A stretch of 56,527 nucleotides of DNA from contig DXAK01000046.1 in assembly GCA_019117065.1 (NCBI GenBank), positions 1-56,527 on the forward strand. Reading direction: 5' to 3'. Position 1 is the first letter of the stretch. Every line of letters starts with the position of its first letter. Under the pieces are notes generated by a model that saw nothing but the letters and a program-made list of their open reading frames with translations, was not told the DNA's origin and did no database searches. Origin of the DNA: Candidatus Mediterraneibacter pullicola (GTDB lineage Bacteria > Bacillota > Clostridia > Lachnospirales > Lachnospiraceae). Shown here in pieces: positions 1-56,527 of the stretch. Position numbers and translations under genes: made by a program.

Positions 1-273
1 AGCGGCCTTCCCAAAACGGCGTCCTGCTACGAGAGCATGTTCCAGGGGCTTGTCAGGAAGTACAACAAGCACCACAAGCCTGATGAGGCCCTGCCGAACA
101 TCACGCCCCATACCATGCGGCACACTTTCTGCACTCGGCTTGCCCAGGCTGGAATGAACCCCAAAGACCTGCAATACATCATGGGACATTCCAACATCAC
201 CATGACGCTGAACTATTACGCTCATGCGGATTACGCCTCTGCAAAGGCGGCGATGGACAAGCTGGCGGCTTAG
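1..273 (+). CDS. Tyrosine site-specific recombinase (phage/ICE integrase), C-terminal part only
   Basis: The reading frame is open from the first base, so the gene begins outside the window and only the last 90 residues are seen. They form the end of the catalytic domain of a tyrosine recombinase: the H-x-x-R box (PHTMRHTFC), the second conserved His (IMGHSNI) and the Tyr nucleophile in NYYAHA. These enzymes integrate and excise conjugative elements or phages. An integrase gene ending an element usually lies next to its attachment site, so the chromosome junction is probably within the next 200 bp; this is inference. Family call is secure, element type is not. Confidence 0.93.
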   Translation, partial: SGLPKTASCYESMFQGLVRKYNKHHKPDEALPNITPHTMRHTFCTRLAQAGMNPKDLQYIMGHSNITMTLNYYAHADYASAKAAMDKLAA

Positions 274-363
274 TAGTAAGGCCGGTTTTCTACTACGGTT
301 TTACTACTTTTGACCGCCAAATGAGGCTCCGATATGCCATGATATGCGGGGTATCTTCCGAAA

Positions 364-412
364 CGCAAAATGCCGGAAATGCTTGATATTCCAAGCAATT
401 CCGACATTTGCG
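364..412. repeat. Imperfect long inverted repeat after the integrase
   Basis: Arms at 364-385 and 392-412 pair over about 20 bases with one bulge and two mismatches, around a 6-base loop. Neither side has a T-run, so it is not a typical terminator. It lies between the integrase stop and the next chromosomal gene, where an attachment site or integrase arm site would be expected. The remaining intergenic DNA (274-503) holds short repeats of TAGTA/TACTA type but no gene. Confidence 0.55.
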
Positions 413-503
413 AAGTGGTGCCAAGATAATCAGAAAATCGGTAGAACTTTTTATACAAAAATCTGATTGAAGAAGCATATAAAAACGCAGAAGGAGATAC
501 GTC

Positions 504-1937
504 ATGAACGAACTGACCATCAGTTTAAAACAGGGAGGCAAGATTCCTTTATATGAGCAAATCTACGGCTATATCAAAGAAGAGATTCGTAAAGGAACGA
601 TTAAGAGTGGGGAAAAACTGCCCTCTACCCGTGCGCTCTGCCGCCATCTTGAGGTGAGCAGGAGTACGGTGGAACTCGCTTATGAACAGCTGCTCTCAGA
701 AGGTTATATTGAAGCACAGCCGTACAGAGGATATTTTGTCTCGCAGATTGACGGTCTTTTTCGGATCATACAGCCAAAAGCAGGAGAAAGTCAGAATACA
801 GAAAAATCAGAAAAGAAGTATCCATATGATTTCACGCCGAATGGTGTAGATCTGAAAAGCTTTCCATACAACACATGGAGAAAACTTTCGAAAGAGTGTC
901 TTGTGGACGACAAGGCGGAACTCTTCCGTCTCGGATGCCCGCAGGGAGAGTATGGGCTACGCAATGCGATCAGCAGTTATCTTCATCAGGCAAGAGGAGT
1001 CAACTGTACGCCGGATCAGATCATTGTGGGGGCGGGAAACGACTATCTGCTAATGCTGCTCTGCGCAATACTGGGAAACCGGCATAGGGTTGCCCTCGAG
1101 AACCCAACTTACCGTCAGGCTTATCGCCTGTTTGTGAATCTGTCCTATGAAGTGCGTACCGTGGATATGGACGGGAAAGGGATGCGGGCTGACGGTTTGG
1201 AACCATCCGGAGCGGACATTGCCTTTGTCATGCCGTCCCACCATTATCCTCTGGGAACTGTTATGCCGATCAAACGGAGGATGGAACTTTTGAAATGGGC
1301 GGAGGCGGAAAAAGGGCGTTATATCATTGAGGACGATTATGACAGTGAATTCCGCTACAAAGGCAAGCCGATCCCGGCGCTTCAGGGATATGACAGAAGC
1401 GGAAGGGTCATCTATATCGGAACATTTTCCAAATCCATCGCTCCGGCAATCCGCATGAGTTACATGGTTCTGCCCCGCCCGGTGCTCGAACTGTACCGGC
1501 AGAGATGCGGGTTCATCAATTCTACGGTGTCCAAGGTAGATCAGCTCATCCTTCAGAAATTTATAGAGGACGGGTATTACGAGAGACATTTAAACAAGAC
1601 AAGAGCGCTGTATCGTAGCAGGCACGATACGCTTCTGGCCGAATTAAAGGAGATGAATCTTGATATCCGCATTTCAGGAGAAAATGCGGGGGTACATTTA
1701 CTGCTTCATTTTCGGGATGGGAGAAAAGAGGAGGAACTAATCCATAGGGCGGCGGAAAAGGGCGTGAAAGTTTACGGCCTGTCTGAATACTATGTGAATT
1801 ATGATGGGGGCGCCAATGCGAACGGGAGAAAAGATAAGGCAGAGGAGACGGTCATTCTCCTTGGCTATGCCAATATGAACGAAGAGAGAATCAAAGAGGC
1901 GGCGGTTCTCCTAAGCAAGGCTTGGCGGCAAGAATAA
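504..1937 (+). CDS. MocR/PdxR-type GntR-family transcriptional regulator with aminotransferase domain
   Basis: The 477-residue protein has an N-terminal GntR winged-helix domain (about residues 10-80, with the PSTRALCRHLEVSRSTVELAY helix-turn-helix) and a fold-type I aminotransferase-like domain (about 115-470). The PLP lysine lies in IGTFSKSIAP. MocR proteins bind PLP and often control vitamin B6, GABA or amino-acid genes; the target here is unknown because no pdxS/pdxT lies nearby. AAGGAG at 491-496 is 7 bases before the ATG. The gene stands alone and ends at a strong hairpin shared with the convergent gene. Its length is typical for the family. Confidence 0.9.
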   Translation: MNELTISLKQGGKIPLYEQIYGYIKEEIRKGTIKSGEKLPSTRALCRHLEVSRSTVELAYEQLLSEGYIEAQPYRGYFVSQIDGLFRIIQPKAGESQNTEKSEKKYPYDFTPNGVDLKSFPYNTWRKLSKECLVDDKAELFRLGCPQGEYGLRNAISSYLHQARGVNCTPDQIIVGAGNDYLLMLLCAILGNRHRVALENPTYRQAYRLFVNLSYEVRTVDMDGKGMRADGLEPSGADIAFVMPSHHYPLGTVMPIKRRMELLKWAEAEKGRYIIEDDYDSEFRYKGKPIPALQGYDRSGRVIYIGTFSKSIAPAIRMSYMVLPRPVLELYRQRCGFINSTVSKVDQLILQKFIEDGYYERHLNKTRALYRSRHDTLLAELKEMNLDIRISGENAGVHLLLHFRDGRKEEELIHRAAEKGVKVYGLSEYYVNYDGGANANGRKDKAEETVILLGYANMNEERIKEAAVLLSKAWRQE

Positions 1938-1948
1938 CGCATAAAAAC

Positions 1949-1999
1949 GTGCTGCAAAAGTATCAGTCACTATGTCAGATACTTTTACAGCACCTTTTA
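1949..1999. terminator. Bidirectional intrinsic terminator
   Basis: Arms 1949-1964 and 1978-1993 form a 16-base stem with one mismatch. CTTTTAT follows on the plus strand, and the minus strand has a T-run from AAAAA at 1943-1947. It separates two convergent genes. Confidence 0.85.
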
Positions 2000-2006
2000 T
2001 GGTATT

Positions 2007-2285
2007 CTATTCTTCCTGAAGCTCTTCTTCCTGCGTCTTTTCTGCAGAGGCGTTGTCAGCAGAGGAACCTTCTGCTGTCTCTTTGGTGTCCTTTTTAAGA
2101 GATACATATTCTCTTCCTGAGGCGGGCTGTAAGTCTGCATCAAGATCGAAATCTTCATCTTCTGTGAAATCTTCGTCATCGTTATCCTCAATGCCGGAAT
2201 CGTTCTTGAAGAAATATGCAACGGCAAGTCCGACAGCTGTTCCGATGACAGCGAAGATACTAAACCATTTAATTAACTTTTTCAA
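2007..2285 (-). CDS. Small single-pass membrane protein with acidic tail
   Basis: A 92-residue protein of unknown function. Residues 5-27 form one membrane segment, followed by a strongly acidic, Asp/Glu-rich tail (residues 29-51) and a polar C-terminus. The start is TTG with an AGGAG motif 7-8 bases upstream on the minus strand; no ATG fits the frame. It resembles small membrane proteins common in Lachnospiraceae, but I recognise no domain. It is convergent with the upstream regulator and divergent from purA. Confidence 0.7.
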   Translation of the reverse strand: MKKLIKWFSIFAVIGTAVGLAVAYFFKNDSGIEDNDDEDFTEDEDFDLDADLQPASGREYVSLKKDTKETAEGSSADNASAEKTQEEELQEE

Positions 2286-2370
2286 TGTAGATTCTCCTTT
2301 CTTCTGTCCTCAAATCTGGTTTTTATTCTAATACTTTTTGACCCGAATTACAAGTGAAGTGAAATACTAT

Positions 2371-2399
2371 TTTACAGAAGGAGAAAAATATAGTATAAT
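2371..2399 (+). promoter_or_regulatory. purA promoter (sigma-A type)
   Basis: TTTACA at 2371-2376 and TATAAT at 2394-2399 are separated by 17 bp. The start lies about 125 bases upstream of the purA initiation codon, leaving a sizeable leader in which I see no recognisable riboswitch. Confidence 0.75.
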
Positions 2400-2529
2400 T
2401 CTAACGGCGGTCAAGCATAAATGCCGCTGGCAGATTATAAGAAGTATGGAGCAGCAGTCCGGTCTATGCGGCGTTAAGGGAAGCGGCAGAGGCTAGGGAA
2501 CTGGGGCACGATACACAGGAGGAATGGAA

Positions 2530-3810
2530 ATGGTAAAAGCAGTAGTTGGTGCAAACTGGGGCGATGAAGGAAAAGGCAAGATCACGGATATGCTCGGAAA
2601 AGAATCCGATATCATCGTACGCTTTCAGGGCGGAGCGAACGCGGGCCACACGATTGTAAATGATTATGGTAAATTTGCGCTGCATACACTGCCGTCTGGA
2701 GTTTTTCACGGACATATTACAAGCATCATTGGAAATGGTGTGGCTCTGGATGTTCCGATCCTGTTCAAAGAGATACAGTCCATCGTGGAGCGAGGCGTTC
2801 CGGTGCCGAAGATCCTTGTGTCCGACAGGGCACAGATGGTCATGTCCTATCACAAGAATTTTGATGCGTATGAGGAGGAGCGTTTAGGAGGAAAATCCTT
2901 TGGCTCCACGAAGTCAGGTATTGCTCCATTTTATTCAGATAAATATGCGAAGATTGGATTTCAGGTGAGCGAACTCTTTGATGATGAACTGCTCAAAGAG
3001 AAGGTGGTGCGTGTGGCAGAGCAGAAGAACGTGCTCCTTGAGCATTTGTATCACAAGCCGTTGATCGATCCGGATGAATTATACAAGGAACTTGTAAGTT
3101 ATAAAGGGATGGTAGAACCCTATGTGTGCGATGTGTCTCTTTATCTCCACAATGCCATCAAGGAAGGAAAGAACATCCTTTTGGAAGGACAGCTTGGCTC
3201 TTTGAAAGATCCGGATCATGGGATTTATCCAATGGTCACATCTTCTTCCACGCTGGCGGCGTACGGCGCTATTGGGTCAGGAATCCCGCCTTATGAGATC
3301 AAGCAGATTATCACAGTGTGTAAGGCATACTCAAGTGCGGTCGGAGCAGGAGCTTTCGTGAGCGAGATCTTTGGCGACGAGGCGGAAGAGCTGAGACGGC
3401 GCGGAGGTGACGGCGGAGAGTACGGCGCTACTACCGGACGTCCGAGGCGTGTGGGCTGGTTTGACTGTGTTGCTTCTAAGTATGGATGCAGGATGCAGGG
3501 GACCACAGATGTGGCGTTTACCGTACTCGATGTGCTTGGATATTTGGATGAGATCCCGGTGTGCGTAGGATATGAGATAGACGGAAAAGTGACTACAGAC
3601 TTTCCAGTGACACATCTTCTTGAGAAGGCAAAACCGGTGCTCAAGACACTGCCGGGATGGAAATGTGATATTCGCGGTATCCGCGAATATGGGGATCTCC
3701 CGGAGAACTGCCGCAATTATATCGAGTTCATCGAGAAAGAAGTCGGTTATCCGTTCACAATGATCAGCAACGGACCGGGAAGAGACGATATTATCTATCG
3801 CAATAAATAA
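2530..3810 (+). CDS. purA: Adenylosuccinate synthetase
   Basis: PurA couples GTP hydrolysis to IMP plus aspartate, giving adenylosuccinate, the first committed step to AMP. The N-terminal GANWGDEGKGK loop and the GGANAGHT motif are diagnostic, and the GTTGRPRRVGWFD-type segment (about residue 300) is intact. Total length is about 426 residues, normal for the family. An in-frame ATG at 2524 is only one base after the AGGAGG, so the ATG at 2530 (7 bases spacing, M-V-K-A-V) is the better start. It is monocistronic, with its own promoter and terminator. Confidence 0.97.
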   Translation: MVKAVVGANWGDEGKGKITDMLGKESDIIVRFQGGANAGHTIVNDYGKFALHTLPSGVFHGHITSIIGNGVALDVPILFKEIQSIVERGVPVPKILVSDRAQMVMSYHKNFDAYEEERLGGKSFGSTKSGIAPFYSDKYAKIGFQVSELFDDELLKEKVVRVAEQKNVLLEHLYHKPLIDPDELYKELVSYKGMVEPYVCDVSLYLHNAIKEGKNILLEGQLGSLKDPDHGIYPMVTSSSTLAAYGAIGSGIPPYEIKQIITVCKAYSSAVGAGAFVSEIFGDEAEELRRRGGDGGEYGATTGRPRRVGWFDCVASKYGCRMQGTTDVAFTVLDVLGYLDEIPVCVGYEIDGKVTTDFPVTHLLEKAKPVLKTLPGWKCDIRGIREYGDLPENCRNYIEFIEKEVGYPFTMISNGPGRDDIIYRNK

Positions 3811-3835
3811 TATAGAATATCGTATAGATGTTATG

Positions 3836-3886
3836 GCTGCCTTGGAGCCATCGGGAACCTGATCCCGGTGTCCGGGCAGCTTTTTT
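3836..3886 (+). terminator. Intrinsic terminator of purA
   Basis: GCTGCC at 3836-3841 pairs with GGCAGC at 3875-3880, with an inner CGGGA/TCCCG stem, and is followed by six T. Confidence 0.85.
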
Positions 3887-4072
3887 ATAATTTTCTTATG
3901 AATTTTTCAGAAAACCTCCAATCTTTGTACACATTTAAGCGGTATGCTCATAGAGAAAAGAAAAAGTTATATTTTTTCTTTTTAACTCATAGAATATAAA
4001 GCTGGAAAAATGAGGTGTGCAAGGAAATTTTCCGATACGGCATGCCAGATAGAAAAAGAAGGAGGTATTTCT

Positions 4073-4231
4073 ATGCGTGATGACAGCAAGAAAACAACGG
4101 GGAATATGATATCCATGGAAGAATACCTAAAAAAGAGACAAGCGATAAGGCAGCGTGAGCGTGCCCAGAAAACAAAGAGAGAACAAGAGGCGGAGACAGT
4201 GCTGAAGCTGACGGAGCTTTTATATGTGTAA
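4073..4231 (+). CDS. Small charged hypothetical protein
   Basis: A 52-residue, lysine/arginine/glutamate-rich protein, predicted mostly helical (EEYLKKRQAIRQRERAQKTK and onward). The ATG at 4073 is preceded by GAAGGAGG with good spacing, which argues that it is translated; an upstream in-frame ATG at 4010 has no ribosome binding site. No domain is recognised and no neighbour suggests a function. Confidence 0.6.
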   Translation: MRDDSKKTTGNMISMEEYLKKRQAIRQRERAQKTKREQEAETVLKLTELLYV

Positions 4232-4269
4232 GCGGCTGTATCCGGGATATTTATTTTAGGGTATGCCAG

Positions 4270-4527
4270 TCAGTTTTTAGAAGAGTCTGATTTTTCACCG
4301 GGATTTTGACTGTCAGTATCCTGATCCGCGCCTCTTCCTGCAAGGACCCGCGCGGTTAGGATATACCCGTAGAGCAGGACGGGGATAATGATGGTTGCCG
4401 AGATGGATGCTTTGAAAAGATCTGCGGACACAGGAGAGCCAATCAGGGCAAATACAAGGGTGCTTATGTAAAGGCAGGTAAGTAAGAATACGCCTGTAAG
4501 GGCGAGGATACGTTTTGTTTTTTTCAT
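4270..4527 (-). CDS. Small two-pass membrane protein
   Basis: An 85-residue protein of unknown function with two hydrophobic segments (about residues 8-30 and 41-62) and a polar, Asp/Ser/Lys-rich C-terminal tail. The ATG is preceded on the minus strand by AAGGAT. It is transcribed away from the SEC-C gene, with a divergent AT-rich promoter region in between. Confidence 0.6.
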   Translation of the reverse strand: MKKTKRILALTGVFLLTCLYISTLVFALIGSPVSADLFKASISATIIIPVLLYGYILTARVLAGRGADQDTDSQNPGEKSDSSKN

Positions 4528-4576
4528 ATGAAGAGATCCTTTCTTTTGCTATAATTTAGTATACAAAATTTTTTAG

Positions 4577-4605
4577 TTTACGGCAAACAAAATTTGGTAT
4601 ATAAT
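4577..4605 (+). promoter_or_regulatory. Promoter of the SEC-C/ydcF pair
   Basis: TTTACG at 4577-4582 and TATAAT at 4600-4605 are separated by 17 bp. Transcription would begin near 4612, which makes the ATG at 4614 unlikely as a start and favours 4635 or 4668. Confidence 0.65.
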
Positions 4606-4667
4606 ATTCACCGATGGATTTGAGGAAAATTCCGATGAAAAAGAAAGATAAGAAGGAGCAATATACA

Positions 4668-5183
4668 ATGAGCGAGAAATGTTTATTAGACCAGTGGCGT
4701 GACATGGCATATGATCAGAATCAGTCAAGAGATCAGCTGGAAAAGTTCTGGAATGCTTATTTCTCAATTGAGAAGAGCATTTACGAACAGCTTTTGGATG
4801 ATCCGGATACGGAAGTAAAAGGGACAGTTAAAGAATTGGCTGCGAAATACGGACAGGACGTTATGACTATGACGGGATTTCTTGACGGAATCAATGACAG
4901 CCTGAAAAAGGCGAATCCGATTGAGACGATGACAGAAGATACTGTGGTAAGTCTTGCGTTCGATAAAGAGCTTCTTTACAAGAACATGGTAGACGCAAAG
5001 GCAGACTGGTTGTATGAGCTTCCTCAGTGGGATAAGATCTTTGACGAGGAGACGAAAAAACGTCTTTACCGTGAGCAGAAGGCTTCCGGCACAATCCGCA
5101 AGCCCAAAAAGATCGGAAGAAATGATCCGTGTCCATGCGGAAGCGGTAAGAAATACAAAAAGTGCTGCGGAAGAAACGTATAA
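4668..5183 (+). CDS. SEC-C metal-binding motif protein
   Basis: A 171-residue protein ending in a canonical SEC-C zinc motif ([19 protein letters not shown]), the module found at the SecA C-terminus and in many free-standing proteins. The upstream part is helical and acidic with no recognised fold. AAGGAG at 4652-4657 supports the ATG at 4668; an earlier ATG at 4635 would add 11 basic residues. The role is unknown; the motif binds zinc and can contact SecB or ribosomes in characterised members. The stop is immediately followed by the start of the YdcF-type gene, so the two are probably co-translated. Confidence 0.82.
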
Positions 5184-5906
5184 ATGAAATATTATTTTTT
5201 GATCGCAGGGAGTTTATGTATCCTGTATTATATGATACTTGTTATATATTCGCGCAGGCTGAGATCAACTTTTGCAGCTTTTTGGCTGGTAAGCGGCGGC
5301 GTACATCTGGTGCTCGGGTGTGCGCCGCTGCCTGTATACTTGTATGCCGTATTGAGATGGCTCTGTCTTGTATGCTGGGGAGCTTTCTTGTTCGTGGAGG
5401 TCAAGATTGTGGGCGGGATGCGCACAGGAGTTGATGCACAGGCGAATTGGATCATTATACTGGGAGCACAGGTGAGGGGAACATACATTACCAGTTCCTT
5501 GAGGCGAAGGCTGGATGCGGCGCTGTGCTATTTGCAGCATTCTCCCGAAACAAAAGTAATTGTGTCGGGCGGGCAGGGACCAGGTGAAGAGATCTCTGAG
5601 GCAGATGCAATGGCAGGATATCTGGAAGAACACGGAATACCGAAAAAGCAAATATTTAGGGAGAACCGCTCAGCGTCTACCCGGGAAAATCTTAGATTCA
5701 GCCGGGAATATGTAGATGTGGAGCATGATAGGATAGGGATTGTGACCAATGATTTTCACATCTACCGATCTTCCATAATCGCACGTCAGGAAGGATACAG
5801 GAAAATCTGCCGCATACCAGCAGATTCCGACCCGGTTTTCCGGTTGAACTATATGGTGAGGGAGTTTTTCGGAGTGATATATGTGTGGATAATGGAAAAA
5901 AAATAA
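5184..5906 (+). CDS. YdcF/ElyC-SanA family (DUF218) membrane protein
   Basis: A 240-residue protein with three hydrophobic segments in the first 75 residues, followed by a DUF218 domain: IIILGAQVRG, the VIVSGGQGPGEEISEADAM core and the late TNDFHIYRS segment with its conserved His. Family members are linked to cell-envelope functions (ElyC, SanA), but the reaction is not established. The ATG begins at the first base after the upstream stop, so expression is probably coupled to the SEC-C gene. Confidence 0.85.
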   Translation: MKYYFLIAGSLCILYYMILVIYSRRLRSTFAAFWLVSGGVHLVLGCAPLPVYLYAVLRWLCLVCWGAFLFVEVKIVGGMRTGVDAQANWIIILGAQVRGTYITSSLRRRLDAALCYLQHSPETKVIVSGGQGPGEEISEADAMAGYLEEHGIPKKQIFRENRSASTRENLRFSREYVDVEHDRIGIVTNDFHIYRSSIIARQEGYRKICRIPADSDPVFRLNYMVREFFGVIYVWIMEKK

Positions 5907-5989
5907 AATTTTTATAAATGTCAGGAAGAATAATCTGCACAGTTTTGGACATAATGAATACGAATCTGTAGAAAGAGGAGGTATTTATC

Positions 5990-6322
5990 ATGCCGGAATT
6001 AAAATGTACGGTGCAGACATGTGTACACAACGATCAGTTTCTCTGCAGGCTGGATAAGATCCAAGTGGGCGGAAGCAACGCGAAAAATCCTCAAGAGACA
6101 TGCTGTGACAGCTTTCAGGAGCGGGCAGAAGGCGCGTATTCGAACTCTATGAGTAATTCCGCGGGGCAGGCTTCCGACCGTTCGGATATCGATTGCAAAG
6201 CGACAAACTGTATGTACAATGAGAATTGCGCATGCCACGCGGGTAAAATTAGCGTGGAAGGTGGTAACGCCATTCAGGCAGAGGGAACAGAGTGCGCTAC
6301 CTTTCAGTGTCACTGCGGCTGA
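5990..6322 (+). CDS. DUF1540 protein with two Cys-rich repeats
   Basis: A 110-residue protein made of two related cysteine-rich modules (about residues 5-42 and 68-108), each with the C-x4-C-x(3-6)-C pattern and a shared K/I-x-V-x-GG-NA core ending in C-x-S/T-F. This is DUF1540, small and probably metal-binding, common in Clostridia and of unknown function. AGAGGAGG lies ahead of the ATG, and a terminator follows. Confidence 0.88.
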   Translation: MPELKCTVQTCVHNDQFLCRLDKIQVGGSNAKNPQETCCDSFQERAEGAYSNSMSNSAGQASDRSDIDCKATNCMYNENCACHAGKISVEGGNAIQAEGTECATFQCHCG

Positions 6323-6352
6323 GAAAATTATTTGACAATATGAGATAAGAAA

Positions 6353-6387
6353 GAGATCCGGAAGAAGAGTTTCCGGGTCTCTTCTTC
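6353..6387 (+). terminator. Intrinsic terminator of the DUF1540 gene
   Basis: GAGATCCGGAA at 6353-6363 pairs with TTCCGGGTCTC at 6371-6381 and is followed by TTCTTC. Confidence 0.75.
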
Positions 6388-6390
6388 ATA

Positions 6391-6420
6391 TTGACGGGCG
6401 GAAGAAAAAAGGGGTATAAT
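6391..6420 (+). promoter_or_regulatory. metA promoter
   Basis: TTGACG at 6391-6396 and TATAAT at 6415-6420 are 18 bp apart. The leader to the metA start is about 130 bases; no SAM riboswitch or T-box sequence was recognised in it. Confidence 0.7.
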
Positions 6421-6555
6421 CAGTCTATCTTTATCCTGCGAAGAGGAAGCTACTGACAGAAACGGAAGCCTACGATGAATACAGCTATGTGGAGGCAGAC
6501 GGGATGTTTATTCATGCAGATAAAAATATATCAAGAGAAGAAGGGAATGGGAACT

Positions 6556-7485
6556 ATGCCGATCCGAGTACAAAATGATCTTCCGGTCAAGGAAATACTG
6601 GAACAGGAAAATATCTTTGTGATGGATGAATACCGTGCGGCTCATCAGGATATCCGTCCTCTGAGCATCGGGCTTTTAAATCTGATGCCTTTAAAAGAAG
6701 ATACGGAGCTTCAGATCCTGCGCTCATTGTCCAACACGCCGATTCAGGTGGATGTAACGTTTGTGCGCATGACGAGCCATGTGTCCAAGAATACCTCCAC
6801 AAGCCATATCTATAAATTTTATGAGCCATTTGAAAATATCAGGGAGAAGAAATTTGACGGATTCATTATTACCGGCGCTCCTGTGGAGCAGATGTCTTTT
6901 GAGGAAGTGGATTACTGGGACGAACTGGTGAAGATCATGGAGTGGACCAAGACAAATGTAACCTCCACACTTCATCTGTGCTGGGGTGCACAGGCAGGGA
7001 TCTACCATCATTACGGGATCAATAAGACAGAGCTTCCAAAGAAGCTTTCCGGTGTATACCGTCACCGGGTGAGAAACCGGAAAATTCCGTTAGTAAGAGG
7101 GTTTGACGATGTATTCATGGCTCCTCATTCGAGACATACTGAGGTTCCTCAAGAACTCTTGGAAGCAGATGAACGTATCACCATTCTTGCGGATTCCCGT
7201 CAGGCGGGAATATTCTTGTGTATGGCAGAAGATGGACGGCAGATCTTTGTCATGGGGCACCCGGAGTATGACCGTATGACATTGGATTCCGAGTATAAGA
7301 GAGATATGGGAAGAGGATTAAATCCTCAGATCCCGGAGAATTATTATCCGGATGACGATCCGGAGAATAAACCGGTACTCACATGGCGTTCCCATGCGAA
7401 TAACCTGTATACAAACTGGGTTAATTATTACGTATATCAGGCAACGCCATACGATCTGTATGGAGAATCCTCATACAAAAAATGA
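6556..7485 (+). CDS. metA: Homoserine O-acetyltransferase, MetA family (acetyl-CoA type)
   Basis: This 309-residue protein acylates homoserine in methionine synthesis. Numbered from the ATG at 6556, it has Cys142 (HLCWGAQAG), His235 and Glu237 (MGHPEYD), matching the known catalytic triad, and Lys47 in MPLKEDTE. Residue 111 is Glu (ITGAPVEQ); in the family Glu111 goes with acetyl-CoA and Gly111 with succinyl-CoA use, so acetylhomoserine is the expected product. A longer in-frame start at 6475 exists, but the family begins at MPIRV. It overlaps the next gene by ATGA. A MetY at 27.7 kb would use the product. Confidence 0.95.
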   Translation: MPIRVQNDLPVKEILEQENIFVMDEYRAAHQDIRPLSIGLLNLMPLKEDTELQILRSLSNTPIQVDVTFVRMTSHVSKNTSTSHIYKFYEPFENIREKKFDGFIITGAPVEQMSFEEVDYWDELVKIMEWTKTNVTSTLHLCWGAQAGIYHHYGINKTELPKKLSGVYRHRVRNRKIPLVRGFDDVFMAPHSRHTEVPQELLEADERITILADSRQAGIFLCMAEDGRQIFVMGHPEYDRMTLDSEYKRDMGRGLNPQIPENYYPDDDPENKPVLTWRSHANNLYTNWVNYYVYQATPYDLYGESSYKK

Positions 7486-7505
7486 CGGAAGAGGAGGGAA
7501 TACCA

Positions 7506-8678
7506 TTGGACAGCAGTCATTTTTCAACATTGATCAATGATTTTAAGCCGGGGATCTTCGGTTCATTGAACATGAAGAAAGAAGAACTTCTGCGGGCAGG
7601 ACGCAAGGTATATAACTTGTCGGTAGGCACGCCGGATTTTAAGCCGGCGCCTTATGTGATGAAAGCAATCCGGGAGGCGTGTGAAAACCCGGATAATTAT
7701 AAATATTCCCTTGCCGATCTGCCGGAGCTTTTAGAGGCGGTGCAGTATCGGTATAAGAAGCGTTTCGGCGTACATATTGAGACGGATGAAGTTATGTCGG
7801 TATATGGTTCTCAGGAAGCTATGGCACATATCGGAATGGTATTCTGCGATCCCGGAGATGTGATCCTCGTACCCAATCCCGGCTATCCGATGTTCGAGAT
7901 GAGCGGGATCATGGCGCGGGCGGATGTGCGGTATTATACACTTGAAGAAAAGAACGGCTATCTGCCGGATCTGGACAGCATCCCAGAGGATACGCTAAAA
8001 AGAACCAAATTCATGCTCGTCTCGTATCCCCTTAACCCGGTTTGCGTCTGCGCACCGGATGAGTTCTATTCGGAGCTGATCGCATTTGCAAAGAGATATG
8101 ATATTGTGATCTTGCACGATAACGCATATTCAGATATTACATTTACGGAGAGACCGGGCAGATCATTTCTCTCTTTTGAGGGCGCGAAGGATGTGGGAGT
8201 GGAATTCTATTCTCTCTCAAAGTCTTACAATCTGACCGGGGCTCGGATTTCATTTGTGGTGGGAAATAAAGATATTATCAGCAAATTCCGTCTGCTCCGT
8301 TCCCAGATTGACTACGGCATTTTTTATCCAGTTCAGTATGGCGCGATTGCGGCGCTTACAGGGTCTGATGATTTTATTGAGAAACAGAGAAAACAGTACG
8401 CTGCAAGAAACCAAGCGCTCTGTGGGGGGTTGAGAAAGATCGGCTGGAATGTGCCCGACAGTCAGGGGACGATGTTCGTGTGGGCAAAGATCCCGGAAGG
8501 CTATGAATCATCCGAGGATTTTTGCATGAAATTGATGGAACGTACAGGGGTGATCGTGACACCGGGAAGCGCCTTTGGAAGCAACGGTGAGGGGTATGTG
8601 AGGATGGCGCTTGTAGTGGGTGAAGAGAAGATACAAGAAATTATTGAGGTGATTGACCGTACAGGAATGTTCCGGTAA
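7506..8678 (+). CDS. Class I/II PLP aminotransferase (LL-diaminopimelate/aspartate aminotransferase-like)
   Basis: A fold-type I aminotransferase of about 390 residues. The PLP lysine lies in YSLSKSYNLTGAR, and SVGTPDF, NPGYPMF and the final Arg motif (YVRMALVVG) are present. Its pattern is close to DapL/AspC-type enzymes; the substrate cannot be fixed from sequence. An ATG at 7482 overlaps the metA stop but lacks a ribosome site, whereas GAGGAGGG lies 7 bases before a TTG at 7506, which I prefer. Tight linkage to metA suggests an amino-acid role in the aspartate family. Confidence 0.85.
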   Translation: MDSSHFSTLINDFKPGIFGSLNMKKEELLRAGRKVYNLSVGTPDFKPAPYVMKAIREACENPDNYKYSLADLPELLEAVQYRYKKRFGVHIETDEVMSVYGSQEAMAHIGMVFCDPGDVILVPNPGYPMFEMSGIMARADVRYYTLEEKNGYLPDLDSIPEDTLKRTKFMLVSYPLNPVCVCAPDEFYSELIAFAKRYDIVILHDNAYSDITFTERPGRSFLSFEGAKDVGVEFYSLSKSYNLTGARISFVVGNKDIISKFRLLRSQIDYGIFYPVQYGAIAALTGSDDFIEKQRKQYAARNQALCGGLRKIGWNVPDSQGTMFVWAKIPEGYESSEDFCMKLMERTGVIVTPGSAFGSNGEGYVRMALVVGEEKIQEIIEVIDRTGMFR

Positions 8679-8754
8679 CCGCCGCAGCATCAAGGAAAAC
8701 ACTGAGGCAGGGAAGTAAATACGGGAATAAAACCAGAAGAAAGAAGGAAGAGGG

Positions 8755-9774
8755 ATGGATTATCAGGAAGTTGTAAAAAATGCAAGGGGAAATATCGGAC
8801 CCTTCTGCAAAGCATGTTCTGTATGTAATGGAGCCGCATGTAAGAATACAATGCCCGGACCGGGAGCAAAAGGCGTGGGGGATCTTGCTATGAGAAATTA
8901 TCAGAAATGGCAGGAAATTCGGATTAACATGGATACGTTATGCGAGCAGAAGCCTTTGAATACTAAGACAGAACTGTTTGGAAAAATATTTGACTACCCC
9001 TTCTTCGCCGGACCTGTAGGAGCTGTAAAACTTCACTATGGGGATAAGTACTCAGATCAAGAGTACAATGAGATTCTGCTTAGAGGGAGTGCTAAGAGTA
9101 GCATTTGCGCATTTACCGGAGACGGTACGGACTATAACGTGATGATCGAGGCAACAGCAGCTATCAGGAAGCTGAATGGTCAGGGAATTCCCACGGTGAA
9201 GCCATGGGATATGGGAACGATCCGTGAGAAAATGGAGTTGGTAAAAAAGAGCGGCGCTTTCGCAGTGGCTATGGACATTGACGCAGCGGGCCTTCCGTTT
9301 TTACAGAATTTAAATCCGCCCGCAGGCAGCAAATCTGTAGAAGAGTTAAAAGAGATTGTGAAGATTGCGGAGATCCCGTTTATATTAAAAGGCATCATGA
9401 CGCCAAAATCAGCACAAAAAGCAATGGAGGCAGGGGTGCAGGGCATTGTCGTGTCTAACCACGGCGGGCGTGTTCTGGACCAGTGTCCGGCGACGGCAGA
9501 AGTTCTTCCATCTATTGCAAAAGCAGTGGACGGACAGATCAAAGTGTTTGTAGACGGAGGCATCCGAACAGGTGTGGATGTGTTTAAGGCACTGGCAATG
9601 GGCGCGGATGCTGCGCTTATCGCAAGACCCTTTGTGACGGCTGTCTACGGCGGGCAAGAAGATGGTGTACGTGCATATGTTGACAAAATCGGCGCGGAGT
9701 TTAAGGATACGATGAAGATGTGCGGCGCTTTTTCCCTGAAGGATATCAGTGGGGATATGCTGTGGCAGGAATAA
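8755..9774 (+). CDS. FMN-dependent alpha-hydroxy-acid oxidase/dehydrogenase family protein with N-terminal Cys cluster
   Basis: A 339-residue TIM-barrel protein of the lactate/glycolate oxidase family. The SNHGGRVLD motif (catalytic His and substrate Arg region) and the FMN-phosphate segments (VFVDGGIRTG, GADAALIARP) are intact. The N-terminus has four cysteines in CKACSVCNGAAC, extended by a nearby Cys, which canonical family members lack; this could hold a metal or Fe-S centre (inference). The usual Tyr-containing N-terminal region is also different. In an anaerobe the electron acceptor is unlikely to be oxygen. Substrate unknown. Confidence 0.82.
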   Translation: MDYQEVVKNARGNIGPFCKACSVCNGAACKNTMPGPGAKGVGDLAMRNYQKWQEIRINMDTLCEQKPLNTKTELFGKIFDYPFFAGPVGAVKLHYGDKYSDQEYNEILLRGSAKSSICAFTGDGTDYNVMIEATAAIRKLNGQGIPTVKPWDMGTIREKMELVKKSGAFAVAMDIDAAGLPFLQNLNPPAGSKSVEELKEIVKIAEIPFILKGIMTPKSAQKAMEAGVQGIVVSNHGGRVLDQCPATAEVLPSIAKAVDGQIKVFVDGGIRTGVDVFKALAMGADAALIARPFVTAVYGGQEDGVRAYVDKIGAEFKDTMKMCGAFSLKDISGDMLWQE

Positions 9775-9821
9775 GTTAGTGTCTAAGGTGTTCGCAAAAC
9801 ATATAAAAAGGAGAAAAGTAC

Positions 9822-10334
9822 ATGAACAGGATTGCAAAATTTGAAAAAGTCAGTCTGGAACAATTCACAGATGGATGGACAGACACCTTCCAAGGGGCTT
9901 CTAAGGATGATGCTGAGAAGATATATAATGAGATCCGGCTTCCAAGGAGGGCTACAGCAGGAAGCGCGGGATATGATTTCTTCTCCCCGGCAGAGTTTAT
10001 CCTCTCACCAGGGGAGACTGTGAAGATTCCCACTGGGATTCGCGTGTGGATGGAGCCGGAGTGGGTGTTAAAGTGCTATCCGAGGAGTGGGCTTGGTTTT
10101 AAATTCAGGTTACAGCTTAACAATACGGTCGGGATCATTGACAGCGATTATTATTATTCTGATAATGAAGGACAAATCTTCGCAAAGATTACCAATGACA
10201 GTAATGAGGATAAGACGGTAAAGATCAAGGCGGGAGACGGATTCATACAGGGAATATTTGTAGAGTATGGAATCACTCTGGACGACGATGTGACAGAAGT
10301 GCGAAACGGCGGATTCGGTAGCACATCGAAGTAA
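9822..10334 (+). CDS. dut: dUTP diphosphatase
   Basis: A 170-residue dUTPase of the trimeric family, hydrolysing dUTP to dUMP and pyrophosphate. Motifs in order: SAGYDFF (I), PRSGLGFK (II), NTVGIIDSDY (III, catalytic Asp), GDGFIQGIF (IV) and RNGGFGSTSK (V). Motif III is followed by a short YYSDNEGQ insertion relative to the common Y-R-G-E form, a variant seen in some Firmicutes. The N-terminus is extended by about 40 residues. The ATG has AAAAGGAG upstream. Confidence 0.92.
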   Translation: MNRIAKFEKVSLEQFTDGWTDTFQGASKDDAEKIYNEIRLPRRATAGSAGYDFFSPAEFILSPGETVKIPTGIRVWMEPEWVLKCYPRSGLGFKFRLQLNNTVGIIDSDYYYSDNEGQIFAKITNDSNEDKTVKIKAGDGFIQGIFVEYGITLDDDVTEVRNGGFGSTSK

Positions 10335-10386
10335 GCTGCGGATGGTCTTTTGGCGGTGACGGGCTCTGGCTTACAGAAATGTAAGT

Positions 10387-10416
10387 TTTATTAAGAGATT
10401 CGTAAGAATATATAAT
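10387..10416 (+). promoter_or_regulatory. Probable promoter of the GT51 gene
   Basis: TTTATT at 10387-10392 and TATAAT at 10411-10416 are 18 bp apart, about 100 bases ahead of the gene. The -35 is weak. Confidence 0.45.
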
Positions 10417-10519
10417 GGAAGAATACAGATGGTTTCTATATACTGTACCCAAGGCAGAGATAATTCTGTTTTAGACACAAAAGTCAAAAAAGAAAAGTAC
10501 GAAAGTCAGGGGATTTAGA

Positions 10520-11194
10520 ATGAAATGGATCAAACGTCTGTGCTCTTTCATTTTTTTATGTGTGGTTATTGCCGTAGGAGTGCTGCTATTTAAAGGCTAT
10601 CAGGATTACAGAGAAGCGCTTGATACGATGAGCATAGAAGAGATGGTGCAAAGAATAGAATCTATTGATCATTACACGGAGATAGAGGATCTTCCACAGG
10701 TGTATGTAGACGCAGTGCTTGCTGTTGAGGATAAGCGGTTCTACAGGCATCCGGGTATCGATCCCATCGCCATCGGACGGGCGCTCTTTAACGACATCCG
10801 TGCGGGGGCCTATGTGGAGGGCGGAAGTACTATTACCCAGCAGCTTGCCAAGAACCAGTATTTTACGCAGGATAAGAAAATCGTCCGCAAAGTTGCGGAA
10901 ATGTTTATGGCTTTCAAGATTGAATCTACGCTGGATAAAGATAAGATTTTCGAGCTTTATGTCAATTCTATTTTTTTCGGGAATAATTATTATTGTGTGG
11001 CGGACGCTTCCCAAGGGTATTTCGGGAAAAACCCGTCGGAGATGAATTTTGACGAATGTACCATTTTGGCTGGTGTTCCCAACGCCCCCAGCAACTATAA
11101 TCCGAAAGCGAGCGAGGAACTGGCGAGACAGCGACAGAATCAAGTGCTCGAAAAGATGAAGGAGGCAGGATTTTTAAAAGAGACAAAAGAATGA
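10520..11194 (+). CDS. Stand-alone peptidoglycan glycosyltransferase (GT51)
   Basis: A 224-residue membrane-anchored protein: one N-terminal membrane helix (about residues 8-25) and a GT51 domain that polymerises lipid II into glycan strands. Motifs are AVEDKRFYRHPGID with catalytic Glu70, GGSTITQQLAKN, RKVAEMFMAFKIE (second Glu127) and DKIFELYVNSIFFG. There is no transpeptidase domain, so it is monofunctional rather than a class A PBP. No gene at the boundary looks broken; the C-terminus ends in a short charged tail. The neighbour downstream is a spore germination family protein, so a sporulation-related role is possible but unproven. Confidence 0.92.
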   Translation: MKWIKRLCSFIFLCVVIAVGVLLFKGYQDYREALDTMSIEEMVQRIESIDHYTEIEDLPQVYVDAVLAVEDKRFYRHPGIDPIAIGRALFNDIRAGAYVEGGSTITQQLAKNQYFTQDKKIVRKVAEMFMAFKIESTLDKDKIFELYVNSIFFGNNYYCVADASQGYFGKNPSEMNFDECTILAGVPNAPSNYNPKASEELARQRQNQVLEKMKEAGFLKETKE

Positions 11195-11316
11195 GCGCGC
11201 GGATCAGCTCGTGAAAGGATCAGGGAAAAATGCGAAGCTCTGTATAATCAGAGACAAATAGGGCAATATAACCATAGTAAAATGTTGTCTTCTGGCAGAA
11301 AAGGAGAACAGTGGCT

Positions 11317-12684
11317 ATGGTAGAAAAAAACACGAAAAAGCTTAGCGCTTCTTTTGAAGAAAATATCAGATATATGAATGAAATCCTTCCGGTGAAAGAA
11401 AGCTTTGATATCATCCGGCGGGAAATGGAGATCGGGGGAAAGGCGTCCGTGTTCTATTACATTGACGGATTCATCAAGGATGAGGCAATGTTGAAGATCA
11501 TGGATTCCTTTCTTTCTGTGTCTGAAAAGGATATGCCGGAGGATGCGGAAGGTTTTATACAGAAAAACGTGCCCTATGTTGAGGTGGACATACTGGAAGA
11601 TTTTGACCAGGTCATAAGAAATGTCCTCTCAGGTCCGGCGGTGCTTTTTATTGACGGTTACAAAGAGTGTATCGCTATCGACTGCCGTACTTATCCTGCC
11701 CGGAGCGTGGATGAACCGGATAAGGACCGATCCCTGCGCGGCTCCCGCGATGGTTTCGTCGAGACAATCGTGTTCAATACGGCGCTTATGCGGCGGAGGA
11801 TCCGAGACCCCCATCTCGTGATGGAGATGACAGAGGCAGGCCAGACGTCCCGCACGGATATCGCCCTGTGCTATATGCAGGACAGGGTAGACACAGAGCT
11901 TTTAAAAAATCTGAAGAACCGGATAGAAAGCCTTCAGGTTGACGACCTGAGGATGAATCAGCAGAGTCTTGCCGAGGCCCTGTTCAAAAGAAAATGGTTC
12001 AACCCATTTCCCAAATTCAAGTTTACGGAGCGCCCGGATACTGCCGCGGCATGTCTCCTCGAGGGGAAGGTTGTAATTCTGGTAGACAATTCACCCTCAG
12101 CCATGATCCTGCCCACTTCTATCTTAGACATGATCGAGGAGGCAAATGATTATTACTTCCCAACTGTGACGGCTGTATATCTAAAGGTGACAAGAGCGCT
12201 GATCACCATTGCCACAGTGTTTTTTACGCCGCTGTACTTGCTGTTTATGCAGAATGAGGAATGGCTGCCCGAGGCGTTTGCCTTCGTCACTGTTCAGGAC
12301 ACGGTGAACATCCCGCTTATCTTCCAGTTCCTCCTGCTGGAGTTGTCCATTGACGGTTTAAGACTTGCGGCAATGAACACGCCTACCATGCTAAGCACGC
12401 CTCTGAGTGTGATCGCAGGTATTGTCATGGGAGAGTTCTCCGTGCAGTCGGGGTGGTTTAACTCCGAGGTGATGCTATACATGGCATTCGTGGCAGTGGC
12501 AAACTATACCCAGCCCAACTTTGAGCTTGGCTACGCCCTGAAATTTATGCGGCTGATGCTGTTGATCCTTACGGCAGTCTTTGATCTTTATGGATTCATC
12601 GCAGGATGCATCCTTGTACTCTGCTTCCTGATCTTTAACAAGACATTGTCAGGGCGCAATTATATGAATGTGAAGCTGAACTGA
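11317..12684 (+). CDS. Spore germination protein, GerA/SpoVAF family
   Basis: A protein of about 455 residues with the GerA-type soluble N-terminal half (SFDIIRREMEIGGKASVFYY; RRIRDPHLVMEMTEAGQTSRTD) and a C-terminal half with four to six membrane helices including LELSIDGLRLAAMNTP. This is the A-subunit fold of germinant receptors; the short C-terminus and the lack of GerB/GerC partners nearby fit SpoVAF better than a receptor subunit. AAGGAG at 11301-11306 is 10 bases from the ATG at 11317 and 4 from a GTG at 11311, so the start is uncertain by two codons. It implies a spore-former. Confidence 0.87.
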   Translation: MVEKNTKKLSASFEENIRYMNEILPVKESFDIIRREMEIGGKASVFYYIDGFIKDEAMLKIMDSFLSVSEKDMPEDAEGFIQKNVPYVEVDILEDFDQVIRNVLSGPAVLFIDGYKECIAIDCRTYPARSVDEPDKDRSLRGSRDGFVETIVFNTALMRRRIRDPHLVMEMTEAGQTSRTDIALCYMQDRVDTELLKNLKNRIESLQVDDLRMNQQSLAEALFKRKWFNPFPKFKFTERPDTAAACLLEGKVVILVDNSPSAMILPTSILDMIEEANDYYFPTVTAVYLKVTRALITIATVFFTPLYLLFMQNEEWLPEAFAFVTVQDTVNIPLIFQFLLLELSIDGLRLAAMNTPTMLSTPLSVIAGIVMGEFSVQSGWFNSEVMLYMAFVAVANYTQPNFELGYALKFMRLMLLILTAVFDLYGFIAGCILVLCFLIFNKTLSGRNYMNVKLN

Positions 12685-12690
12685 CAGCAG

Positions 12691-12731
12691 TCCCTCTCCG
12701 GCAGTTTTCGAATACCGGGGAGGGATTTTTA
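12691..12731 (+). terminator. Intrinsic terminator of the SpoVAF-like gene
   Basis: TCCCTCTCCGG at 12691-12701 pairs with CCGGGGAGGGA at 12715-12725, followed by TTTTT. It insulates the catabolic operon from upstream transcription. Confidence 0.9.
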
Positions 12732-12776
12732 TTGTACATTGACGTTATAAAAACAGGGGATTTGACAGCTCTGAAA

Positions 12777-12815
12777 TTATTCGGTATTATCGAATAAAGA
12801 TTCGGTAATGACGAA
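12777..12815. promoter_or_regulatory. Tandem palindromic operators upstream of the iclR-type gene
   Basis: A perfect inverted repeat TTATTCG-N7-CGAATAA spans 12777-12797. A second, shorter copy TTCG-N7-CGAA spans 12801-12815. The two TTCG elements start 21 bp apart, close to two helical turns, as expected for cooperative dimer binding. IclR proteins often bind tandem palindromes at their own promoter, so this is a probable autoregulatory site (inference). Confidence 0.6.
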
Positions 12816-12824
12816 CAACTAGTA

Positions 12825-12853
12825 TTGTCACTCAAAAATGAGTGTGATATATT
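12825..12853 (+). promoter_or_regulatory. Promoter of the catechol operon, with palindrome inside the spacer
   Basis: TTGTCA at 12825-12830 and TATATT at 12848-12853 are 17 bp apart. The spacer overlaps a perfect CACTCA-AAAA-TGAGTG palindrome at 12829-12844, a likely repressor site or cruciform. Confidence 0.6.
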
Positions 12854-12879
12854 CAAAACATAACAAAGGAGAGATACAT

Positions 12880-13680
12880 ATGAAGAAAGACCAGCCTGTT
12901 AAGACCGGCAGCTCACACATTAAATCAGTGGAACGGGCGATTTTGCTGCTCGAGGCGCTTGCTCAGGAGGATACAGAAATGTCTCTGTCTCAACTCTCAC
13001 AGAAGTTGGGCTGGCCAAAGAGCACAGTCCACGGACTGCTGGCTACCCTCCGTGATTACCACTACGTTGACCAGTCTATGGAGAACAGCAGTTACCGGCT
13101 AGGGACCCGGCTCTTTGAGTTGGGGAACCGGGTGGCTCGCTCTTGGGTCATAAAGGATGCGGCACGTCCGGTGATGCTAAGGCTTGTCAAAGAATTTGGG
13201 GAGACCGTCCAGCTTGGCACGGAGGACGACGGCGAGATCCTCTATCTGGACAAACTGGTGGCAAACTCGGTTGTCAGCATCATGTCTGAGGTAGGCGTCC
13301 GGCTCCCGATGCATTGCAGCGGCCTTGGCAAGGTGCTGCTGGCGCAGAAAAGCCCGGCACAGCTTAAACGCATCATTGCCCGCAAAGGACTTCCGGCAAT
13401 GACCAAACGCACGATCACAACACAGGCAAAGCTTGAGAAGGAACTGGAGAGGGTCAGGGAAAACGGTTATGCCATAGACGATGGAGAGATCATGGACGGT
13501 CTGCGGTGCGTGGCAGTTCCCATATGGGACGGAACCGGGAAGGTCCGTTACGCGCTCAGTATTTCTGGGCAGGCCCGCAACATCTACGGCGACCGGCTTG
13601 AGCATATTATCGACGGACTCAAACAGGCGGCAGAGGAAATCTCCTATGCTATGGGCAGCCGCAGAAATGAGTATCAATGA
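12880..13680 (+). CDS. IclR-family transcriptional regulator
   Basis: A 266-residue regulator with an N-terminal winged helix (about residues 14-70; LSQLSQKLGWPKSTVHGLL) and the IclR effector domain (about 85-255; LPMHCSGLGKVLLA, GYAIDDGEIMDGLRCVAVPI). IclR proteins commonly control aromatic catabolism. AAAGGAGAG lies before the ATG at 12880; an earlier in-frame ATG at 12838 falls within the promoter and is rejected. It is the first gene of the catechol operon and the likely ligand-dependent controller of it. The effector is probably an aromatic compound or ring-cleavage product (inference). Confidence 0.93.
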   Translation: MKKDQPVKTGSSHIKSVERAILLLEALAQEDTEMSLSQLSQKLGWPKSTVHGLLATLRDYHYVDQSMENSSYRLGTRLFELGNRVARSWVIKDAARPVMLRLVKEFGETVQLGTEDDGEILYLDKLVANSVVSIMSEVGVRLPMHCSGLGKVLLAQKSPAQLKRIIARKGLPAMTKRTITTQAKLEKELERVRENGYAIDDGEIMDGLRCVAVPIWDGTGKVRYALSISGQARNIYGDRLEHIIDGLKQAAEEISYAMGSRRNEYQ

Positions 13681-13749
13681 TAGAACAGCCCATTTCCGGG
13701 CGAAACCATACAGGTTAAAACATAATAAAAAGAAAAGGAGAGATGAATT

Positions 13750-14580
13750 ATGGAACAGAAAAGACCTGAAATCGCAAACAGTATTCAGACAGGAGCATTC
13801 AAGACCAATTATCATGATCTTGGGAAAGGATTCCCGGTGGTATTTTTGCACGGCTCCGGTCCCGGAGTCACCGCATGGGCGAACTGGAACAAAGTGTTTC
13901 CTCTTATGCAGGATGATTTCCGCCTGATCGCTCCGGACATGGTAGGATTTGGATATACCGAGCGGGTTGAGGGACAGGTTTACAACATGAATGTGTGGGT
14001 GCAGCAGACCATTGACCTCTTTGATGCGCTTGGCATTGAGAAGGCAAATCTGGTAGGAAATTCTTTTGGCGGAGCGCTGGCGCTCTCCATGGCGGTCCAA
14101 TACCCGGAGCGTGTCAACAAGCTTGTGTGCATGGGCGCCATGGGCGTGAGCTTCCCCATTACTTATGGGCTTGATCAGGTGTGGGGTTACACTCCGTCGC
14201 CTTCAAATATGGCGAAACTGCTGGAAATCTTTACATATGATCATTCCTTTGCCACACCAGAGCTGGCAGAATCCCGCTATCAGGGAAGTATACAGCCCGG
14301 TTTCCAGGAAAGTTTTTCCCAGATGTTCCCGGTTCCCCGGCAGAACGGCGTGGAGGATATGGCAGGCAATCAGCAGTATATCCGTGACATCCCTCATGAG
14401 ACACTTATCATCCATGGCAGGGAGGACCGGGTGATCCCGCTGAGCAACTCGTATAAGCTTTTGGAGCTCATCCCAAATGCGGAACTGCATGTATTCGGAA
14501 AGTGCGGACACTGGTCACAGATTGAGCGCACTCAGGACTTTGCGGATCAGCTCCTGTGGTTCTTTAAACGTTCCCGATAA
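13750..14580 (+). CDS. Alpha/beta hydrolase, meta-cleavage product (2-hydroxymuconic semialdehyde-type) hydrolase
   Basis: A 276-residue alpha/beta hydrolase with oxyanion loop HGSGPGVTAW (residues 34-43), nucleophile Ser105 in GNSFGG, acid Asp226 (HGREDRV) and His254 (GKCGHW). The HGSGPG loop and overall pattern match DmpD/XylF/TodF/BphD-type C-C hydrolases, which cleave ring-fission products into 2-oxopent-4-enoate and an acid. Position between the regulator and a 2-oxopent-4-enoate hydratase supports this. No semialdehyde dehydrogenase, tautomerase or decarboxylase is in the operon, so the hydrolytic branch is used, as for 3-substituted catechols. Confidence 0.9.
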   Translation: MEQKRPEIANSIQTGAFKTNYHDLGKGFPVVFLHGSGPGVTAWANWNKVFPLMQDDFRLIAPDMVGFGYTERVEGQVYNMNVWVQQTIDLFDALGIEKANLVGNSFGGALALSMAVQYPERVNKLVCMGAMGVSFPITYGLDQVWGYTPSPSNMAKLLEIFTYDHSFATPELAESRYQGSIQPGFQESFSQMFPVPRQNGVEDMAGNQQYIRDIPHETLIIHGREDRVIPLSNSYKLLELIPNAELHVFGKCGHWSQIERTQDFADQLLWFFKRSR

Positions 14581-14654
14581 AAAGAAAGCGCCATGGCGAG
14601 AGGGTATTTCCCCTTCAGCCTGTGGCGGACAGACAGATAGAAGTGAGGTTGCAC

Positions 14655-15434
14655 ATGGAAAATACAAATATACAAAAATATGCGGATATGCTCCGGGAGG
14701 CAGAGGCGTCACGAAAGTCCATCCCTCCCCTGACGGAGACGGACGAAAGCCTTGACATTGATGATGCTTATGCGATCCAGCTTGCCAATGTGGAGCACAC
14801 GGTCAGGGCAGGACATGTAGTTTCAGGCAAAAAGATCGGTCTGACCTCTGAAGGCATCCAGAAGCAGCTTGGGGTAAACGAACCGGATTACGGTCACCTT
14901 TTTGCGGCAATGGAATGTCCCGACGGTATGGTAGAGGCAGATAAGCTTATGCAGCCTAAGATCGAGGGAGAGATCGCCTTTGTGTTAAAAGATGATCTGG
15001 CAGGAGGCAAAGTGACGGCAGAAGATGTGCGCCGTGCTACGGATTATGTGGTAGCAGCTTTTGAGATTGTTGACAGCAGGGTGGCTGACTGGAAGATCAA
15101 ACTGGTAGACACAGTGGCTGACAATGCTTCCTCCGGCAGATATGTGCTGGGAGAGAAGAAGATGTCCCTTGATGAAGTGGACCTGCCCAACGTGCCTATG
15201 ATTCTTACAAAGAACGGTGAGAAGGCGGGAGAAGGCAGAGGCTCCGCGGTACTGGGGGACCCGGCGGAGGCTGTGGCATGGCTTGCCAACAGGCTATGGG
15301 GATACGGCGTGACCCTGAAAAAGGGAGAGGTCATTCTCTCCGGCGCGTTTTCAGCCGCCCCGGAGGCTGGAAAAGGTGATGAGTTCACCGCGGACTTTGG
15401 CCCGATGGGGAAAGTAACGGCAAAATTCGTATAA
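14655..15434 (+). CDS. mhpD: 2-oxopent-4-enoate hydratase (2-keto-4-pentenoate hydratase)
   Basis: A 259-residue member of the fumarylacetoacetase fold. It adds water to 2-oxopent-4-enoate to give 4-hydroxy-2-oxovalerate. Visible family features are SGKKIGLTS, the metal-binding KIEGEIAFVL segment, VAAFEIVDSR, DNASSG and the GEVILSGAFSAA terminus. The ATG at 14655 is 6 bases after GTGAGG; the in-frame ATG at 14622 has no good ribosome site. Length is normal. The next two enzymes use its product. Confidence 0.93.
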   Translation: MENTNIQKYADMLREAEASRKSIPPLTETDESLDIDDAYAIQLANVEHTVRAGHVVSGKKIGLTSEGIQKQLGVNEPDYGHLFAAMECPDGMVEADKLMQPKIEGEIAFVLKDDLAGGKVTAEDVRRATDYVVAAFEIVDSRVADWKIKLVDTVADNASSGRYVLGEKKMSLDEVDLPNVPMILTKNGEKAGEGRGSAVLGDPAEAVAWLANRLWGYGVTLKKGEVILSGAFSAAPEAGKGDEFTADFGPMGKVTAKFV

Positions 15435-15477
15435 AAAATATCATATGAAAATGTGATGGGATAGAGAGGTGGATAGA

Positions 15478-16362
15478 ATGGACAGGATAAAAGTCGCCGT
15501 GATCGGACCGGGTAATATCGGCAGCGATCTGATGTACAAGATATTTCGCAGTAAGTATCTGGAGATGGCAATGATGGCAGGAATCGTAGAATCAGAGGGA
15601 ATCCGCCGTGCCAAATCCAAAGGCGTAAAGACAACGATAGAAGGAGTGGACGGCGTGGTGCGCGAAGATGATATCCGTATTGCCTTTGACGCCACCAGCG
15701 CATCGGCACATCTGAAATTCAACGGACCTAAGTTAAAGGAGAAGGGCATTGTTTCTATTGATTTAACGCCCGCAGCCATTGGTCCCTACTGTGTGCCCGT
15801 GGTCAATCTGGACCAGCTTCAGCAGGAGCCGGACATCAATATGGTGACCTGCGGAGGGCAGGCAACCATCCCTGTGGTGTATGCTGTTTCCCAAGTGGCA
15901 GGAGCTGCTTATGCTGAGATTGTGGCATGTATTTCCAGCAAAAGCGCAGGTCCTGGAACACGCGCCAATATGGACGAGTTTACAGAAACTACCAGCAAGG
16001 CGCTTGAGGTCGTAGGCGGCGCGGACAAGGGGAAGGCAATCATCGTGCTCAATCCTGCGGAGCCTCCCCTTATGATGACCAATACGATCAGTGTCAAAGT
16101 AAAAGATACAAGCGTAGGATTTGACAAGATCCGTGAAGCAATAGAGAAAATGGTAGATGAAGTAAGGACTTACGTCCCGGGATATAAACTGCGCGTTCCT
16201 CCTACCATGGAAGGTGACAGGGTGACTGCCATCGTGCAGGTGGAAGGACAGGCTGACTTCCTTCCGGCTTACAGCGGAAACCTTGACATCATCAATTCGG
16301 CGGCAGTGGCGGCAGCTGAAAAGATTGCGGAGCGTATGCTCAGAGAAGGGAGGAACGGATAA
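15478..16362 (+). CDS. mhpF: Acetaldehyde dehydrogenase (acylating), meta-pathway type
   Basis: A 294-residue enzyme that oxidises acetaldehyde with CoA and NAD+ to acetyl-CoA. It has a Rossmann start ([17 protein letters not shown]), catalytic Cys125 in [10 protein letters not shown], and the C-terminal NLDIINSAA dimer segment typical of DmpF/MhpF/BphJ. Length matches the small type that partners with the aldolase, rather than the AdhE type. GAGAGG precedes the ATG at 15478; an alternative GTG at 15469 is less likely. Its stop overlaps the aldolase start (TAATG), as expected for two subunits that channel acetaldehyde. Confidence 0.95.
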
Positions 16363-17369
16363 TGGCAGAGCGTAAGATTACTTTTGTAGACACTACGATG
16401 CGCGACGGCAGCCATGCTGTGCGCCACAGCTTTACTAAGGAACAGGTGTCACAGATCGCCGCAAGGCTGGACAAATGCGGCGTACCGCTCATTGAACTTT
16501 CTCATGGCGATGGTCTTGGCGGTTCCAGTTATACTTATGGATTCTCCAAGACAGATGAGTTCACTCTGATGGAGGCGGCTGCCAAAGAGATTAAAAACGG
16601 CAGGCTTACTGTTCTGCTTCTGCCGGGCATCGGTACTATTGCCGATCTTAAGCAGGCTAAGGCATGCGGAGCGAAAGCCGTGCGCGTGGCGACGCATGTG
16701 ACAGAGGCTGATGTGAGTGCAGAACATATCTATGCCGCAAAAGAGCTGGACATGATGGCAGTGGGATTTCTGATGATGGTACATACTGCGCCAGTGGAGC
16801 GAATCGTCGAAGAGGCCAAGAAGATGGAAAGCTACGGAGCGGATTACATCAATCTTGCCGATTCTGCAGGTTATCTCATGCCCGAGGATGTGAAGGCGCG
16901 TATCACGGCTGTAAGGGAGGCTGTAAATATTCCGGTGGGATTCCATGCCCACAACAATATGGGACTGGCGATTGCCAACTCACTGATTGCCGTGCAAAGT
17001 GGGGCAGACTTTGTGGACGGTACTCTCCGCGGTCTCGGCGCTGGAGCGGGCAATGCCCAGATTGAGGTGCTGGCTGGAGTTATGAAGCGGAATGGATACG
17101 AGACAGGTTTGGATTTCTATGGGCTTATGGATTTAGCTGCCGAGGTGGTGGAACCGATCATGCTCCGTCCCCAAACCATTGACAACGGTTCCCTCATGCT
17201 GGCATACACAGGGGTGTACTCCAGTTTCCTGCTGCATGTGTATGATGCGGCAAAGAAATACTCACTTGACCCAAGGGATATTCTTGTTGAACTGGGCCGT
17301 CGTAAGATGGTGGGTGGTCAGGAGGACATGATCATAGATGTGGCTTACCAGCTCACACAAAAGGCATAA
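16362..17369 (+). CDS. mhpE: 4-hydroxy-2-oxovalerate aldolase
   Basis: A 335-residue class II aldolase that splits 4-hydroxy-2-oxovalerate into pyruvate and acetaldehyde. The VDTTMRDGSHAVRH motif holds the catalytic Arg-Asp pair and His; the metal-binding His residues lie in FHAHNN (about residue 194). A C-terminal communication domain is present (LMDLAAEVVEP to end). It forms a channelled complex with the acylating acetaldehyde dehydrogenase in characterised systems, consistent with the one-base overlap here. Confidence 0.95.
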   Translation: MAERKITFVDTTMRDGSHAVRHSFTKEQVSQIAARLDKCGVPLIELSHGDGLGGSSYTYGFSKTDEFTLMEAAAKEIKNGRLTVLLLPGIGTIADLKQAKACGAKAVRVATHVTEADVSAEHIYAAKELDMMAVGFLMMVHTAPVERIVEEAKKMESYGADYINLADSAGYLMPEDVKARITAVREAVNIPVGFHAHNNMGLAIANSLIAVQSGADFVDGTLRGLGAGAGNAQIEVLAGVMKRNGYETGLDFYGLMDLAAEVVEPIMLRPQTIDNGSLMLAYTGVYSSFLLHVYDAAKKYSLDPRDILVELGRRKMVGGQEDMIIDVAYQLTQKA

Positions 17370-17390
17370 AAACTGCAGGGGAGCAGAAGG

Positions 17391-17672
17391 ATGAACGATT
17401 ACAGGATCACAGACGGAGCAACAGGCGAAGCTTTTCTCTGTCATTCAGATGAAAATCTGCTGGCAGCGATGCGCCGCTCGGGAAAAGGACCGATAAAGAC
17501 CGGCTGTTTCGGCGGCGGATGCGGAGTGTGCAAAGTCCGCATATCAGACGGCAGATACCATGTGTTTAAGAAGATGAGCAGAGCGCATATCTCACCGGAG
17601 GAGGAAGAGCAAAGCATCGTGCTTGCCTGCTGCGTCAAACCCCTTAGTAACATTACGCTGATCAAAGCGTAA
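17391..17672 (+). CDS. XylT/DmpQ-like plant-type [2Fe-2S] ferredoxin
   Basis: A 93-residue ferredoxin with the cluster ligands Cys39, Cys44, Cys47 and Cys80 (GCFGGGCGVC, then LACC), spacing C-x4-C-x2-C-x32-C. In pseudomonads the small ferredoxin next to catechol 2,3-dioxygenase reduces the inactivated ferric enzyme back to ferrous. Its position directly before the dioxygenase gene implies the same role, and would be meaningful only if the dioxygenase works in oxygen. Length and motif are intact. A partner reductase is not present in the operon. Confidence 0.88.
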   Translation: MNDYRITDGATGEAFLCHSDENLLAAMRRSGKGPIKTGCFGGGCGVCKVRISDGRYHVFKKMSRAHISPEEEEQSIVLACCVKPLSNITLIKA

Positions 17673-17710
17673 TAGATATAACTAAATTTATAACAAAGGA
17701 GGAAACAAAA

Positions 17711-18637
17711 ATGGCACTCAACAAAACTCTACGCCCCGGACTGATTCAAATGAGGGTATTGGATCTGGACCAGACTCTGGATTTCTACACCAACATCCTT
17801 GGTCTTAATGAGGTGGGACGCACCGAGGATGGGCGCGTTATGCTCAAAGGATATGATGAGTTTGATCATCATTCCGTGACCCTTCGTCTGGCTGACGAGG
17901 CAGGCCTTGACTATGTTGCTTTTAAGGTGGATAGTCCCGAGACTCTGGAAAGCCTTAAGGACGCCACAGAAGCATTTGGATATCCGGTAGACGAAGTACC
18001 AGCCAACACGAATCAGCCGGGCTTTGGCAAGCGCTACGGGTTTACTATCTGCACCGGACACCGTATCGAACTCTATGCGGATGTGGAGAAAGCAGAGCAG
18101 GTTCCCATGACACACAACCCTCACCCGTGGGTGGAAGCTCCCCGGGGAATGCGCGCACAGCGTTTTGACCATTGCCTGCTCTACGGACCGAACATTGCAG
18201 AAGCTGAGAGATATTTCACGGAAGTCCTTGGCATGTTTGCACCGGAGGTATGTAATACACCGGAAGGCAACCGATTTGCAACATGGCTTACAAGCGGAAA
18301 CAAGGCTCATGACATTGCATTTGTGGAGTATGAGAAGCCGGGCAAAATCCATCATATGGCATTCCTTCTTCAGGATTGAAATGATATCGGCAATGCGGCG
18401 GACTTTATTGGACGTTACAGCTTAAAGCGTGATGTAGGTCCCACCCGCCATGCCATCACCCGGGGACAGACCATCTACTTCTGGGAGCCCTCCGGCAACC
18501 GTATTGAGACCTATTGCGGCGGATATACGGCATATCCGGACAACCCAGTCCGTGTATGGGATGTATCTGAGGTCGGAAAAGGACTGTTCTACTATGAGGG
18601 AGAACTGATCCCGTCCTTCCTTCAGGTGGTGACCTAG
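17711..18637 (+). pseudogene. Catechol 2,3-dioxygenase (extradiol, XylE type) interrupted by one in-frame TGA
   Basis: An extradiol dioxygenase that opens catechols next to the hydroxyls with O2 and Fe(II). The frame runs 222 codons, meets TGA at 18377-18379, then continues open for 85 codons to TAG at 18635-18637; ignoring the TGA gives 308 residues against 307 for XylE. XylE catalytic residues all recur with a +1 offset: His154, His200 and His215 before the stop; His247, Tyr256 and Glu266 after it. The truncated product lacks the Glu iron ligand and should be inactive. The TGA sits where XylE has Trp (LETWED against LQD-stop-ND), so TGG to TGA is the simplest cause. A strong AAAGGAGG precedes the ATG. 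Confidence 0.9.
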
Positions 18638-18667
18638 TATTAAAAAATGAAAAAATAGGAAGATCCG

Positions 18668-18723
18668 TACCCTGGCAGAGTGACGCGGGAAAATAAACGC
18701 GTCATACTGTCGGGGTATTTTTA
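18668..18723 (+). terminator. Strong terminator of the catechol operon
   Basis: Twenty-base arms at 18668-18687 and 18698-18717 pair with few mismatches around a 10-base loop and are followed by TTTTTAT. It closes the operon about 30 bases after the dioxygenase stop. The DNA from 18724 to 18837 is AT-rich without a gene. Confidence 0.9.
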
Positions 18724-18837
18724 TGGTGTTCCGGAAGTCTGATAGTTTCATTCTTTAAAATAAAACAGTTATTCAAATATTTTTGGAAAGTTTTCATGGA
18801 AAGAAAATATACAAATTCAGGGATTTGTTAAAATATT

Positions 18838-18866
18838 TTGATTAACAGAAGAAAAAGTGCTATGAT
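18838..18866 (+). promoter_or_regulatory. degV promoter
   Basis: TTGATT at 18838-18843 and TATGAT at 18861-18866 are 17 bp apart, about 50 bases ahead of the start codon. Confidence 0.6.
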
Positions 18867-18922
18867 AGATATGATAATACTGTCTTACACGGCAGACAGG
18901 GATATAAGCAGGAGGTACAAAG

Positions 18923-19786
18923 ATGAGAGATTATGTGATCACAGTGAACAGTACTGTGGATCTGCCTAAGGAGTGGCTTAAGGAGAGACATGTTCCCGCG
19001 GTTCCGCTCAGATACACCATAGATGGCACGACCTACACGGATATGGAGGGACTGTCAGCAAAAGAATTTTTCGCAAAGCTGAGGGAAGGCAAGATGTCCG
19101 TGACGTCGCAGGTGAACCCCGAAGAAGCGGTAGAGGCGCTGGAGCCTTATGTGAAAGAAGGAAAGGATATCCTGCATCTTGGATTTTCTTCAGGACTGAG
19201 CGGGACCCTTAACAGTATGCGTATCGGAGCACAGATGCTGGAGGAAAAGTATCCGGGCTCAAAGGTCATTGTGATCGATACTCTCTGCGCGTGTCTTGGT
19301 GAAGGACTTCTTCTTTATTATGCGTTAAAAGAGAAGGCAAAGGGGAAGACGATAGAGGAAGTAGCACAGTGGGTAGAGGATAATAAGCTCCACATATGCC
19401 ACAATGTAACTGTAGATGATCTGAACCATCTCCACAGAGGCGGGAGAGTGTCAAAGACAACAGCGGTCATTGGCACCATTGTTCAGATCAAGCCCATTAT
19501 ACATATGGACAATGAAGGGAAACTTCAGGTTATCGGGAAGGAGAGGGGACGGAAGAAATCTCTCAATAAGATTGTCGATATGGCGGTAGAGCAGTCCGAG
19601 GACTGGGAAAATGATATTGTGATGATCACACACGGGGACTGCATTGAGGATGCAGAGTACGTGGCAAAACTTGTGCGCGAAAAGATGGGGATCGAAAACA
19701 TCCTTATCAACAATATCGGGACTGTTATCGGAAGTCATACAGGTCCGGGCGTAGTGGCAGTGTTCTGTATGGGCAATAAAAGATAA
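18923..19786 (+). CDS. DegV family fatty-acid-binding protein
   Basis: A 287-residue EDD-fold protein. DegV/FakB proteins bind a fatty acid and present it to the FakA kinase. Conserved segments are VNSTVDLP (start), SVTSQVNPEE, LHLGFSSGLSGT, the RGGRVSKTTA motif and SHTGPGVVAVFC at the end. Family length is normal. CAGGAGG precedes the ATG. No fakA neighbour is seen; the gene is monocistronic between a promoter and a hairpin terminator. Confidence 0.93.
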   Translation: MRDYVITVNSTVDLPKEWLKERHVPAVPLRYTIDGTTYTDMEGLSAKEFFAKLREGKMSVTSQVNPEEAVEALEPYVKEGKDILHLGFSSGLSGTLNSMRIGAQMLEEKYPGSKVIVIDTLCACLGEGLLLYYALKEKAKGKTIEEVAQWVEDNKLHICHNVTVDDLNHLHRGGRVSKTTAVIGTIVQIKPIIHMDNEGKLQVIGKERGRKKSLNKIVDMAVEQSEDWENDIVMITHGDCIEDAEYVAKLVREKMGIENILINNIGTVIGSHTGPGVVAVFCMGNKR

Positions 19787-19852
19787 CTGAGTCTTTGCTG
19801 TATAAGATAAACCGTAAATATAGTTGAAACTTTATTTTCTATAAACAATACG

Positions 19853-19940
19853 ATATCCGCAGAACACTGCTTGCATCGGGGCTTTTGGGCGTTTCGCCCC
19901 ATGAGCCGCTTATGTAGCGTGTCCTGCGGATATTTTGTTT
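19853..19940 (+). terminator. Large hairpin terminator after degV
   Basis: ATATCCGCAG at 19853-19862 pairs perfectly with CTGCGGATAT at 19924-19933; an inner GGGGC/GCCCC stem (19878-19882 with 19896-19900) extends it. TTTTGTTTT follows on the plus strand. It lies between convergent degV and the ABC-F gene. Confidence 0.75.
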
Positions 19941-19971
19941 TCCGAAAACGGGTTGATTAACCGCCTCCACA

Positions 19972-21918
19972 TTATTCAGCCAGTGTCTCCCACAGTGCGT
20001 ACAGTTCTTCTAATCTTGCCTCATTCTCCGAACGCTCAGTGGACAGTTCCTGACATTTTACAGAGTTGGAATATACTTCCTCCAGTGTAAGCTCCTGATC
20101 GATGGATGAGTTGCGTTCTTCCAGCCGCCCAATCTCATCTTCAGTCTTCCTCAGATCGTTTTTCCGTTTTCGTTCTTTTGCTTGCTGTTCCTTCTGTTCC
20201 TGCCAGCTTAACTTAGAATCTGATGCGGTATCTTGCGGTTGTGACTGAGCTGAAGTGTTCGATGGAACTGTATCGGAGAACGGGGATCCAGAAGAGGTAT
20301 AGGCATGGGTGAGCTCCTCTTTCTTTTCCAGATAGTAGTCATAGTTTCCAATGTAATTGACAAACGTCTGGTTCACCAGATCTAAGATCCGTGTTGCAGT
20401 CCGGTTAATGAAATAACGGTCATGGGATACATATAAGACGGTTCCGCTGTAATTATTAAGGGCTTCCTCTAGAATCTCCTTTGAGGAGATGTCCAGATGG
20501 TTTGTGGGCTCGTCCAGTATGAGAAAGTTTGCCTCAGAGAGCATGAGCTTCGCAAGAGAGACGCGTCCTTTTTCCCCTCCGCTTAAGGAGTGGATATCCT
20601 TGAACACCTCGTCGCCCGTAAATTGGAAGGCGGCCAGTGTGTTTCGGATCTGTGTGTTGTTCAGAGACGGATAATCGTCGGATATCTCGTCAAAGATAGT
20701 CTTATCCTCATGGAGCACATGATGTTCCTGATCGTAATACCCGATCTGTACCTTTGCGCCGAGAGTGAAAGATCCGGTATCAGCTTTTTGTATCTGATTG
20801 AGGATTTTTAAAAGTGTAGTCTTTCCAGTTCCATTGTCTCCGATGATAGCCACGTGTTCCCCTCGCTTAATCTCGAAGCTAGCGTTGCGAAACAGTACCT
20901 GATGCCCGAAACATTTTGACAGGCCTTCCACTGAGAGAACATCGTTTCCACTGACAAAGGAAGGCTCTAATGTAAAATGCATCTCCCTCGCGGCGTTCTG
21001 CGGCTTTTCGACAGGTGTGATTTTCTCAAGCATTTTCTCGCGGCTTTCTGCGCGCCGGATGGATTTTTCCCGGTTAAAGGAGCGCAGCTTTTCAATGACG
21101 GCCTGCTGGTGCCGGATCTCTCTTTGCTGGTTGAGATATTCCTTTAAACGGGCGTCCCGGATTTGCTTTTTCTTTTCGGAGTACGCGTGATAATTTCCCA
21201 TATACATACGAATCTCACCGTTCTCAATCTCTACAACCTTCGTGACCACGCGGTTCAGGAAGAAACGATCGTGGGAGACGATGAACACTGCTCCGGGGTA
21301 ATTTATCAAATATGTTTCGAGCCACGTGATAGAGTTTAAGTCTAGATGGTTGGTCGGCTCGTCAAGCAGCAGGATATCCGGAGTTGTCAGCAGGAGTTTT
21401 CCCAGAGCTACGCGGGTCTTCTGACCACCGGAGAGTGTGTCAGTCCTTTTGGAAAAATCATTTTCCGTAAACCCTAGTCCTTTGAGTACGCCTGTGATCT
21501 CGCTTTCGCAGGCGTATCCGTTGCGGGATTCAAATTCCGACTGGAGACGGTTGTAGGTTTCCAGTCTGTTATCCAGCGCTTCTCCGCTTAGGGATTTCAG
21601 TTCGTGCTCGATTGAGCGCAGCCGTTCCTCCATCTCGAAAATATCAGATTTAGCGCTTCTTAGTTCCTCATAAATTGTCCCGTGGGGAAGAAGCTCCTGA
21701 TGTTGGGCAAGATATCCTATGGTCTTTCCCTTTGCGAGAAGAACATCCCCGCCATCCGCTGCTTCCTCGTTCATAATGATTTTCAGTATTGTAGATTTTC
21801 CAGCCCCGTTCACCCCTACAAAGGCAGCTTTTTCACGTTCTTCAATGTGAAAAGAACCACTTTTCACGATGACGTGGTCACCGAAAGATTTATCAAGATT
21901 ATGGCATGCGAGTATCAT
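19972..21918 (-). CDS. ABC-F family ATP-binding cassette protein
   Basis: A 648-residue cytoplasmic protein with two ABC ATPase domains and no membrane domain. Walker A motifs are GVNGAGKST and GDNGTGKTT; signatures are LSGGQKTRVALG and LSGGEKGRVSLA; both Walker B motifs read LDEPTNHLD. The linker between domains (about residues 235-310) and the Gln/Lys/Glu-rich C-terminus are helical, as in translation factors of the Uup/YdiF/EttA type that act on the ribosomal E site. It could be housekeeping or antibiotic protection; the sequence cannot decide. The minus-strand ATG has AGGAGAGA upstream. Confidence 0.93.
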   Translation of the reverse strand: MILACHNLDKSFGDHVIVKSGSFHIEEREKAAFVGVNGAGKSTILKIIMNEEAADGGDVLLAKGKTIGYLAQHQELLPHGTIYEELRSAKSDIFEMEERLRSIEHELKSLSGEALDNRLETYNRLQSEFESRNGYACESEITGVLKGLGFTENDFSKRTDTLSGGQKTRVALGKLLLTTPDILLLDEPTNHLDLNSITWLETYLINYPGAVFIVSHDRFFLNRVVTKVVEIENGEIRMYMGNYHAYSEKKKQIRDARLKEYLNQQREIRHQQAVIEKLRSFNREKSIRRAESREKMLEKITPVEKPQNAAREMHFTLEPSFVSGNDVLSVEGLSKCFGHQVLFRNASFEIKRGEHVAIIGDNGTGKTTLLKILNQIQKADTGSFTLGAKVQIGYYDQEHHVLHEDKTIFDEISDDYPSLNNTQIRNTLAAFQFTGDEVFKDIHSLSGGEKGRVSLAKLMLSEANFLILDEPTNHLDISSKEILEEALNNYSGTVLYVSHDRYFINRTATRILDLVNQTFVNYIGNYDYYLEKKEELTHAYTSSGSPFSDTVPSNTSAQSQPQDTASDSKLSWQEQKEQQAKERKRKNDLRKTEDEIGRLEERNSSIDQELTLEEVYSNSVKCQELSTERSENEARLEELYALWETLAE

Positions 21919-22015
21919 TGTATCTCTCCTCTCAAATATCCATTATATCGAAAACAGGCGAAAATACAAGAGCAGAACAGGCATGGAATCCCATGGGTGT
22001 GAATAAAAGTAAAAA

Positions 22016-22044
22016 TTGACATCATATTAACTATTTTATATAAT
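22016..22044 (+). promoter_or_regulatory. rex promoter, consensus
   Basis: TTGACA at 22016-22021 and TATAAT at 22039-22044 are exactly 17 bp apart. The spacer holds TTAAC, a partial match to a Rex half-site, so autoregulation is possible but weakly supported. Confidence 0.8.
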
Positions 22045-22092
22045 AAACCGTAGTGAAAAGAACGCGGGAAACCGCGGTGGAAGGTGATAAAA

Positions 22093-22737
22093 GTGGAACA
22101 TAGAAAAATATCCAGAGCAGTTGTGTCGAGGCTTCCGCGGTACTATCGGTATCTCGGCGATCTGCTCGAGGCGGGAGTGGAGAGGATCTCTTCCAACGAT
22201 CTTAGCAAAAGGATGCATGTTACAGCATCGCAGATCCGGCAGGATTTGAATAATTTCGGTGGTTTCGGGCAGCAGGGATACGGATATAATGTAAAATATC
22301 TGTATACGGAGATTGGTAAGATACTCGGGCTCGACAAGACGCACAATTTCATTATTATTGGCGCCGGAAATCTGGGACAGGCTCTTGCAAACTACGCCTC
22401 TTTTGAGCGGAGCGGATTCGTATTAAAGAGTCTTTTCGATGTGAATCCCCGTCTGGAAGGAGTGTCCATACGCGGTATTCAGGTGCGCATGATGGATGAA
22501 CTGGTAGATTTCCTTCAGGATAATGATATTGAGATTGCGGCTCTTACCATCCCAAAGTCAAAGGCAGTGGAAGTGGCTGATCTCCTTGTTGCAAACGGGA
22601 TTAAGGCCATATGGAACTTTGCGCATACAGATCTGACGCTGCCCAAGGATGTGATCATTGAGAGCGTTCATCTTTCAGACAGTCTGATGAAGTTGTCATA
22701 CAATATCAGCCAGCGAGAAGAAGGACGGAAAAAGTAA
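22093..22737 (+). CDS. rex: Redox-sensing transcriptional repressor Rex
   Basis: Rex senses NADH/NAD+ and represses fermentation genes when NADH is low. The 214-residue protein has an N-terminal winged helix (MHVTASQIRQDLNNFGGFGQQGYGYNV) and a Rossmann domain (FIIIGAGNLGQALANY) with the C-terminal swapped helix. AAGGTG then 6 bases favours GTG at 22093; a GTG at 22084 is possible. It heads a run of rex, nnr, alr and mazF. A Rex-like operator is visible at the Fe-alcohol dehydrogenase gene in this window. Confidence 0.95.
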   Translation: MEHRKISRAVVSRLPRYYRYLGDLLEAGVERISSNDLSKRMHVTASQIRQDLNNFGGFGQQGYGYNVKYLYTEIGKILGLDKTHNFIIIGAGNLGQALANYASFERSGFVLKSLFDVNPRLEGVSIRGIQVRMMDELVDFLQDNDIEIAALTIPKSKAVEVADLLVANGIKAIWNFAHTDLTLPKDVIIESVHLSDSLMKLSYNISQREEGRKK

Positions 22738-22753
22738 AATGGAAACGACAGAA

Positions 22754-22773
22754 CCCCGCAGCTTGCTGCGGGG
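22754..22773 (+). terminator. Compact GC hairpin after rex
   Basis: CCCCGCAG at 22754-22761 and CTGCGGGG at 22766-22773 form a perfect 8-bp stem with a CTTG loop. The T-run is weak (TATATTG), so it may attenuate rather than fully terminate before nnr. Confidence 0.55.
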
Positions 22774-22801
22774 TATATTGCGAACAGAGAAAGGACAGGT
22801 G

Positions 22802-24310
22802 ATGCATATGAGATATCTTCCTGACGGAGAACAGATGAAGTCGGCTGACGCTTATACGATCGAGAAGATCGGTATTCCATCGCTTGTGCTGATGGAGCGG
22901 GCGGCGCTCAAAGTCGTGGAGGCTCTTTATGAACGGAAGATGGATCTTTCGAGAGTTCTAGTTGTCTGCGGCAGCGGGAACAACGGCGGTGACGGTTTTG
23001 CAGTGGCGAGGCTCCTACATGAAAGAGGAGTATGTGTGGAAGTGCTTTTTGCAGGGAGAGAGTCCTCGCTAAGTGAGGAGTGTGCTCTTCAAAAACAGAT
23101 CGCAGAGCGGATGGGGATTCCTGTATTCACCGATCTGCCGGACCGGGAATATACTGTTGTGACAGATGCTCTGTTCGGAGTGGGGCTTAAGCGTGAAATT
23201 TCCGGGAAATATGCCAAGATCATCGAGTGGATGAATGTACAGGCCTGCCGGAAGGTAGCGGTGGATATTCCATCGGGGGTGTGCGCGCAGACAGGAAGGA
23301 TCCTCGGAATTGCTTTCCGGGCAGAATTGACGGTGTCCATGGAGTGTGTGAAGCTGGGATGTGAATTGTTCCCGGGAAAATCCTGTTCAGGAGAGACGAT
23401 TGCAGCGCCGATTGGTATCAGTACGAAGATTTTTGATGGAAATACAGAGGTATGTTTCACATATGATCGGGAAGACATTCCTTTGCTCCTGCCTGTAAGG
23501 AGCGCGGATTCCCACAAGGGAAGTTACGGGAAGGTGCTTATGATCACGGGGAGCAGCGGTATGGCAGGAGCCTGTTTCCTCTCAGCGAAGGCGGCTTACA
23601 GTGTGGGGGCGGGACTAGTTCAGGTCTACACGGCAGAAGAAAACAGGAGCGTGATCCAGCAACTTCTTCCAGAAGCCATTGTTTCCTGTTACGGAGGATA
23701 TGACCATGCACAGTTGTCCCAACTCCTTGGGTGGGCTGATGTGGTGTGTATCGGCAGTGGGCTTGGCACGGACGGGACATCAGAAAAAATCTTGATCCAT
23801 ACCTTAAAGGAGGCGCATGTTCCGTGTGTGATCGATGCCGATGGTCTAAACCTTTTGAGCAGGCATAAAGAGCTTTTGAAAGAGAGCAGAATGACACCTA
23901 TTCTGACCCCTCATGTGATGGAGATGTCCAGACTTACGGGAAAGAGTGTGGGGGAGATCAAGACAGGACGTATGGAAATCCTGCGCGGGTTTATTGAAGA
24001 ATATCCGGCAGTATGTGCGCTAAAAGACAGCCGGACGGTAGTTGCTCAAAGAGGACGTCAGATGTTCTTAAATCTTGCAGGTAATAATGCGATGGCAAAG
24101 GCTGGTTCGGGGGACGTTCTTGCCGGGACAATAACCGGGCTTCTGGCACAGGGATTGGATGTGTTTGAAGGTGCGGAGCTAGGAGTATTTCTCCATGCCT
24201 GCGGCGGAGATGAGGCGAGAAGAGAGAAGGGCGCTTACAGTGTGCTTGCCCGCGATCTGATATCAGGAATAGCAAAAATATTGTGTAAACAGGACAAAGG
24301 AGAAAATTAG
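22802..24310 (+). CDS. nnr: Bifunctional NAD(P)H-hydrate epimerase / ADP-dependent dehydratase
   Basis: A 502-residue two-domain repair enzyme. The N-terminal YjeF domain (about residues 1-215; VCGSGNNGGDGFAVARLL) epimerises damaged NAD(P)HX. The C-terminal ribokinase-like domain (about 225-500; GSYGKVLMITGSSGMAGA, AGSGDVLAGTITGLL) dehydrates it. AAAGGAC precedes ATG at 22802, and an in-frame ATG at 22739 lies before the hairpin and is rejected. The stop is three bases before the alr start, indicating an operon. Confidence 0.94.
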   Translation: MHMRYLPDGEQMKSADAYTIEKIGIPSLVLMERAALKVVEALYERKMDLSRVLVVCGSGNNGGDGFAVARLLHERGVCVEVLFAGRESSLSEECALQKQIAERMGIPVFTDLPDREYTVVTDALFGVGLKREISGKYAKIIEWMNVQACRKVAVDIPSGVCAQTGRILGIAFRAELTVSMECVKLGCELFPGKSCSGETIAAPIGISTKIFDGNTEVCFTYDREDIPLLLPVRSADSHKGSYGKVLMITGSSGMAGACFLSAKAAYSVGAGLVQVYTAEENRSVIQQLLPEAIVSCYGGYDHAQLSQLLGWADVVCIGSGLGTDGTSEKILIHTLKEAHVPCVIDADGLNLLSRHKELLKESRMTPILTPHVMEMSRLTGKSVGEIKTGRMEILRGFIEEYPAVCALKDSRTVVAQRGRQMFLNLAGNNAMAKAGSGDVLAGTITGLLAQGLDVFEGAELGVFLHACGGDEARREKGAYSVLARDLISGIAKILCKQDKGEN

Positions 24311-24313
24311 ATC

Positions 24314-25462
24314 ATGAGACAGCATAACAGAATATGCGCCGAGATCGATCTCGATGCGGTGTTATACAATATGGAACAGATGAAAGACAGAATCGGCAGT
24401 GACGCGCGCTTTATGGCGGTCGTTAAGACGGATGGGTACGGCCATGGCGCGGTTCCGATTACGAAGATGCTGGAGAGCGTTCCCTATGTGTGGGGATATG
24501 CGGTGGCTTGTCTGGAAGAGGCGGTACAGTTAAAAGAGAATGGTATCAGTAAACCGGTTCTTGTCCTTGGATGTGTATTTCCAGATCAGTATGAAGAGAT
24601 GATCCGTTATAATATCCGTCCCACAGTCTACACGGAGGAGATGGCGTTGGAGATGTCCGAAGAGGCGGTTCGACAAGGGAAAGATGTGTTCTTCCATATT
24701 AAAATTGATACTGGTATGGGAAGGATAGGATTCCCGGTGGGTGAAGAGAGTGTGGATTCTATTGAGCGTATCAGCAGGCTGCCTCGTGTACGGACAGAGG
24801 GAGTGTTTACGCATTTTGCAAAAGCAGATGAGACGGATAAGACCTATACCCGACAGCAGCATGATAATTTTATCTGGATAAAAGAACAGATAGAAAAAAG
24901 AGGAGTCAAAGTACAGTATTACGACTGCGATAACAGCGCAGGGATCATTGACTTCCCGGAGATGAAGCATGATCTTGTAAGAGCTGGGATTGCTGCTTAT
25001 GGCATGTATCCCTCGGAGGAAGTGGATAAGAAGGCGGTTAGGTTAAGACCTGCTCTGTCTCTGATCAGCCATGTGACATTTGTAAAAGAGGTAGAACAGG
25101 GGACAGCGATCAGCTATGGCGGAACATTTGTCGCGCAGGAGAAAATGAGGGTGGCTACCATCCCAGTGGGATATGGCGATGGGTATCCGCGGTCATTATC
25201 CAACAAAGGATCCGTGCTCATCCACGGGAAACGGGCGAAGATATTAGGAAGAGTGTGCATGGATCAGTTTATGGTGGATGTGACTGATATTCCGGGAACG
25301 AGGTTCATGGACAGGGTTGTTCTGATTGGAGAGGATGGAGATGACAGGATTACTGTGGAGGAGCTGTCTGACTTAAGTGGAAGATTTAACTATGAGTTTG
25401 TCTGCTGTCTTGGGAAACGGATCCCCCGTGTGTACAGACAGGGCGGAGATCTTATATCTTAA
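24314..25462 (+). CDS. alr: Alanine racemase
   Basis: A 382-residue PLP enzyme making D-alanine for peptidoglycan. The PLP lysine is Lys38 in AVVKTDGYGHG; the catalytic Tyr lies in AISYGGTF; VGYGDGYPR and the VCMDQFMVDVTD segment are also present. AAAGGAG overlaps the end of nnr. The gene order nnr-alr-mazF is common in Clostridia. Confidence 0.96.
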   Translation: MRQHNRICAEIDLDAVLYNMEQMKDRIGSDARFMAVVKTDGYGHGAVPITKMLESVPYVWGYAVACLEEAVQLKENGISKPVLVLGCVFPDQYEEMIRYNIRPTVYTEEMALEMSEEAVRQGKDVFFHIKIDTGMGRIGFPVGEESVDSIERISRLPRVRTEGVFTHFAKADETDKTYTRQQHDNFIWIKEQIEKRGVKVQYYDCDNSAGIIDFPEMKHDLVRAGIAAYGMYPSEEVDKKAVRLRPALSLISHVTFVKEVEQGTAISYGGTFVAQEKMRVATIPVGYGDGYPRSLSNKGSVLIHGKRAKILGRVCMDQFMVDVTDIPGTRFMDRVVLIGEDGDDRITVEELSDLSGRFNYEFVCCLGKRIPRVYRQGGDLIS

Positions 25463-25549
25463 GACACGGCGGCTTCCGTGCATGAACACACAGATGCGGA
25501 GATATAGAATTGAATACATCCGATGAAACGGGGAATACTGAAGTATGCA

Positions 25550-25573
25550 GCGTATTCTGAAATCAGGATACGC
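25550..25573 (+). promoter_or_regulatory. Hairpin in the mazF leader
   Basis: GCGTATTCTG at 25550-25559 pairs over 10 positions (one U-G) with CAGGATACGC at 25564-25573 around an AAAT loop, about 37 bases before the mazF start. No T-run follows. It may affect mazF translation or mRNA stability (inference). Confidence 0.5.
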
Positions 25574-25610
25574 CGGATCACATTAGTATGCAGATCGGAG
25601 TGTGGAAAAT

Positions 25611-25958
25611 TTGATGATCAGACGCGGAGACATTTTTTATGCTGATCTTAGCCCTGTGGTGGGGTCTGAGCAGGGCGGGATACGCCCGGTTCTTATCATA
25701 CAGAACAATGTCGGAAACAGGCACAGTCCTACAGTCATCTGTGCGGCGGTCACTTCCAAGATGAACAAAGCGAAGTTGCCTACCCATATAGAAATCAGTA
25801 CAAGAGATTATGATATCGTCAAGAATTCTGTCATATTGCTGGAACAGATACGCACGATTGACAAGCAGAGGCTGAGGGAGTATGTGTGCCATATCGACGG
25901 TGGGATGATGCGGAAAGTTGATCAGGCGATCAGGATCAGTCTGGAGCTTCCTACATAA
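25611..25958 (+). CDS. mazF: MazF/EndoA-type mRNA interferase
   Basis: A toxin-family endoribonuclease of about 115 residues, closely matching Bacillus Ndo[54 protein letters not shown]. Catalytic Arg and Thr positions ([15 protein letters not shown]) are present. CGGAG at 25596-25600 suits a TTG at 25611, with ATG at 25614 as alternative; GTG at 25602 is too close. In Bacillus the antitoxin lies between alr and ndoA; here the 148-base gap holds no reading frame of antitoxin size, so it looks orphan. Confidence 0.92.
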
Positions 25959-26116
25959 GAAATCAGGATTTACAGATTGTAAAAAGAGTGATAAAATTGC
26001 AGAGTGAATATGTGCGGGAGCATATGGTGACTGCTCCGCTTGTGCGCAGAGCCGCAAACCCGTACGCAGCTGTATTAAAAAATACACAGGAAAACGTAAA
26101 GAAGGAGAATTAACAT

Positions 26117-26848
26117 ATGTCAGGACATTCAAAATTTGCCAACATCAAACATAAGAAAGAGAAAAATGATGCGGCGAAGGGAAAGATATTTACGAAGATC
26201 GGACGCGAGCTTGCCGTTGCCGTGAAGGAAGGCGGCGGGCCGGATCCGGCCAATAACAGCAGGCTTCGTGATGTGATCGCTAAGGCGAAATCCAACAACA
26301 TGCCAAATGACACTATCGAGAGAAATATTAAGAAAGCGGCGGGGGAAGGTTCCGGTGATAACTATGAGCACATTACATACGAAGGATACGGACCCAACGG
26401 AACTGCCATTATTGTCAAGACGCTGACAGACAATAAGAATCGTACAGCTTCGAATGTAAGGAACGCATTTACAAAAGGAAGTGGAAACGTAGGTACTCCG
26501 GGGTGCGTCTCCTTTATGTTTGACGAGAAGGGGCAGATCTTTGTGGCGAAAGAAGAGTGCGAAATGGACGCCGATGAACTGATGATGCTTGCTCTCGACG
26601 CAGGCGCGGAAGATTTTATCGAGGATGAGGAGAGTTTTGAGATCCTGACAGCCCCGGAGACATTCAGTGATGTGCGCCTTAAGCTGGAAGAGGAAGGCAT
26701 TGCCATGGCTGAAGCAGCGGTGACGATGATTCCGCAGACGTATGTGGAGCTGACAAGTGAGGAGGATATCAAAAATATTCAAAAGACATTGGATCTTCTG
26801 GAAGAGGACGATGATGTTCAGGATGTATATCATAACTGGAACGAATAG
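26117..26848 (+). CDS. yebC: YebC/PmpR family regulator (TACO1-like)
   Basis: A 243-residue protein with the invariant [16 protein letters not shown] start and the acidic central [19 protein letters not shown] segment. Family members act as transcriptional regulators or as translation factors that relieve proline stalling. GAAGGAG precedes the ATG. It follows mazF after about 160 bases and is followed closely by a CFI-box protein gene. Length is normal. Confidence 0.94.
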
Positions 26849-26860
26849 AGGGATTGCAGA

Positions 26861-27613
26861 ATGGAGATAAAGGCGCTTCAAAGCGAACTGGAAGAACTGT
26901 ACCGGCTGACTATGGTGTACGAATTTCATAAGACAACTTACGAGCAGTATATGGAATCCCTAAAGGAGAGGTATGCCGGGCTTCTCCAAGAGATCGCGCG
27001 TGCCTGTGATGAATCTGAAAACAGCATGGAAGCGGTAGCAGGGTGTATTCCGGAATATGTGTTCAAAGAGCTTCAAAAGGAACCGTCTAAGCGTAAGCGG
27101 AATATGAAGGCGCTGGATCACAAGATGAATATGGTGTCTTTCTTTGTACCGCTTATGGGGGAAATGCCGTCGGAGAATGTAAAGGCTATTACCGGGCGCA
27201 TAGTGGAGATTTGGAATACAAAGATGCCAGAGCATAAGATCGGACATTCCGACTATGATGGAATCCGCAGCGGATTCCGCAAAGGTGTTTTCTGCTATAT
27301 CACCACAGCAGTATGTGAAAGCTTAAATAAACCAGATGACTGCTATGAGCTGAAAATGCTTAGAAAGTACAGAGACGAGTATCTCTTGTCCACCCAGAGC
27401 GGGCAGAAGATCGTGGAGGAATATTATAATATCGCGCCGACGATCGTAAAGCGGATCAGCAGGCAGGATGACGCGGGAGCAATCTACCGGGGGATCTGGG
27501 AGGATTATTTAAGCCCGTGTATCCGTCTAATCGAGGAGGGTAGAAAAGAGGAGTGCAAAAATAGGTACAGCGAGATGGTTAGGATGCTGGAAAAAGAGTA
27601 TTTATATTCATAA
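26861..27613 (+). CDS. Hypothetical protein with CFI-box-like C-terminal module
   Basis: A 250-residue protein without transmembrane segments. The first half is helical and charged. The region around residues 145-195 (FCYITTAVCESL, then LRKYRDEYLLSTQSG and EEYYNIAP) matches the CFI-box pattern: Cys-aromatic-Ile-x-T-A, a basic FRD-like stretch, G-x-x-x-V-x-x-YY-x-x-(S/A)-P. The function of that module is unknown. It lies 12 bases after yebC, so it is probably cotranscribed. Family match is by pattern memory only. Confidence 0.6.
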   Translation: MEIKALQSELEELYRLTMVYEFHKTTYEQYMESLKERYAGLLQEIARACDESENSMEAVAGCIPEYVFKELQKEPSKRKRNMKALDHKMNMVSFFVPLMGEMPSENVKAITGRIVEIWNTKMPEHKIGHSDYDGIRSGFRKGVFCYITTAVCESLNKPDDCYELKMLRKYRDEYLLSTQSGQKIVEEYYNIAPTIVKRISRQDDAGAIYRGIWEDYLSPCIRLIEEGRKEECKNRYSEMVRMLEKEYLYS

Positions 27614-27651
27614 GATTTGCAGGTAAAATATCAAAGGAAGGAGAGGGAGAG

Positions 27652-28926
27652 ATGAGTGACTATAGAATAGAGACCAAATGTATACAGTCAGGATATGAGC
27701 CGGAAAATGGGGAGCCGAGGATCATTCCTATTTACCAGAGCACGACATTCCGTTATACAAGCAGTGAACAGATGGGACGTCTCTTTGATCTGGAAGAGTC
27801 CGGGTATTTTTATACCAGACTCCAAAATCCGACCAACGATGCGGTTGCGGCGAAGATCTGTGATCTGGAGGGCGGAGTGGCAGCTATGCTCACTTCCTCC
27901 GGACAGGCGGCGAATTTCTATGCAATCATGAATATTGCGCAGGCAGGGGATCATATCGTATGCGCATCTGCTCTCTATGGAGGCACGTATAATCTTTATG
28001 CACATACCATAAAGAAGATGGGTGTGGAAGCCACATTTGTGGATCCGGATTGCACAGAAGAGGAACTGGAAGCAACATTTCAAGACAATACAAAGGCAGT
28101 GTTTGGCGAATCCATCGCGAATCCTGCGCTTGTAGTCCTTGATTTTGAAAAGTTCGCAAAGGCGGCGCATAAGCATGGAGTTCCTTTTATTGTGGATAAT
28201 ACATTTGCGACACCGATCAACTGCCGTCCTTTTGAGTGGGGCGCAGATATCGTGACCCATTCCACGACAAAATATATGGACGGGCACGCGGCATGCGTGG
28301 GAGGAGCAATCGTGGACAGCGGTAATTTTGACTGGATGGCGCACGCGGATAAATTTCCGGGGCTGACGACGCCGGATGAGACTTACCATGGGATTATCTA
28401 TGCAGAGAAGTTCGGAAAAGGAGCGTATATCACTAAGGCGACGGCACAGCTTATGAGAGACCTTGGCTCGATCCAGTCTCCGCAGAATGCGTTCCTTCTC
28501 AACATCGGACTTGAAACGCTTCATTTGAGAGTAGCAAGACACTGTGAGAATGCGAAAAAAGTGGCAGAATATCTGCAAAATCATGAAAAGGTGGCATGGG
28601 TGAATTGTCCATCTCTGCCGGGAGATAGATATTATGATCTGGCGCGGAAATACATGCCGGATGGTACATGTGGCGTCATTACTTTCGGACTTAAGGGTGG
28701 AAGAGACGCTGCGGTGAAGATGATGGATAAGCTGAAACTGGTGGCTATCGTCACGCATGTGGCTGATGCAAGAAGCTGCGTGCTTCATCCGGCGAGCCAT
28801 ACACATCGGCAGATGAACGATCAGGAGCTTATAGAGGCTGGAGTACAGCCGGATCTTATCCGTTTCAGTGTGGGTATCGAGAATGTGGAAGACATCATCG
28901 CAGATGTAGAACAGGCTTTGAATTAA
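27652..28926 (+). CDS. metY: O-acetylhomoserine aminocarboxypropyltransferase (sulfhydrylase)
   Basis: A 424-residue Cys/Met-metabolism PLP enzyme that makes homocysteine from O-acetylhomoserine and sulfide. PLP Lys207 lies in THSTTKYMDGHA, and YTRLQNPTNDA and SSGQAANFY are family hallmarks. The length of about 425 residues and these motifs fit MetY rather than cystathionine gamma-synthase/lyase (about 380). It pairs with the acetyl-type MetA at 6.6 kb. GGAAGGAGAGGG precedes the ATG, and a terminator follows directly. Confidence 0.94.
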   Translation: MSDYRIETKCIQSGYEPENGEPRIIPIYQSTTFRYTSSEQMGRLFDLEESGYFYTRLQNPTNDAVAAKICDLEGGVAAMLTSSGQAANFYAIMNIAQAGDHIVCASALYGGTYNLYAHTIKKMGVEATFVDPDCTEEELEATFQDNTKAVFGESIANPALVVLDFEKFAKAAHKHGVPFIVDNTFATPINCRPFEWGADIVTHSTTKYMDGHAACVGGAIVDSGNFDWMAHADKFPGLTTPDETYHGIIYAEKFGKGAYITKATAQLMRDLGSIQSPQNAFLLNIGLETLHLRVARHCENAKKVAEYLQNHEKVAWVNCPSLPGDRYYDLARKYMPDGTCGVITFGLKGGRDAAVKMMDKLKLVAIVTHVADARSCVLHPASHTHRQMNDQELIEAGVQPDLIRFSVGIENVEDIIADVEQALN

Positions 28927-28932
28927 ATGGAA

Positions 28933-28972
28933 TGGTATGGATGTATACAATTTGCGTCCATACTATTTTTTT
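28933..28972 (+). terminator. Intrinsic terminator of metY
   Basis: TGGTATGGA at 28933-28941 pairs with TCCATACTA at 28957-28965 (one G-U) and is followed by seven T. Confidence 0.85.
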
Positions 28973-29087
28973 GTATAAAAAAAGGCTGCCTTTTCAATAC
29001 TAACGAAAGACAGAGCCGATGCAGATAAGCTTGCCCGGAATACTGGACGGCGTATTGTTGTGTGGCGGAAGTGGAGGCAGTCATAAT

Positions 29088-29870
29088 ATGGGAAAAGAAA
29101 AATTTTCAGGGAAGATTCACGATGGCGAACAGTGTACGGCACAAGACCGGGGCGTACAGTCAGGACAATCCGTGGAACAAAAGAGCAGAAGTGAGGAACA
29201 AAAGAACAGAAACGAAGAGAATGCAGAAATCAAGGAGATGGGGACGCTGGATCTTGAAAACGATCGTTCTGGCAGCGGCATCCAGCTGTTGACTATTATC
29301 GGGGAGATCGAAGGGCATGAGGCAGTGTCGGGGAATACGAAGGCGACCAAGTATGAACATCTCTTGCCAAGACTGGCGCAGATTGAAGAAGACAGCAGAA
29401 CAAAAGGCGTACTAATTCTACTCAACACCCTCGGCGGGGACGTGGAAGCAGGACTTGCCATTGCAGAGATGATTGCGTCGCTGAGTAAACCGACGGTATC
29501 TCTTGTACTTGGCGGGAGTCATTCCATTGGAGGTCCGTTGGCTGTATCAGCGGATTATTCATTTATTGTGCCGACAGGAACGATGATCGTACATCCGGTC
29601 CGTTCTACGGGTATGTTTATCGGCGTGATTCAGAGCTACCGCAATATGGAAAAGACGCAGGATAGAATCGCCCGGTTTATATCCGCACACTCCAAAATTA
29701 CACAGGAGCGTCTTCTGGAACTGATGCTGGATTCGACGCAACTTGTAAAGGACGTAGGGACAATGCTCGAGGGGGAAGAAGCGGTCAAAGAAGGTTTGAT
29801 TGATGAAGTGGGGGGAATCAGTCAGGCCTTTGCCAAGCTGCATGAACTGATCAATGAGAGCGCTTCATGA
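29088..29870 (+). CDS. TepA/ClpP-like serine protease
   Basis: A 260-residue ClpP-fold protein of the YmfB/TepA type. A polar, low-complexity N-terminus (about 55 residues rich in Glu, Gln, Lys, Ser) is followed by the crotonase-like core: LILLNTLGGDVEAG, catalytic Ser in GGSHSIGGP, His in IVHPVRS, and the acidic end GLIDEVGG. It is distinct from ClpP, which has GxAASMG at the Ser. GGAGG 10 bases before ATG at 29088 is the best start; ATG at 29019 lacks one. It lies upstream of ftsK/spoIIIE, the same pairing as ymfB-spoIIIE in Bacilli. Confidence 0.86.
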   Translation: MGKEKFSGKIHDGEQCTAQDRGVQSGQSVEQKSRSEEQKNRNEENAEIKEMGTLDLENDRSGSGIQLLTIIGEIEGHEAVSGNTKATKYEHLLPRLAQIEEDSRTKGVLILLNTLGGDVEAGLAIAEMIASLSKPTVSLVLGGSHSIGGPLAVSADYSFIVPTGTMIVHPVRSTGMFIGVIQSYRNMEKTQDRIARFISAHSKITQERLLELMLDSTQLVKDVGTMLEGEEAVKEGLIDEVGGISQAFAKLHELINESAS

Positions 29871-29939
29871 GCACCATTCGTAAAATCGCGCTTAGTGCCA
29901 ATCATGTGTGCATGGCTGAACTGGTGGTTCAGAAAGTTG

Positions 29940-29968
29940 ATGACATGATTTTCAAATGATGATATACT
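29940..29968 (+). promoter_or_regulatory. Promoter of the ftsK/spoIIIE gene
   Basis: ATGACA at 29940-29945 and TATACT at 29963-29968 are 17 bp apart, about 35 bases before the start codon. Confidence 0.55.
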
Positions 29969-30003
29969 AGATATAGTATGTTTAATTGCCAAGGGGGAAT
30001 TAT

Positions 30004-32565
30004 ATGGCTGCGAAATCGGCAAAGCGCAGAAAAAGTACAAAAGGAAAAGCAAATAAAGGACAGCAAAATACAGGGCTTCAGGGGGAGATTATCATACTTG
30101 CCACGCTGGCGGTATGTATCCTGCTTGTGCTAAGTAGTTTCGGGCTGTGTGGAACCGCAGGGGAGGCGGTTTCATCGGTATTGTTCGGGTTATTTGGGGT
30201 TATGGCATATATTCTGCCGTTCGTGATTTTCGGACTGACGGCATTTTTGGTTTCAAATAAAGGGAATGCTCATGCCTATGTGAAGATTGTGGCGGGAGTA
30301 CTTCTGTTTCTATTTCTTGCAGCGATACTGGAATTGATTTTCAATTCTTATACACCGGGCGCTTCCCTGATGTCTTATTACAGGCAGTCTAGCACATATC
30401 ACAGTGCGGGAGGACTGGCGGGCGGATGTCTTATCACGCTGCTTTGCCCTCTGATTGGTGAGATTGGCACTTATGTGGTATTGGTTGCGCTGTCGGTGAT
30501 CTGTGTTATCCTGATCACAGAGAAGTCTTTGCTTGCCCCGCTTGGGAGGCACAGCAAAAAGGCGTATGAAGAGGCGAGGAAGAAACATCAAGAGACCTCT
30601 ATACTCAGAGCGCGCCGAAGAGAAGAGGCGCGGGAGAGGCAACTTCTGGAAAATACATCTAAAGATAAGAATACACGGGCAAAGAACCGCAAAGTATCCG
30701 GTGTCTCCTTTGCGACAACTCTTGTGCCAGAGGAGCCGCAGGAGAAGAAATCAAAGGGAAGAAAGAGAAAATCTCCTGAGATATATGAACTTACGCCCGG
30801 GGACACACAGGAAGATCATACGGAGGGCGCCGGCTTTGGAGACAGCTTCGTGATCAATCGTGCGGACAGCCATACGCAGGAAATGCCGGGAGATCCTTTT
30901 GCAGCAGGGGAACCAGCGTCGGGATACAGCCGTTCCTTATCCATGGATACAGAAGAGGGGACAGGGGAAGCAGAACCTGCCGAAAATGCCTTAAAAACAA
31001 GGGGACGTCAGAGCAAGGCGCAGGACGCTGCTGAGGTGGCAGAAGCCACGGAACAGGTAGCCAAGACCGTGCAGAAAGAGCAGGAGAAGGTACAGTCTGT
31101 TTACCATGTGCCGCCATTATCATTGCTGAAAAAAGGAAAGAAATCTGGCGGGGATTCTGACGCTCATCTGCGAGCGACCGCAAAAAAGTTGGAACAGACA
31201 CTACAAAACTTTGGAGTGGGCGTCCATGTGACCAATGCAAGCTGCGGTCCGTCTGTCACCCGCTATGAACTTCAGCCCGATCAGGGTGTGAAGGTAAGCC
31301 GTATTGTGGGACTGGCGGATGATATCAAATTAAACCTTGCGGTAGCGGATCTTAGGATCGAGGCTCCAATTCCGGGGAAAGCAGCAGTCGGTATCGAAGT
31401 GCCGAACAGTGAAAATACAGCCGTTATGCTCCGTGATCTTCTTGAGTCAGATGAATTTCGAAAAAGCGAATCCCTGCTTTCCTTTGCGGCTGGAAAAGAT
31501 ATTGCAGGGAAGGTTGTTGTGGCTGACATTGCTAAGATGCCGCATCTTCTTGTGGCAGGAGCAACCGGTTCTGGCAAATCTGTCTGTATCAACACACTCA
31601 TTATGAGTTTGATTTACAAAGCTAATCCAGAAGATGTAAAGCTAATCCTTGTGGATCCGAAGGTGGTGGAACTAAGTGTTTATAATGGAATCCCGCACCT
31701 GATGATTCCGGTGGTCACAGATCCGAAAAAGGCGGCTGGAGCCCTCAATTGGGCTGTGGCGGAGATGGAGAAACGCTACAAGCTGTTTGCGGAATATAAT
31801 GTAAGAGATTTAAAAGGATTTAATGCCAAGGTAGCAAGAGGAGAGACGGGAGAGGAGATTAAGAAAAAGCTTCCGCAGATTGTTATTATTATCGATGAGT
31901 TGGCGGATCTAATGATGGTTGCGCCCGGAGAAGTAGAAGGTGCTATCTGCCGTCTGGCACAGCTTGCAAGAGCAGCAGGACTTCATCTGATCCTTGCAAC
32001 ACAGAGACCGTCTGTCAATGTTATTACCGGACTGATCAAAGCAAACATGCCGTCAAGAATCGCATTTTCCGTATCATCCGGTGTGGACTCCAGAACGATT
32101 ATTGACATGAACGGGGCAGAAAAGCTCCTTGGGAAAGGCGATATGCTCTTTTATCCATCCGGCTATCCGAAGCCCGTACGTGTGCAGGGTTCCTTTGTCT
32201 CAGATAAAGAGGTACAGGATGTGGTGGATTACCTTATCAGCCACAATCAGAATACTGTCTACAATGACGAACTTGAAGAGCATATGAATACAGAGCTTCC
32301 GTCGTCCGGTCCAGGAGGAGGGTTATCCGCGGATGACAGTGACAACAGAGATACATATTTTGCCGAGGCTGGCAGGCTTATTATCGACAAGGAAAAGGCG
32401 TCTATCGGAATGCTTCAGAGAATGTTCAAGATCGGCTTCAACCGCGCGGCACGTATTATGGATCAGCTTGCCGAGGCTGGCGTTGTCGGCCCGGAGGAAG
32501 GTACAAAGCCAAGAAAAGTGCTTATGACGAAGGAACAGTTTGAAGAATATTTACAGAATCAGTAA
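30004..32565 (+). CDS. FtsK/SpoIIIE DNA translocase
   Basis: An 853-residue membrane-anchored DNA pump for chromosome segregation. Four membrane helices occupy residues 25-170, followed by a charged linker of about 200 residues rich in Lys, Glu and Arg. The motor follows: Walker A GATGSGKS (about residue 520) and Walker B VIIIDELADLM (about 630). A C-terminal gamma winged helix (ASIGMLQRMFKIGFNRAARIM) reads oriented DNA sequences. AAGGGGGA sits 6 bases before ATG at 30004. Length and domain order are typical of SpoIIIE and FtsK; sporulation-specific use cannot be told. Confidence 0.95.
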   Translation: MAAKSAKRRKSTKGKANKGQQNTGLQGEIIILATLAVCILLVLSSFGLCGTAGEAVSSVLFGLFGVMAYILPFVIFGLTAFLVSNKGNAHAYVKIVAGVLLFLFLAAILELIFNSYTPGASLMSYYRQSSTYHSAGGLAGGCLITLLCPLIGEIGTYVVLVALSVICVILITEKSLLAPLGRHSKKAYEEARKKHQETSILRARRREEARERQLLENTSKDKNTRAKNRKVSGVSFATTLVPEEPQEKKSKGRKRKSPEIYELTPGDTQEDHTEGAGFGDSFVINRADSHTQEMPGDPFAAGEPASGYSRSLSMDTEEGTGEAEPAENALKTRGRQSKAQDAAEVAEATEQVAKTVQKEQEKVQSVYHVPPLSLLKKGKKSGGDSDAHLRATAKKLEQTLQNFGVGVHVTNASCGPSVTRYELQPDQGVKVSRIVGLADDIKLNLAVADLRIEAPIPGKAAVGIEVPNSENTAVMLRDLLESDEFRKSESLLSFAAGKDIAGKVVVADIAKMPHLLVAGATGSGKSVCINTLIMSLIYKANPEDVKLILVDPKVVELSVYNGIPHLMIPVVTDPKKAAGALNWAVAEMEKRYKLFAEYNVRDLKGFNAKVARGETGEEIKKKLPQIVIIIDELADLMMVAPGEVEGAICRLAQLARAAGLHLILATQRPSVNVITGLIKANMPSRIAFSVSSGVDSRTIIDMNGAEKLLGKGDMLFYPSGYPKPVRVQGSFVSDKEVQDVVDYLISHNQNTVYNDELEEHMNTELPSSGPGGGLSADDSDNRDTYFAEAGRLIIDKEKASIGMLQRMFKIGFNRAARIMDQLAEAGVVGPEEGTKPRKVLMTKEQFEEYLQNQ

Positions 32566-32604
32566 AATGCAGATTACACAGAAAGATGCAGAGGAGGAAA
32601 CGGG

Positions 32605-34275
32605 ATGAAAACAGACATTCAGATTGCGCAGGAGGCACAGATGGAACATATCAAAGATGTGGCGGCACGCGCAGGGATCATTGAGGAGGAATTGGAATTT
32701 TACGGGAAATATAAGGCGAAACTCTCCGATAACCTGTGGGAGCGGATCAAGGACAGGCATGACGGGAAACTCGTGCTTGTCACAGCTATCAACCCAACAC
32801 CTGCAGGAGAAGGGAAGACGACAACTACGGTAGGGCTAGGACAGGCAATGGCAAAACTGGGGAAAAACGCACTGATTGCTCTGCGCGAACCTTCTCTTGG
32901 ACCTTGTTTCGGCATTAAAGGAGGGGCAGCCGGCGGCGGATACGCTCAGGTTGTTCCGATGGAGGATCTGAATCTTCATTTTACTGGTGATTTTCACGCG
33001 ATCACCTCTGCAAATAATCTGCTGGCCGCGATGTTGGACAATCACATTCAGCAGGGCAACAGCCTTGGCATTGATCCGAGACAGGTCGTCTGGAAACGTT
33101 GCCTTGACATGAATGACCGTGTGCTCCGTAACATCGTGGTAGGTCTTGGGAATAAGATGGACGGAATGGTGAGGGAAGATCACTTTGTGATTACGGTGGC
33201 CTCAGAGATTATGGCAATCCTCTGTCTTGCAGATGATCTGGAAGATCTGAAAAAGAGACTGGGAAAGATTATTGTCGCATATAACTTTGACGGCGAGCCT
33301 GTGACAGCAGCTGATCTTCAGGCGACAGGCGCGATGACAGCACTCTTAAAGGATGCTATCAAACCGAATCTTATCCAGACGTTAGAACATACGCCTGCGC
33401 TTGTTCACGGAGGTCCCTTTGCAAATATCGCCCACGGGTGCAACAGTGTACGCGCCACGAAGATGGCGCTTAAGATGAGCGATATTACGATCACGGAGGC
33501 AGGATTTGGTGCGGATCTTGGCGCGGAGAAATTCTTTAATATTAAATGCCGGATGGCGGGTCTTAAGCCAGACGCGGTTGTTCTTGTTGCAACTGTGCGT
33601 GCTTTGAAGTATAATGGTGGGGTTCCAAAGGCTGATCTGGCAAAAGAGAATCTGGAAGCCCTTGCAAAAGGAATCGTAAATCTAGAAAAACACATTGAAA
33701 ATATACAGAAATATGGCGTGCCTGTAGTTGTTACGCTAAATTCTTTTGTCACAGACACCGATGAGGAAAATGAATTCATCCGAAAGTTCTGTGAGGAACG
33801 AGGGTGTGAGTTCGCACTTTCGGAAGTCTGGGAAAAAGGCGGAGAGGGAGGAATCGCCCTCGCTGAAAAGGTTCTGGATACGCTGGAGAACAAAAAAACA
33901 GATTTCCATACGCTTTACAGAGATGAATTATCTATCAAAGAAAAGATTGAGACGGTGGCAAAGGAGATCTACGGCGCGAGAGGCGTGGTCTATGAGCCAG
34001 CGGCAGAGAAGCAGATCGCGAGAATCGAGGCGCTTGGATTTAGAACGTTTCCAGTCTGTATGGCGAAGAACCAGTATTCGTTGTCTGACGACGCAAAGAA
34101 ATTGGGGAGACCGGAAGGGTTCGATATCCATATCCGTGAGGTTTATGTGAGCGCGGGAGCAGGATTCGTCGTCGCTCTTACAGGGGCAATCATGACGATG
34201 CCAGGGCTTCCGAAGGTTCCTGCGGCAAATGGGATTGACGTCACAGAAGAAGGAAAGATTACAGGTTTGTTCTAA
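32605..34275 (+). CDS. fhs: Formate-tetrahydrofolate ligase
   Basis: A 556-residue ATP-dependent ligase joining formate to THF, the first methyl-branch step of the Wood-Ljungdahl pathway and a source of one-carbon units for purines. The P-loop [35 protein letters not shown] and [19 protein letters not shown] are diagnostic. GAGGAGG precedes the ATG. folD follows by 21 bases, so the pair forms a one-carbon operon. Presence of fhs alone does not prove acetogenesis. Confidence 0.97.
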
Positions 34276-34296
34276 ACAGATAAAGGGGAGAAATAA

Positions 34297-35151
34297 ATGC
34301 CACAGATAATCAATGGGAAAGAAATCTCACAGCAGATTAAAGATGAATTAAAGCTAGAGGTGGCAAGGCTGGCGAAAAAGGGGAGACGCGCTTGCCTTGC
34401 AGTAATACAGGTTGGAAATGACCCGGCATCTTCTGTCTATGTGAACAACAAGAAGAAAGCATGCGCCTATATTGGGATTGAGTCTAAATCTTATGAACTT
34501 TCCAAGGAGACATCCGAGGAAGAACTTATTTCTCTTGTGGAGAAGCTTAACGACGATAGTCAGGTAAATGGAATTCTCGTTCAGCTTCCGCTTCCAGTTC
34601 ATATCGACGAGGATAGGATTATTCGGACTATATCACCTGATAAAGATGTGGATGGGTTTCATCCGGTCAGCGTAGGGCGCCTCTGGATCGGAGAGAAAGG
34701 ATTTCTCTCTTGCACGCCTGCCGGAATCATCCAGCTCCTGAAACGTTCGGGAATTACCATAGAAGGCAAGGAATGTGTCGTAATCGGCCGCAGTAATATT
34801 GTTGGGAAACCAATGGCAGCGCTTTTGCTGCGGGAGAACGGCACGGTGACGGTGGCTCATTCAAGAACAAAAGATCTCAAAGACATTACAAAGAGAGCCG
34901 ATATTCTTATTGTTGCCGTCGGTAAGAAAAAATATATCACAAGAGAGTATGTAAGAGAAGGAGCGGTTGTCGTTGACGTGGGAATGCACAGGGATGAGAA
35001 CGGCAAGCTTTGTGGTGATGTGGACTATGATGATGTGGCTCCTGTCACATCGGCAATCACGCCTGTGCCGGGAGGCGTAGGGCCGATGACGATCGCCATG
35101 TTGATGGACAACTGTGTTGAAACGATGCGTATCCGGGAGGGAAAAGCATGA
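34297..35151 (+). CDS. folD: Bifunctional methylene-THF dehydrogenase / methenyl-THF cyclohydrolase
   Basis: A 284-residue enzyme interconverting 10-formyl-, methenyl- and methylene-THF. Motifs: VGNDPASSVYVNNKKKAC with the catalytic Tyr and Lys, VQLPLPVHID, PDKDVDGFHP, VIGRSNIVGKPMA and PVPGGVGPMTIAML. Its last bases overlap the next start by ATGA. It acts downstream of fhs in the same operon. Confidence 0.97.
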   Translation: MPQIINGKEISQQIKDELKLEVARLAKKGRRACLAVIQVGNDPASSVYVNNKKKACAYIGIESKSYELSKETSEEELISLVEKLNDDSQVNGILVQLPLPVHIDEDRIIRTISPDKDVDGFHPVSVGRLWIGEKGFLSCTPAGIIQLLKRSGITIEGKECVVIGRSNIVGKPMAALLLRENGTVTVAHSRTKDLKDITKRADILIVAVGKKKYITREYVREGAVVVDVGMHRDENGKLCGDVDYDDVAPVTSAITPVPGGVGPMTIAMLMDNCVETMRIREGKA

Positions 35152-36530
35152 TATGTGTACATTGCGGAGCTGATATTCCGGACGGCGAACTGGTCTGCCC
35201 TAACTGTGGTGCTGAAGTGCAGATCGTGCCAGACTATAATCCATTGGAAGATGTGCTGGCAAGAGAAGTAAGAGGATCCGTGGAGGGCGCTACAAGGCAG
35301 ATACGGACGGACGATATCAGAAGGTACAGAAGAGAAAATGCAGAGCAGAATATCAATTGTACCCGTGTGCTCAGCCAGAATGAGTTGGACCGGATCCGTG
35401 AGGAGCGCAGGACTGGTGTTCGAAATGGCGCAGAGGGCTCTCAGTCACAGTCCGCCCGGAGAAATACGGGCGAGATGCGTCGTGAACGCCAGAATACGGG
35501 AGAAGTCCGTCGTCAGCGCCAGAATACGGGTAATACGGGTGGAATGCGCAAACGGCAGGATACAGAGGAATTGCGCCGCAGCAGGCAGCAGAAGCGTCTG
35601 GAGGCGGCAAAGCGTAAAAGAAGAAATCTTCTAATCACTTTATTCTGTATTGTTGCGCTGATTGGAATTGGTATCTATGTGGCGTATCAAAATTCTTATA
35701 CCGGAATGATAAGAAAAGGGTACAGGGCACTTCAGACAAAGGACTATACGGCGGCGGAGAGATATTTTGACCGTGCGATCGTGAAGGACAAATCAAAGCC
35801 GGAAGCGTACACGGGATATGCGGAGATCTATATTGATCAGAACGATCTGGAAAGCGCGGAGCAGGTGTTTCTAGGTGCAATTGAGACACAGCCCACGAAT
35901 GAAAACCTCTATCAGGCGGCTATTGATTTCTATATGGATACAGAGCAGCCGGCGAAGATTTCAGCACTTTTAAAAGACTGTGAGGATGAGAATGTGCTGG
36001 CCGCTGTGTCAGATTATATATCGACGGCGCCTGATTTCACTCCGGATGAAGGGACATACAGCGAGGTACAAGAGATTACCCTAAGTTCTTCTACGCAGGG
36101 AGATATCTATTATACGCTGGATGGAAGCGAACCGACGGCTGAGACGGGGACAAAATATGCGGAGCCCATCTTACTCCAGACGGAGGGTGAGGTGGAAGTT
36201 AAGGCGATTGTTGTGAACAGCAAGGGAATTCCCAGTGTGACAGCTTCAAAGAAGTATATTATTGAGTTCCCGATTGCAGACGCGCCGGCGGTGACTCCGT
36301 CTACAGGGCAGTATTCGGGGGCAGAGCAGATTACAATTTCTGTGCCAGAGGGATACACGGCCTATTATACAATGGACGGTTCTACACCGACCACTTCCTC
36401 ATCAAAATATACAGGTCCGGTGGAAATGCCGGCAAATACCCGGACTATATTTAACGCGATTCTTGTAAATGACCAGAACGGGAAATCTACAGAAGTGACA
36501 ACCAGAAACTATATCACAGCTTCTGAATAA
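35148..36530 (+). CDS. Zinc-ribbon membrane protein with TPR and two chitobiase-C-like domains
   Basis: A 460-residue protein of unknown function. Order: N-terminal zinc ribbon (CVHCGADIPDGELVCPNCG); an Arg/Asn/Thr-rich low-complexity linker (residues 55-160) with repeats of the form RQNTGE; one membrane helix (about 164-183); TPR-like helices (about 190-290); two copies of a CHB_HEX_C-type beta domain (about 300-375 and 380-455), each with an YTxDGSxPT motif. The zinc ribbon is probably cytoplasmic and the beta domains extracellular (inference). It overlaps folD by four bases, but a shared function is not evident. Confidence 0.82.
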   Translation: MICVHCGADIPDGELVCPNCGAEVQIVPDYNPLEDVLAREVRGSVEGATRQIRTDDIRRYRRENAEQNINCTRVLSQNELDRIREERRTGVRNGAEGSQSQSARRNTGEMRRERQNTGEVRRQRQNTGNTGGMRKRQDTEELRRSRQQKRLEAAKRKRRNLLITLFCIVALIGIGIYVAYQNSYTGMIRKGYRALQTKDYTAAERYFDRAIVKDKSKPEAYTGYAEIYIDQNDLESAEQVFLGAIETQPTNENLYQAAIDFYMDTEQPAKISALLKDCEDENVLAAVSDYISTAPDFTPDEGTYSEVQEITLSSSTQGDIYYTLDGSEPTAETGTKYAEPILLQTEGEVEVKAIVVNSKGIPSVTASKKYIIEFPIADAPAVTPSTGQYSGAEQITISVPEGYTAYYTMDGSTPTTSSSKYTGPVEMPANTRTIFNAILVNDQNGKSTEVTTRNYITASE

Positions 36531-36553
36531 TAGAAATGATAAATAAAATAAAT

Positions 36554-36614
36554 ACAGCCCTATTATTGTTGTAAATGTTTATGTATTTTTAACAATAATA
36601 GGGTTGTATTTTTG
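36554..36614 (+). terminator. Long-stem terminator overlapping the next promoter
   Basis: A 17-base arm at 36554-36570 pairs with 36591-36607 (one G-U), followed by ATTTTTG. The right arm overlaps the -35 box of the alcohol dehydrogenase promoter. Confidence 0.8.
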
Positions 36615-36632
36615 TGTGGACAGAGTTATAAT
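36604..36632 (+). promoter_or_regulatory. Promoter of the Fe-alcohol dehydrogenase gene
   Basis: TTGTAT at 36604-36609 and TATAAT at 36627-36632 are 17 bp apart; transcription would start near 36639, inside the Rex-like site. Confidence 0.7.
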
Positions 36633-36636
36633 GAGT

Positions 36637-36654
36637 GTGTTAAAAAAATAACAA
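36637..36654. promoter_or_regulatory. Rex-type operator
   Basis: GTGTTAAAAAAATAACAA matches the clostridial Rex consensus TTGTTAANNNNTTAACAA with one mismatch per arm. It covers the predicted start of transcription, so Rex binding would block initiation when NADH is low. Confidence 0.7.
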
Positions 36655-36675
36655 TATATAAAGGAGATGCGAAAA

Positions 36676-37857
36676 ATGAGCAGATTTTGTTTACCAAGAG
36701 ACATTTACCATGGAAAAGGATGCCTTGAAGAGTTGAGAAACCTTAAAGGAAAAAAGGCAATCCTCGTCGTTGGCGGTGGCTCAATGAAGCGTCAGGGATT
36801 TCTTGACCGCGCTGTGAACTATCTGAAAGAAGCAGGCATGGAAGTTCAGTTATTTGAAGGCGTAGAACCAGACCCGTCAGTTGAGACAGTTATGAAGGGT
36901 GCAGAGGCGATGCGCGCGTTCGAGCCGGACTGGATCGTATCTATGGGCGGTGGTTCGCCGATCGATGCTGCAAAAGCAATGTGGGCGTTCTATGAGTACC
37001 CGGATACAACATTCGAGGATCTGTGCACACCGTTTAACTTCCCGGAGCTTCGTACAAAAGCAAAATTTGCGGCAATACCTTCAACATCAGGGACAGCGAC
37101 AGAGGTTACCGCATTCTCAGTTATCACAAACTATCAGACAGGCGTGAAATATCCGTTGGCTGACTTTAACATTACACCAGATGTTGCAATCGTTGACCCG
37201 GATCTTGTATCGGGACTTCCGGTAAAACAGGTTGCATACACAGGCATGGACGCTCTGACGCATGCTATTGAGGCATATGTATCCACGTTAAACGGACCAT
37301 TTACAGATCCGCTGGCGCTTCAGGCAATCGAGATGGTTTTGGACTACCTTCCGGCATCCTACAATTGCAACATGGAGGCAAGAGAGCAGATGCATTATGC
37401 ACAGTGCCTTGCAGGAATGGCATTCTCCAATGCGCTTCTTGGAATTGTACACTCCATGGCGCACAAGACAGGAGCCGCGTTCTCTACAGGACATATTCCG
37501 CATGGTTGCGCGAATGCAATCTATCTTCCGTATGTTATCCAGTACAATGCAAAAGATCCAGTTGCCGCGAAACGGTATGCTGAAATCGCACGCAGAATGG
37601 GTCTTGCAGGAACATCTGAAAAAGCTCTTATTAACAGCCTTGTTGAGAAGATTAACGAGTTCAATGTAAAACTTAACATTCCAAAGACTTTGAAAGACTT
37701 TGGTATCAATGAGGATGAGTTCAAAGAGAAGATCGCAAAGATCGCAGAGCTGGCAGTCGGAGATGCATGCACAGGTTCCAACCCTCGTGCGATTGATCAG
37801 GCTACGATGGAGAAACTGTTCACATGTACATACTATGGAACAGAGGTTGACTTCTAA
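36676..37857 (+). CDS. Iron-containing alcohol dehydrogenase (butanol dehydrogenase-like)
   Basis: A 393-residue group III alcohol dehydrogenase, reducing aldehydes to alcohols with NAD(P)H. The nucleotide segment GGGSPIDAAKAMW, the STSGTATEVTAFSV motif and the metal-binding His residues in HSMAHKTGAAFSTGHIPHG are intact. An ATG at 36667 touches the AAGGAG, so ATG at 36676 (9 bases) is the start. Codon choice is strikingly regular, as in highly expressed genes. The Rex-like operator suggests it reoxidises NADH in fermentation. Confidence 0.94.
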   Translation: MSRFCLPRDIYHGKGCLEELRNLKGKKAILVVGGGSMKRQGFLDRAVNYLKEAGMEVQLFEGVEPDPSVETVMKGAEAMRAFEPDWIVSMGGGSPIDAAKAMWAFYEYPDTTFEDLCTPFNFPELRTKAKFAAIPSTSGTATEVTAFSVITNYQTGVKYPLADFNITPDVAIVDPDLVSGLPVKQVAYTGMDALTHAIEAYVSTLNGPFTDPLALQAIEMVLDYLPASYNCNMEAREQMHYAQCLAGMAFSNALLGIVHSMAHKTGAAFSTGHIPHGCANAIYLPYVIQYNAKDPVAAKRYAEIARRMGLAGTSEKALINSLVEKINEFNVKLNIPKTLKDFGINEDEFKEKIAKIAELAVGDACTGSNPRAIDQATMEKLFTCTYYGTEVDF

Positions 37858-37908
37858 TCTGTTTGGCACAGTGGCGCTCAAAAGAACAGACTAGATTCGA
37901 AAAGAAAC

Positions 37909-37958
37909 AGGCAGACGTTTTTAATGAACAGGAGACTGTTGTTAAAGAGTGTCTGCCT
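37909..37958 (+). promoter_or_regulatory. Hairpin ahead of nfnA
   Basis: AGGCAGAC at 37909-37916 pairs with GTCTGCCT at 37951-37958; an inner AACAG-GAGA-CTGTT stem lies within. The T-run is poor, so it may be a weak terminator of the preceding gene or a protein-binding site. TTGTTAA at 37938-37944 resembles one Rex half-site. Confidence 0.4.
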
Positions 37959-37968
37959 TATCTTATGC

Positions 37969-37997
37969 TTGCCATCGCACGGTTTTTAGCGTATTAT
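37969..37997 (+). promoter_or_regulatory. nfnA promoter
   Basis: TTGCCA at 37969-37974 and TATTAT at 37992-37997 are 17 bp apart, about 34 bases before the start codon. Confidence 0.55.
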
Positions 37998-38030
37998 ATT
38001 GAAAGAGCGATTTTTACGAGGAGGAATACC

Positions 38031-38918
38031 ATGTACAAGATAATGAAGGCAGAAAAACTGGCTGACAAGATCTTTCTGATGGATGTGCATGCGCCGCGTG
38101 TTGCAAGTCACTGTCAGCCCGGTCAGTTTGTCATTGTAAAGATGGATGAGAAGGGAGAACGTATCCCGCTGACGATCTGTGATTACGACAGAGAAGCAGG
38201 AACAATCACAATTGTTGTTCAGGAAGTAGGAGCTTCCACAACAAAAATGGGAAATTTGAAAGAAGGGGATTGTTTCCGCGATTTCGCAGGACCTCTCGGG
38301 TGCGCTTCCGAGTTCGTCCATGAGGATGTTGAGACCCTGAAAAACAAAAAGATGCTTTTCGTTGCCGGCGGTGTGGGAGCTGCTCCGGTATATCCTCAGG
38401 TGAAGTGGCTTCACGAGCGCGGTATCAAGGCAGATGTGATTGTAGGCGCGAAAACTAAGGATATGCTCATCCTCGAAGATGAAATGAAAGCGGTCGCGGG
38501 AAATTATTATCCGTGTACGGATGACGGTACATATGGACATGCCGGAATGGTTACTACCATGGTAGAAGAACTGGTAAATAAAGGAAATAAGTATGATGTC
38601 TGTATTGCGATCGGGCCGATGATCATGATGAAATTTGTCTGCTTGCTGACAAAGAAGCTGGAGATCCCAACTATTGTCAGCATGAATCCGATCATGGTGG
38701 ACGGTACGGGAATGTGCGGAGCCTGCCGTCTTCAGGTGGGGGATGAGATTAAGTTCGCATGTGTGGACGGGCCGGAATTTGACGGACATCTTGTAGATTT
38801 TGATCAGGCAATGAAGAGAAGTCAGACATACAAGACAGCAGAGGGACGTGCAATGCTCAAGGTTTTGGAAGGCGATACACATCATGGTGGATGCGGACAT
38901 TGCGGAGGTGACGAATAA
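38031..38918 (+). CDS. nfnA: NfnA-type ferredoxin-NADP+ oxidoreductase subunit (FAD/[2Fe-2S])
   Basis: A 295-residue FNR-like subunit with FAD-binding PLTICDYDREAG, NAD-binding FVAGGVGAAPVYP and a C-terminal [2Fe-2S] loop (GTGMCGACRLQVG, then FACVDGP). It is adjacent to the glutamate-synthase-small-chain-like subunit, the NfnAB arrangement that bifurcates electrons between NADPH, NAD+ and ferredoxin. GAGGAGG precedes ATG at 38031; the upstream in-frame extension from 37863 lies in promoter DNA. A sulfide dehydrogenase name is used for the same family. Confidence 0.9.
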   Translation: MYKIMKAEKLADKIFLMDVHAPRVASHCQPGQFVIVKMDEKGERIPLTICDYDREAGTITIVVQEVGASTTKMGNLKEGDCFRDFAGPLGCASEFVHEDVETLKNKKMLFVAGGVGAAPVYPQVKWLHERGIKADVIVGAKTKDMLILEDEMKAVAGNYYPCTDDGTYGHAGMVTTMVEELVNKGNKYDVCIAIGPMIMMKFVCLLTKKLEIPTIVSMNPIMVDGTGMCGACRLQVGDEIKFACVDGPEFDGHLVDFDQAMKRSQTYKTAEGRAMLKVLEGDTHHGGCGHCGGDE

Positions 38919-40312
38919 TGGCAGATATGTTAAAGAAAGTGCCTGTTAGAGAGCAGGATGCGAAAGTGCGCGCGGCAAATTTCGAAGAGGTTTGTCTTGG
39001 ATATAATCTGGAAGAAGCGATGGACGAGGCTACGAGATGCTTAAACTGCAAAAACGCAAAGTGTATTCAGGGATGTCCCGTGTCAATTGATATCCCGGCA
39101 TTTATTCAGGAAGTAAAAGAAGGAAACATTGAGGAAGCATATAAGGTGATTGGAAAATCTAGTGCGCTTCCCGCTATCTGTGGACGTGTCTGCCCGCAGG
39201 AAACCCAGTGCGAAGGAAGATGTATCCGTGGTATCAAAGGCGACCCGGTATCTATCGGGAAGTTGGAAAGATTCGTTGCAGATTATGCTCTTGAAAATGA
39301 TATTAAGCCGGTAGGCGCGGAGACAATGAATGGTCACAAGGTGGCGGTCATAGGTTCCGGCCCGGCAGGATTAACCTGTGCGGGGGATCTCGCGAAAAAA
39401 GGATATGACGTCACGGTATTTGAAGCGCTCCATGAACTTGGCGGGGTGCTCGTGTATGGGATTCCGGAGTTCCGTCTTCCGAAACAGAAAATTGTTGCGA
39501 AGGAGATAGAGAAGGTAAAAGAACTTGGCGTAAAATTCGAGTCTAACGTAGTGATCGGTAAGTCAACAACGATTGACCAGCTTATGGAAGAGGAAGGATT
39601 TGAGGCAGTATTTATCGGATCGGGAGCAGGGCTCCCGATGTTCATGGGTATCCCAGGGGAGAATGCGAATGGTGTGTTCTCCGCAAACGAATACCTAACA
39701 AGAAGCAACCTGATGAAAGCTTTTGATGATAGCTATGACACCCCCATCGTGGCAGGAAAGAAAGTAGCCGTCGTGGGCGGCGGAAATGTGGCTATGGACG
39801 CGGCAAGAACAGCTCTGCGTCTTGGCGCCGACGTACATATTGTCTACAGAAGAAGCGAAGCAGAGCTTCCTGCCAGAGTGGAAGAGGTACACCACGCAAA
39901 GGAAGAGGGCGTGATCTTTGACCTTCTTACGAACCCTAAAAAGATTAATGTAGATCAGAACGGTAATATCACAAGCATGACTGTTATCAAGATGGAGCTA
40001 GGAGAGCCGGATGCGTCTGGGAGAAGACGTCCGGTGGAGATCCCGGGATCAGAGTATGACATTGAGGTCGATACGGTTATCATGTCTCTGGGAACATCAC
40101 CCAACCCGCTGATCTCTTCTACAACGAAGGGGCTTGAGACGAATCGTAGGAAATGTATCGTTGCCGACGAGGAGGACGGACAGACTTCCAAAGAAGGTGT
40201 GTTCGCAGGCGGAGATGCCGTAACAGGCGCGGCTACTGTTATTCTTGCCATGGGTGCAGGAAAGGCCGGGGCAAAAGGTATCGACGAATATCTGAAAGGT
40301 AAAGACAAATAA
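38918..40312 (+). CDS. nfnB: NfnB-type NADPH-binding subunit (glutamate synthase small-chain-like)
   Basis: A 464-residue flavoprotein. The N-terminal domain has two [4Fe-4S] cysteine sets (CLNCKNAKCIQGCP and CGRVCPQETQCEGRC); FAD motif VIGSGPAGLTCAGDLA; NADPH motif VVGGGNVAMDAARTA; C-terminal FAGGDAVTGAATVI. There is no large glutamate synthase subunit nearby, and the start overlaps nfnA by one base (TAATG), so NfnAB transhydrogenase is the better call than GltD. Confidence 0.92.
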   Translation: MADMLKKVPVREQDAKVRAANFEEVCLGYNLEEAMDEATRCLNCKNAKCIQGCPVSIDIPAFIQEVKEGNIEEAYKVIGKSSALPAICGRVCPQETQCEGRCIRGIKGDPVSIGKLERFVADYALENDIKPVGAETMNGHKVAVIGSGPAGLTCAGDLAKKGYDVTVFEALHELGGVLVYGIPEFRLPKQKIVAKEIEKVKELGVKFESNVVIGKSTTIDQLMEEEGFEAVFIGSGAGLPMFMGIPGENANGVFSANEYLTRSNLMKAFDDSYDTPIVAGKKVAVVGGGNVAMDAARTALRLGADVHIVYRRSEAELPARVEEVHHAKEEGVIFDLLTNPKKINVDQNGNITSMTVIKMELGEPDASGRRRPVEIPGSEYDIEVDTVIMSLGTSPNPLISSTTKGLETNRRKCIVADEEDGQTSKEGVFAGGDAVTGAATVILAMGAGKAGAKGIDEYLKGKDK

Positions 40313-40326
40313 GAAACATATATCAG

Positions 40327-40358
40327 GGAGCTGTCAGGGATGACCGGCTCCTTTTTTT
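40327..40358 (+). terminator. Intrinsic terminator of nfnAB
   Basis: GGAGC at 40327-40331 pairs with GCTCC at 40347-40351, with an inner GTCA/TGAC stem; seven T follow. Confidence 0.8.
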
Positions 40359-40375
40359 GACATCAGGAGGCAGAG

Positions 40376-41092
40376 ATGACAGTAGAAAACATGAGAAAGA
40401 AACTGTATGGACTGGCAGAGACGGATTATAAGGATTTTAATAAAAAGCTCCTGCCCGGAGTAGAACATATCATTGGCATCCGTCTGCCTGCTATGCGCAG
40501 TCTGGCGAAGGAGACCGCAAAAGGAGATTTCCGTTCTTATCTGGATGAAGCGAAGGAAAAGATCACTCTTGCTTCCATGCACGAGGAGATCATGATGCAG
40601 GGGCTGGTGATCGGGTATGCGAAGATGGATCGAGAGGAGAGAAAAACCTACTTGGATGAGTTCGTGCCGAAGATTCGGAACTGGGCGGTGTGCGACAGCT
40701 GTGTGACCGGGTATAAATTTATGGAGAAAGAGCCGGAATACTGGTTTGCCTATCTAAAAGGCTATCGTGACAGCGGGAAAGAATTTGAACTCCGGTTTAT
40801 GATTGTGTCTATGATGGCCCATTTCGTGGATGAGGAGCACATTGATGAAATTCTTGAAATTTGCGAACAGACCCAGCATGAAGGCTATTATACAAAGATG
40901 GGAGTGGCGTGGGCACTGCAGGTGTGCTATGTGAAATTTCCTGAGAAAACAAGGACGCTGCTTGAGCACAATGACATGGATAATTTTATCCACAACAAGG
41001 CGATCCAGAAGATCAGGGAATCCTACCGGGTGAGCAGGGAAGAAAAAGAAGAATTGAAATTGCTCAAGCGTCTGCCTTATACACGATGCTAA
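40376..41092 (+). CDS. AlkD-like DNA alkylation repair protein
   Basis: A 238-residue helical-repeat (HEAT-like) protein of the AlkC/AlkD glycosylase family. Conserved segments: GIRLPAMRSLAKE, HEEIMMQGLVIGY, WAVCDSC and YTKMGVAWALQVCYVKFPEKT. AlkD enzymes excise bulky or cationic alkyl bases. The Trp and Asp of VRNWAVCD-like helices, used for catalysis, are in place, so an active enzyme is plausible. CAGGAGG precedes the ATG; the gene sits directly after the nfn terminator. Confidence 0.87.
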   Translation: MTVENMRKKLYGLAETDYKDFNKKLLPGVEHIIGIRLPAMRSLAKETAKGDFRSYLDEAKEKITLASMHEEIMMQGLVIGYAKMDREERKTYLDEFVPKIRNWAVCDSCVTGYKFMEKEPEYWFAYLKGYRDSGKEFELRFMIVSMMAHFVDEEHIDEILEICEQTQHEGYYTKMGVAWALQVCYVKFPEKTRTLLEHNDMDNFIHNKAIQKIRESYRVSREEKEELKLLKRLPYTRC

Positions 41093-41112
41093 AATTTTGA
41101 AAAATAAACCAC

Positions 41113-41141
41113 TTGTCTGTCTTTTCTTCTCGGGTTATACT
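41113..41141 (+). promoter_or_regulatory. cmk promoter
   Basis: TTGTCT at 41113-41118 and TATACT at 41136-41141 are 17 bp apart, 40 bases before cmk. Confidence 0.6.
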
Positions 41142-41180
41142 AGTGTCATTCGGATGAGATGATGTCAGGAGGAATTTGTT

Positions 41181-41837
41181 ATGGGATATAACGTAGCTAT
41201 AGACGGGCCGGCGGGTGCTGGGAAAAGTACTATCGCCAAGATGGTTGCCAAGGAGAAAGGGTATATTTATGTAGATACAGGAGCTATGTACCGCGGGCTT
41301 GCGATTCATTTTCTAAAAAAGGGAATCGACGCAGACGACAGAGTGGCTATAGCTGATGCCTGCAGGGATGCGGAGGTGACTATTGGGTATGAGGATGGTG
41401 TCCAGCAGGTATATCTAAATGGAGAGAATGTGACGTACATGCTGCGCGCCGAAGAAGTGGGGAATATGGCGTCGAAGTCTTCCGCTATTCCCGCTGTGCG
41501 CGAAAAACTTCTGGAACTTCAGCGGTCTTTGGCCGCAGAAAAGGACGTGATCATGGACGGCAGAGATATCGGAACGAATATTTTGCCCAACGCGGATTTG
41601 AAGATTTATTTGACAGCCAGCGTGGAGACGCGGGCGAAGCGCAGATACGATGAGTTAAGGGAGAAAGGTGAAGCATGTGATCTGGAAGCAATTGCCCATG
41701 ATATCAAAGAGCGTGACGAACGCGATATGACAAGAGAGATCGCGCCGCTTAAACAGGCAGATGATGCTATTCTTGTAGACAGCTCTGACATGACGATTCC
41801 GGAAGTTGTGGCGGAGATATGTAGCCACTGCGCGTGA
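41181..41837 (+). CDS. cmk: (d)CMP kinase
   Basis: A 218-residue nucleoside monophosphate kinase turning CMP/dCMP into the diphosphates. P-loop DGPAGAGKST, DTGAMYRG, the DGRDIGT motif and the RDERDMTRE lid are present. AGGAGG precedes the ATG. The cmk-ispH-rpsA order is the usual clostridial arrangement. Confidence 0.96.
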   Translation: MGYNVAIDGPAGAGKSTIAKMVAKEKGYIYVDTGAMYRGLAIHFLKKGIDADDRVAIADACRDAEVTIGYEDGVQQVYLNGENVTYMLRAEEVGNMASKSSAIPAVREKLLELQRSLAAEKDVIMDGRDIGTNILPNADLKIYLTASVETRAKRRYDELREKGEACDLEAIAHDIKERDERDMTREIAPLKQADDAILVDSSDMTIPEVVAEICSHCA

Positions 41838-41885
41838 TTTTTGCCCTCGTGCGACTATTTGTCATATGTAATGTGCGTATTGATA

Positions 41886-41913
41886 TTGCATGCGGCTGCA
41901 CGAGAGGTATAAA
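41886..41913 (+). promoter_or_regulatory. Possible ispH promoter
   Basis: TTGCAT at 41886-41891 and TATAAA at 41908-41913 are 16 bp apart in the gap between cmk and ispH. Confidence 0.4.
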
Positions 41914-41963
41914 AGGAAAAACGAGGAAAAAAGATATCAGGGATGCTATTTTAGGGAGAATAA

Positions 41964-42824
41964 TTGACGAGTATGAAAGTGATCAAGGCAAAGACAGCAG
42001 GGTTCTGCTTTGGAGTGAAGCGCGCGGTGGATACGGTTTATGAACAGGTGGATGCCTGTTCCAGCCTGATCTACACTTACGGTCCCATCATCCATAATGA
42101 GGAAGTAGTCAGGGATATGGAGAGCAAAGGAGTTGTTGTGCTGCGCTCGGAAGAGGAACTGGATGCGCTGGAAAAGGGAACCGTTATCATCCGTTCCCAT
42201 GGCGTCGGAAAATGGATCTATGACAAATTAGAAGCAAGGAACATCCGTATTGTGGATGCGACCTGTCCGTTTGTGAAGAAGATTCATAATATTGTCCGAA
42301 AAGCAAGCGCCGAAGGGGCGCACATTGTGATCATTGGCAATCCAGATCATCCGGAAGTACAGGGAATACGAGGATGGGCTGGAGAAAAGGTTACAGTTGT
42401 GCAGGATAAGGAGAGCGCAGAGGGGGTAGATTTCGGTAAAAAAGAAAAGATATGTGTCGTGTCGCAGACGACATTTAATTACAATAAATTTAAAGATTTA
42501 GTTGAAATTATCAAGAAAAAGAGTTATGATGTAAGTGTTTTAAATACAATCTGCAATGCTACAAAAGAGCGCCAGACAGAGGCGGAAAGCATTGCAGGAT
42601 CGGTGGATGCTATGATAGTGATTGGTGACAAGCATAGTTCCAATACCCAGAAGTTATTTGAAATCTGCCGGAAGGCATGTAACAATACGTACTATATTCA
42701 GACACTTGACGATTTGAATTTGAATCAATTAGGGTCAGTGGAAACGGTAGGTATTACAGCAGGGGCATCCACGCCCAACAATATAATTGAGGAGGTTCAA
42801 AATAATGTCGGAATTATCTTTTGA
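41964..42824 (+). CDS. ispH: 4-hydroxy-3-methylbut-2-enyl diphosphate reductase
   Basis: A 286-residue [4Fe-4S] enzyme giving IPP and DMAPP at the end of the MEP isoprenoid route. Cluster cysteines are in AGFCFGVKRAV, VDATCPFVKK and NTICNATKERQ; the TTFN and SSNT motifs are intact. GGGAG then 5 bases points to a TTG start at 41964; an ATG at 41973 is too far. The last 20 bases overlap rpsA in another frame. In many Clostridia the two are one fused protein. Confidence 0.95.
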   Translation: MTSMKVIKAKTAGFCFGVKRAVDTVYEQVDACSSLIYTYGPIIHNEEVVRDMESKGVVVLRSEEELDALEKGTVIIRSHGVGKWIYDKLEARNIRIVDATCPFVKKIHNIVRKASAEGAHIVIIGNPDHPEVQGIRGWAGEKVTVVQDKESAEGVDFGKKEKICVVSQTTFNYNKFKDLVEIIKKKSYDVSVLNTICNATKERQTEAESIAGSVDAMIVIGDKHSSNTQKLFEICRKACNNTYYIQTLDDLNLNQLGSVETVGITAGASTPNNIIEEVQNNVGIIF

Positions 42825-43917
42825 ACAGATGCTAGACGAGTCATTTAAAACAATCCACAACGGAGAGGTCGTAGACGGTACGGTTATTGATGTTAAACCG
42901 GATGAGATCATCTTGAACATCGGTTACAAGGCTGATGGTATCATTACGAAAAGTGAGTATTCCAACGATCAGTCGCTTGATCTTACAACAGTTGTTTCTG
43001 TTGGGGATGAGATGACTGTCAAGGTTTTAAAAGTGAATGACGGAGAAGGACAAGTTCTTCTTACATATAAGAGACTTGCTGCGGAAAAAGGAAATGAGAG
43101 ATTGCGTGAAGCCTTTGAGAATAAAGAAGTTATCAAAGCCACGGTCACACAGATCCTTGGTGGCGGGATCTGTGCAACAGTAGATGAGGTGAGGGTATTT
43201 ATCCCGGCAAGCCTTGTATCCGATTCCTATGAAAAGGATCTCGGCAAATACGAGGGACAGGAAATCGAGTTCGTGATCAGTGAGTTCAATCCAAGAAGGA
43301 ATCGTGTAATTGGAGACAGAAGACAGCTTCTTGTCGCTGAGCGCGCTGAGAAACAGAAGGAGCTTTTTGCAAGACTGCATATCGGAGACAGAGTGGAAGG
43401 TGCTGTTAAGAATGTAACAGATTTTGGCGCGTTTGTAGATCTTGGCGGCGTGGACGGACTGCTTCACATTTCAGAGATGTCTTGGGGAAGAGTGGAGAAT
43501 CCGAAGAAAGTCTTTCATGTTGGCGATACACTGACTGTACTTGTAAAGGATATACATGACACAAAGATCGCTCTCAGCTTGAAATTCCCGGAGACGAATC
43601 CGTGGGTAAACGCTGCTGAGGACTTTGCCGTAGGAAAGATGGTTACAGGCAAGGTGGCGCGTATGACGGACTTTGGTGCTTTCATTGAGCTGGCGCCCGG
43701 TGTAGATGCGTTGCTTCATGTATCTCAGATCTCAAGAGAGCATGTAGACAAACCTTCTGATGTTCTCTCTATCGGGCAGGAGATCACGGCAAAGATCGTG
43801 GATCTTAACGAAGGGGAGAAGAAGATCAGCCTGAGCATGAAGGCACTGGAGCCGGAACAGGCAGAAGAGTCTGTTTCTGTTGACTGTGAGACAGAGGATA
43901 CTGCTGAGGAAGAGTAA
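42805..43917 (+). CDS. rpsA: 30S ribosomal protein S1-like protein, four S1 domains
   Basis: A 370-residue RNA-binding protein with four S1 domains (about residues 18-88, 105-170, 190-258 and 275-345); the last two are the best conserved (VTDFGAFVDLGGVDGLLHISEMSW; MTDFGAFIELAPGVDALLHVSQ). The C-terminus is acidic. AGGAGG at 42790-42795 lies inside ispH and serves the ATG at 42805, so translation is coupled. Gram-positive S1-like proteins are shorter than E. coli S1, as here. Confidence 0.93.
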   Translation: MSELSFEQMLDESFKTIHNGEVVDGTVIDVKPDEIILNIGYKADGIITKSEYSNDQSLDLTTVVSVGDEMTVKVLKVNDGEGQVLLTYKRLAAEKGNERLREAFENKEVIKATVTQILGGGICATVDEVRVFIPASLVSDSYEKDLGKYEGQEIEFVISEFNPRRNRVIGDRRQLLVAERAEKQKELFARLHIGDRVEGAVKNVTDFGAFVDLGGVDGLLHISEMSWGRVENPKKVFHVGDTLTVLVKDIHDTKIALSLKFPETNPWVNAAEDFAVGKMVTGKVARMTDFGAFIELAPGVDALLHVSQISREHVDKPSDVLSIGQEITAKIVDLNEGEKKISLSMKALEPEQAEESVSVDCETEDTAEEE

Positions 43918-43948
43918 ACAATACGGACAGTAGGAGATGAAAATAAAA

Positions 43949-43985
43949 AACCGGAATGGTACCGAGGGTATTATTCCGGTTTTTA
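43949..43985 (+). terminator. Terminator of ispH-rpsA
   Basis: AACCGGAAT at 43949-43957 pairs with ATTCCGGTT at 43973-43981, flanked by A- and T-runs, so it could act in both directions. Confidence 0.85.
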
Positions 43986-44050
43986 TCATGATGAAATCTG
44001 TACGGATGGACATTATCCTTGCTGAGCGTAAAAGTTTTTCGGCTAAGATG

Positions 44051-44068
44051 TTGTTAAAAAATCGGCAA
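44051..44068. promoter_or_regulatory. Possible degenerate Rex site upstream of rnf
   Basis: TTGTTAA at 44051-44057 is a perfect left half of the clostridial Rex consensus, but after four A the right half reads TCGGCAA instead of TTAACAA. The rest of 43986-44241 has AT-rich promoter-like sequence (TATAAT near 44133) and no gene. Confidence 0.3.
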
Positions 44069-44241
44069 GATGTTCGTGTAAATATGCAATTTTTGTCGTA
44101 GAATAGCTAGATTTTGAATACATATTTTAATATAATATGTACAAATACCTTCTGGTATTTCCAAGTATATACATAATGCATAAAGAGGCGGTAAGGGAAT
44201 ACCGTTTCTATGGATGCAAAAAAGAAGAAAGGAAGAGGAGA

Positions 44242-45561
44242 ATGGGACTTCTGACATTTAAAGGCGGAATCCACCCAGATGATGGGAAACGTTTTTCAAA
44301 GGATCAGCCGATCCAGATACTGATGCCCAAGGGCGATCTTGTCTATCCGCTGTCACAGCATATCGGCGCCCCGGCGAATCCTGTGGTACAAAAAGGGGAC
44401 CGCGTCCTGAAAGGGGAGCTGATCGCGGAGGCAGGAGGATTTGTATCTGCCCCAGTTTACGCTTCTGTGTCCGGTACTGTTAAAGGACTGGAGCAGCGCT
44501 TCAGCCCTTCAGGAACAAAAGTGGAGTGTATCGTCATTGAAAACGATGGAGAGTATGAGGAGACAGCATACGAGGAGACAAAACCTCTGGAAGAGATGAA
44601 CCGGGAAGAGATACTGGAAAAGATCGGAAACGCAGGGATCGTTGGTATGGGTGGTGCCGGTTTCCCGACACGGGTAAAGCTCTCCCCGAAAGAGCCGGAG
44701 AAGATAGAATATATCATTGCCAATTGTGCGGAGTGTGAGCCATACATCACGGCAGATTACCGCAGGATGCTGGAAAATACGCAGGAACTGGTAAACGGGA
44801 TGAGGATCGTGCTCTCCCTGTTTCCTAATGCGAAAGGGATCTTTGCCGTCGAGGACAACAAAAAAGATTGTATTGGGAAGCTAAACGAAGTGGTTGTCAA
44901 CGAGCCTCGCATGGATGTAAAGGCACTGATGACAAAGTATCCGCAGGGCGCGGAGCGTCAGCTGATCTATGCGGTTACAAAGCGGGCGATCAATTCCTCC
45001 ATGTTACCGGCTGATGCAGGCTGCATTGTTGATAACGTGGAGACACTGATTGGAATACATTATGCGGTGGCGGAGAACCGTCCGCTGATGGAACGCGTAG
45101 TGACTGTGAGCGGGGACGACATCACTGCTCCAGCGAACTTCAAGGTTCTCCTTGGAACGAGTCATCAGGAACTGATCGATGCAGCCGGTGGATTTATAGA
45201 ACCTCCGCAGAAGCTTATATCCGGGGGGCCTATGATGGGATTTGCCATGGTGAGGGCAGATGCCCCAGTCACGAAGACATCTTCTTCAATCCTCGCATTC
45301 AAAGAAGATGCTGTGGCCAAGGCGGAAGAGACGGCATGTATCAACTGCGCGCGCTGTGTGGATGTCTGTCCAAGCAGGATCGTTCCTTCGCGGCTGGCGG
45401 ATCTGGCCCAACGTCATGATGAGGACGCCTTTGTGGTAATGAATGGTCTTGAGTGTGTAGAATGTGGTTCGTGCAGTTATGTGTGCCCGGCAAAACGGCC
45501 GTTAAAGCAGGCAATTGGGTCCATGCGCAAGACTGCCCTTGGAAACAAGAGGAAAAAGTGA
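44242..45561 (+). CDS. rnfC: Rnf complex subunit RnfC
   Basis: A 439-residue soluble subunit of the ferredoxin:NAD+ oxidoreductase that pumps Na+ or H+. It has the NADH/FMN-type region (GNAGIVGMGGAGFPTRVKL; NCAECEPYITADYR) and two C-terminal [4Fe-4S] sets (CINCARCVDVCP; CVECGSCSYVCP). The start MGLLTFKGGIHP at 44242 matches the family; the upstream in-frame extension from 44137 overlaps the promoter. First gene of rnfCDGEAB. Confidence 0.95.
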   Translation: MGLLTFKGGIHPDDGKRFSKDQPIQILMPKGDLVYPLSQHIGAPANPVVQKGDRVLKGELIAEAGGFVSAPVYASVSGTVKGLEQRFSPSGTKVECIVIENDGEYEETAYEETKPLEEMNREEILEKIGNAGIVGMGGAGFPTRVKLSPKEPEKIEYIIANCAECEPYITADYRRMLENTQELVNGMRIVLSLFPNAKGIFAVEDNKKDCIGKLNEVVVNEPRMDVKALMTKYPQGAERQLIYAVTKRAINSSMLPADAGCIVDNVETLIGIHYAVAENRPLMERVVTVSGDDITAPANFKVLLGTSHQELIDAAGGFIEPPQKLISGGPMMGFAMVRADAPVTKTSSSILAFKEDAVAKAEETACINCARCVDVCPSRIVPSRLADLAQRHDEDAFVVMNGLECVECGSCSYVCPAKRPLKQAIGSMRKTALGNKRKK

Positions 45562-45577
45562 GAGAGGAGACAGGGAA

Positions 45578-46510
45578 TTGAACGAGAATTTTAACGTATC
45601 ATCTTCGCCGCACATCCGTGATCAGATCAAGAGCAGCAATATCATGCTCTTGGTTGTCATCGCGCTGCTCCCTGCGACCGTGTTCGGAATTTGGAATTTC
45701 CGTCATGAAAACGCGTGGATCTTAGTAGTAGTCACAACGGCTGCTGCGGTCTTATCAGAGTATATTTATGAGAAATTGATGCACAAACCGATTACCATCA
45801 AGGATTTCAGCGCGGTTGTAACTGGACTTTTGCTGGCGCTGAATCTGCCGCCTACACTTCCGTGGTGGATAGGCGCCGTGGGAGCTGTGTTTGCGATTGT
45901 GGTTGTGAAACAGCTTTTTGGAGGACTTGGACAGAATTTTATGAATCCAGCTTTGGCGGCGAGGTGTTTCCTGCTGATCTGTTTTACCGGACGGATGACC
46001 TATTTCGTATATGATGGAGTGACAGGACCGACGCCGCTGGCCCAGTTAAAGGCTGGCGAAACGGTCAATACCATGAATATGCTGATTGGAAATATACAGG
46101 GAACTATCGGCGAGACGTCTGTGATCGCGATTATGGTCGGAGCGATGTTCCTGATCCTCATGGGAGTGATTGATCTACGGATTCCGGGGGCATACATTGT
46201 TACATTTGTTGTGTTTATCACAATTTTTGGAGGACATGGATTTGATGCACAGTACATAACTGCTCACCTTTGCGGGGGAGGATTGATGCTGGGAGCATGG
46301 TTTATGGCAACCGATTACGTGACTTCGCCCATCACTAGCAGTGGAAAGATCGTATACGGAGTCTGTATGGGGCTTTTGACAGGGCTTTTCCGTCTCTTTG
46401 GCGGCTCCGCAGAGGGTGTGTCTTATGCGATTATCATCAGTAACCTTATGGTTCCGTTGATTGAAAAAATGACTCTTCCAAGACCATTCGGGAAAGGAGG
46501 AGAGAGATAA
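45578..46510 (+). CDS. rnfD: Rnf complex subunit RnfD
   Basis: A 310-residue membrane subunit with about nine helices. The covalent FMN site is the Thr in the DGVTGPTPL segment; NPALAARCFLLI and the ATDYVTSPI motif are typical. Initiation is by TTG (M-N-E-N-F) with GAGGAGACAGGGA upstream. It overlaps rnfG by one base (TAATG). Confidence 0.93.
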   Translation: MNENFNVSSSPHIRDQIKSSNIMLLVVIALLPATVFGIWNFRHENAWILVVVTTAAAVLSEYIYEKLMHKPITIKDFSAVVTGLLLALNLPPTLPWWIGAVGAVFAIVVVKQLFGGLGQNFMNPALAARCFLLICFTGRMTYFVYDGVTGPTPLAQLKAGETVNTMNMLIGNIQGTIGETSVIAIMVGAMFLILMGVIDLRIPGAYIVTFVVFITIFGGHGFDAQYITAHLCGGGLMLGAWFMATDYVTSPITSSGKIVYGVCMGLLTGLFRLFGGSAEGVSYAIIISNLMVPLIEKMTLPRPFGKGGER

Positions 46511-47124
46511 TGAATAAGATTATCAAGAACACACTGATCCTGACTGCCATCACTCTTGTATCTGGGCTTCTTCTTGGCATCGTCTATGATATTACGAAAG
46601 AACCGATTGCGGTTGCGCAGGAGAACGCAAAGCAGGAAGCTTACCGTGCGGTTCTCTCCGATGCGTCTTCTTTTGAAACGTATGACGAGTTTGATGCAGA
46701 GAGTGCTGCAGGGCTTTTAGCTGAAAATGGATATTCGTCAGATGATATCACAGAGATCGCAGTGGGGAAAGACGATGGAGGCGAGACTGTGGGTTATGTA
46801 GTCAATGTGACTTCCCATGAAGGGTATAGCGGAGATATCCAGATATCGGTGGGTATTTCATCGGACGGTACGGTCAGGGGGATTGAGATGCTCTCCATCA
46901 GCGAGACTGCCGGGCTTGGAATGAAAGCCAGCGAGGCAGAGTTTAAAGACCAGTTTAAGGATAAAAAGGTAGAGAAATTCTCCTATACGAAGACCGGGGA
47001 GGAAGGCGACGATAAGATTGACGCTATCAGCGGCGCGACGATTACGACCAATGCAGTCACCAATGCTGTAGACTCTGCCCTTGTATATTTCCAGAACGAG
47101 TTAGGAGGCGGTATCAATGAATAA
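46510..47124 (+). CDS. rnfG: Rnf complex subunit RnfG
   Basis: A 204-residue subunit with one N-terminal membrane helix (residues 8-26) and a periplasm-side FMN-binding domain. FMN is attached to Thr of the SGAT motif (DAISGATIT, about residue 177) by the ApbE flavin transferase in known systems. It overlaps rnfE by eight bases. Confidence 0.94.
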   Translation: MNKIIKNTLILTAITLVSGLLLGIVYDITKEPIAVAQENAKQEAYRAVLSDASSFETYDEFDAESAAGLLAENGYSSDDITEIAVGKDDGGETVGYVVNVTSHEGYSGDIQISVGISSDGTVRGIEMLSISETAGLGMKASEAEFKDQFKDKKVEKFSYTKTGEEGDDKIDAISGATITTNAVTNAVDSALVYFQNELGGGINE

Positions 47125-47884
47125 ATATACAGAAAGACTTTTTAATGGTCTTGTAAAAGAAAATCCGACCTTTGTGCTCATGCTTGGTATGTGTCCGACA
47201 CTAGCGGTTACCACATCTGCTATCAACGGAGTGGGGATGGGACTCTCTACAACGGTGGTGCTAATCATGTCCAATATGCTGATCTCCATTCTTCGGAAAA
47301 TTATTCCGGATTCGGTCAGAATGCCGGCTTTTATCGTGGTCGTTGCATCGTTTGTGACCATTGTGGATTTTTTGCTGGAGGGATTTCTTCCCAGCCTGTA
47401 CTCTTCGCTGGGACTATACATCCCGCTTATCGTTGTAAACTGCATCATCCTCGGAAGAGCAGAGAGCTACGCGTCCAAGAATCCGGTCCTGCCGTCTGTC
47501 TTTGACGGAATCGGCATGGGACTCGGATTCACAGTGGGATTGACTTGCATCGGTATTGTGAGAGAATTGATCGGTGCAGGGCAGATCTTCGGATTCCAGA
47601 TCCTGCCGGATACTTATACATCCATCCGGCTTTTCGGAGGCGATACATGGATTACGCTTCCGCCTTATGAACCGTTTACCATATTCATCCTTGCGCCGGG
47701 AGCGTTCTTTGTCCTCGCCTGCCTGACAGCGATTCAGAACAAGGTAAGGAACAATCTGGCAAGAAAAGGAAAAGAAGTTCCGAAAGCCGCAGGATGCGCG
47801 GCGGGATGCGAGGCCTGCGCAAGCAACGGCATCTGTGGAGGACATTTGGAGAGCAATGAGAAAAAAGAAGAGGAGGGGGCATAA
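47117..47884 (+). CDS. rnfE: Rnf complex subunit RnfE with Cys-rich C-terminal tail
   Basis: A 255-residue membrane subunit with six helices (residues 1-205) including GMCPTLAVTTSAINGVGMG and the NCIILGRAE motif. The last 40 residues are a cytoplasmic, charged tail with cysteines in GCAAGCEACASNGICGG, not needed in shorter RnfE proteins of about 200-215 residues. The tail may carry a metal centre (inference). Stop and rnfA start are contiguous. Confidence 0.92.
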   Translation: MNKYTERLFNGLVKENPTFVLMLGMCPTLAVTTSAINGVGMGLSTTVVLIMSNMLISILRKIIPDSVRMPAFIVVVASFVTIVDFLLEGFLPSLYSSLGLYIPLIVVNCIILGRAESYASKNPVLPSVFDGIGMGLGFTVGLTCIGIVRELIGAGQIFGFQILPDTYTSIRLFGGDTWITLPPYEPFTIFILAPGAFFVLACLTAIQNKVRNNLARKGKEVPKAAGCAAGCEACASNGICGGHLESNEKKEEEGA

Positions 47885-48475
47885 ATGCAGGAATTATTAT
47901 TGATCGCAGTCGGTTCTGCGTTCGTAAATAACGTGGTGCTCAGCCAGTTCCTCGGGATCTGTCCGTTCCTTGGCGTCTCAAAAAATGTGAAGACTGCCGC
48001 GGGAATGGGCGGTGCCGTCGTGTTCGTTATCACGATCGCATCTTTCGTGACAGGGCTGATCTATAAATACATTCTTGGAAACCCAAACATCATGGGAGGA
48101 GAGCTGGAATACTTAAATACGATTGTGTTTATCCTTGTGATCGCAGCTCTCGTACAGTTTGTGGAGATGTTTTTAAAGAAAGCGATGCCTCCGCTGTATA
48201 ATGCGCTGGGCGTATATCTCCCGCTTATTACAACGAACTGTGCCGTACTTGGCGTGGCGCTGACCAACGTTCAGGACGGATACGGACTGCTCACCGGGGT
48301 GGTGAATGGATTTGCAACCGCAGTTGGATTCCTTGTATCCATCGTGCTGATGGCAGGTATCCGCGAGAAGATCGAATACAACGATGTGCCGGAGTCATTT
48401 CAGGGAACTCCTATTGTGCTTGTGACAGCAGGACTGATGGCGATCGCGTTCTTCGGATTCTCAGGACTGATATAG
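47885..48475 (+). CDS. rnfA: Rnf complex subunit RnfA
   Basis: A 196-residue membrane subunit with six helices, homologous to RnfE in inverted topology. VNNVVLSQFLGICPFLGVSKN and TTNCAVLGVAL carry the two conserved Cys that hold a membrane-embedded Fe-S cluster between RnfA and RnfE. Confidence 0.95.
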   Translation: MQELLLIAVGSAFVNNVVLSQFLGICPFLGVSKNVKTAAGMGGAVVFVITIASFVTGLIYKYILGNPNIMGGELEYLNTIVFILVIAALVQFVEMFLKKAMPPLYNALGVYLPLITTNCAVLGVALTNVQDGYGLLTGVVNGFATAVGFLVSIVLMAGIREKIEYNDVPESFQGTPIVLVTAGLMAIAFFGFSGLI

Positions 48476-48488
48476 GAGGAAAGATGAT

Positions 48489-49283
48489 ATGAGTGTGACA
48501 GGAATAATATTAGCCGCTGTGATCGTCGGCGGAACAGGCGTCTTCATCGGCGTTTTCCTCGGAATATCAGGGAAGAAGTTCGCTGTCGAGGTGGATGAAA
48601 GAGAAGAGGCGATCTTGGGAGAACTTCCCGGAAATAACTGCGGAGGCTGCGGCTATGCAGGGTGTTCGGGGCTTGCCGCCGCTATTGTAAAAGGCGAGGC
48701 GGAAGTTGGAGCGTGTCCGGTAGGCGGCGCTCCGGTAGCGGAGAAAATAGGAGCTATCATGGGCGTGGATGCCTCCGCACAAGAGCGGATGACTGCCTTT
48801 GTAAAATGCGGCGGAACTTGTGAGAAGGCAAAAAATGAATATGAGTATTATGGCATTAAAGATTGTGTCATGGCAAGCCAGATGCAGGATGGCGGCGCGA
48901 AGGGCTGCGCATATGGATGTCTTGGTTACGGAACCTGTGTCAAGGCATGTCCCTTTGACGCGATCCATATTGTGGATGGAATCGCAGTAGTCGACAAGGA
49001 GGCGTGTAAGGCTTGCGGAAAATGTGTTGCGGCGTGCCCGAAGCATCTGATCGAGATGATCCCATATAAGCAAAAGACATTCGTACAGTGCAATTCCAAT
49101 GAAAAGGGAAAGGCTTTAATGGATGTCTGTCAGGTAGGCTGTATCGGATGCCGCCTCTGCGAGAAGAACTGTGAGGCGGGAGCCATCACCGTGAACAATT
49201 TCCTCGCGCACATCGATGCGGACAAATGTACGAATTGCGGCGTATGTGCGGAGAAGTGCCCGAGAAAGATTATAAAGATATAA
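48489..49283 (+). CDS. rnfB: Rnf complex subunit RnfB
   Basis: A 264-residue Fe-S subunit that receives electrons from ferredoxin. An N-terminal hydrophobic anchor (about residues 3-25) precedes a [4Fe-4S] domain (NNCGGCGYAGCSGL with ACPVGG) and ferredoxin-like clusters (CVKACPFDAI; CKACGKCVAACP; GCRLCEKNC; CTNCGVCAEKCP). AGGAGG precedes the ATG. It is the last gene of the operon. Confidence 0.95.
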   Translation: MSVTGIILAAVIVGGTGVFIGVFLGISGKKFAVEVDEREEAILGELPGNNCGGCGYAGCSGLAAAIVKGEAEVGACPVGGAPVAEKIGAIMGVDASAQERMTAFVKCGGTCEKAKNEYEYYGIKDCVMASQMQDGGAKGCAYGCLGYGTCVKACPFDAIHIVDGIAVVDKEACKACGKCVAACPKHLIEMIPYKQKTFVQCNSNEKGKALMDVCQVGCIGCRLCEKNCEAGAITVNNFLAHIDADKCTNCGVCAEKCPRKIIKI

Positions 49284-49301
49284 GAGAAAATATAATTAAA
49301 G

Positions 49302-49350
49302 AAAGACCTTATTCCGGCTGATGATTCAGATGCAGAATGAGGTCTTTATT
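49302..49350 (+). terminator. Probable terminator of rnf
   Basis: AAAGACCTTA at 49302-49311 pairs with TGAGGTCTTT at 49338-49347; ATTAAATGTCTTT follows, so the T-run is imperfect. Confidence 0.6.
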
Positions 49351-49376
49351 AAATGTCTTTATTAAGAGAGGGGATT

Positions 49377-49970
49377 CTATTCGTAAATTCCATTTATTGT
49401 TACAGTGAACACTGCGTCTTTTCCGCTCAGATCGGTGTTGTTCCCGTAAGGATCAGGGAAGGTGACATTGACTTCTACAGTATCTCCGGGGTGTGCCCCG
49501 ATGAGCTGTTCTTCAAAATCATCGATGTATGAACCTGAGCCGATCGTAAGATCTGTGCCCATCCCATGCGTGTTTCCGCCGTCAAACTCGATACCGTCCA
49601 CGGTTCCTACATAGTCGATGTTGACAGTGTCGCCGTCTGCGACAGTCAGGGAAGTGTCTGCGGAGTAAACGGTGGAATTTCCATCAGAAGAAGCGTTACC
49701 ACTGCTACCGGTTGTACTGTCACTGTCTGTGACATCTGTGTTGGTATCTACTTGAGCAGTGTCTGACGTGCTCTCAGTACTGGTATCTTCCGTCTGACTT
49801 GATGTGTCTTTGTTTATGATCGTGTCTGCGATCAGTACTGCCACTAGGAGTAACACAGCCAGAGAGGGAATTCCAATCACAAACGCTTTACTGATTTTTC
49901 TGCGCAATTCTTTTTTGCGACGTTCTTCGGCTCTGCGCTGTTGAGCCATTTTTCGGTTTTCTTTTTTCAT
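49377..49970 (-). CDS. Membrane-anchored FKBP-type peptidyl-prolyl isomerase-like protein
   Basis: A 197-residue protein with a strongly basic N-terminus (residues 1-28), one membrane helix (29-49), a Ser/Thr/Asp-rich linker (52-105) and a C-terminal FKBP-like domain (about 108-197; DTVNIDYVGTVDGIEFDGG, then GSYIDDFEEQLIGAHPGDTVEV). It most resembles the trigger-factor/SlyD FKBP fold. Likely extracytoplasmic folding helper. The GAGG site precedes its ATG; it is convergent with rnf. Confidence 0.8.
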   Translation of the reverse strand: MKKENRKMAQQRRAEERRKKELRRKISKAFVIGIPSLAVLLLVAVLIADTIINKDTSSQTEDTSTESTSDTAQVDTNTDVTDSDSTTGSSGNASSDGNSTVYSADTSLTVADGDTVNIDYVGTVDGIEFDGGNTHGMGTDLTIGSGSYIDDFEEQLIGAHPGDTVEVNVTFPDPYGNNTDLSGKDAVFTVTINGIYE

Positions 49971-50072
49971 TGCTAAGCCTCATTTCTTTATGATATCGCA
50001 TAATATTATAAAAAAGAAATATGACTAATCTGTGATTTCTTTTTAAAAATCGACGGATGCTCCTTTCTGTGG

Positions 50073-50078
50073 TATGAT
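50073..50078 (+). promoter_or_regulatory. Extended -10 promoter ahead of the helD-like gene
   Basis: TGGTATGAT gives an extended -10 (TATGAT at 50073-50078) without a clear -35. Transcription would begin near 50085, at the base of the hairpin that follows. Confidence 0.45.
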
Positions 50079-50086
50079 AATGATTG

Positions 50087-50135
50087 TATTATCAGACAGA
50101 AAGGGGTATTTTCTATGGAGATACGTCTGATAATA
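50087..50135 (+). promoter_or_regulatory. 5' leader hairpin enclosing a ribosome binding site and start codon
   Basis: A perfect 11-bp stem joins TATTATCAGAC at 50087-50097 to GTCTGATAATA at 50125-50135. The 27-base loop holds AAAGGGG and the ATG of a 15-codon frame. AGAAA (50098-50102) may also pair with TTTCT (50110-50114), masking the ribosome site. This looks like a regulatory leader (inference). Confidence 0.6.
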
Positions 50136-50162
50136 AAGAAAATAAGGCGGGCAAAGGAATAA
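50115..50162 (+). CDS. Putative 15-residue leader peptide
   Basis: ATG at 50115 after AAAGGGG (8-9 bases) opens a 15-codon frame, MEIRLIIKKIRRAKE, ending at TAA 50160-50162, 15 bases before the helD-like start. It is very basic and rich in Ile, Arg and Lys. Ribosome position on it could alter the leader hairpin. No protein-level support beyond the ribosome site and its placement. Confidence 0.45.
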   Translation: MEIRLIIKKIRRAKE

Positions 50163-50177
50163 AAGGAGAGAAGAGAT

Positions 50178-52235
50178 ATGGCAAATAACATCAGATGTTT
50201 TGACAGCGATCTTTTTCTTGAGGATATAAATGAGAAGCTAAAAAAGAGATTAGAGAGGCTGGAGAAGGAGCTTGACGAAGGGCAGAGAGAGATCGAGAGC
50301 ATGCACGAGTACTATTGGGAGAACTATACGGAGATGGACCAGTACGGGTATGAGGACTATGATAACCAGCAGGCGCTTCTCCATCAAGTAAATGCCAACG
50401 AGGAAAAAATAAAATTGATCCAGAGGTTCCGAAAAATGACGGATTCTCCGTTTTTCGGAAGAGTGGATTTTTGTTTTGAGGAAGAAGATGAGGCGGAACC
50501 TTTTTACATTGGTATTGGAAATTTCTCGGAACGGGCAGGGATGACGCCTTTGATCTATGATTGGCGGGCTCCTGTGAGCGACCTTTTCTATGATTATGAC
50601 AAAGGCCCGGCATGTTATGAAGCGCCGTCTGGCGAGATACATGGCAATATCGACGCTAAATGGCAGTACAAGATCCGCGGCGGGAAAATGATCTATGATT
50701 TTGAGAGTGATGTAAAGATCGATGACGAGATCTTGAAGCAAGAGCTGGGAAGCAGTGGTGACGCACAGTTAAAAAGCATTGTGCGCACGATTCAGAAAGA
50801 ACAGAATGAGATCATACGGAACACGAAGGACAGGATCCTTGTAATACAGGGAGCGGCAGGCAGCGGAAAGACATCTATCGCACTCCATCGTATCGCCTAT
50901 CTTCTATATCATGACAGGAAGAACCTGCAGTCTTCCAGTGTGTTGATCCTTTCGCCAAACAGCGTGTTTGCAGACTATATTTCACATATCCTTCCCGAAC
51001 TTGGAGAGGAAAATATCCGAGAGATGAGTTTTGATCTGTTTGCGTACAAGGAACTAAAGAGTACGGCAGCTGACTGCGAGGACAGGTACGACCATCTGGA
51101 ACGGATAATGAAATTTCCTGATCAGGCAGCGGACGAACGGTTCCTTCGAAAACAGTCCGAAGATTTCGTGGGCGAGGCGGAAGGCTTCCTCGCTTTGGAG
51201 GAGGACAGCCTGATGGAGTTTAAGGATATTGAATTCCGGGGAATGAGAATTTTCGAGGAAGAGATCATCCGGCTTTTCTACGATAAATTTTACGATACCC
51301 CGATTCTGAAGCGCATGGACGCAGTGATGGAATACTTTATTGATTCCTATGAGACACTCAGTGGACGAGATATTGAGGAAGAGGACCGGGAGTTTCTTCA
51401 GCAGAAATTTGACAGTATGTATGTGACGAAGGATATCTATGCGATCTACAACCGCCTTATGGAAACCTGCGGATGGGAACCGCTTTCTGACGTACCATAT
51501 GAAAAAAGGAAAATCCCATATGAGGATGTGTTTCCTATGCTGTACCTGAAATATAGACTTACAGGGGGAAGCACCCACAAAAACATCAAACATCTTGTTA
51601 TTGACGAGATGCAGGATTATTCCTATCTTCAGTATGTAATTATTCACGGATTGTTCAACTGCCGGATGACGATTCTGGGTGACCGTGCGCAGACACTGGA
51701 TAGAGAGCAGCATGACGTATTGAGATTTCTTCCCAAGATATTCGGCAGAGATATTCGTATAATCATTATGAACAAGAGCTATAGGAATACATGGGAAATC
51801 GCGACCTATGCCGGAAAGATCAGCGGTATTACAGATGTCGAGCTTCTTGAGCGCCACGGGAAAGAAGTGGAAGAAAAATCATTTGCCACGGAAGAAGAGA
51901 TGCTTCAAAAAATTGCGGAACAATCTTCTGAGGCTTTGAACAGGAAGGATGGAAAGTTTGAGACTGCGGCAGTTATCACCATGACAGAGGAGGGAGCGTT
52001 TGACATTTACCGTCTTCTCAGAAATAGGCGGGTAGACGCTTCTTATGTAGACAGGAATAGTTCCGTGTTCAAGAAGGGACTGACGGTGACGACATTTTAT
52101 CTTGCAAAGGGGCTGGAGTTCGATCAGGTATTTTCTATTCGAGGGGAAAAGAAGAATCCTCTTGCAAAACAGGCGGCGTACATCTGCGCCACAAGGGCTT
52201 TGCACGAGCTGTACGTATATGAAGTAGAAGCATGA
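50178..52235 (+). CDS. HelD-like UvrD/Rep-family ATPase acting on RNA polymerase
   Basis: A 685-residue superfamily 1 protein. The first 100 residues form a charged antiparallel coiled coil, as in HelD, which inserts into RNA polymerase. Walker A is VIQGAAGSGKTSIALHRIAYLLY (about residue 225), Walker B is HLVIDEMQDYSYLQY (about 475), and the last motifs are VTTFYLAKGLEFDQV and YICATRALHELYV. HelD removes or recycles stalled polymerase and in some bacteria gives rifampicin tolerance. AAAGGAGAG precedes the ATG. Helicase activity is not certain for this family. Confidence 0.88.
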   Translation: MANNIRCFDSDLFLEDINEKLKKRLERLEKELDEGQREIESMHEYYWENYTEMDQYGYEDYDNQQALLHQVNANEEKIKLIQRFRKMTDSPFFGRVDFCFEEEDEAEPFYIGIGNFSERAGMTPLIYDWRAPVSDLFYDYDKGPACYEAPSGEIHGNIDAKWQYKIRGGKMIYDFESDVKIDDEILKQELGSSGDAQLKSIVRTIQKEQNEIIRNTKDRILVIQGAAGSGKTSIALHRIAYLLYHDRKNLQSSSVLILSPNSVFADYISHILPELGEENIREMSFDLFAYKELKSTAADCEDRYDHLERIMKFPDQAADERFLRKQSEDFVGEAEGFLALEEDSLMEFKDIEFRGMRIFEEEIIRLFYDKFYDTPILKRMDAVMEYFIDSYETLSGRDIEEEDREFLQQKFDSMYVTKDIYAIYNRLMETCGWEPLSDVPYEKRKIPYEDVFPMLYLKYRLTGGSTHKNIKHLVIDEMQDYSYLQYVIIHGLFNCRMTILGDRAQTLDREQHDVLRFLPKIFGRDIRIIIMNKSYRNTWEIATYAGKISGITDVELLERHGKEVEEKSFATEEEMLQKIAEQSSEALNRKDGKFETAAVITMTEEGAFDIYRLLRNRRVDASYVDRNSSVFKKGLTVTTFYLAKGLEFDQVFSIRGEKKNPLAKQAAYICATRALHELYVYEVEA

Positions 52236-52294
52236 TGGTATAAACTGCCTTCTATGGGAAATCTTATAAATAAAACCTAAGGGGAGGCATTTGT

Positions 52295-53743
52295 ATGGAA
52301 TCAATCTGGAGCAGAACCTGTGAGATTCGGCGCAGAGAATCTCTGCAGGGTGACATTGAAACCGATGCCGTAGTGATCGGTGGCGGGATGGCGGGTATCC
52401 TCACAGCGTATCAATTAGAAAGAGCAGGAATCCACACCGCTGTTTTGGAGGCAGAGCGCATCGGCGGCGGACAGACAAAGAATACGACTGCAAAAATCAC
52501 ATCCCAGCATGGGATGTTCTGCAAAACATTTCTTGAGAAAAAAGGAAAAGAGACTGCCACAAAATATGTTCAGGCGAATCAGGACTCGGTGGAGGAATAC
52601 AAAAGGATCATAAAGGAAGAGAAGATTGACTGTGACTTTGAGGAACAGGATTCCTACGTTTACTCACAGGATGCGGAGAAGCTGAAGCAGGAGGCTGAGG
52701 TGGCGTGTGAGCTTGGAATTAGCGCGTCTTATGTAAAAGAGATTGAAGTGCCGGTATCTTGTGCTGGGGCGGTAAAATTTGCTCGTCAGGGACAGTTTCA
52801 TCCGTTGAAATTCATGGCGGCAATAGCGGAAAGACTGACGGTTTATGAGAATAGTCCCGTGAAAGAGATTGAAGAGCATATTGTTAGGACGCCCGGCGGA
52901 AGTGTATGTGCGGGAAAGATTATCTTTGCCGTTCACTTTCCCTTTGTCAATTTCCCTGGAATGTATTTTGCAAGAATGCATCAGGAGCGCTCCTATGTGC
53001 TTGCGCTGGAGGATGCGGGAACCTTAAACGGCATGTATATCGGGGAAGGAAAGGATTCTCTTTCCTTCCGTCAGTATGGAAAATATATCCTGTTTGGAGG
53101 GCAGGGGCACCGCACGGGCGAGGAGCATGACGGGAGGAAATATAAAGGCGGAAGTTACGCGGCTCTCCGCGAGGCGGTGGAAAGAATTTACCCGGGAAGC
53201 CGCGAGATCACATGCTGGTCCGCACAAGACTGCGTGACAGCTGATCAGATCCCATTTATCGGGACATATGCCAAGGATCGCCCAGACTGGATCGTGTCCA
53301 CAGGATTCCGTAAATGGGGGATGAGTTCTTCCATGGTATCAGCCATGCTCATACGGGATATGCTGTGCAAAAACGAAAATCCATGTGCCGGGATATTTGT
53401 CCCGGACCGTTTCTCCGCCGAAGAGCTTCCTCAGATTATGAAGGATGGAGGAAAAGCAGTCAAAGGTCTGACGAAACGGTTTTTCCATATCCCGGATGAA
53501 ATATCGTCACAGCTTGAGCCGGGGCGAGGAGCAATCGCCGAGACAGCGGAAGGAAAGGCAGGAGTGTATAAGACAGAGGAAGGAACAATCTATCAGGTAG
53601 GTATTATCTGCCCTCATTTGGGGTGCGAGCTGGTATGGAATCCCGACGAGAAAACATGGGACTGTCCATGCCACGGATCGCGTTTTGACTATCAGGGGAA
53701 TCTTCTGGAAGGTCCGGCACAGGAGGGAATCCATGGTGAGTGA
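52295..53743 (+). CDS. FAD-dependent oxidoreductase with C-terminal Rieske [2Fe-2S] domain
   Basis: A 482-residue protein of the DAO/YhfW type. The N-terminal FAD domain begins with AVVIGGGMAGILTAYQLERAG, and the substrate domain includes GRKYKGGSYAALRE. The C-terminal Rieske domain (about 395-480) has ligands in CPHLGC and CPCHGSRFD. Substrate is unknown. Its stop overlaps the next gene by 11 bases, so the two are coupled. Rieske-bearing amine oxidase-like proteins are widespread in Firmicutes with no settled role. Confidence 0.9.
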   Translation: MESIWSRTCEIRRRESLQGDIETDAVVIGGGMAGILTAYQLERAGIHTAVLEAERIGGGQTKNTTAKITSQHGMFCKTFLEKKGKETATKYVQANQDSVEEYKRIIKEEKIDCDFEEQDSYVYSQDAEKLKQEAEVACELGISASYVKEIEVPVSCAGAVKFARQGQFHPLKFMAAIAERLTVYENSPVKEIEEHIVRTPGGSVCAGKIIFAVHFPFVNFPGMYFARMHQERSYVLALEDAGTLNGMYIGEGKDSLSFRQYGKYILFGGQGHRTGEEHDGRKYKGGSYAALREAVERIYPGSREITCWSAQDCVTADQIPFIGTYAKDRPDWIVSTGFRKWGMSSSMVSAMLIRDMLCKNENPCAGIFVPDRFSAEELPQIMKDGGKAVKGLTKRFFHIPDEISSQLEPGRGAIAETAEGKAGVYKTEEGTIYQVGIICPHLGCELVWNPDEKTWDCPCHGSRFDYQGNLLEGPAQEGIHGE

Positions 53744-54671
53744 ATATTTTTATGGATGGTATTTCCGATGTCAGGGAGAGGACGGGACATTTGCAGTTAT
53801 TCCGGCGGTGCATATTTCCGGACGGAAACAGACCTGTTCCATACAGATTATTACAGAGACAGGGAGCTGGAATCAGGAGTTTCCGATCTGCCAGTTCCGA
53901 ATCAGCCGGCCGAAAGGAATTATGCAAATTGGAGATAATCTGTTTTCAGAAAAAGGATTAAGACTGAAGATGGAGAAAGCTCAAGGCGGAGTGGAAATCA
54001 GTGGCATCCTGCGGTTTGGAAAACTTACAAGGCCCCGGTATGACATTATGGGACCGTTTCGGTATATTTCAGGTATGGAATGTACCCATACGGTTTATAG
54101 TATGTTCCACTCTGTAAACGGGGATGTGGTGATAAACGGAAAAATATATCACTTCCGTAATGCAAAGGGATACATGGAGGGCGACAGCGGAAGGTCATTT
54201 CCAGAGAAATATGTATGGACTCAGCATTTTCTGAAAAACGGTTCGCTGATGTTCGCCGCGGCGTCGATTCCGCTGGCAGGGCTGCGGTTTACGGGAACGA
54301 CAGGCATCCTCTTTTACAAAGGGCGGGAATACAGATTCGCAACTTATATGGGAGCGCTCGTTCGGAAAATGGGAGAGAATGAACTTTTGGTCCAGCAAGG
54401 AAGATACTGTTTGGAAGTACGTTTTCCCAGACAGGCAGGAGAGGCTCTGAGTGCTCCACAAAAAGGAGAAATGACGCGCAGGATCAGAGAAAACGTATCC
54501 CACATGGCAGAATATACGCTGTCATATCAGGGTAAGACCGTGTTTCGGGTAAAGACTAATCATGCGGCGTTTGAGTATGAGATAAAAGAGGAAGAAAATG
54601 AAGATATCAGTAATCACAGTGGGGAAAATCAAGGAAAAATACTTAAAAGACGCTATCACAGAATACAGTAA
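53733..54671 (+). CDS. Tocopherol-cyclase-like family protein
   Basis: A 312-residue soluble protein. Its pattern of short conserved blocks (EYFYGWYFRCQ, AVIPAVHISG, CSIQIIT, RYDIMGPF, MECTHTVYSM, GYMEGDSGRSFPEKYVWTQ, FTGTTGILFYKGREYRFATY) matches the family named after plant tocopherol cyclase, a lipocalin-like beta fold. Bacterial members of gut Firmicutes are uncharacterised; tocopherol synthesis is not implied. AGGAGG lies 5 bases before ATG at 53733. The 3' end overlaps rlmH by 74 bases in a different frame, which is unusually long. Confidence 0.75.
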   Translation: MVSEYFYGWYFRCQGEDGTFAVIPAVHISGRKQTCSIQIITETGSWNQEFPICQFRISRPKGIMQIGDNLFSEKGLRLKMEKAQGGVEISGILRFGKLTRPRYDIMGPFRYISGMECTHTVYSMFHSVNGDVVINGKIYHFRNAKGYMEGDSGRSFPEKYVWTQHFLKNGSLMFAAASIPLAGLRFTGTTGILFYKGREYRFATYMGALVRKMGENELLVQQGRYCLEVRFPRQAGEALSAPQKGEMTRRIRENVSHMAEYTLSYQGKTVFRVKTNHAAFEYEIKEEENEDISNHSGENQGKILKRRYHRIQ

Positions 54672-55077
54672 GAGGCTGAGCCGGTACTGTAAGCTAGAGA
54701 TCATCGAGGTGGCAGATGAAAAGATCCCTGATCAGGCAAGTAAAACGGTGGAAGCTTCCATCCGGAATAAAGAGGGAGAGCGCCTGCTAAAATACATTCG
54801 GGATGATATGTATGTGATCACGCTGGAGCTCGGCGGAAAGATGCTCACCTCCGAGGAGTTCGCGGAAAAGATAGAGATGTTGGGAGTACAGGGAAAAAGC
54901 AGTATTGCGTTTGTAATCGGAGGTTCCATTGGTCTGGGGAAAGAGGTACTTAGAAGGTCAGATTTTGCGCTGAGCTTTTCTAAGATGACACTTCCCCATC
55001 AGCTGATGCGGGTGGTGCTTCTGGAACAGGTGTACCGGGGATATCGGATTATCAATGGAGAACCGTATCATAAATAG
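54598..55077 (+). CDS. rlmH: 23S rRNA (pseudouridine-1915-N3) methyltransferase RlmH
   Basis: A 159-residue SPOUT methyltransferase acting on helix 69 of assembled ribosomes. Conserved KISVITVGKIKEKYLKDAI start, VITLELGGKMLTSEEFA, FVIGGSIGLG (SAM knot) and the MRVVLLEQVYRGYRI...NGEPYHK end. AGAGGAAG precedes the ATG. Its 3' end (codons for Pro-Tyr-His-Lys) corresponds to the staphylococcal orfX attachment region for SCC elements, and mobile DNA begins soon after it here. Confidence 0.96.
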   Translation: MKISVITVGKIKEKYLKDAITEYSKRLSRYCKLEIIEVADEKIPDQASKTVEASIRNKEGERLLKYIRDDMYVITLELGGKMLTSEEFAEKIEMLGVQGKSSIAFVIGGSIGLGKEVLRRSDFALSFSKMTLPHQLMRVVLLEQVYRGYRIINGEPYHK

Positions 55078-55242
55078 GGGTGGCTTGTCTTTCATACCCG
55101 CCAATAGAAAGTTAAATTAAATGAAAAATTTGGTTTTCTTAAGAATTTTTACAAAAATATTTTTAGTTCCTATGATAAAATTACATCCGTAAATAAAAAT
55201 AAACTGGTTTACCGTGTGGTTTTAAAGATTAGGAGACTGAAA
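55078..55242 (+). promoter_or_regulatory. AT-rich intergenic DNA with a promoter
   Basis: TTTACA at 55148-55153 and TATGAT at 55171-55176 are 17 bp apart. Otherwise no gene is seen between rlmH and the small frame at 55243. The zone probably contains the junction between chromosome and the mobile segment. Confidence 0.5.
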
Positions 55243-55443
55243 ATGACAAAAAAGAAAAAATGCACCATGGTTTGCCGAGTGTGTATAAGGCAGTATTCTA
55301 AAAACACGCAGAAATCGGCATTGCAGGATAGAAACGAGAGTACGGATCGAAGGGTTCGTACTCTTTTTCTGTATATATCGTTAAAACTGCAATCGGCACA
55401 TTGGTTCTTCCTGAGAATCTTCTGTAGAATGAAAATATCATAA
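55243..55443 (+). CDS. Small Cys/Lys-rich reading frame, possibly chimeric
   Basis: ATG at 55243 follows AGGAG by 7 bases and opens a 66-residue frame starting MTKKKKCTMVCRVCIRQYSK. Its second half runs through a clear intrinsic terminator (55337-55370), so that part is unlikely to be genuine coding sequence. The simplest reading is a short chromosomal gene whose 3' end was replaced by inserted DNA. No family recognised. Confidence 0.35.
   Translation: MTKKKKCTMVCRVCIRQYSKNTQKSALQDRNESTDRRVRTLFLYISLKLQSAHWFFLRIFCRMKIS
55337..55370 (+). terminator. Intrinsic terminator within the mobile segment
   Basis: AGAGTACG at 55337-55344 pairs with CGTACTCT at 55357-55364, followed by TTTTCT. The remaining DNA to 55462 shows only an AGGAGG for tnpV. 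Confidence 0.8.
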
Positions 55444-55462
55444 AACACAGGAGGTTTTTACG

Positions 55463-55834
55463 ATGAAAAGCATTTATGAAGAGGCAGGCGGCACATATGC
55501 TCGGCAAGGCAATTATGAACTTCCCAATCTGATAATACCGCCCGAAAAAGAAATTGAAATCGGAGTTTGGGGACAACGATACCGGCGACATTTGAAGCAG
55601 CACCACCGGATTCGGTATTACAATCTACTGACCGCCGGAACGCTGAACGGACATCTGGCGGAGATAGATCAGCAGGCGGAGCGGCTGTTTCAATCGCTTG
55701 TATCCGTACTTTCCGAACAGGAAAATGTTACAGAAAAGCTGAAAGCCAATCGTCCTATGGAGTGGGTGCAAAAGATGAACAGCATCCGAAACCGAGCCAC
55801 TAAAATCGTCAACAGCGAGTTGATTTACATATGA
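55463..55834 (+). CDS. tnpV: TnpV-type transposon-encoded protein
   Basis: A 123-residue protein of the TnpV family found on mobilizable elements of gut Firmicutes. Features are the MKSIYEEAGGTY start, LPEKEIEIGVWGQRYRRHLK-like central part and the RNRATKIVNSELIYI end. Its role in transposition is unknown. AGGAGG precedes the ATG; the stop overlaps the next start (ATGA). It marks the right-hand segment as mobile DNA. Confidence 0.88.
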   Translation: MKSIYEEAGGTYARQGNYELPNLIIPPEKEIEIGVWGQRYRRHLKQHHRIRYYNLLTAGTLNGHLAEIDQQAERLFQSLVSVLSEQENVTEKLKANRPMEWVQKMNSIRNRATKIVNSELIYI

Positions 55835-56004
55835 AAGAACAGAAATTTCATCTTTATCTTTCGGAAGCTGAGCGCAGATTTCTTGTCCAAAATCTCCTTT
55901 GGTTTCAGAACAAACTGCGACAGGAAGGGCGCTATACCGACGCTGTAGATGATTTAATTATCAAGCTTTCAAAAGCAAAGCCAAAGAAAATCAGGGTAAC
56001 ATAG
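55831..56004 (+). CDS. Small TnpV-associated hypothetical protein
   Basis: A 57-residue charged protein, MKEQKFHLYLSEAERR to the end KPKKIRVT, overlapping tnpV by ATGA. It resembles short proteins repeatedly found after tnpV on gut elements; function unknown. A terminator follows 7 bases after the stop. Confidence 0.7.
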   Translation: MKEQKFHLYLSEAERRFLVQNLLWFQNKLRQEGRYTDAVDDLIIKLSKAKPKKIRVT

Positions 56005-56010
56005 AACGAG

Positions 56011-56045
56011 CCGGAGAAAGCAAAACTGCCTTCTCCGGTTTTTCT
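56011..56045 (+). terminator. Intrinsic terminator after the tnpV pair
   Basis: CCGGAGAA at 56011-56018 pairs with TTCTCCGG at 56031-56038, followed by TTTTTC. Confidence 0.88.
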
Positions 56046-56064
56046 GTATCATCTTAGCGAGCAG

Positions 56065-56119
56065 ACTGTTTGTATCCCCATTCGGCTACAAACAGTGATT
56101 CTCGTTAGGGCTTTGCCCT
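56065..56119. repeat. Two adjacent inverted repeats in mobile DNA
   Basis: ACTGTTTGTA at 56065-56074 and TACAAACAGT at 56087-56096 form a perfect 10-bp stem. AGGGC-TTT-GCCCT at 56107-56119 forms a second. Neither has a T-run. They may belong to a transfer origin or element end (inference). Confidence 0.5.
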
Positions 56120-56147
56120 AAGACCCGATATTGCTTGTTGTAATTTG

Positions 56148-56527
56148 CATTATGAGCAGTTTCGGGATGGAACGGTGAAATGCATTGAAGATGAGATACC
56201 GTTTGAAATACCTGAGTCGTGGGAATGGGTTAGACTTGGATCAATATATGAGCATAATACAGGAAAAGCCTTAAATTCTTCTAATACTGACGGTGTGATG
56301 CTAACCTATATCACAACATCAAATTTATATTGGGATAGGTTTGAACTTGATTCAATAAAAGAAATGCCATTTACTGATGCTGAAATCGAAAAATGCACAG
56401 TAAAAAAAGGTGATCTTTTAGTTTGTGAAGGTGGAGATGTTGGGCGTTCTGCTATATGGCATTTTGATAATGAAATCAGAATTCAAAATCATATACATCG
56501 TTTAAGAAGTTATGTTCCATTGGCAAA
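56148..56527 (+). pseudogene. hsdS: Type I restriction-modification specificity subunit (HsdS), 5'-truncated and running off the window
   Basis: The frame encodes the start of an HsdS target recognition domain: HYEQFRDGTVKCIEDEIPFE, IPESWEWVRLGSIYEHNTGK, VKKGDLLVCEGGDVGRSAIW and IQNHIHRLR. HsdS decides which DNA site a type I enzyme methylates or cuts. There is no start codon with a ribosome site; the upstream in-frame DNA (back to a stop at 56106-56108) is mobile-element sequence. So the 5' end was lost by insertion or recombination, unless it is a silent donor copy in an invertible hsdS locus. The 3' end is outside the window. Confidence 0.72.

Follow-up and report, generated by a model that had tools for sequence, protein, structure and literature searches.

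A catechol 2,3-dioxygenase gene that is interrupted by one in-frame stop codon raises the question of whether the enzyme has been lost, whether the stop is an error of the assembly, or whether the codon is read through. Such a gene is found in Candidatus Mediterraneibacter pullicola, the genome of which is available as a draft of 49 contigs with a completeness of 94.3%. The stretch of DNA analysed here, referred to as the window, comprises 56,527 nucleotides. In it, the open reading frame of the catechol 2,3-dioxygenase (C23O) runs on the forward strand from 17711 to 18379 and closes with a TGA at 18377-18379, which is codon 223. Past this TGA the frame remains open until a TAG at 18635-18637, giving 222 + 1 + 85 = 308 codons. 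The initial annotation had described a single in-frame TGA in an otherwise intact C23O, and this is borne out by the coordinates of the reading frame, by the open frame up to 18637 and by the family profile TIGR03211. Both halves match this profile on their own, the first 222 codons with profile positions 3-216, and the remaining 85 codons together with the TAG (18380-18637, forward strand), which hold His247, Tyr256 and Glu266, with positions 219-303. Read through the TGA, the frame scores 360.5 bits, which is over the cut-off of 320.2, and three intact relatives from the genus score slightly below it (353.9-357.8 bits); the TGA-ended product reaches 234 bits and falls below the cut-off. Over the whole genome, the profile yields a single match over the cut-off, with "1 TGA" within. 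The frame after the stop is not a product of chance, because its 85 codons show protein identities of 100%, 98.8% and 100% to the three relatives. A downstream restart could be dismissed, as no in-frame ATG, GTG or TTG follows the TGA before codon 306. When read through, the protein thus belongs to the catechol 2,3-dioxygenase family and is predicted to cleave catechol with O2.

XylE (PDB 1mpy, 307 residues) aligns with this protein from XylE residue 5 to the end, and the read-through length of 308 against 307 residues that had been given before agrees with the structure entry. The alignment also confirms that the catalytic residues are present at a constant offset of +1, since H153, H199, H214, H246, Y255 and E265 of XylE correspond to H154, H200, H215, H247, Y256 and E266 of the window, the last three of which fall after the stop. 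At the stop itself, XylE reads LETWED and the window LQD(TGA)NDI, so that the TGA indeed takes the place of the XylE tryptophan as proposed. We take H153, H214 and E265 of XylE to be the 2-His-1-Glu metal ligands; the corresponding H154, H215 and E266 are kept in all 27 aligned C23O rows. The active-site tyrosine (Tyr255 in XylE) has a single exception among these rows, which is found in a sister species (genome G016, locus L007), where codon 256 is TGC and encodes cysteine (L034:10967-10969).

For a comparison at the TGA position, 27 named related loci were fetched, 25 of which span it, while L029 and L030 end before. The orthologue check suggested by the initial annotation gave a clear result, as the position is occupied by Trp in all 25 spanning loci and by Cys in none, and an early stop of the frame occurs in none of them. 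Apart from this, the C23O in L018 (1-142) lies at a contig end with its first 30 codons unmatched, and is either cut or broken. Within the genus, C23O is present in 4 of 58 genomes, the window's own counted, and the other three copies (L006, L007 and L016, all from Mediterraneibacter MAGs) are intact with 308 amino acids. In a sample of the family, 3 of 397 genomes have a C23O match at 1e-30, including the window's own and G043. In a sample of the phylum, 5 of 398 genomes exceed the C23O cut-off, and a stop lies inside the window's match only; some of the weaker matches in this sample also contain stops, the best of them being a 112-bit fragment in G666 with one TAA.

The age of the stop can be judged from the differences that are private to the window. 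At codons common to the three other genus copies there are 12 of these, namely 11 synonymous ones and the TGA. If the common codon is assumed to be ancestral, GC-to-AT transitions make up 10 of the 12, the TGA change among them, so the nonsense change is of a common type. Altogether 15 codons of the window C23O differ from each of the three copies. The one private amino acid is a Met in place of Leu216, which adjoins the ligand His215 and precedes the stop; the three relatives have 0, 4 and 4 private amino-acid changes, so the window does not stand out here, and Met216 says little for or against a recent loss. Past the stop there are four private changes, all of them synonymous, for which the chance in an unconstrained sequence would lie between 0.003, with all changes treated alike, and 0.013, with transitions only. 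Over the 85 codons, the three relatives differ from the window by 15, 13 and 10 synonymous and by 0, 1 and 0 nonsynonymous changes, and the single nonsynonymous one is the relative's own Tyr256Cys. The earlier observation that no decay is visible downstream therefore holds. From the intact sequence it follows that the stop arose late on the branch, has little effect or is not real. The stop is very young, or it is a consensus error; an error of this kind, or a stop that is leaky yet useful, would explain the absence of decay just as well.

The consequences of the stop depend on the genes around it. C23O is the last of seven genes on the forward strand, and it is preceded, in this order, by an IclR-family regulator (12838-13680; eight IclR-type models, all under their cut-off), an alpha/beta hydrolase (13750-14580; HsaD and BphD as best models, neither reaching its cut-off), which from its operon context is probably a 2-hydroxymuconic-semialdehyde hydrolase, a 2-oxopent-4-enoate hydratase-like protein of the DmpE type (14622-15434; TIGR03220 with 287.1 bits, below the cut-off of 408.8), an acylating acetaldehyde dehydrogenase of the DmpF/MhpF type (15469-16362; TIGR03215 over cut-off), a 4-hydroxy-2-oxovalerate aldolase of the DmpG/MhpE type (16362-17369; TIGR03217 over cut-off), and a plant-type [2Fe-2S] ferredoxin (Fer2) of 93 amino acids (17391-17672), which is XylT-like by its place directly before C23O. 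These six reading frames are open. Five of them align without gaps to the three relatives over all or all but one residue, with 92.6 to 99.6% identity, and the ferredoxin shows 88 to 92%. Judged by their best models, the seven operon genes include no hydroxylase, 2-hydroxymuconic-semialdehyde dehydrogenase, tautomerase or decarboxylase, and hence only the hydrolytic branch is seen among them. All seven genes occur in 15 of the 27 loci (L006-L013, L016, L020, L022-L025 and L028), seven of which share the gene order of the window (L006-L010, L013 and L016); the other 12 show fewer operon genes, and several of these are short or at contig ends. The 94.3% complete genome yielded neither a second C23O, the family model giving just one more match, of 32 residues and 20 bits, nor a LigB-type extradiol dioxygenase, so that ring cleavage would be lost together with this gene. 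The proposal that the stop decides whether the whole operon works is therefore correct in so far as this is the only C23O found and no LigB-type enzyme accompanies it, but it goes too far for the preceding genes, which the stop should not silence because C23O comes last.

We think it probable, short of firm confidence, that a recent nonsense change private to this genome at the conserved Trp223 codon has truncated the only C23O found, in an otherwise intact meta-cleavage operon. A single change to TGA would make the ribosome end at residue 222. The 222-residue product would lack His247, Tyr256 and Glu266, and it should be inactive because Glu266, judged by XylE, is the third metal ligand. The rest of the protein would not be made from any downstream start, and the other operon proteins would still be produced. 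On this account the TGA base would be real in the living strain, the truncated C23O presumably dead, and catechol cleavage lost.

Three options had been named initially, a recent nonsense mutation, an error and genuine readthrough. The first two are favoured by the open orthologues with Trp and by the lack of decay, whereas the third is weakened by the absence of a dedicated UGA-decoding machinery from what was found in the genome. A lone TGA in an open, conserved frame, and an RF2 gene first reported with "2 TGA" inside, could speak for a selenocysteine codon or for a genome-wide reassignment of UGA to Trp, which we nevertheless regard as extremely improbable. In a sample of 362,559 bases that includes the window, UGA acts as a normal stop and ends 65 of 234 open reading frames of at least 200 amino acids; among 77 TGA-ended sampled genes, C23O is the one whose stop is followed by coding-like sequence that lacks an early start. 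RF2 is over its cut-off and keeps the site CTTTGAC, in a layout that we take to be the programmed frameshift known from RF2. A broken RF2 was rejected on the basis of the three frames and this site, and the TGAs within the match would belong to the part upstream of the site that is out of frame. Both tRNA-Trp genes have the anticodon CCA and an ordinary anticodon stem with at least five pairs drawn, two of the upper ones being G-U, and when the entire assembly was searched for the anticodon loop with at most one mismatch, only the two CCA copies and none with UCA came up. A tRNA-Trp(CCA) with a 4-bp stem reads UGA according to PMC13092985. One 72-base tRNA-Trp (anticodon at 33) seemed to be such a reader and was discarded, since it consists of the body and stem of the other copy with a shorter acceptor end called. 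The genome thus uses UGA as a stop, and neither a tRNA-Trp with UCA nor one with a 4-bp-stem CCA was found in it. As for selenocysteine, selA has no match in the 94.3% complete genome, and none of 10 SelB matches and none of 10 tRNA-Sec matches exceeds the cut-off or the gathering score, respectively. The best SelB match, the one that was inspected, reads as EF-Tu beside EF-G, and in a control the SelB model gave matches in 14 of 14 genomes and exceeded its cut-off in 2. Eight tRNA-Sec match loci were fetched and are ordinary tRNAs, with the anticodon UCA in none. The RNA fold after the TGA is unremarkable (z -1.36; 15 of 200 shuffles fold as well), and the 25 orthologues with Trp rather than Cys at the site also argue against selenocysteine. 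Editing was set aside too; the bacterial A-to-I editing motif is TACG, and this is not present at the TGA.

If the TGA were an error of sequencing or of the consensus, or a minority variant chosen by the assembler, the living strain would have an intact C23O, and the draft state of the assembly as well as the undecayed remainder of the gene accord with this. A further point is that another gene of the genome carries an isolated in-frame stop as well, and this might reflect base errors scattered over the assembly. This second stop emerged from a scan for split genes that covered the window and the first 20,000 bases at most of contigs 1-20, which is not a random sample, and the masking and the thresholds of which were tuned on the C23O case (opposite-strand ORF), so its rate is rough. 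Among 287 genes, 39 have an open same-frame extension of at least 40 codons; in 6 of these the first 20 codons contain no start, and two of these six are coding-like, namely C23O and a TAG-split gene in L063. The latter (L063:4011-9602, reverse strand, contig C12 of the same genome) encodes a long, secreted-looking protein split by the in-frame TAG, part of which, judging from its motif, is presumably PHP-like; L079 and L084, the two that are readable in frame among the seven relatives L078-L084, run on without a stop at that site. Genuine recent losses of genes could, however, also account for two affected genes in 287, and the TGA change shares its GC-to-AT transition type with nine other private C23O differences, all of them synonymous. 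We consider an error rather unlikely, though it has to be taken seriously. As a different explanation, the stop may be leaky, with tRNA-Trp(CCA) misreading UGA often enough to give some full-length C23O and to keep the gene under selection. Since Trp is the residue of the relatives at this position and would be restored by leak-through, a trace of active C23O is plausible, and low-level leak-through is possible. In E. coli reporters, UGA is the leakiest stop and is read mainly as Trp, as reported in PMC11126739, but the same article suspects the K-12 RF2 allele of raising the UGA figures. Similarly, PMC7918605 describes in-frame stops common to bacterial species with a dN/dS below 1, though fairly high, and yet finds such stops to be mostly short-lived. 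The lack of decay downstream would suit a leaky stop, but a very young stop accounts for it as well. A specific signal was not seen, as the base after the C23O TGA is an A, which follows 17 of the 65 TGA stops in the sample, and the anticodon stem of tRNA-Trp is ordinary although two of its upper pairs are G-U; moreover, all 25 other loci spanning the position lack the TGA. That leakage sustains the gene therefore appears improbable to us. More speculative still, and to be given little credence, is the idea that C23O alleles flicker on and off (a leaky UGA here that would lower the enzyme without abolishing it, Tyr256Cys in the sister species), the oxygen-using step being only occasionally useful and the rest of the operon kept.

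With a recent nonsense change as the preferred reading, the stop itself is ordinary and represents the usual kind of gene loss or sequencing error. Of wider interest is the setting: lineages known as anaerobes carry a conserved, patchily distributed meta-cleavage operon that depends on oxygen and includes a ferredoxin gene of its own. As a Mediterraneibacter, the host of the window is presumed to be an anaerobic gut bacterium, and we assume that most of the other C23O-bearing loci also belong to gut or digester anaerobes. Only two record titles name a gut source, goat cecum for L009 and sheep duodenum for L013, and one is suggested for L007 by its species name. In aerobes, an XylT-like ferredoxin reactivates oxidised C23O, and the presence of such a gene hints at a real use of oxygen by a presumed gut anaerobe. 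An otherwise intact operon of this oxygen-using type is fairly unusual for the genus of a presumed anaerobe. A change to C23O in two of the four genus copies hints at a weak need for the enzyme, in a small number of copies of which either change could stem from MAG errors. A literature search on catechol and extradiol dioxygenases in gut or anaerobic bacteria, Lachnospiraceae and Mediterraneibacter gave no report on this operon among the matches listed, which lie mainly outside subscription journals. For human gut metagenomes, catechol ortho-cleavage genes have been reported, 12.5% of them assigned to Firmicutes, and the passages considered name meta-cleavage in general terms only (PMC7946887). 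For annotation, the genome should not be scored as a catechol cleaver without a check of the reads, while sister species with an intact C23O may be.

The history of the gene was approached with a C23O tree of 27 rows, in which the window and three plasmid rows stand beside 23 of the 27 loci, without the partial L018, L029, L030 and L031. The 22 non-Pseudomonadota rows, the window's included, are split from the five Pseudomonadota rows with a branch support of 100/99, and they consist of Bacillota, two Synergistota, two Chloroflexota and one Actinomycetota. Within the genus, a block of about 11.3-18.8 kb (11261-18837), which contains a gerXA-like gene and the operon, is 84-100% identical between species per 500 bases. 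To its left, identity is 69-81%, apart from a value of 88% in the bin containing the edge, and to its right 80-82% in two relatives only, as the contig of the third one ends there. Because the block is more alike than its flanks, these sequences suggest that the gerXA-like gene and the operon may have been exchanged between species as a unit.

In comparison with known systems, the C23O resembles XylE and DmpB (TIGR03211; PDB 1mpy and 3hpv) in length class and in the ligand residues, and it differs from them by the interruption at codon 223. Its best plasmid match has 46% identity over 222 residues, and a search of plasmid DNA at the nucleotide level gave no match. As in the xylT-xylE operons of aerobic Pseudomonadota, a 2Fe-2S protein is encoded directly before C23O, which also holds for all three plasmid loci read, whereas the host of the window is presumed to be anaerobic. 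The stop is similar to the in-frame stops in conserved bacterial genes described by Belinky et al. 2021 (PMC7918605), in that there is one stop with signs of purifying selection on both sides and little or no decay; that study kept stops common to at least two species, whereas the C23O TGA is found in one genome only.
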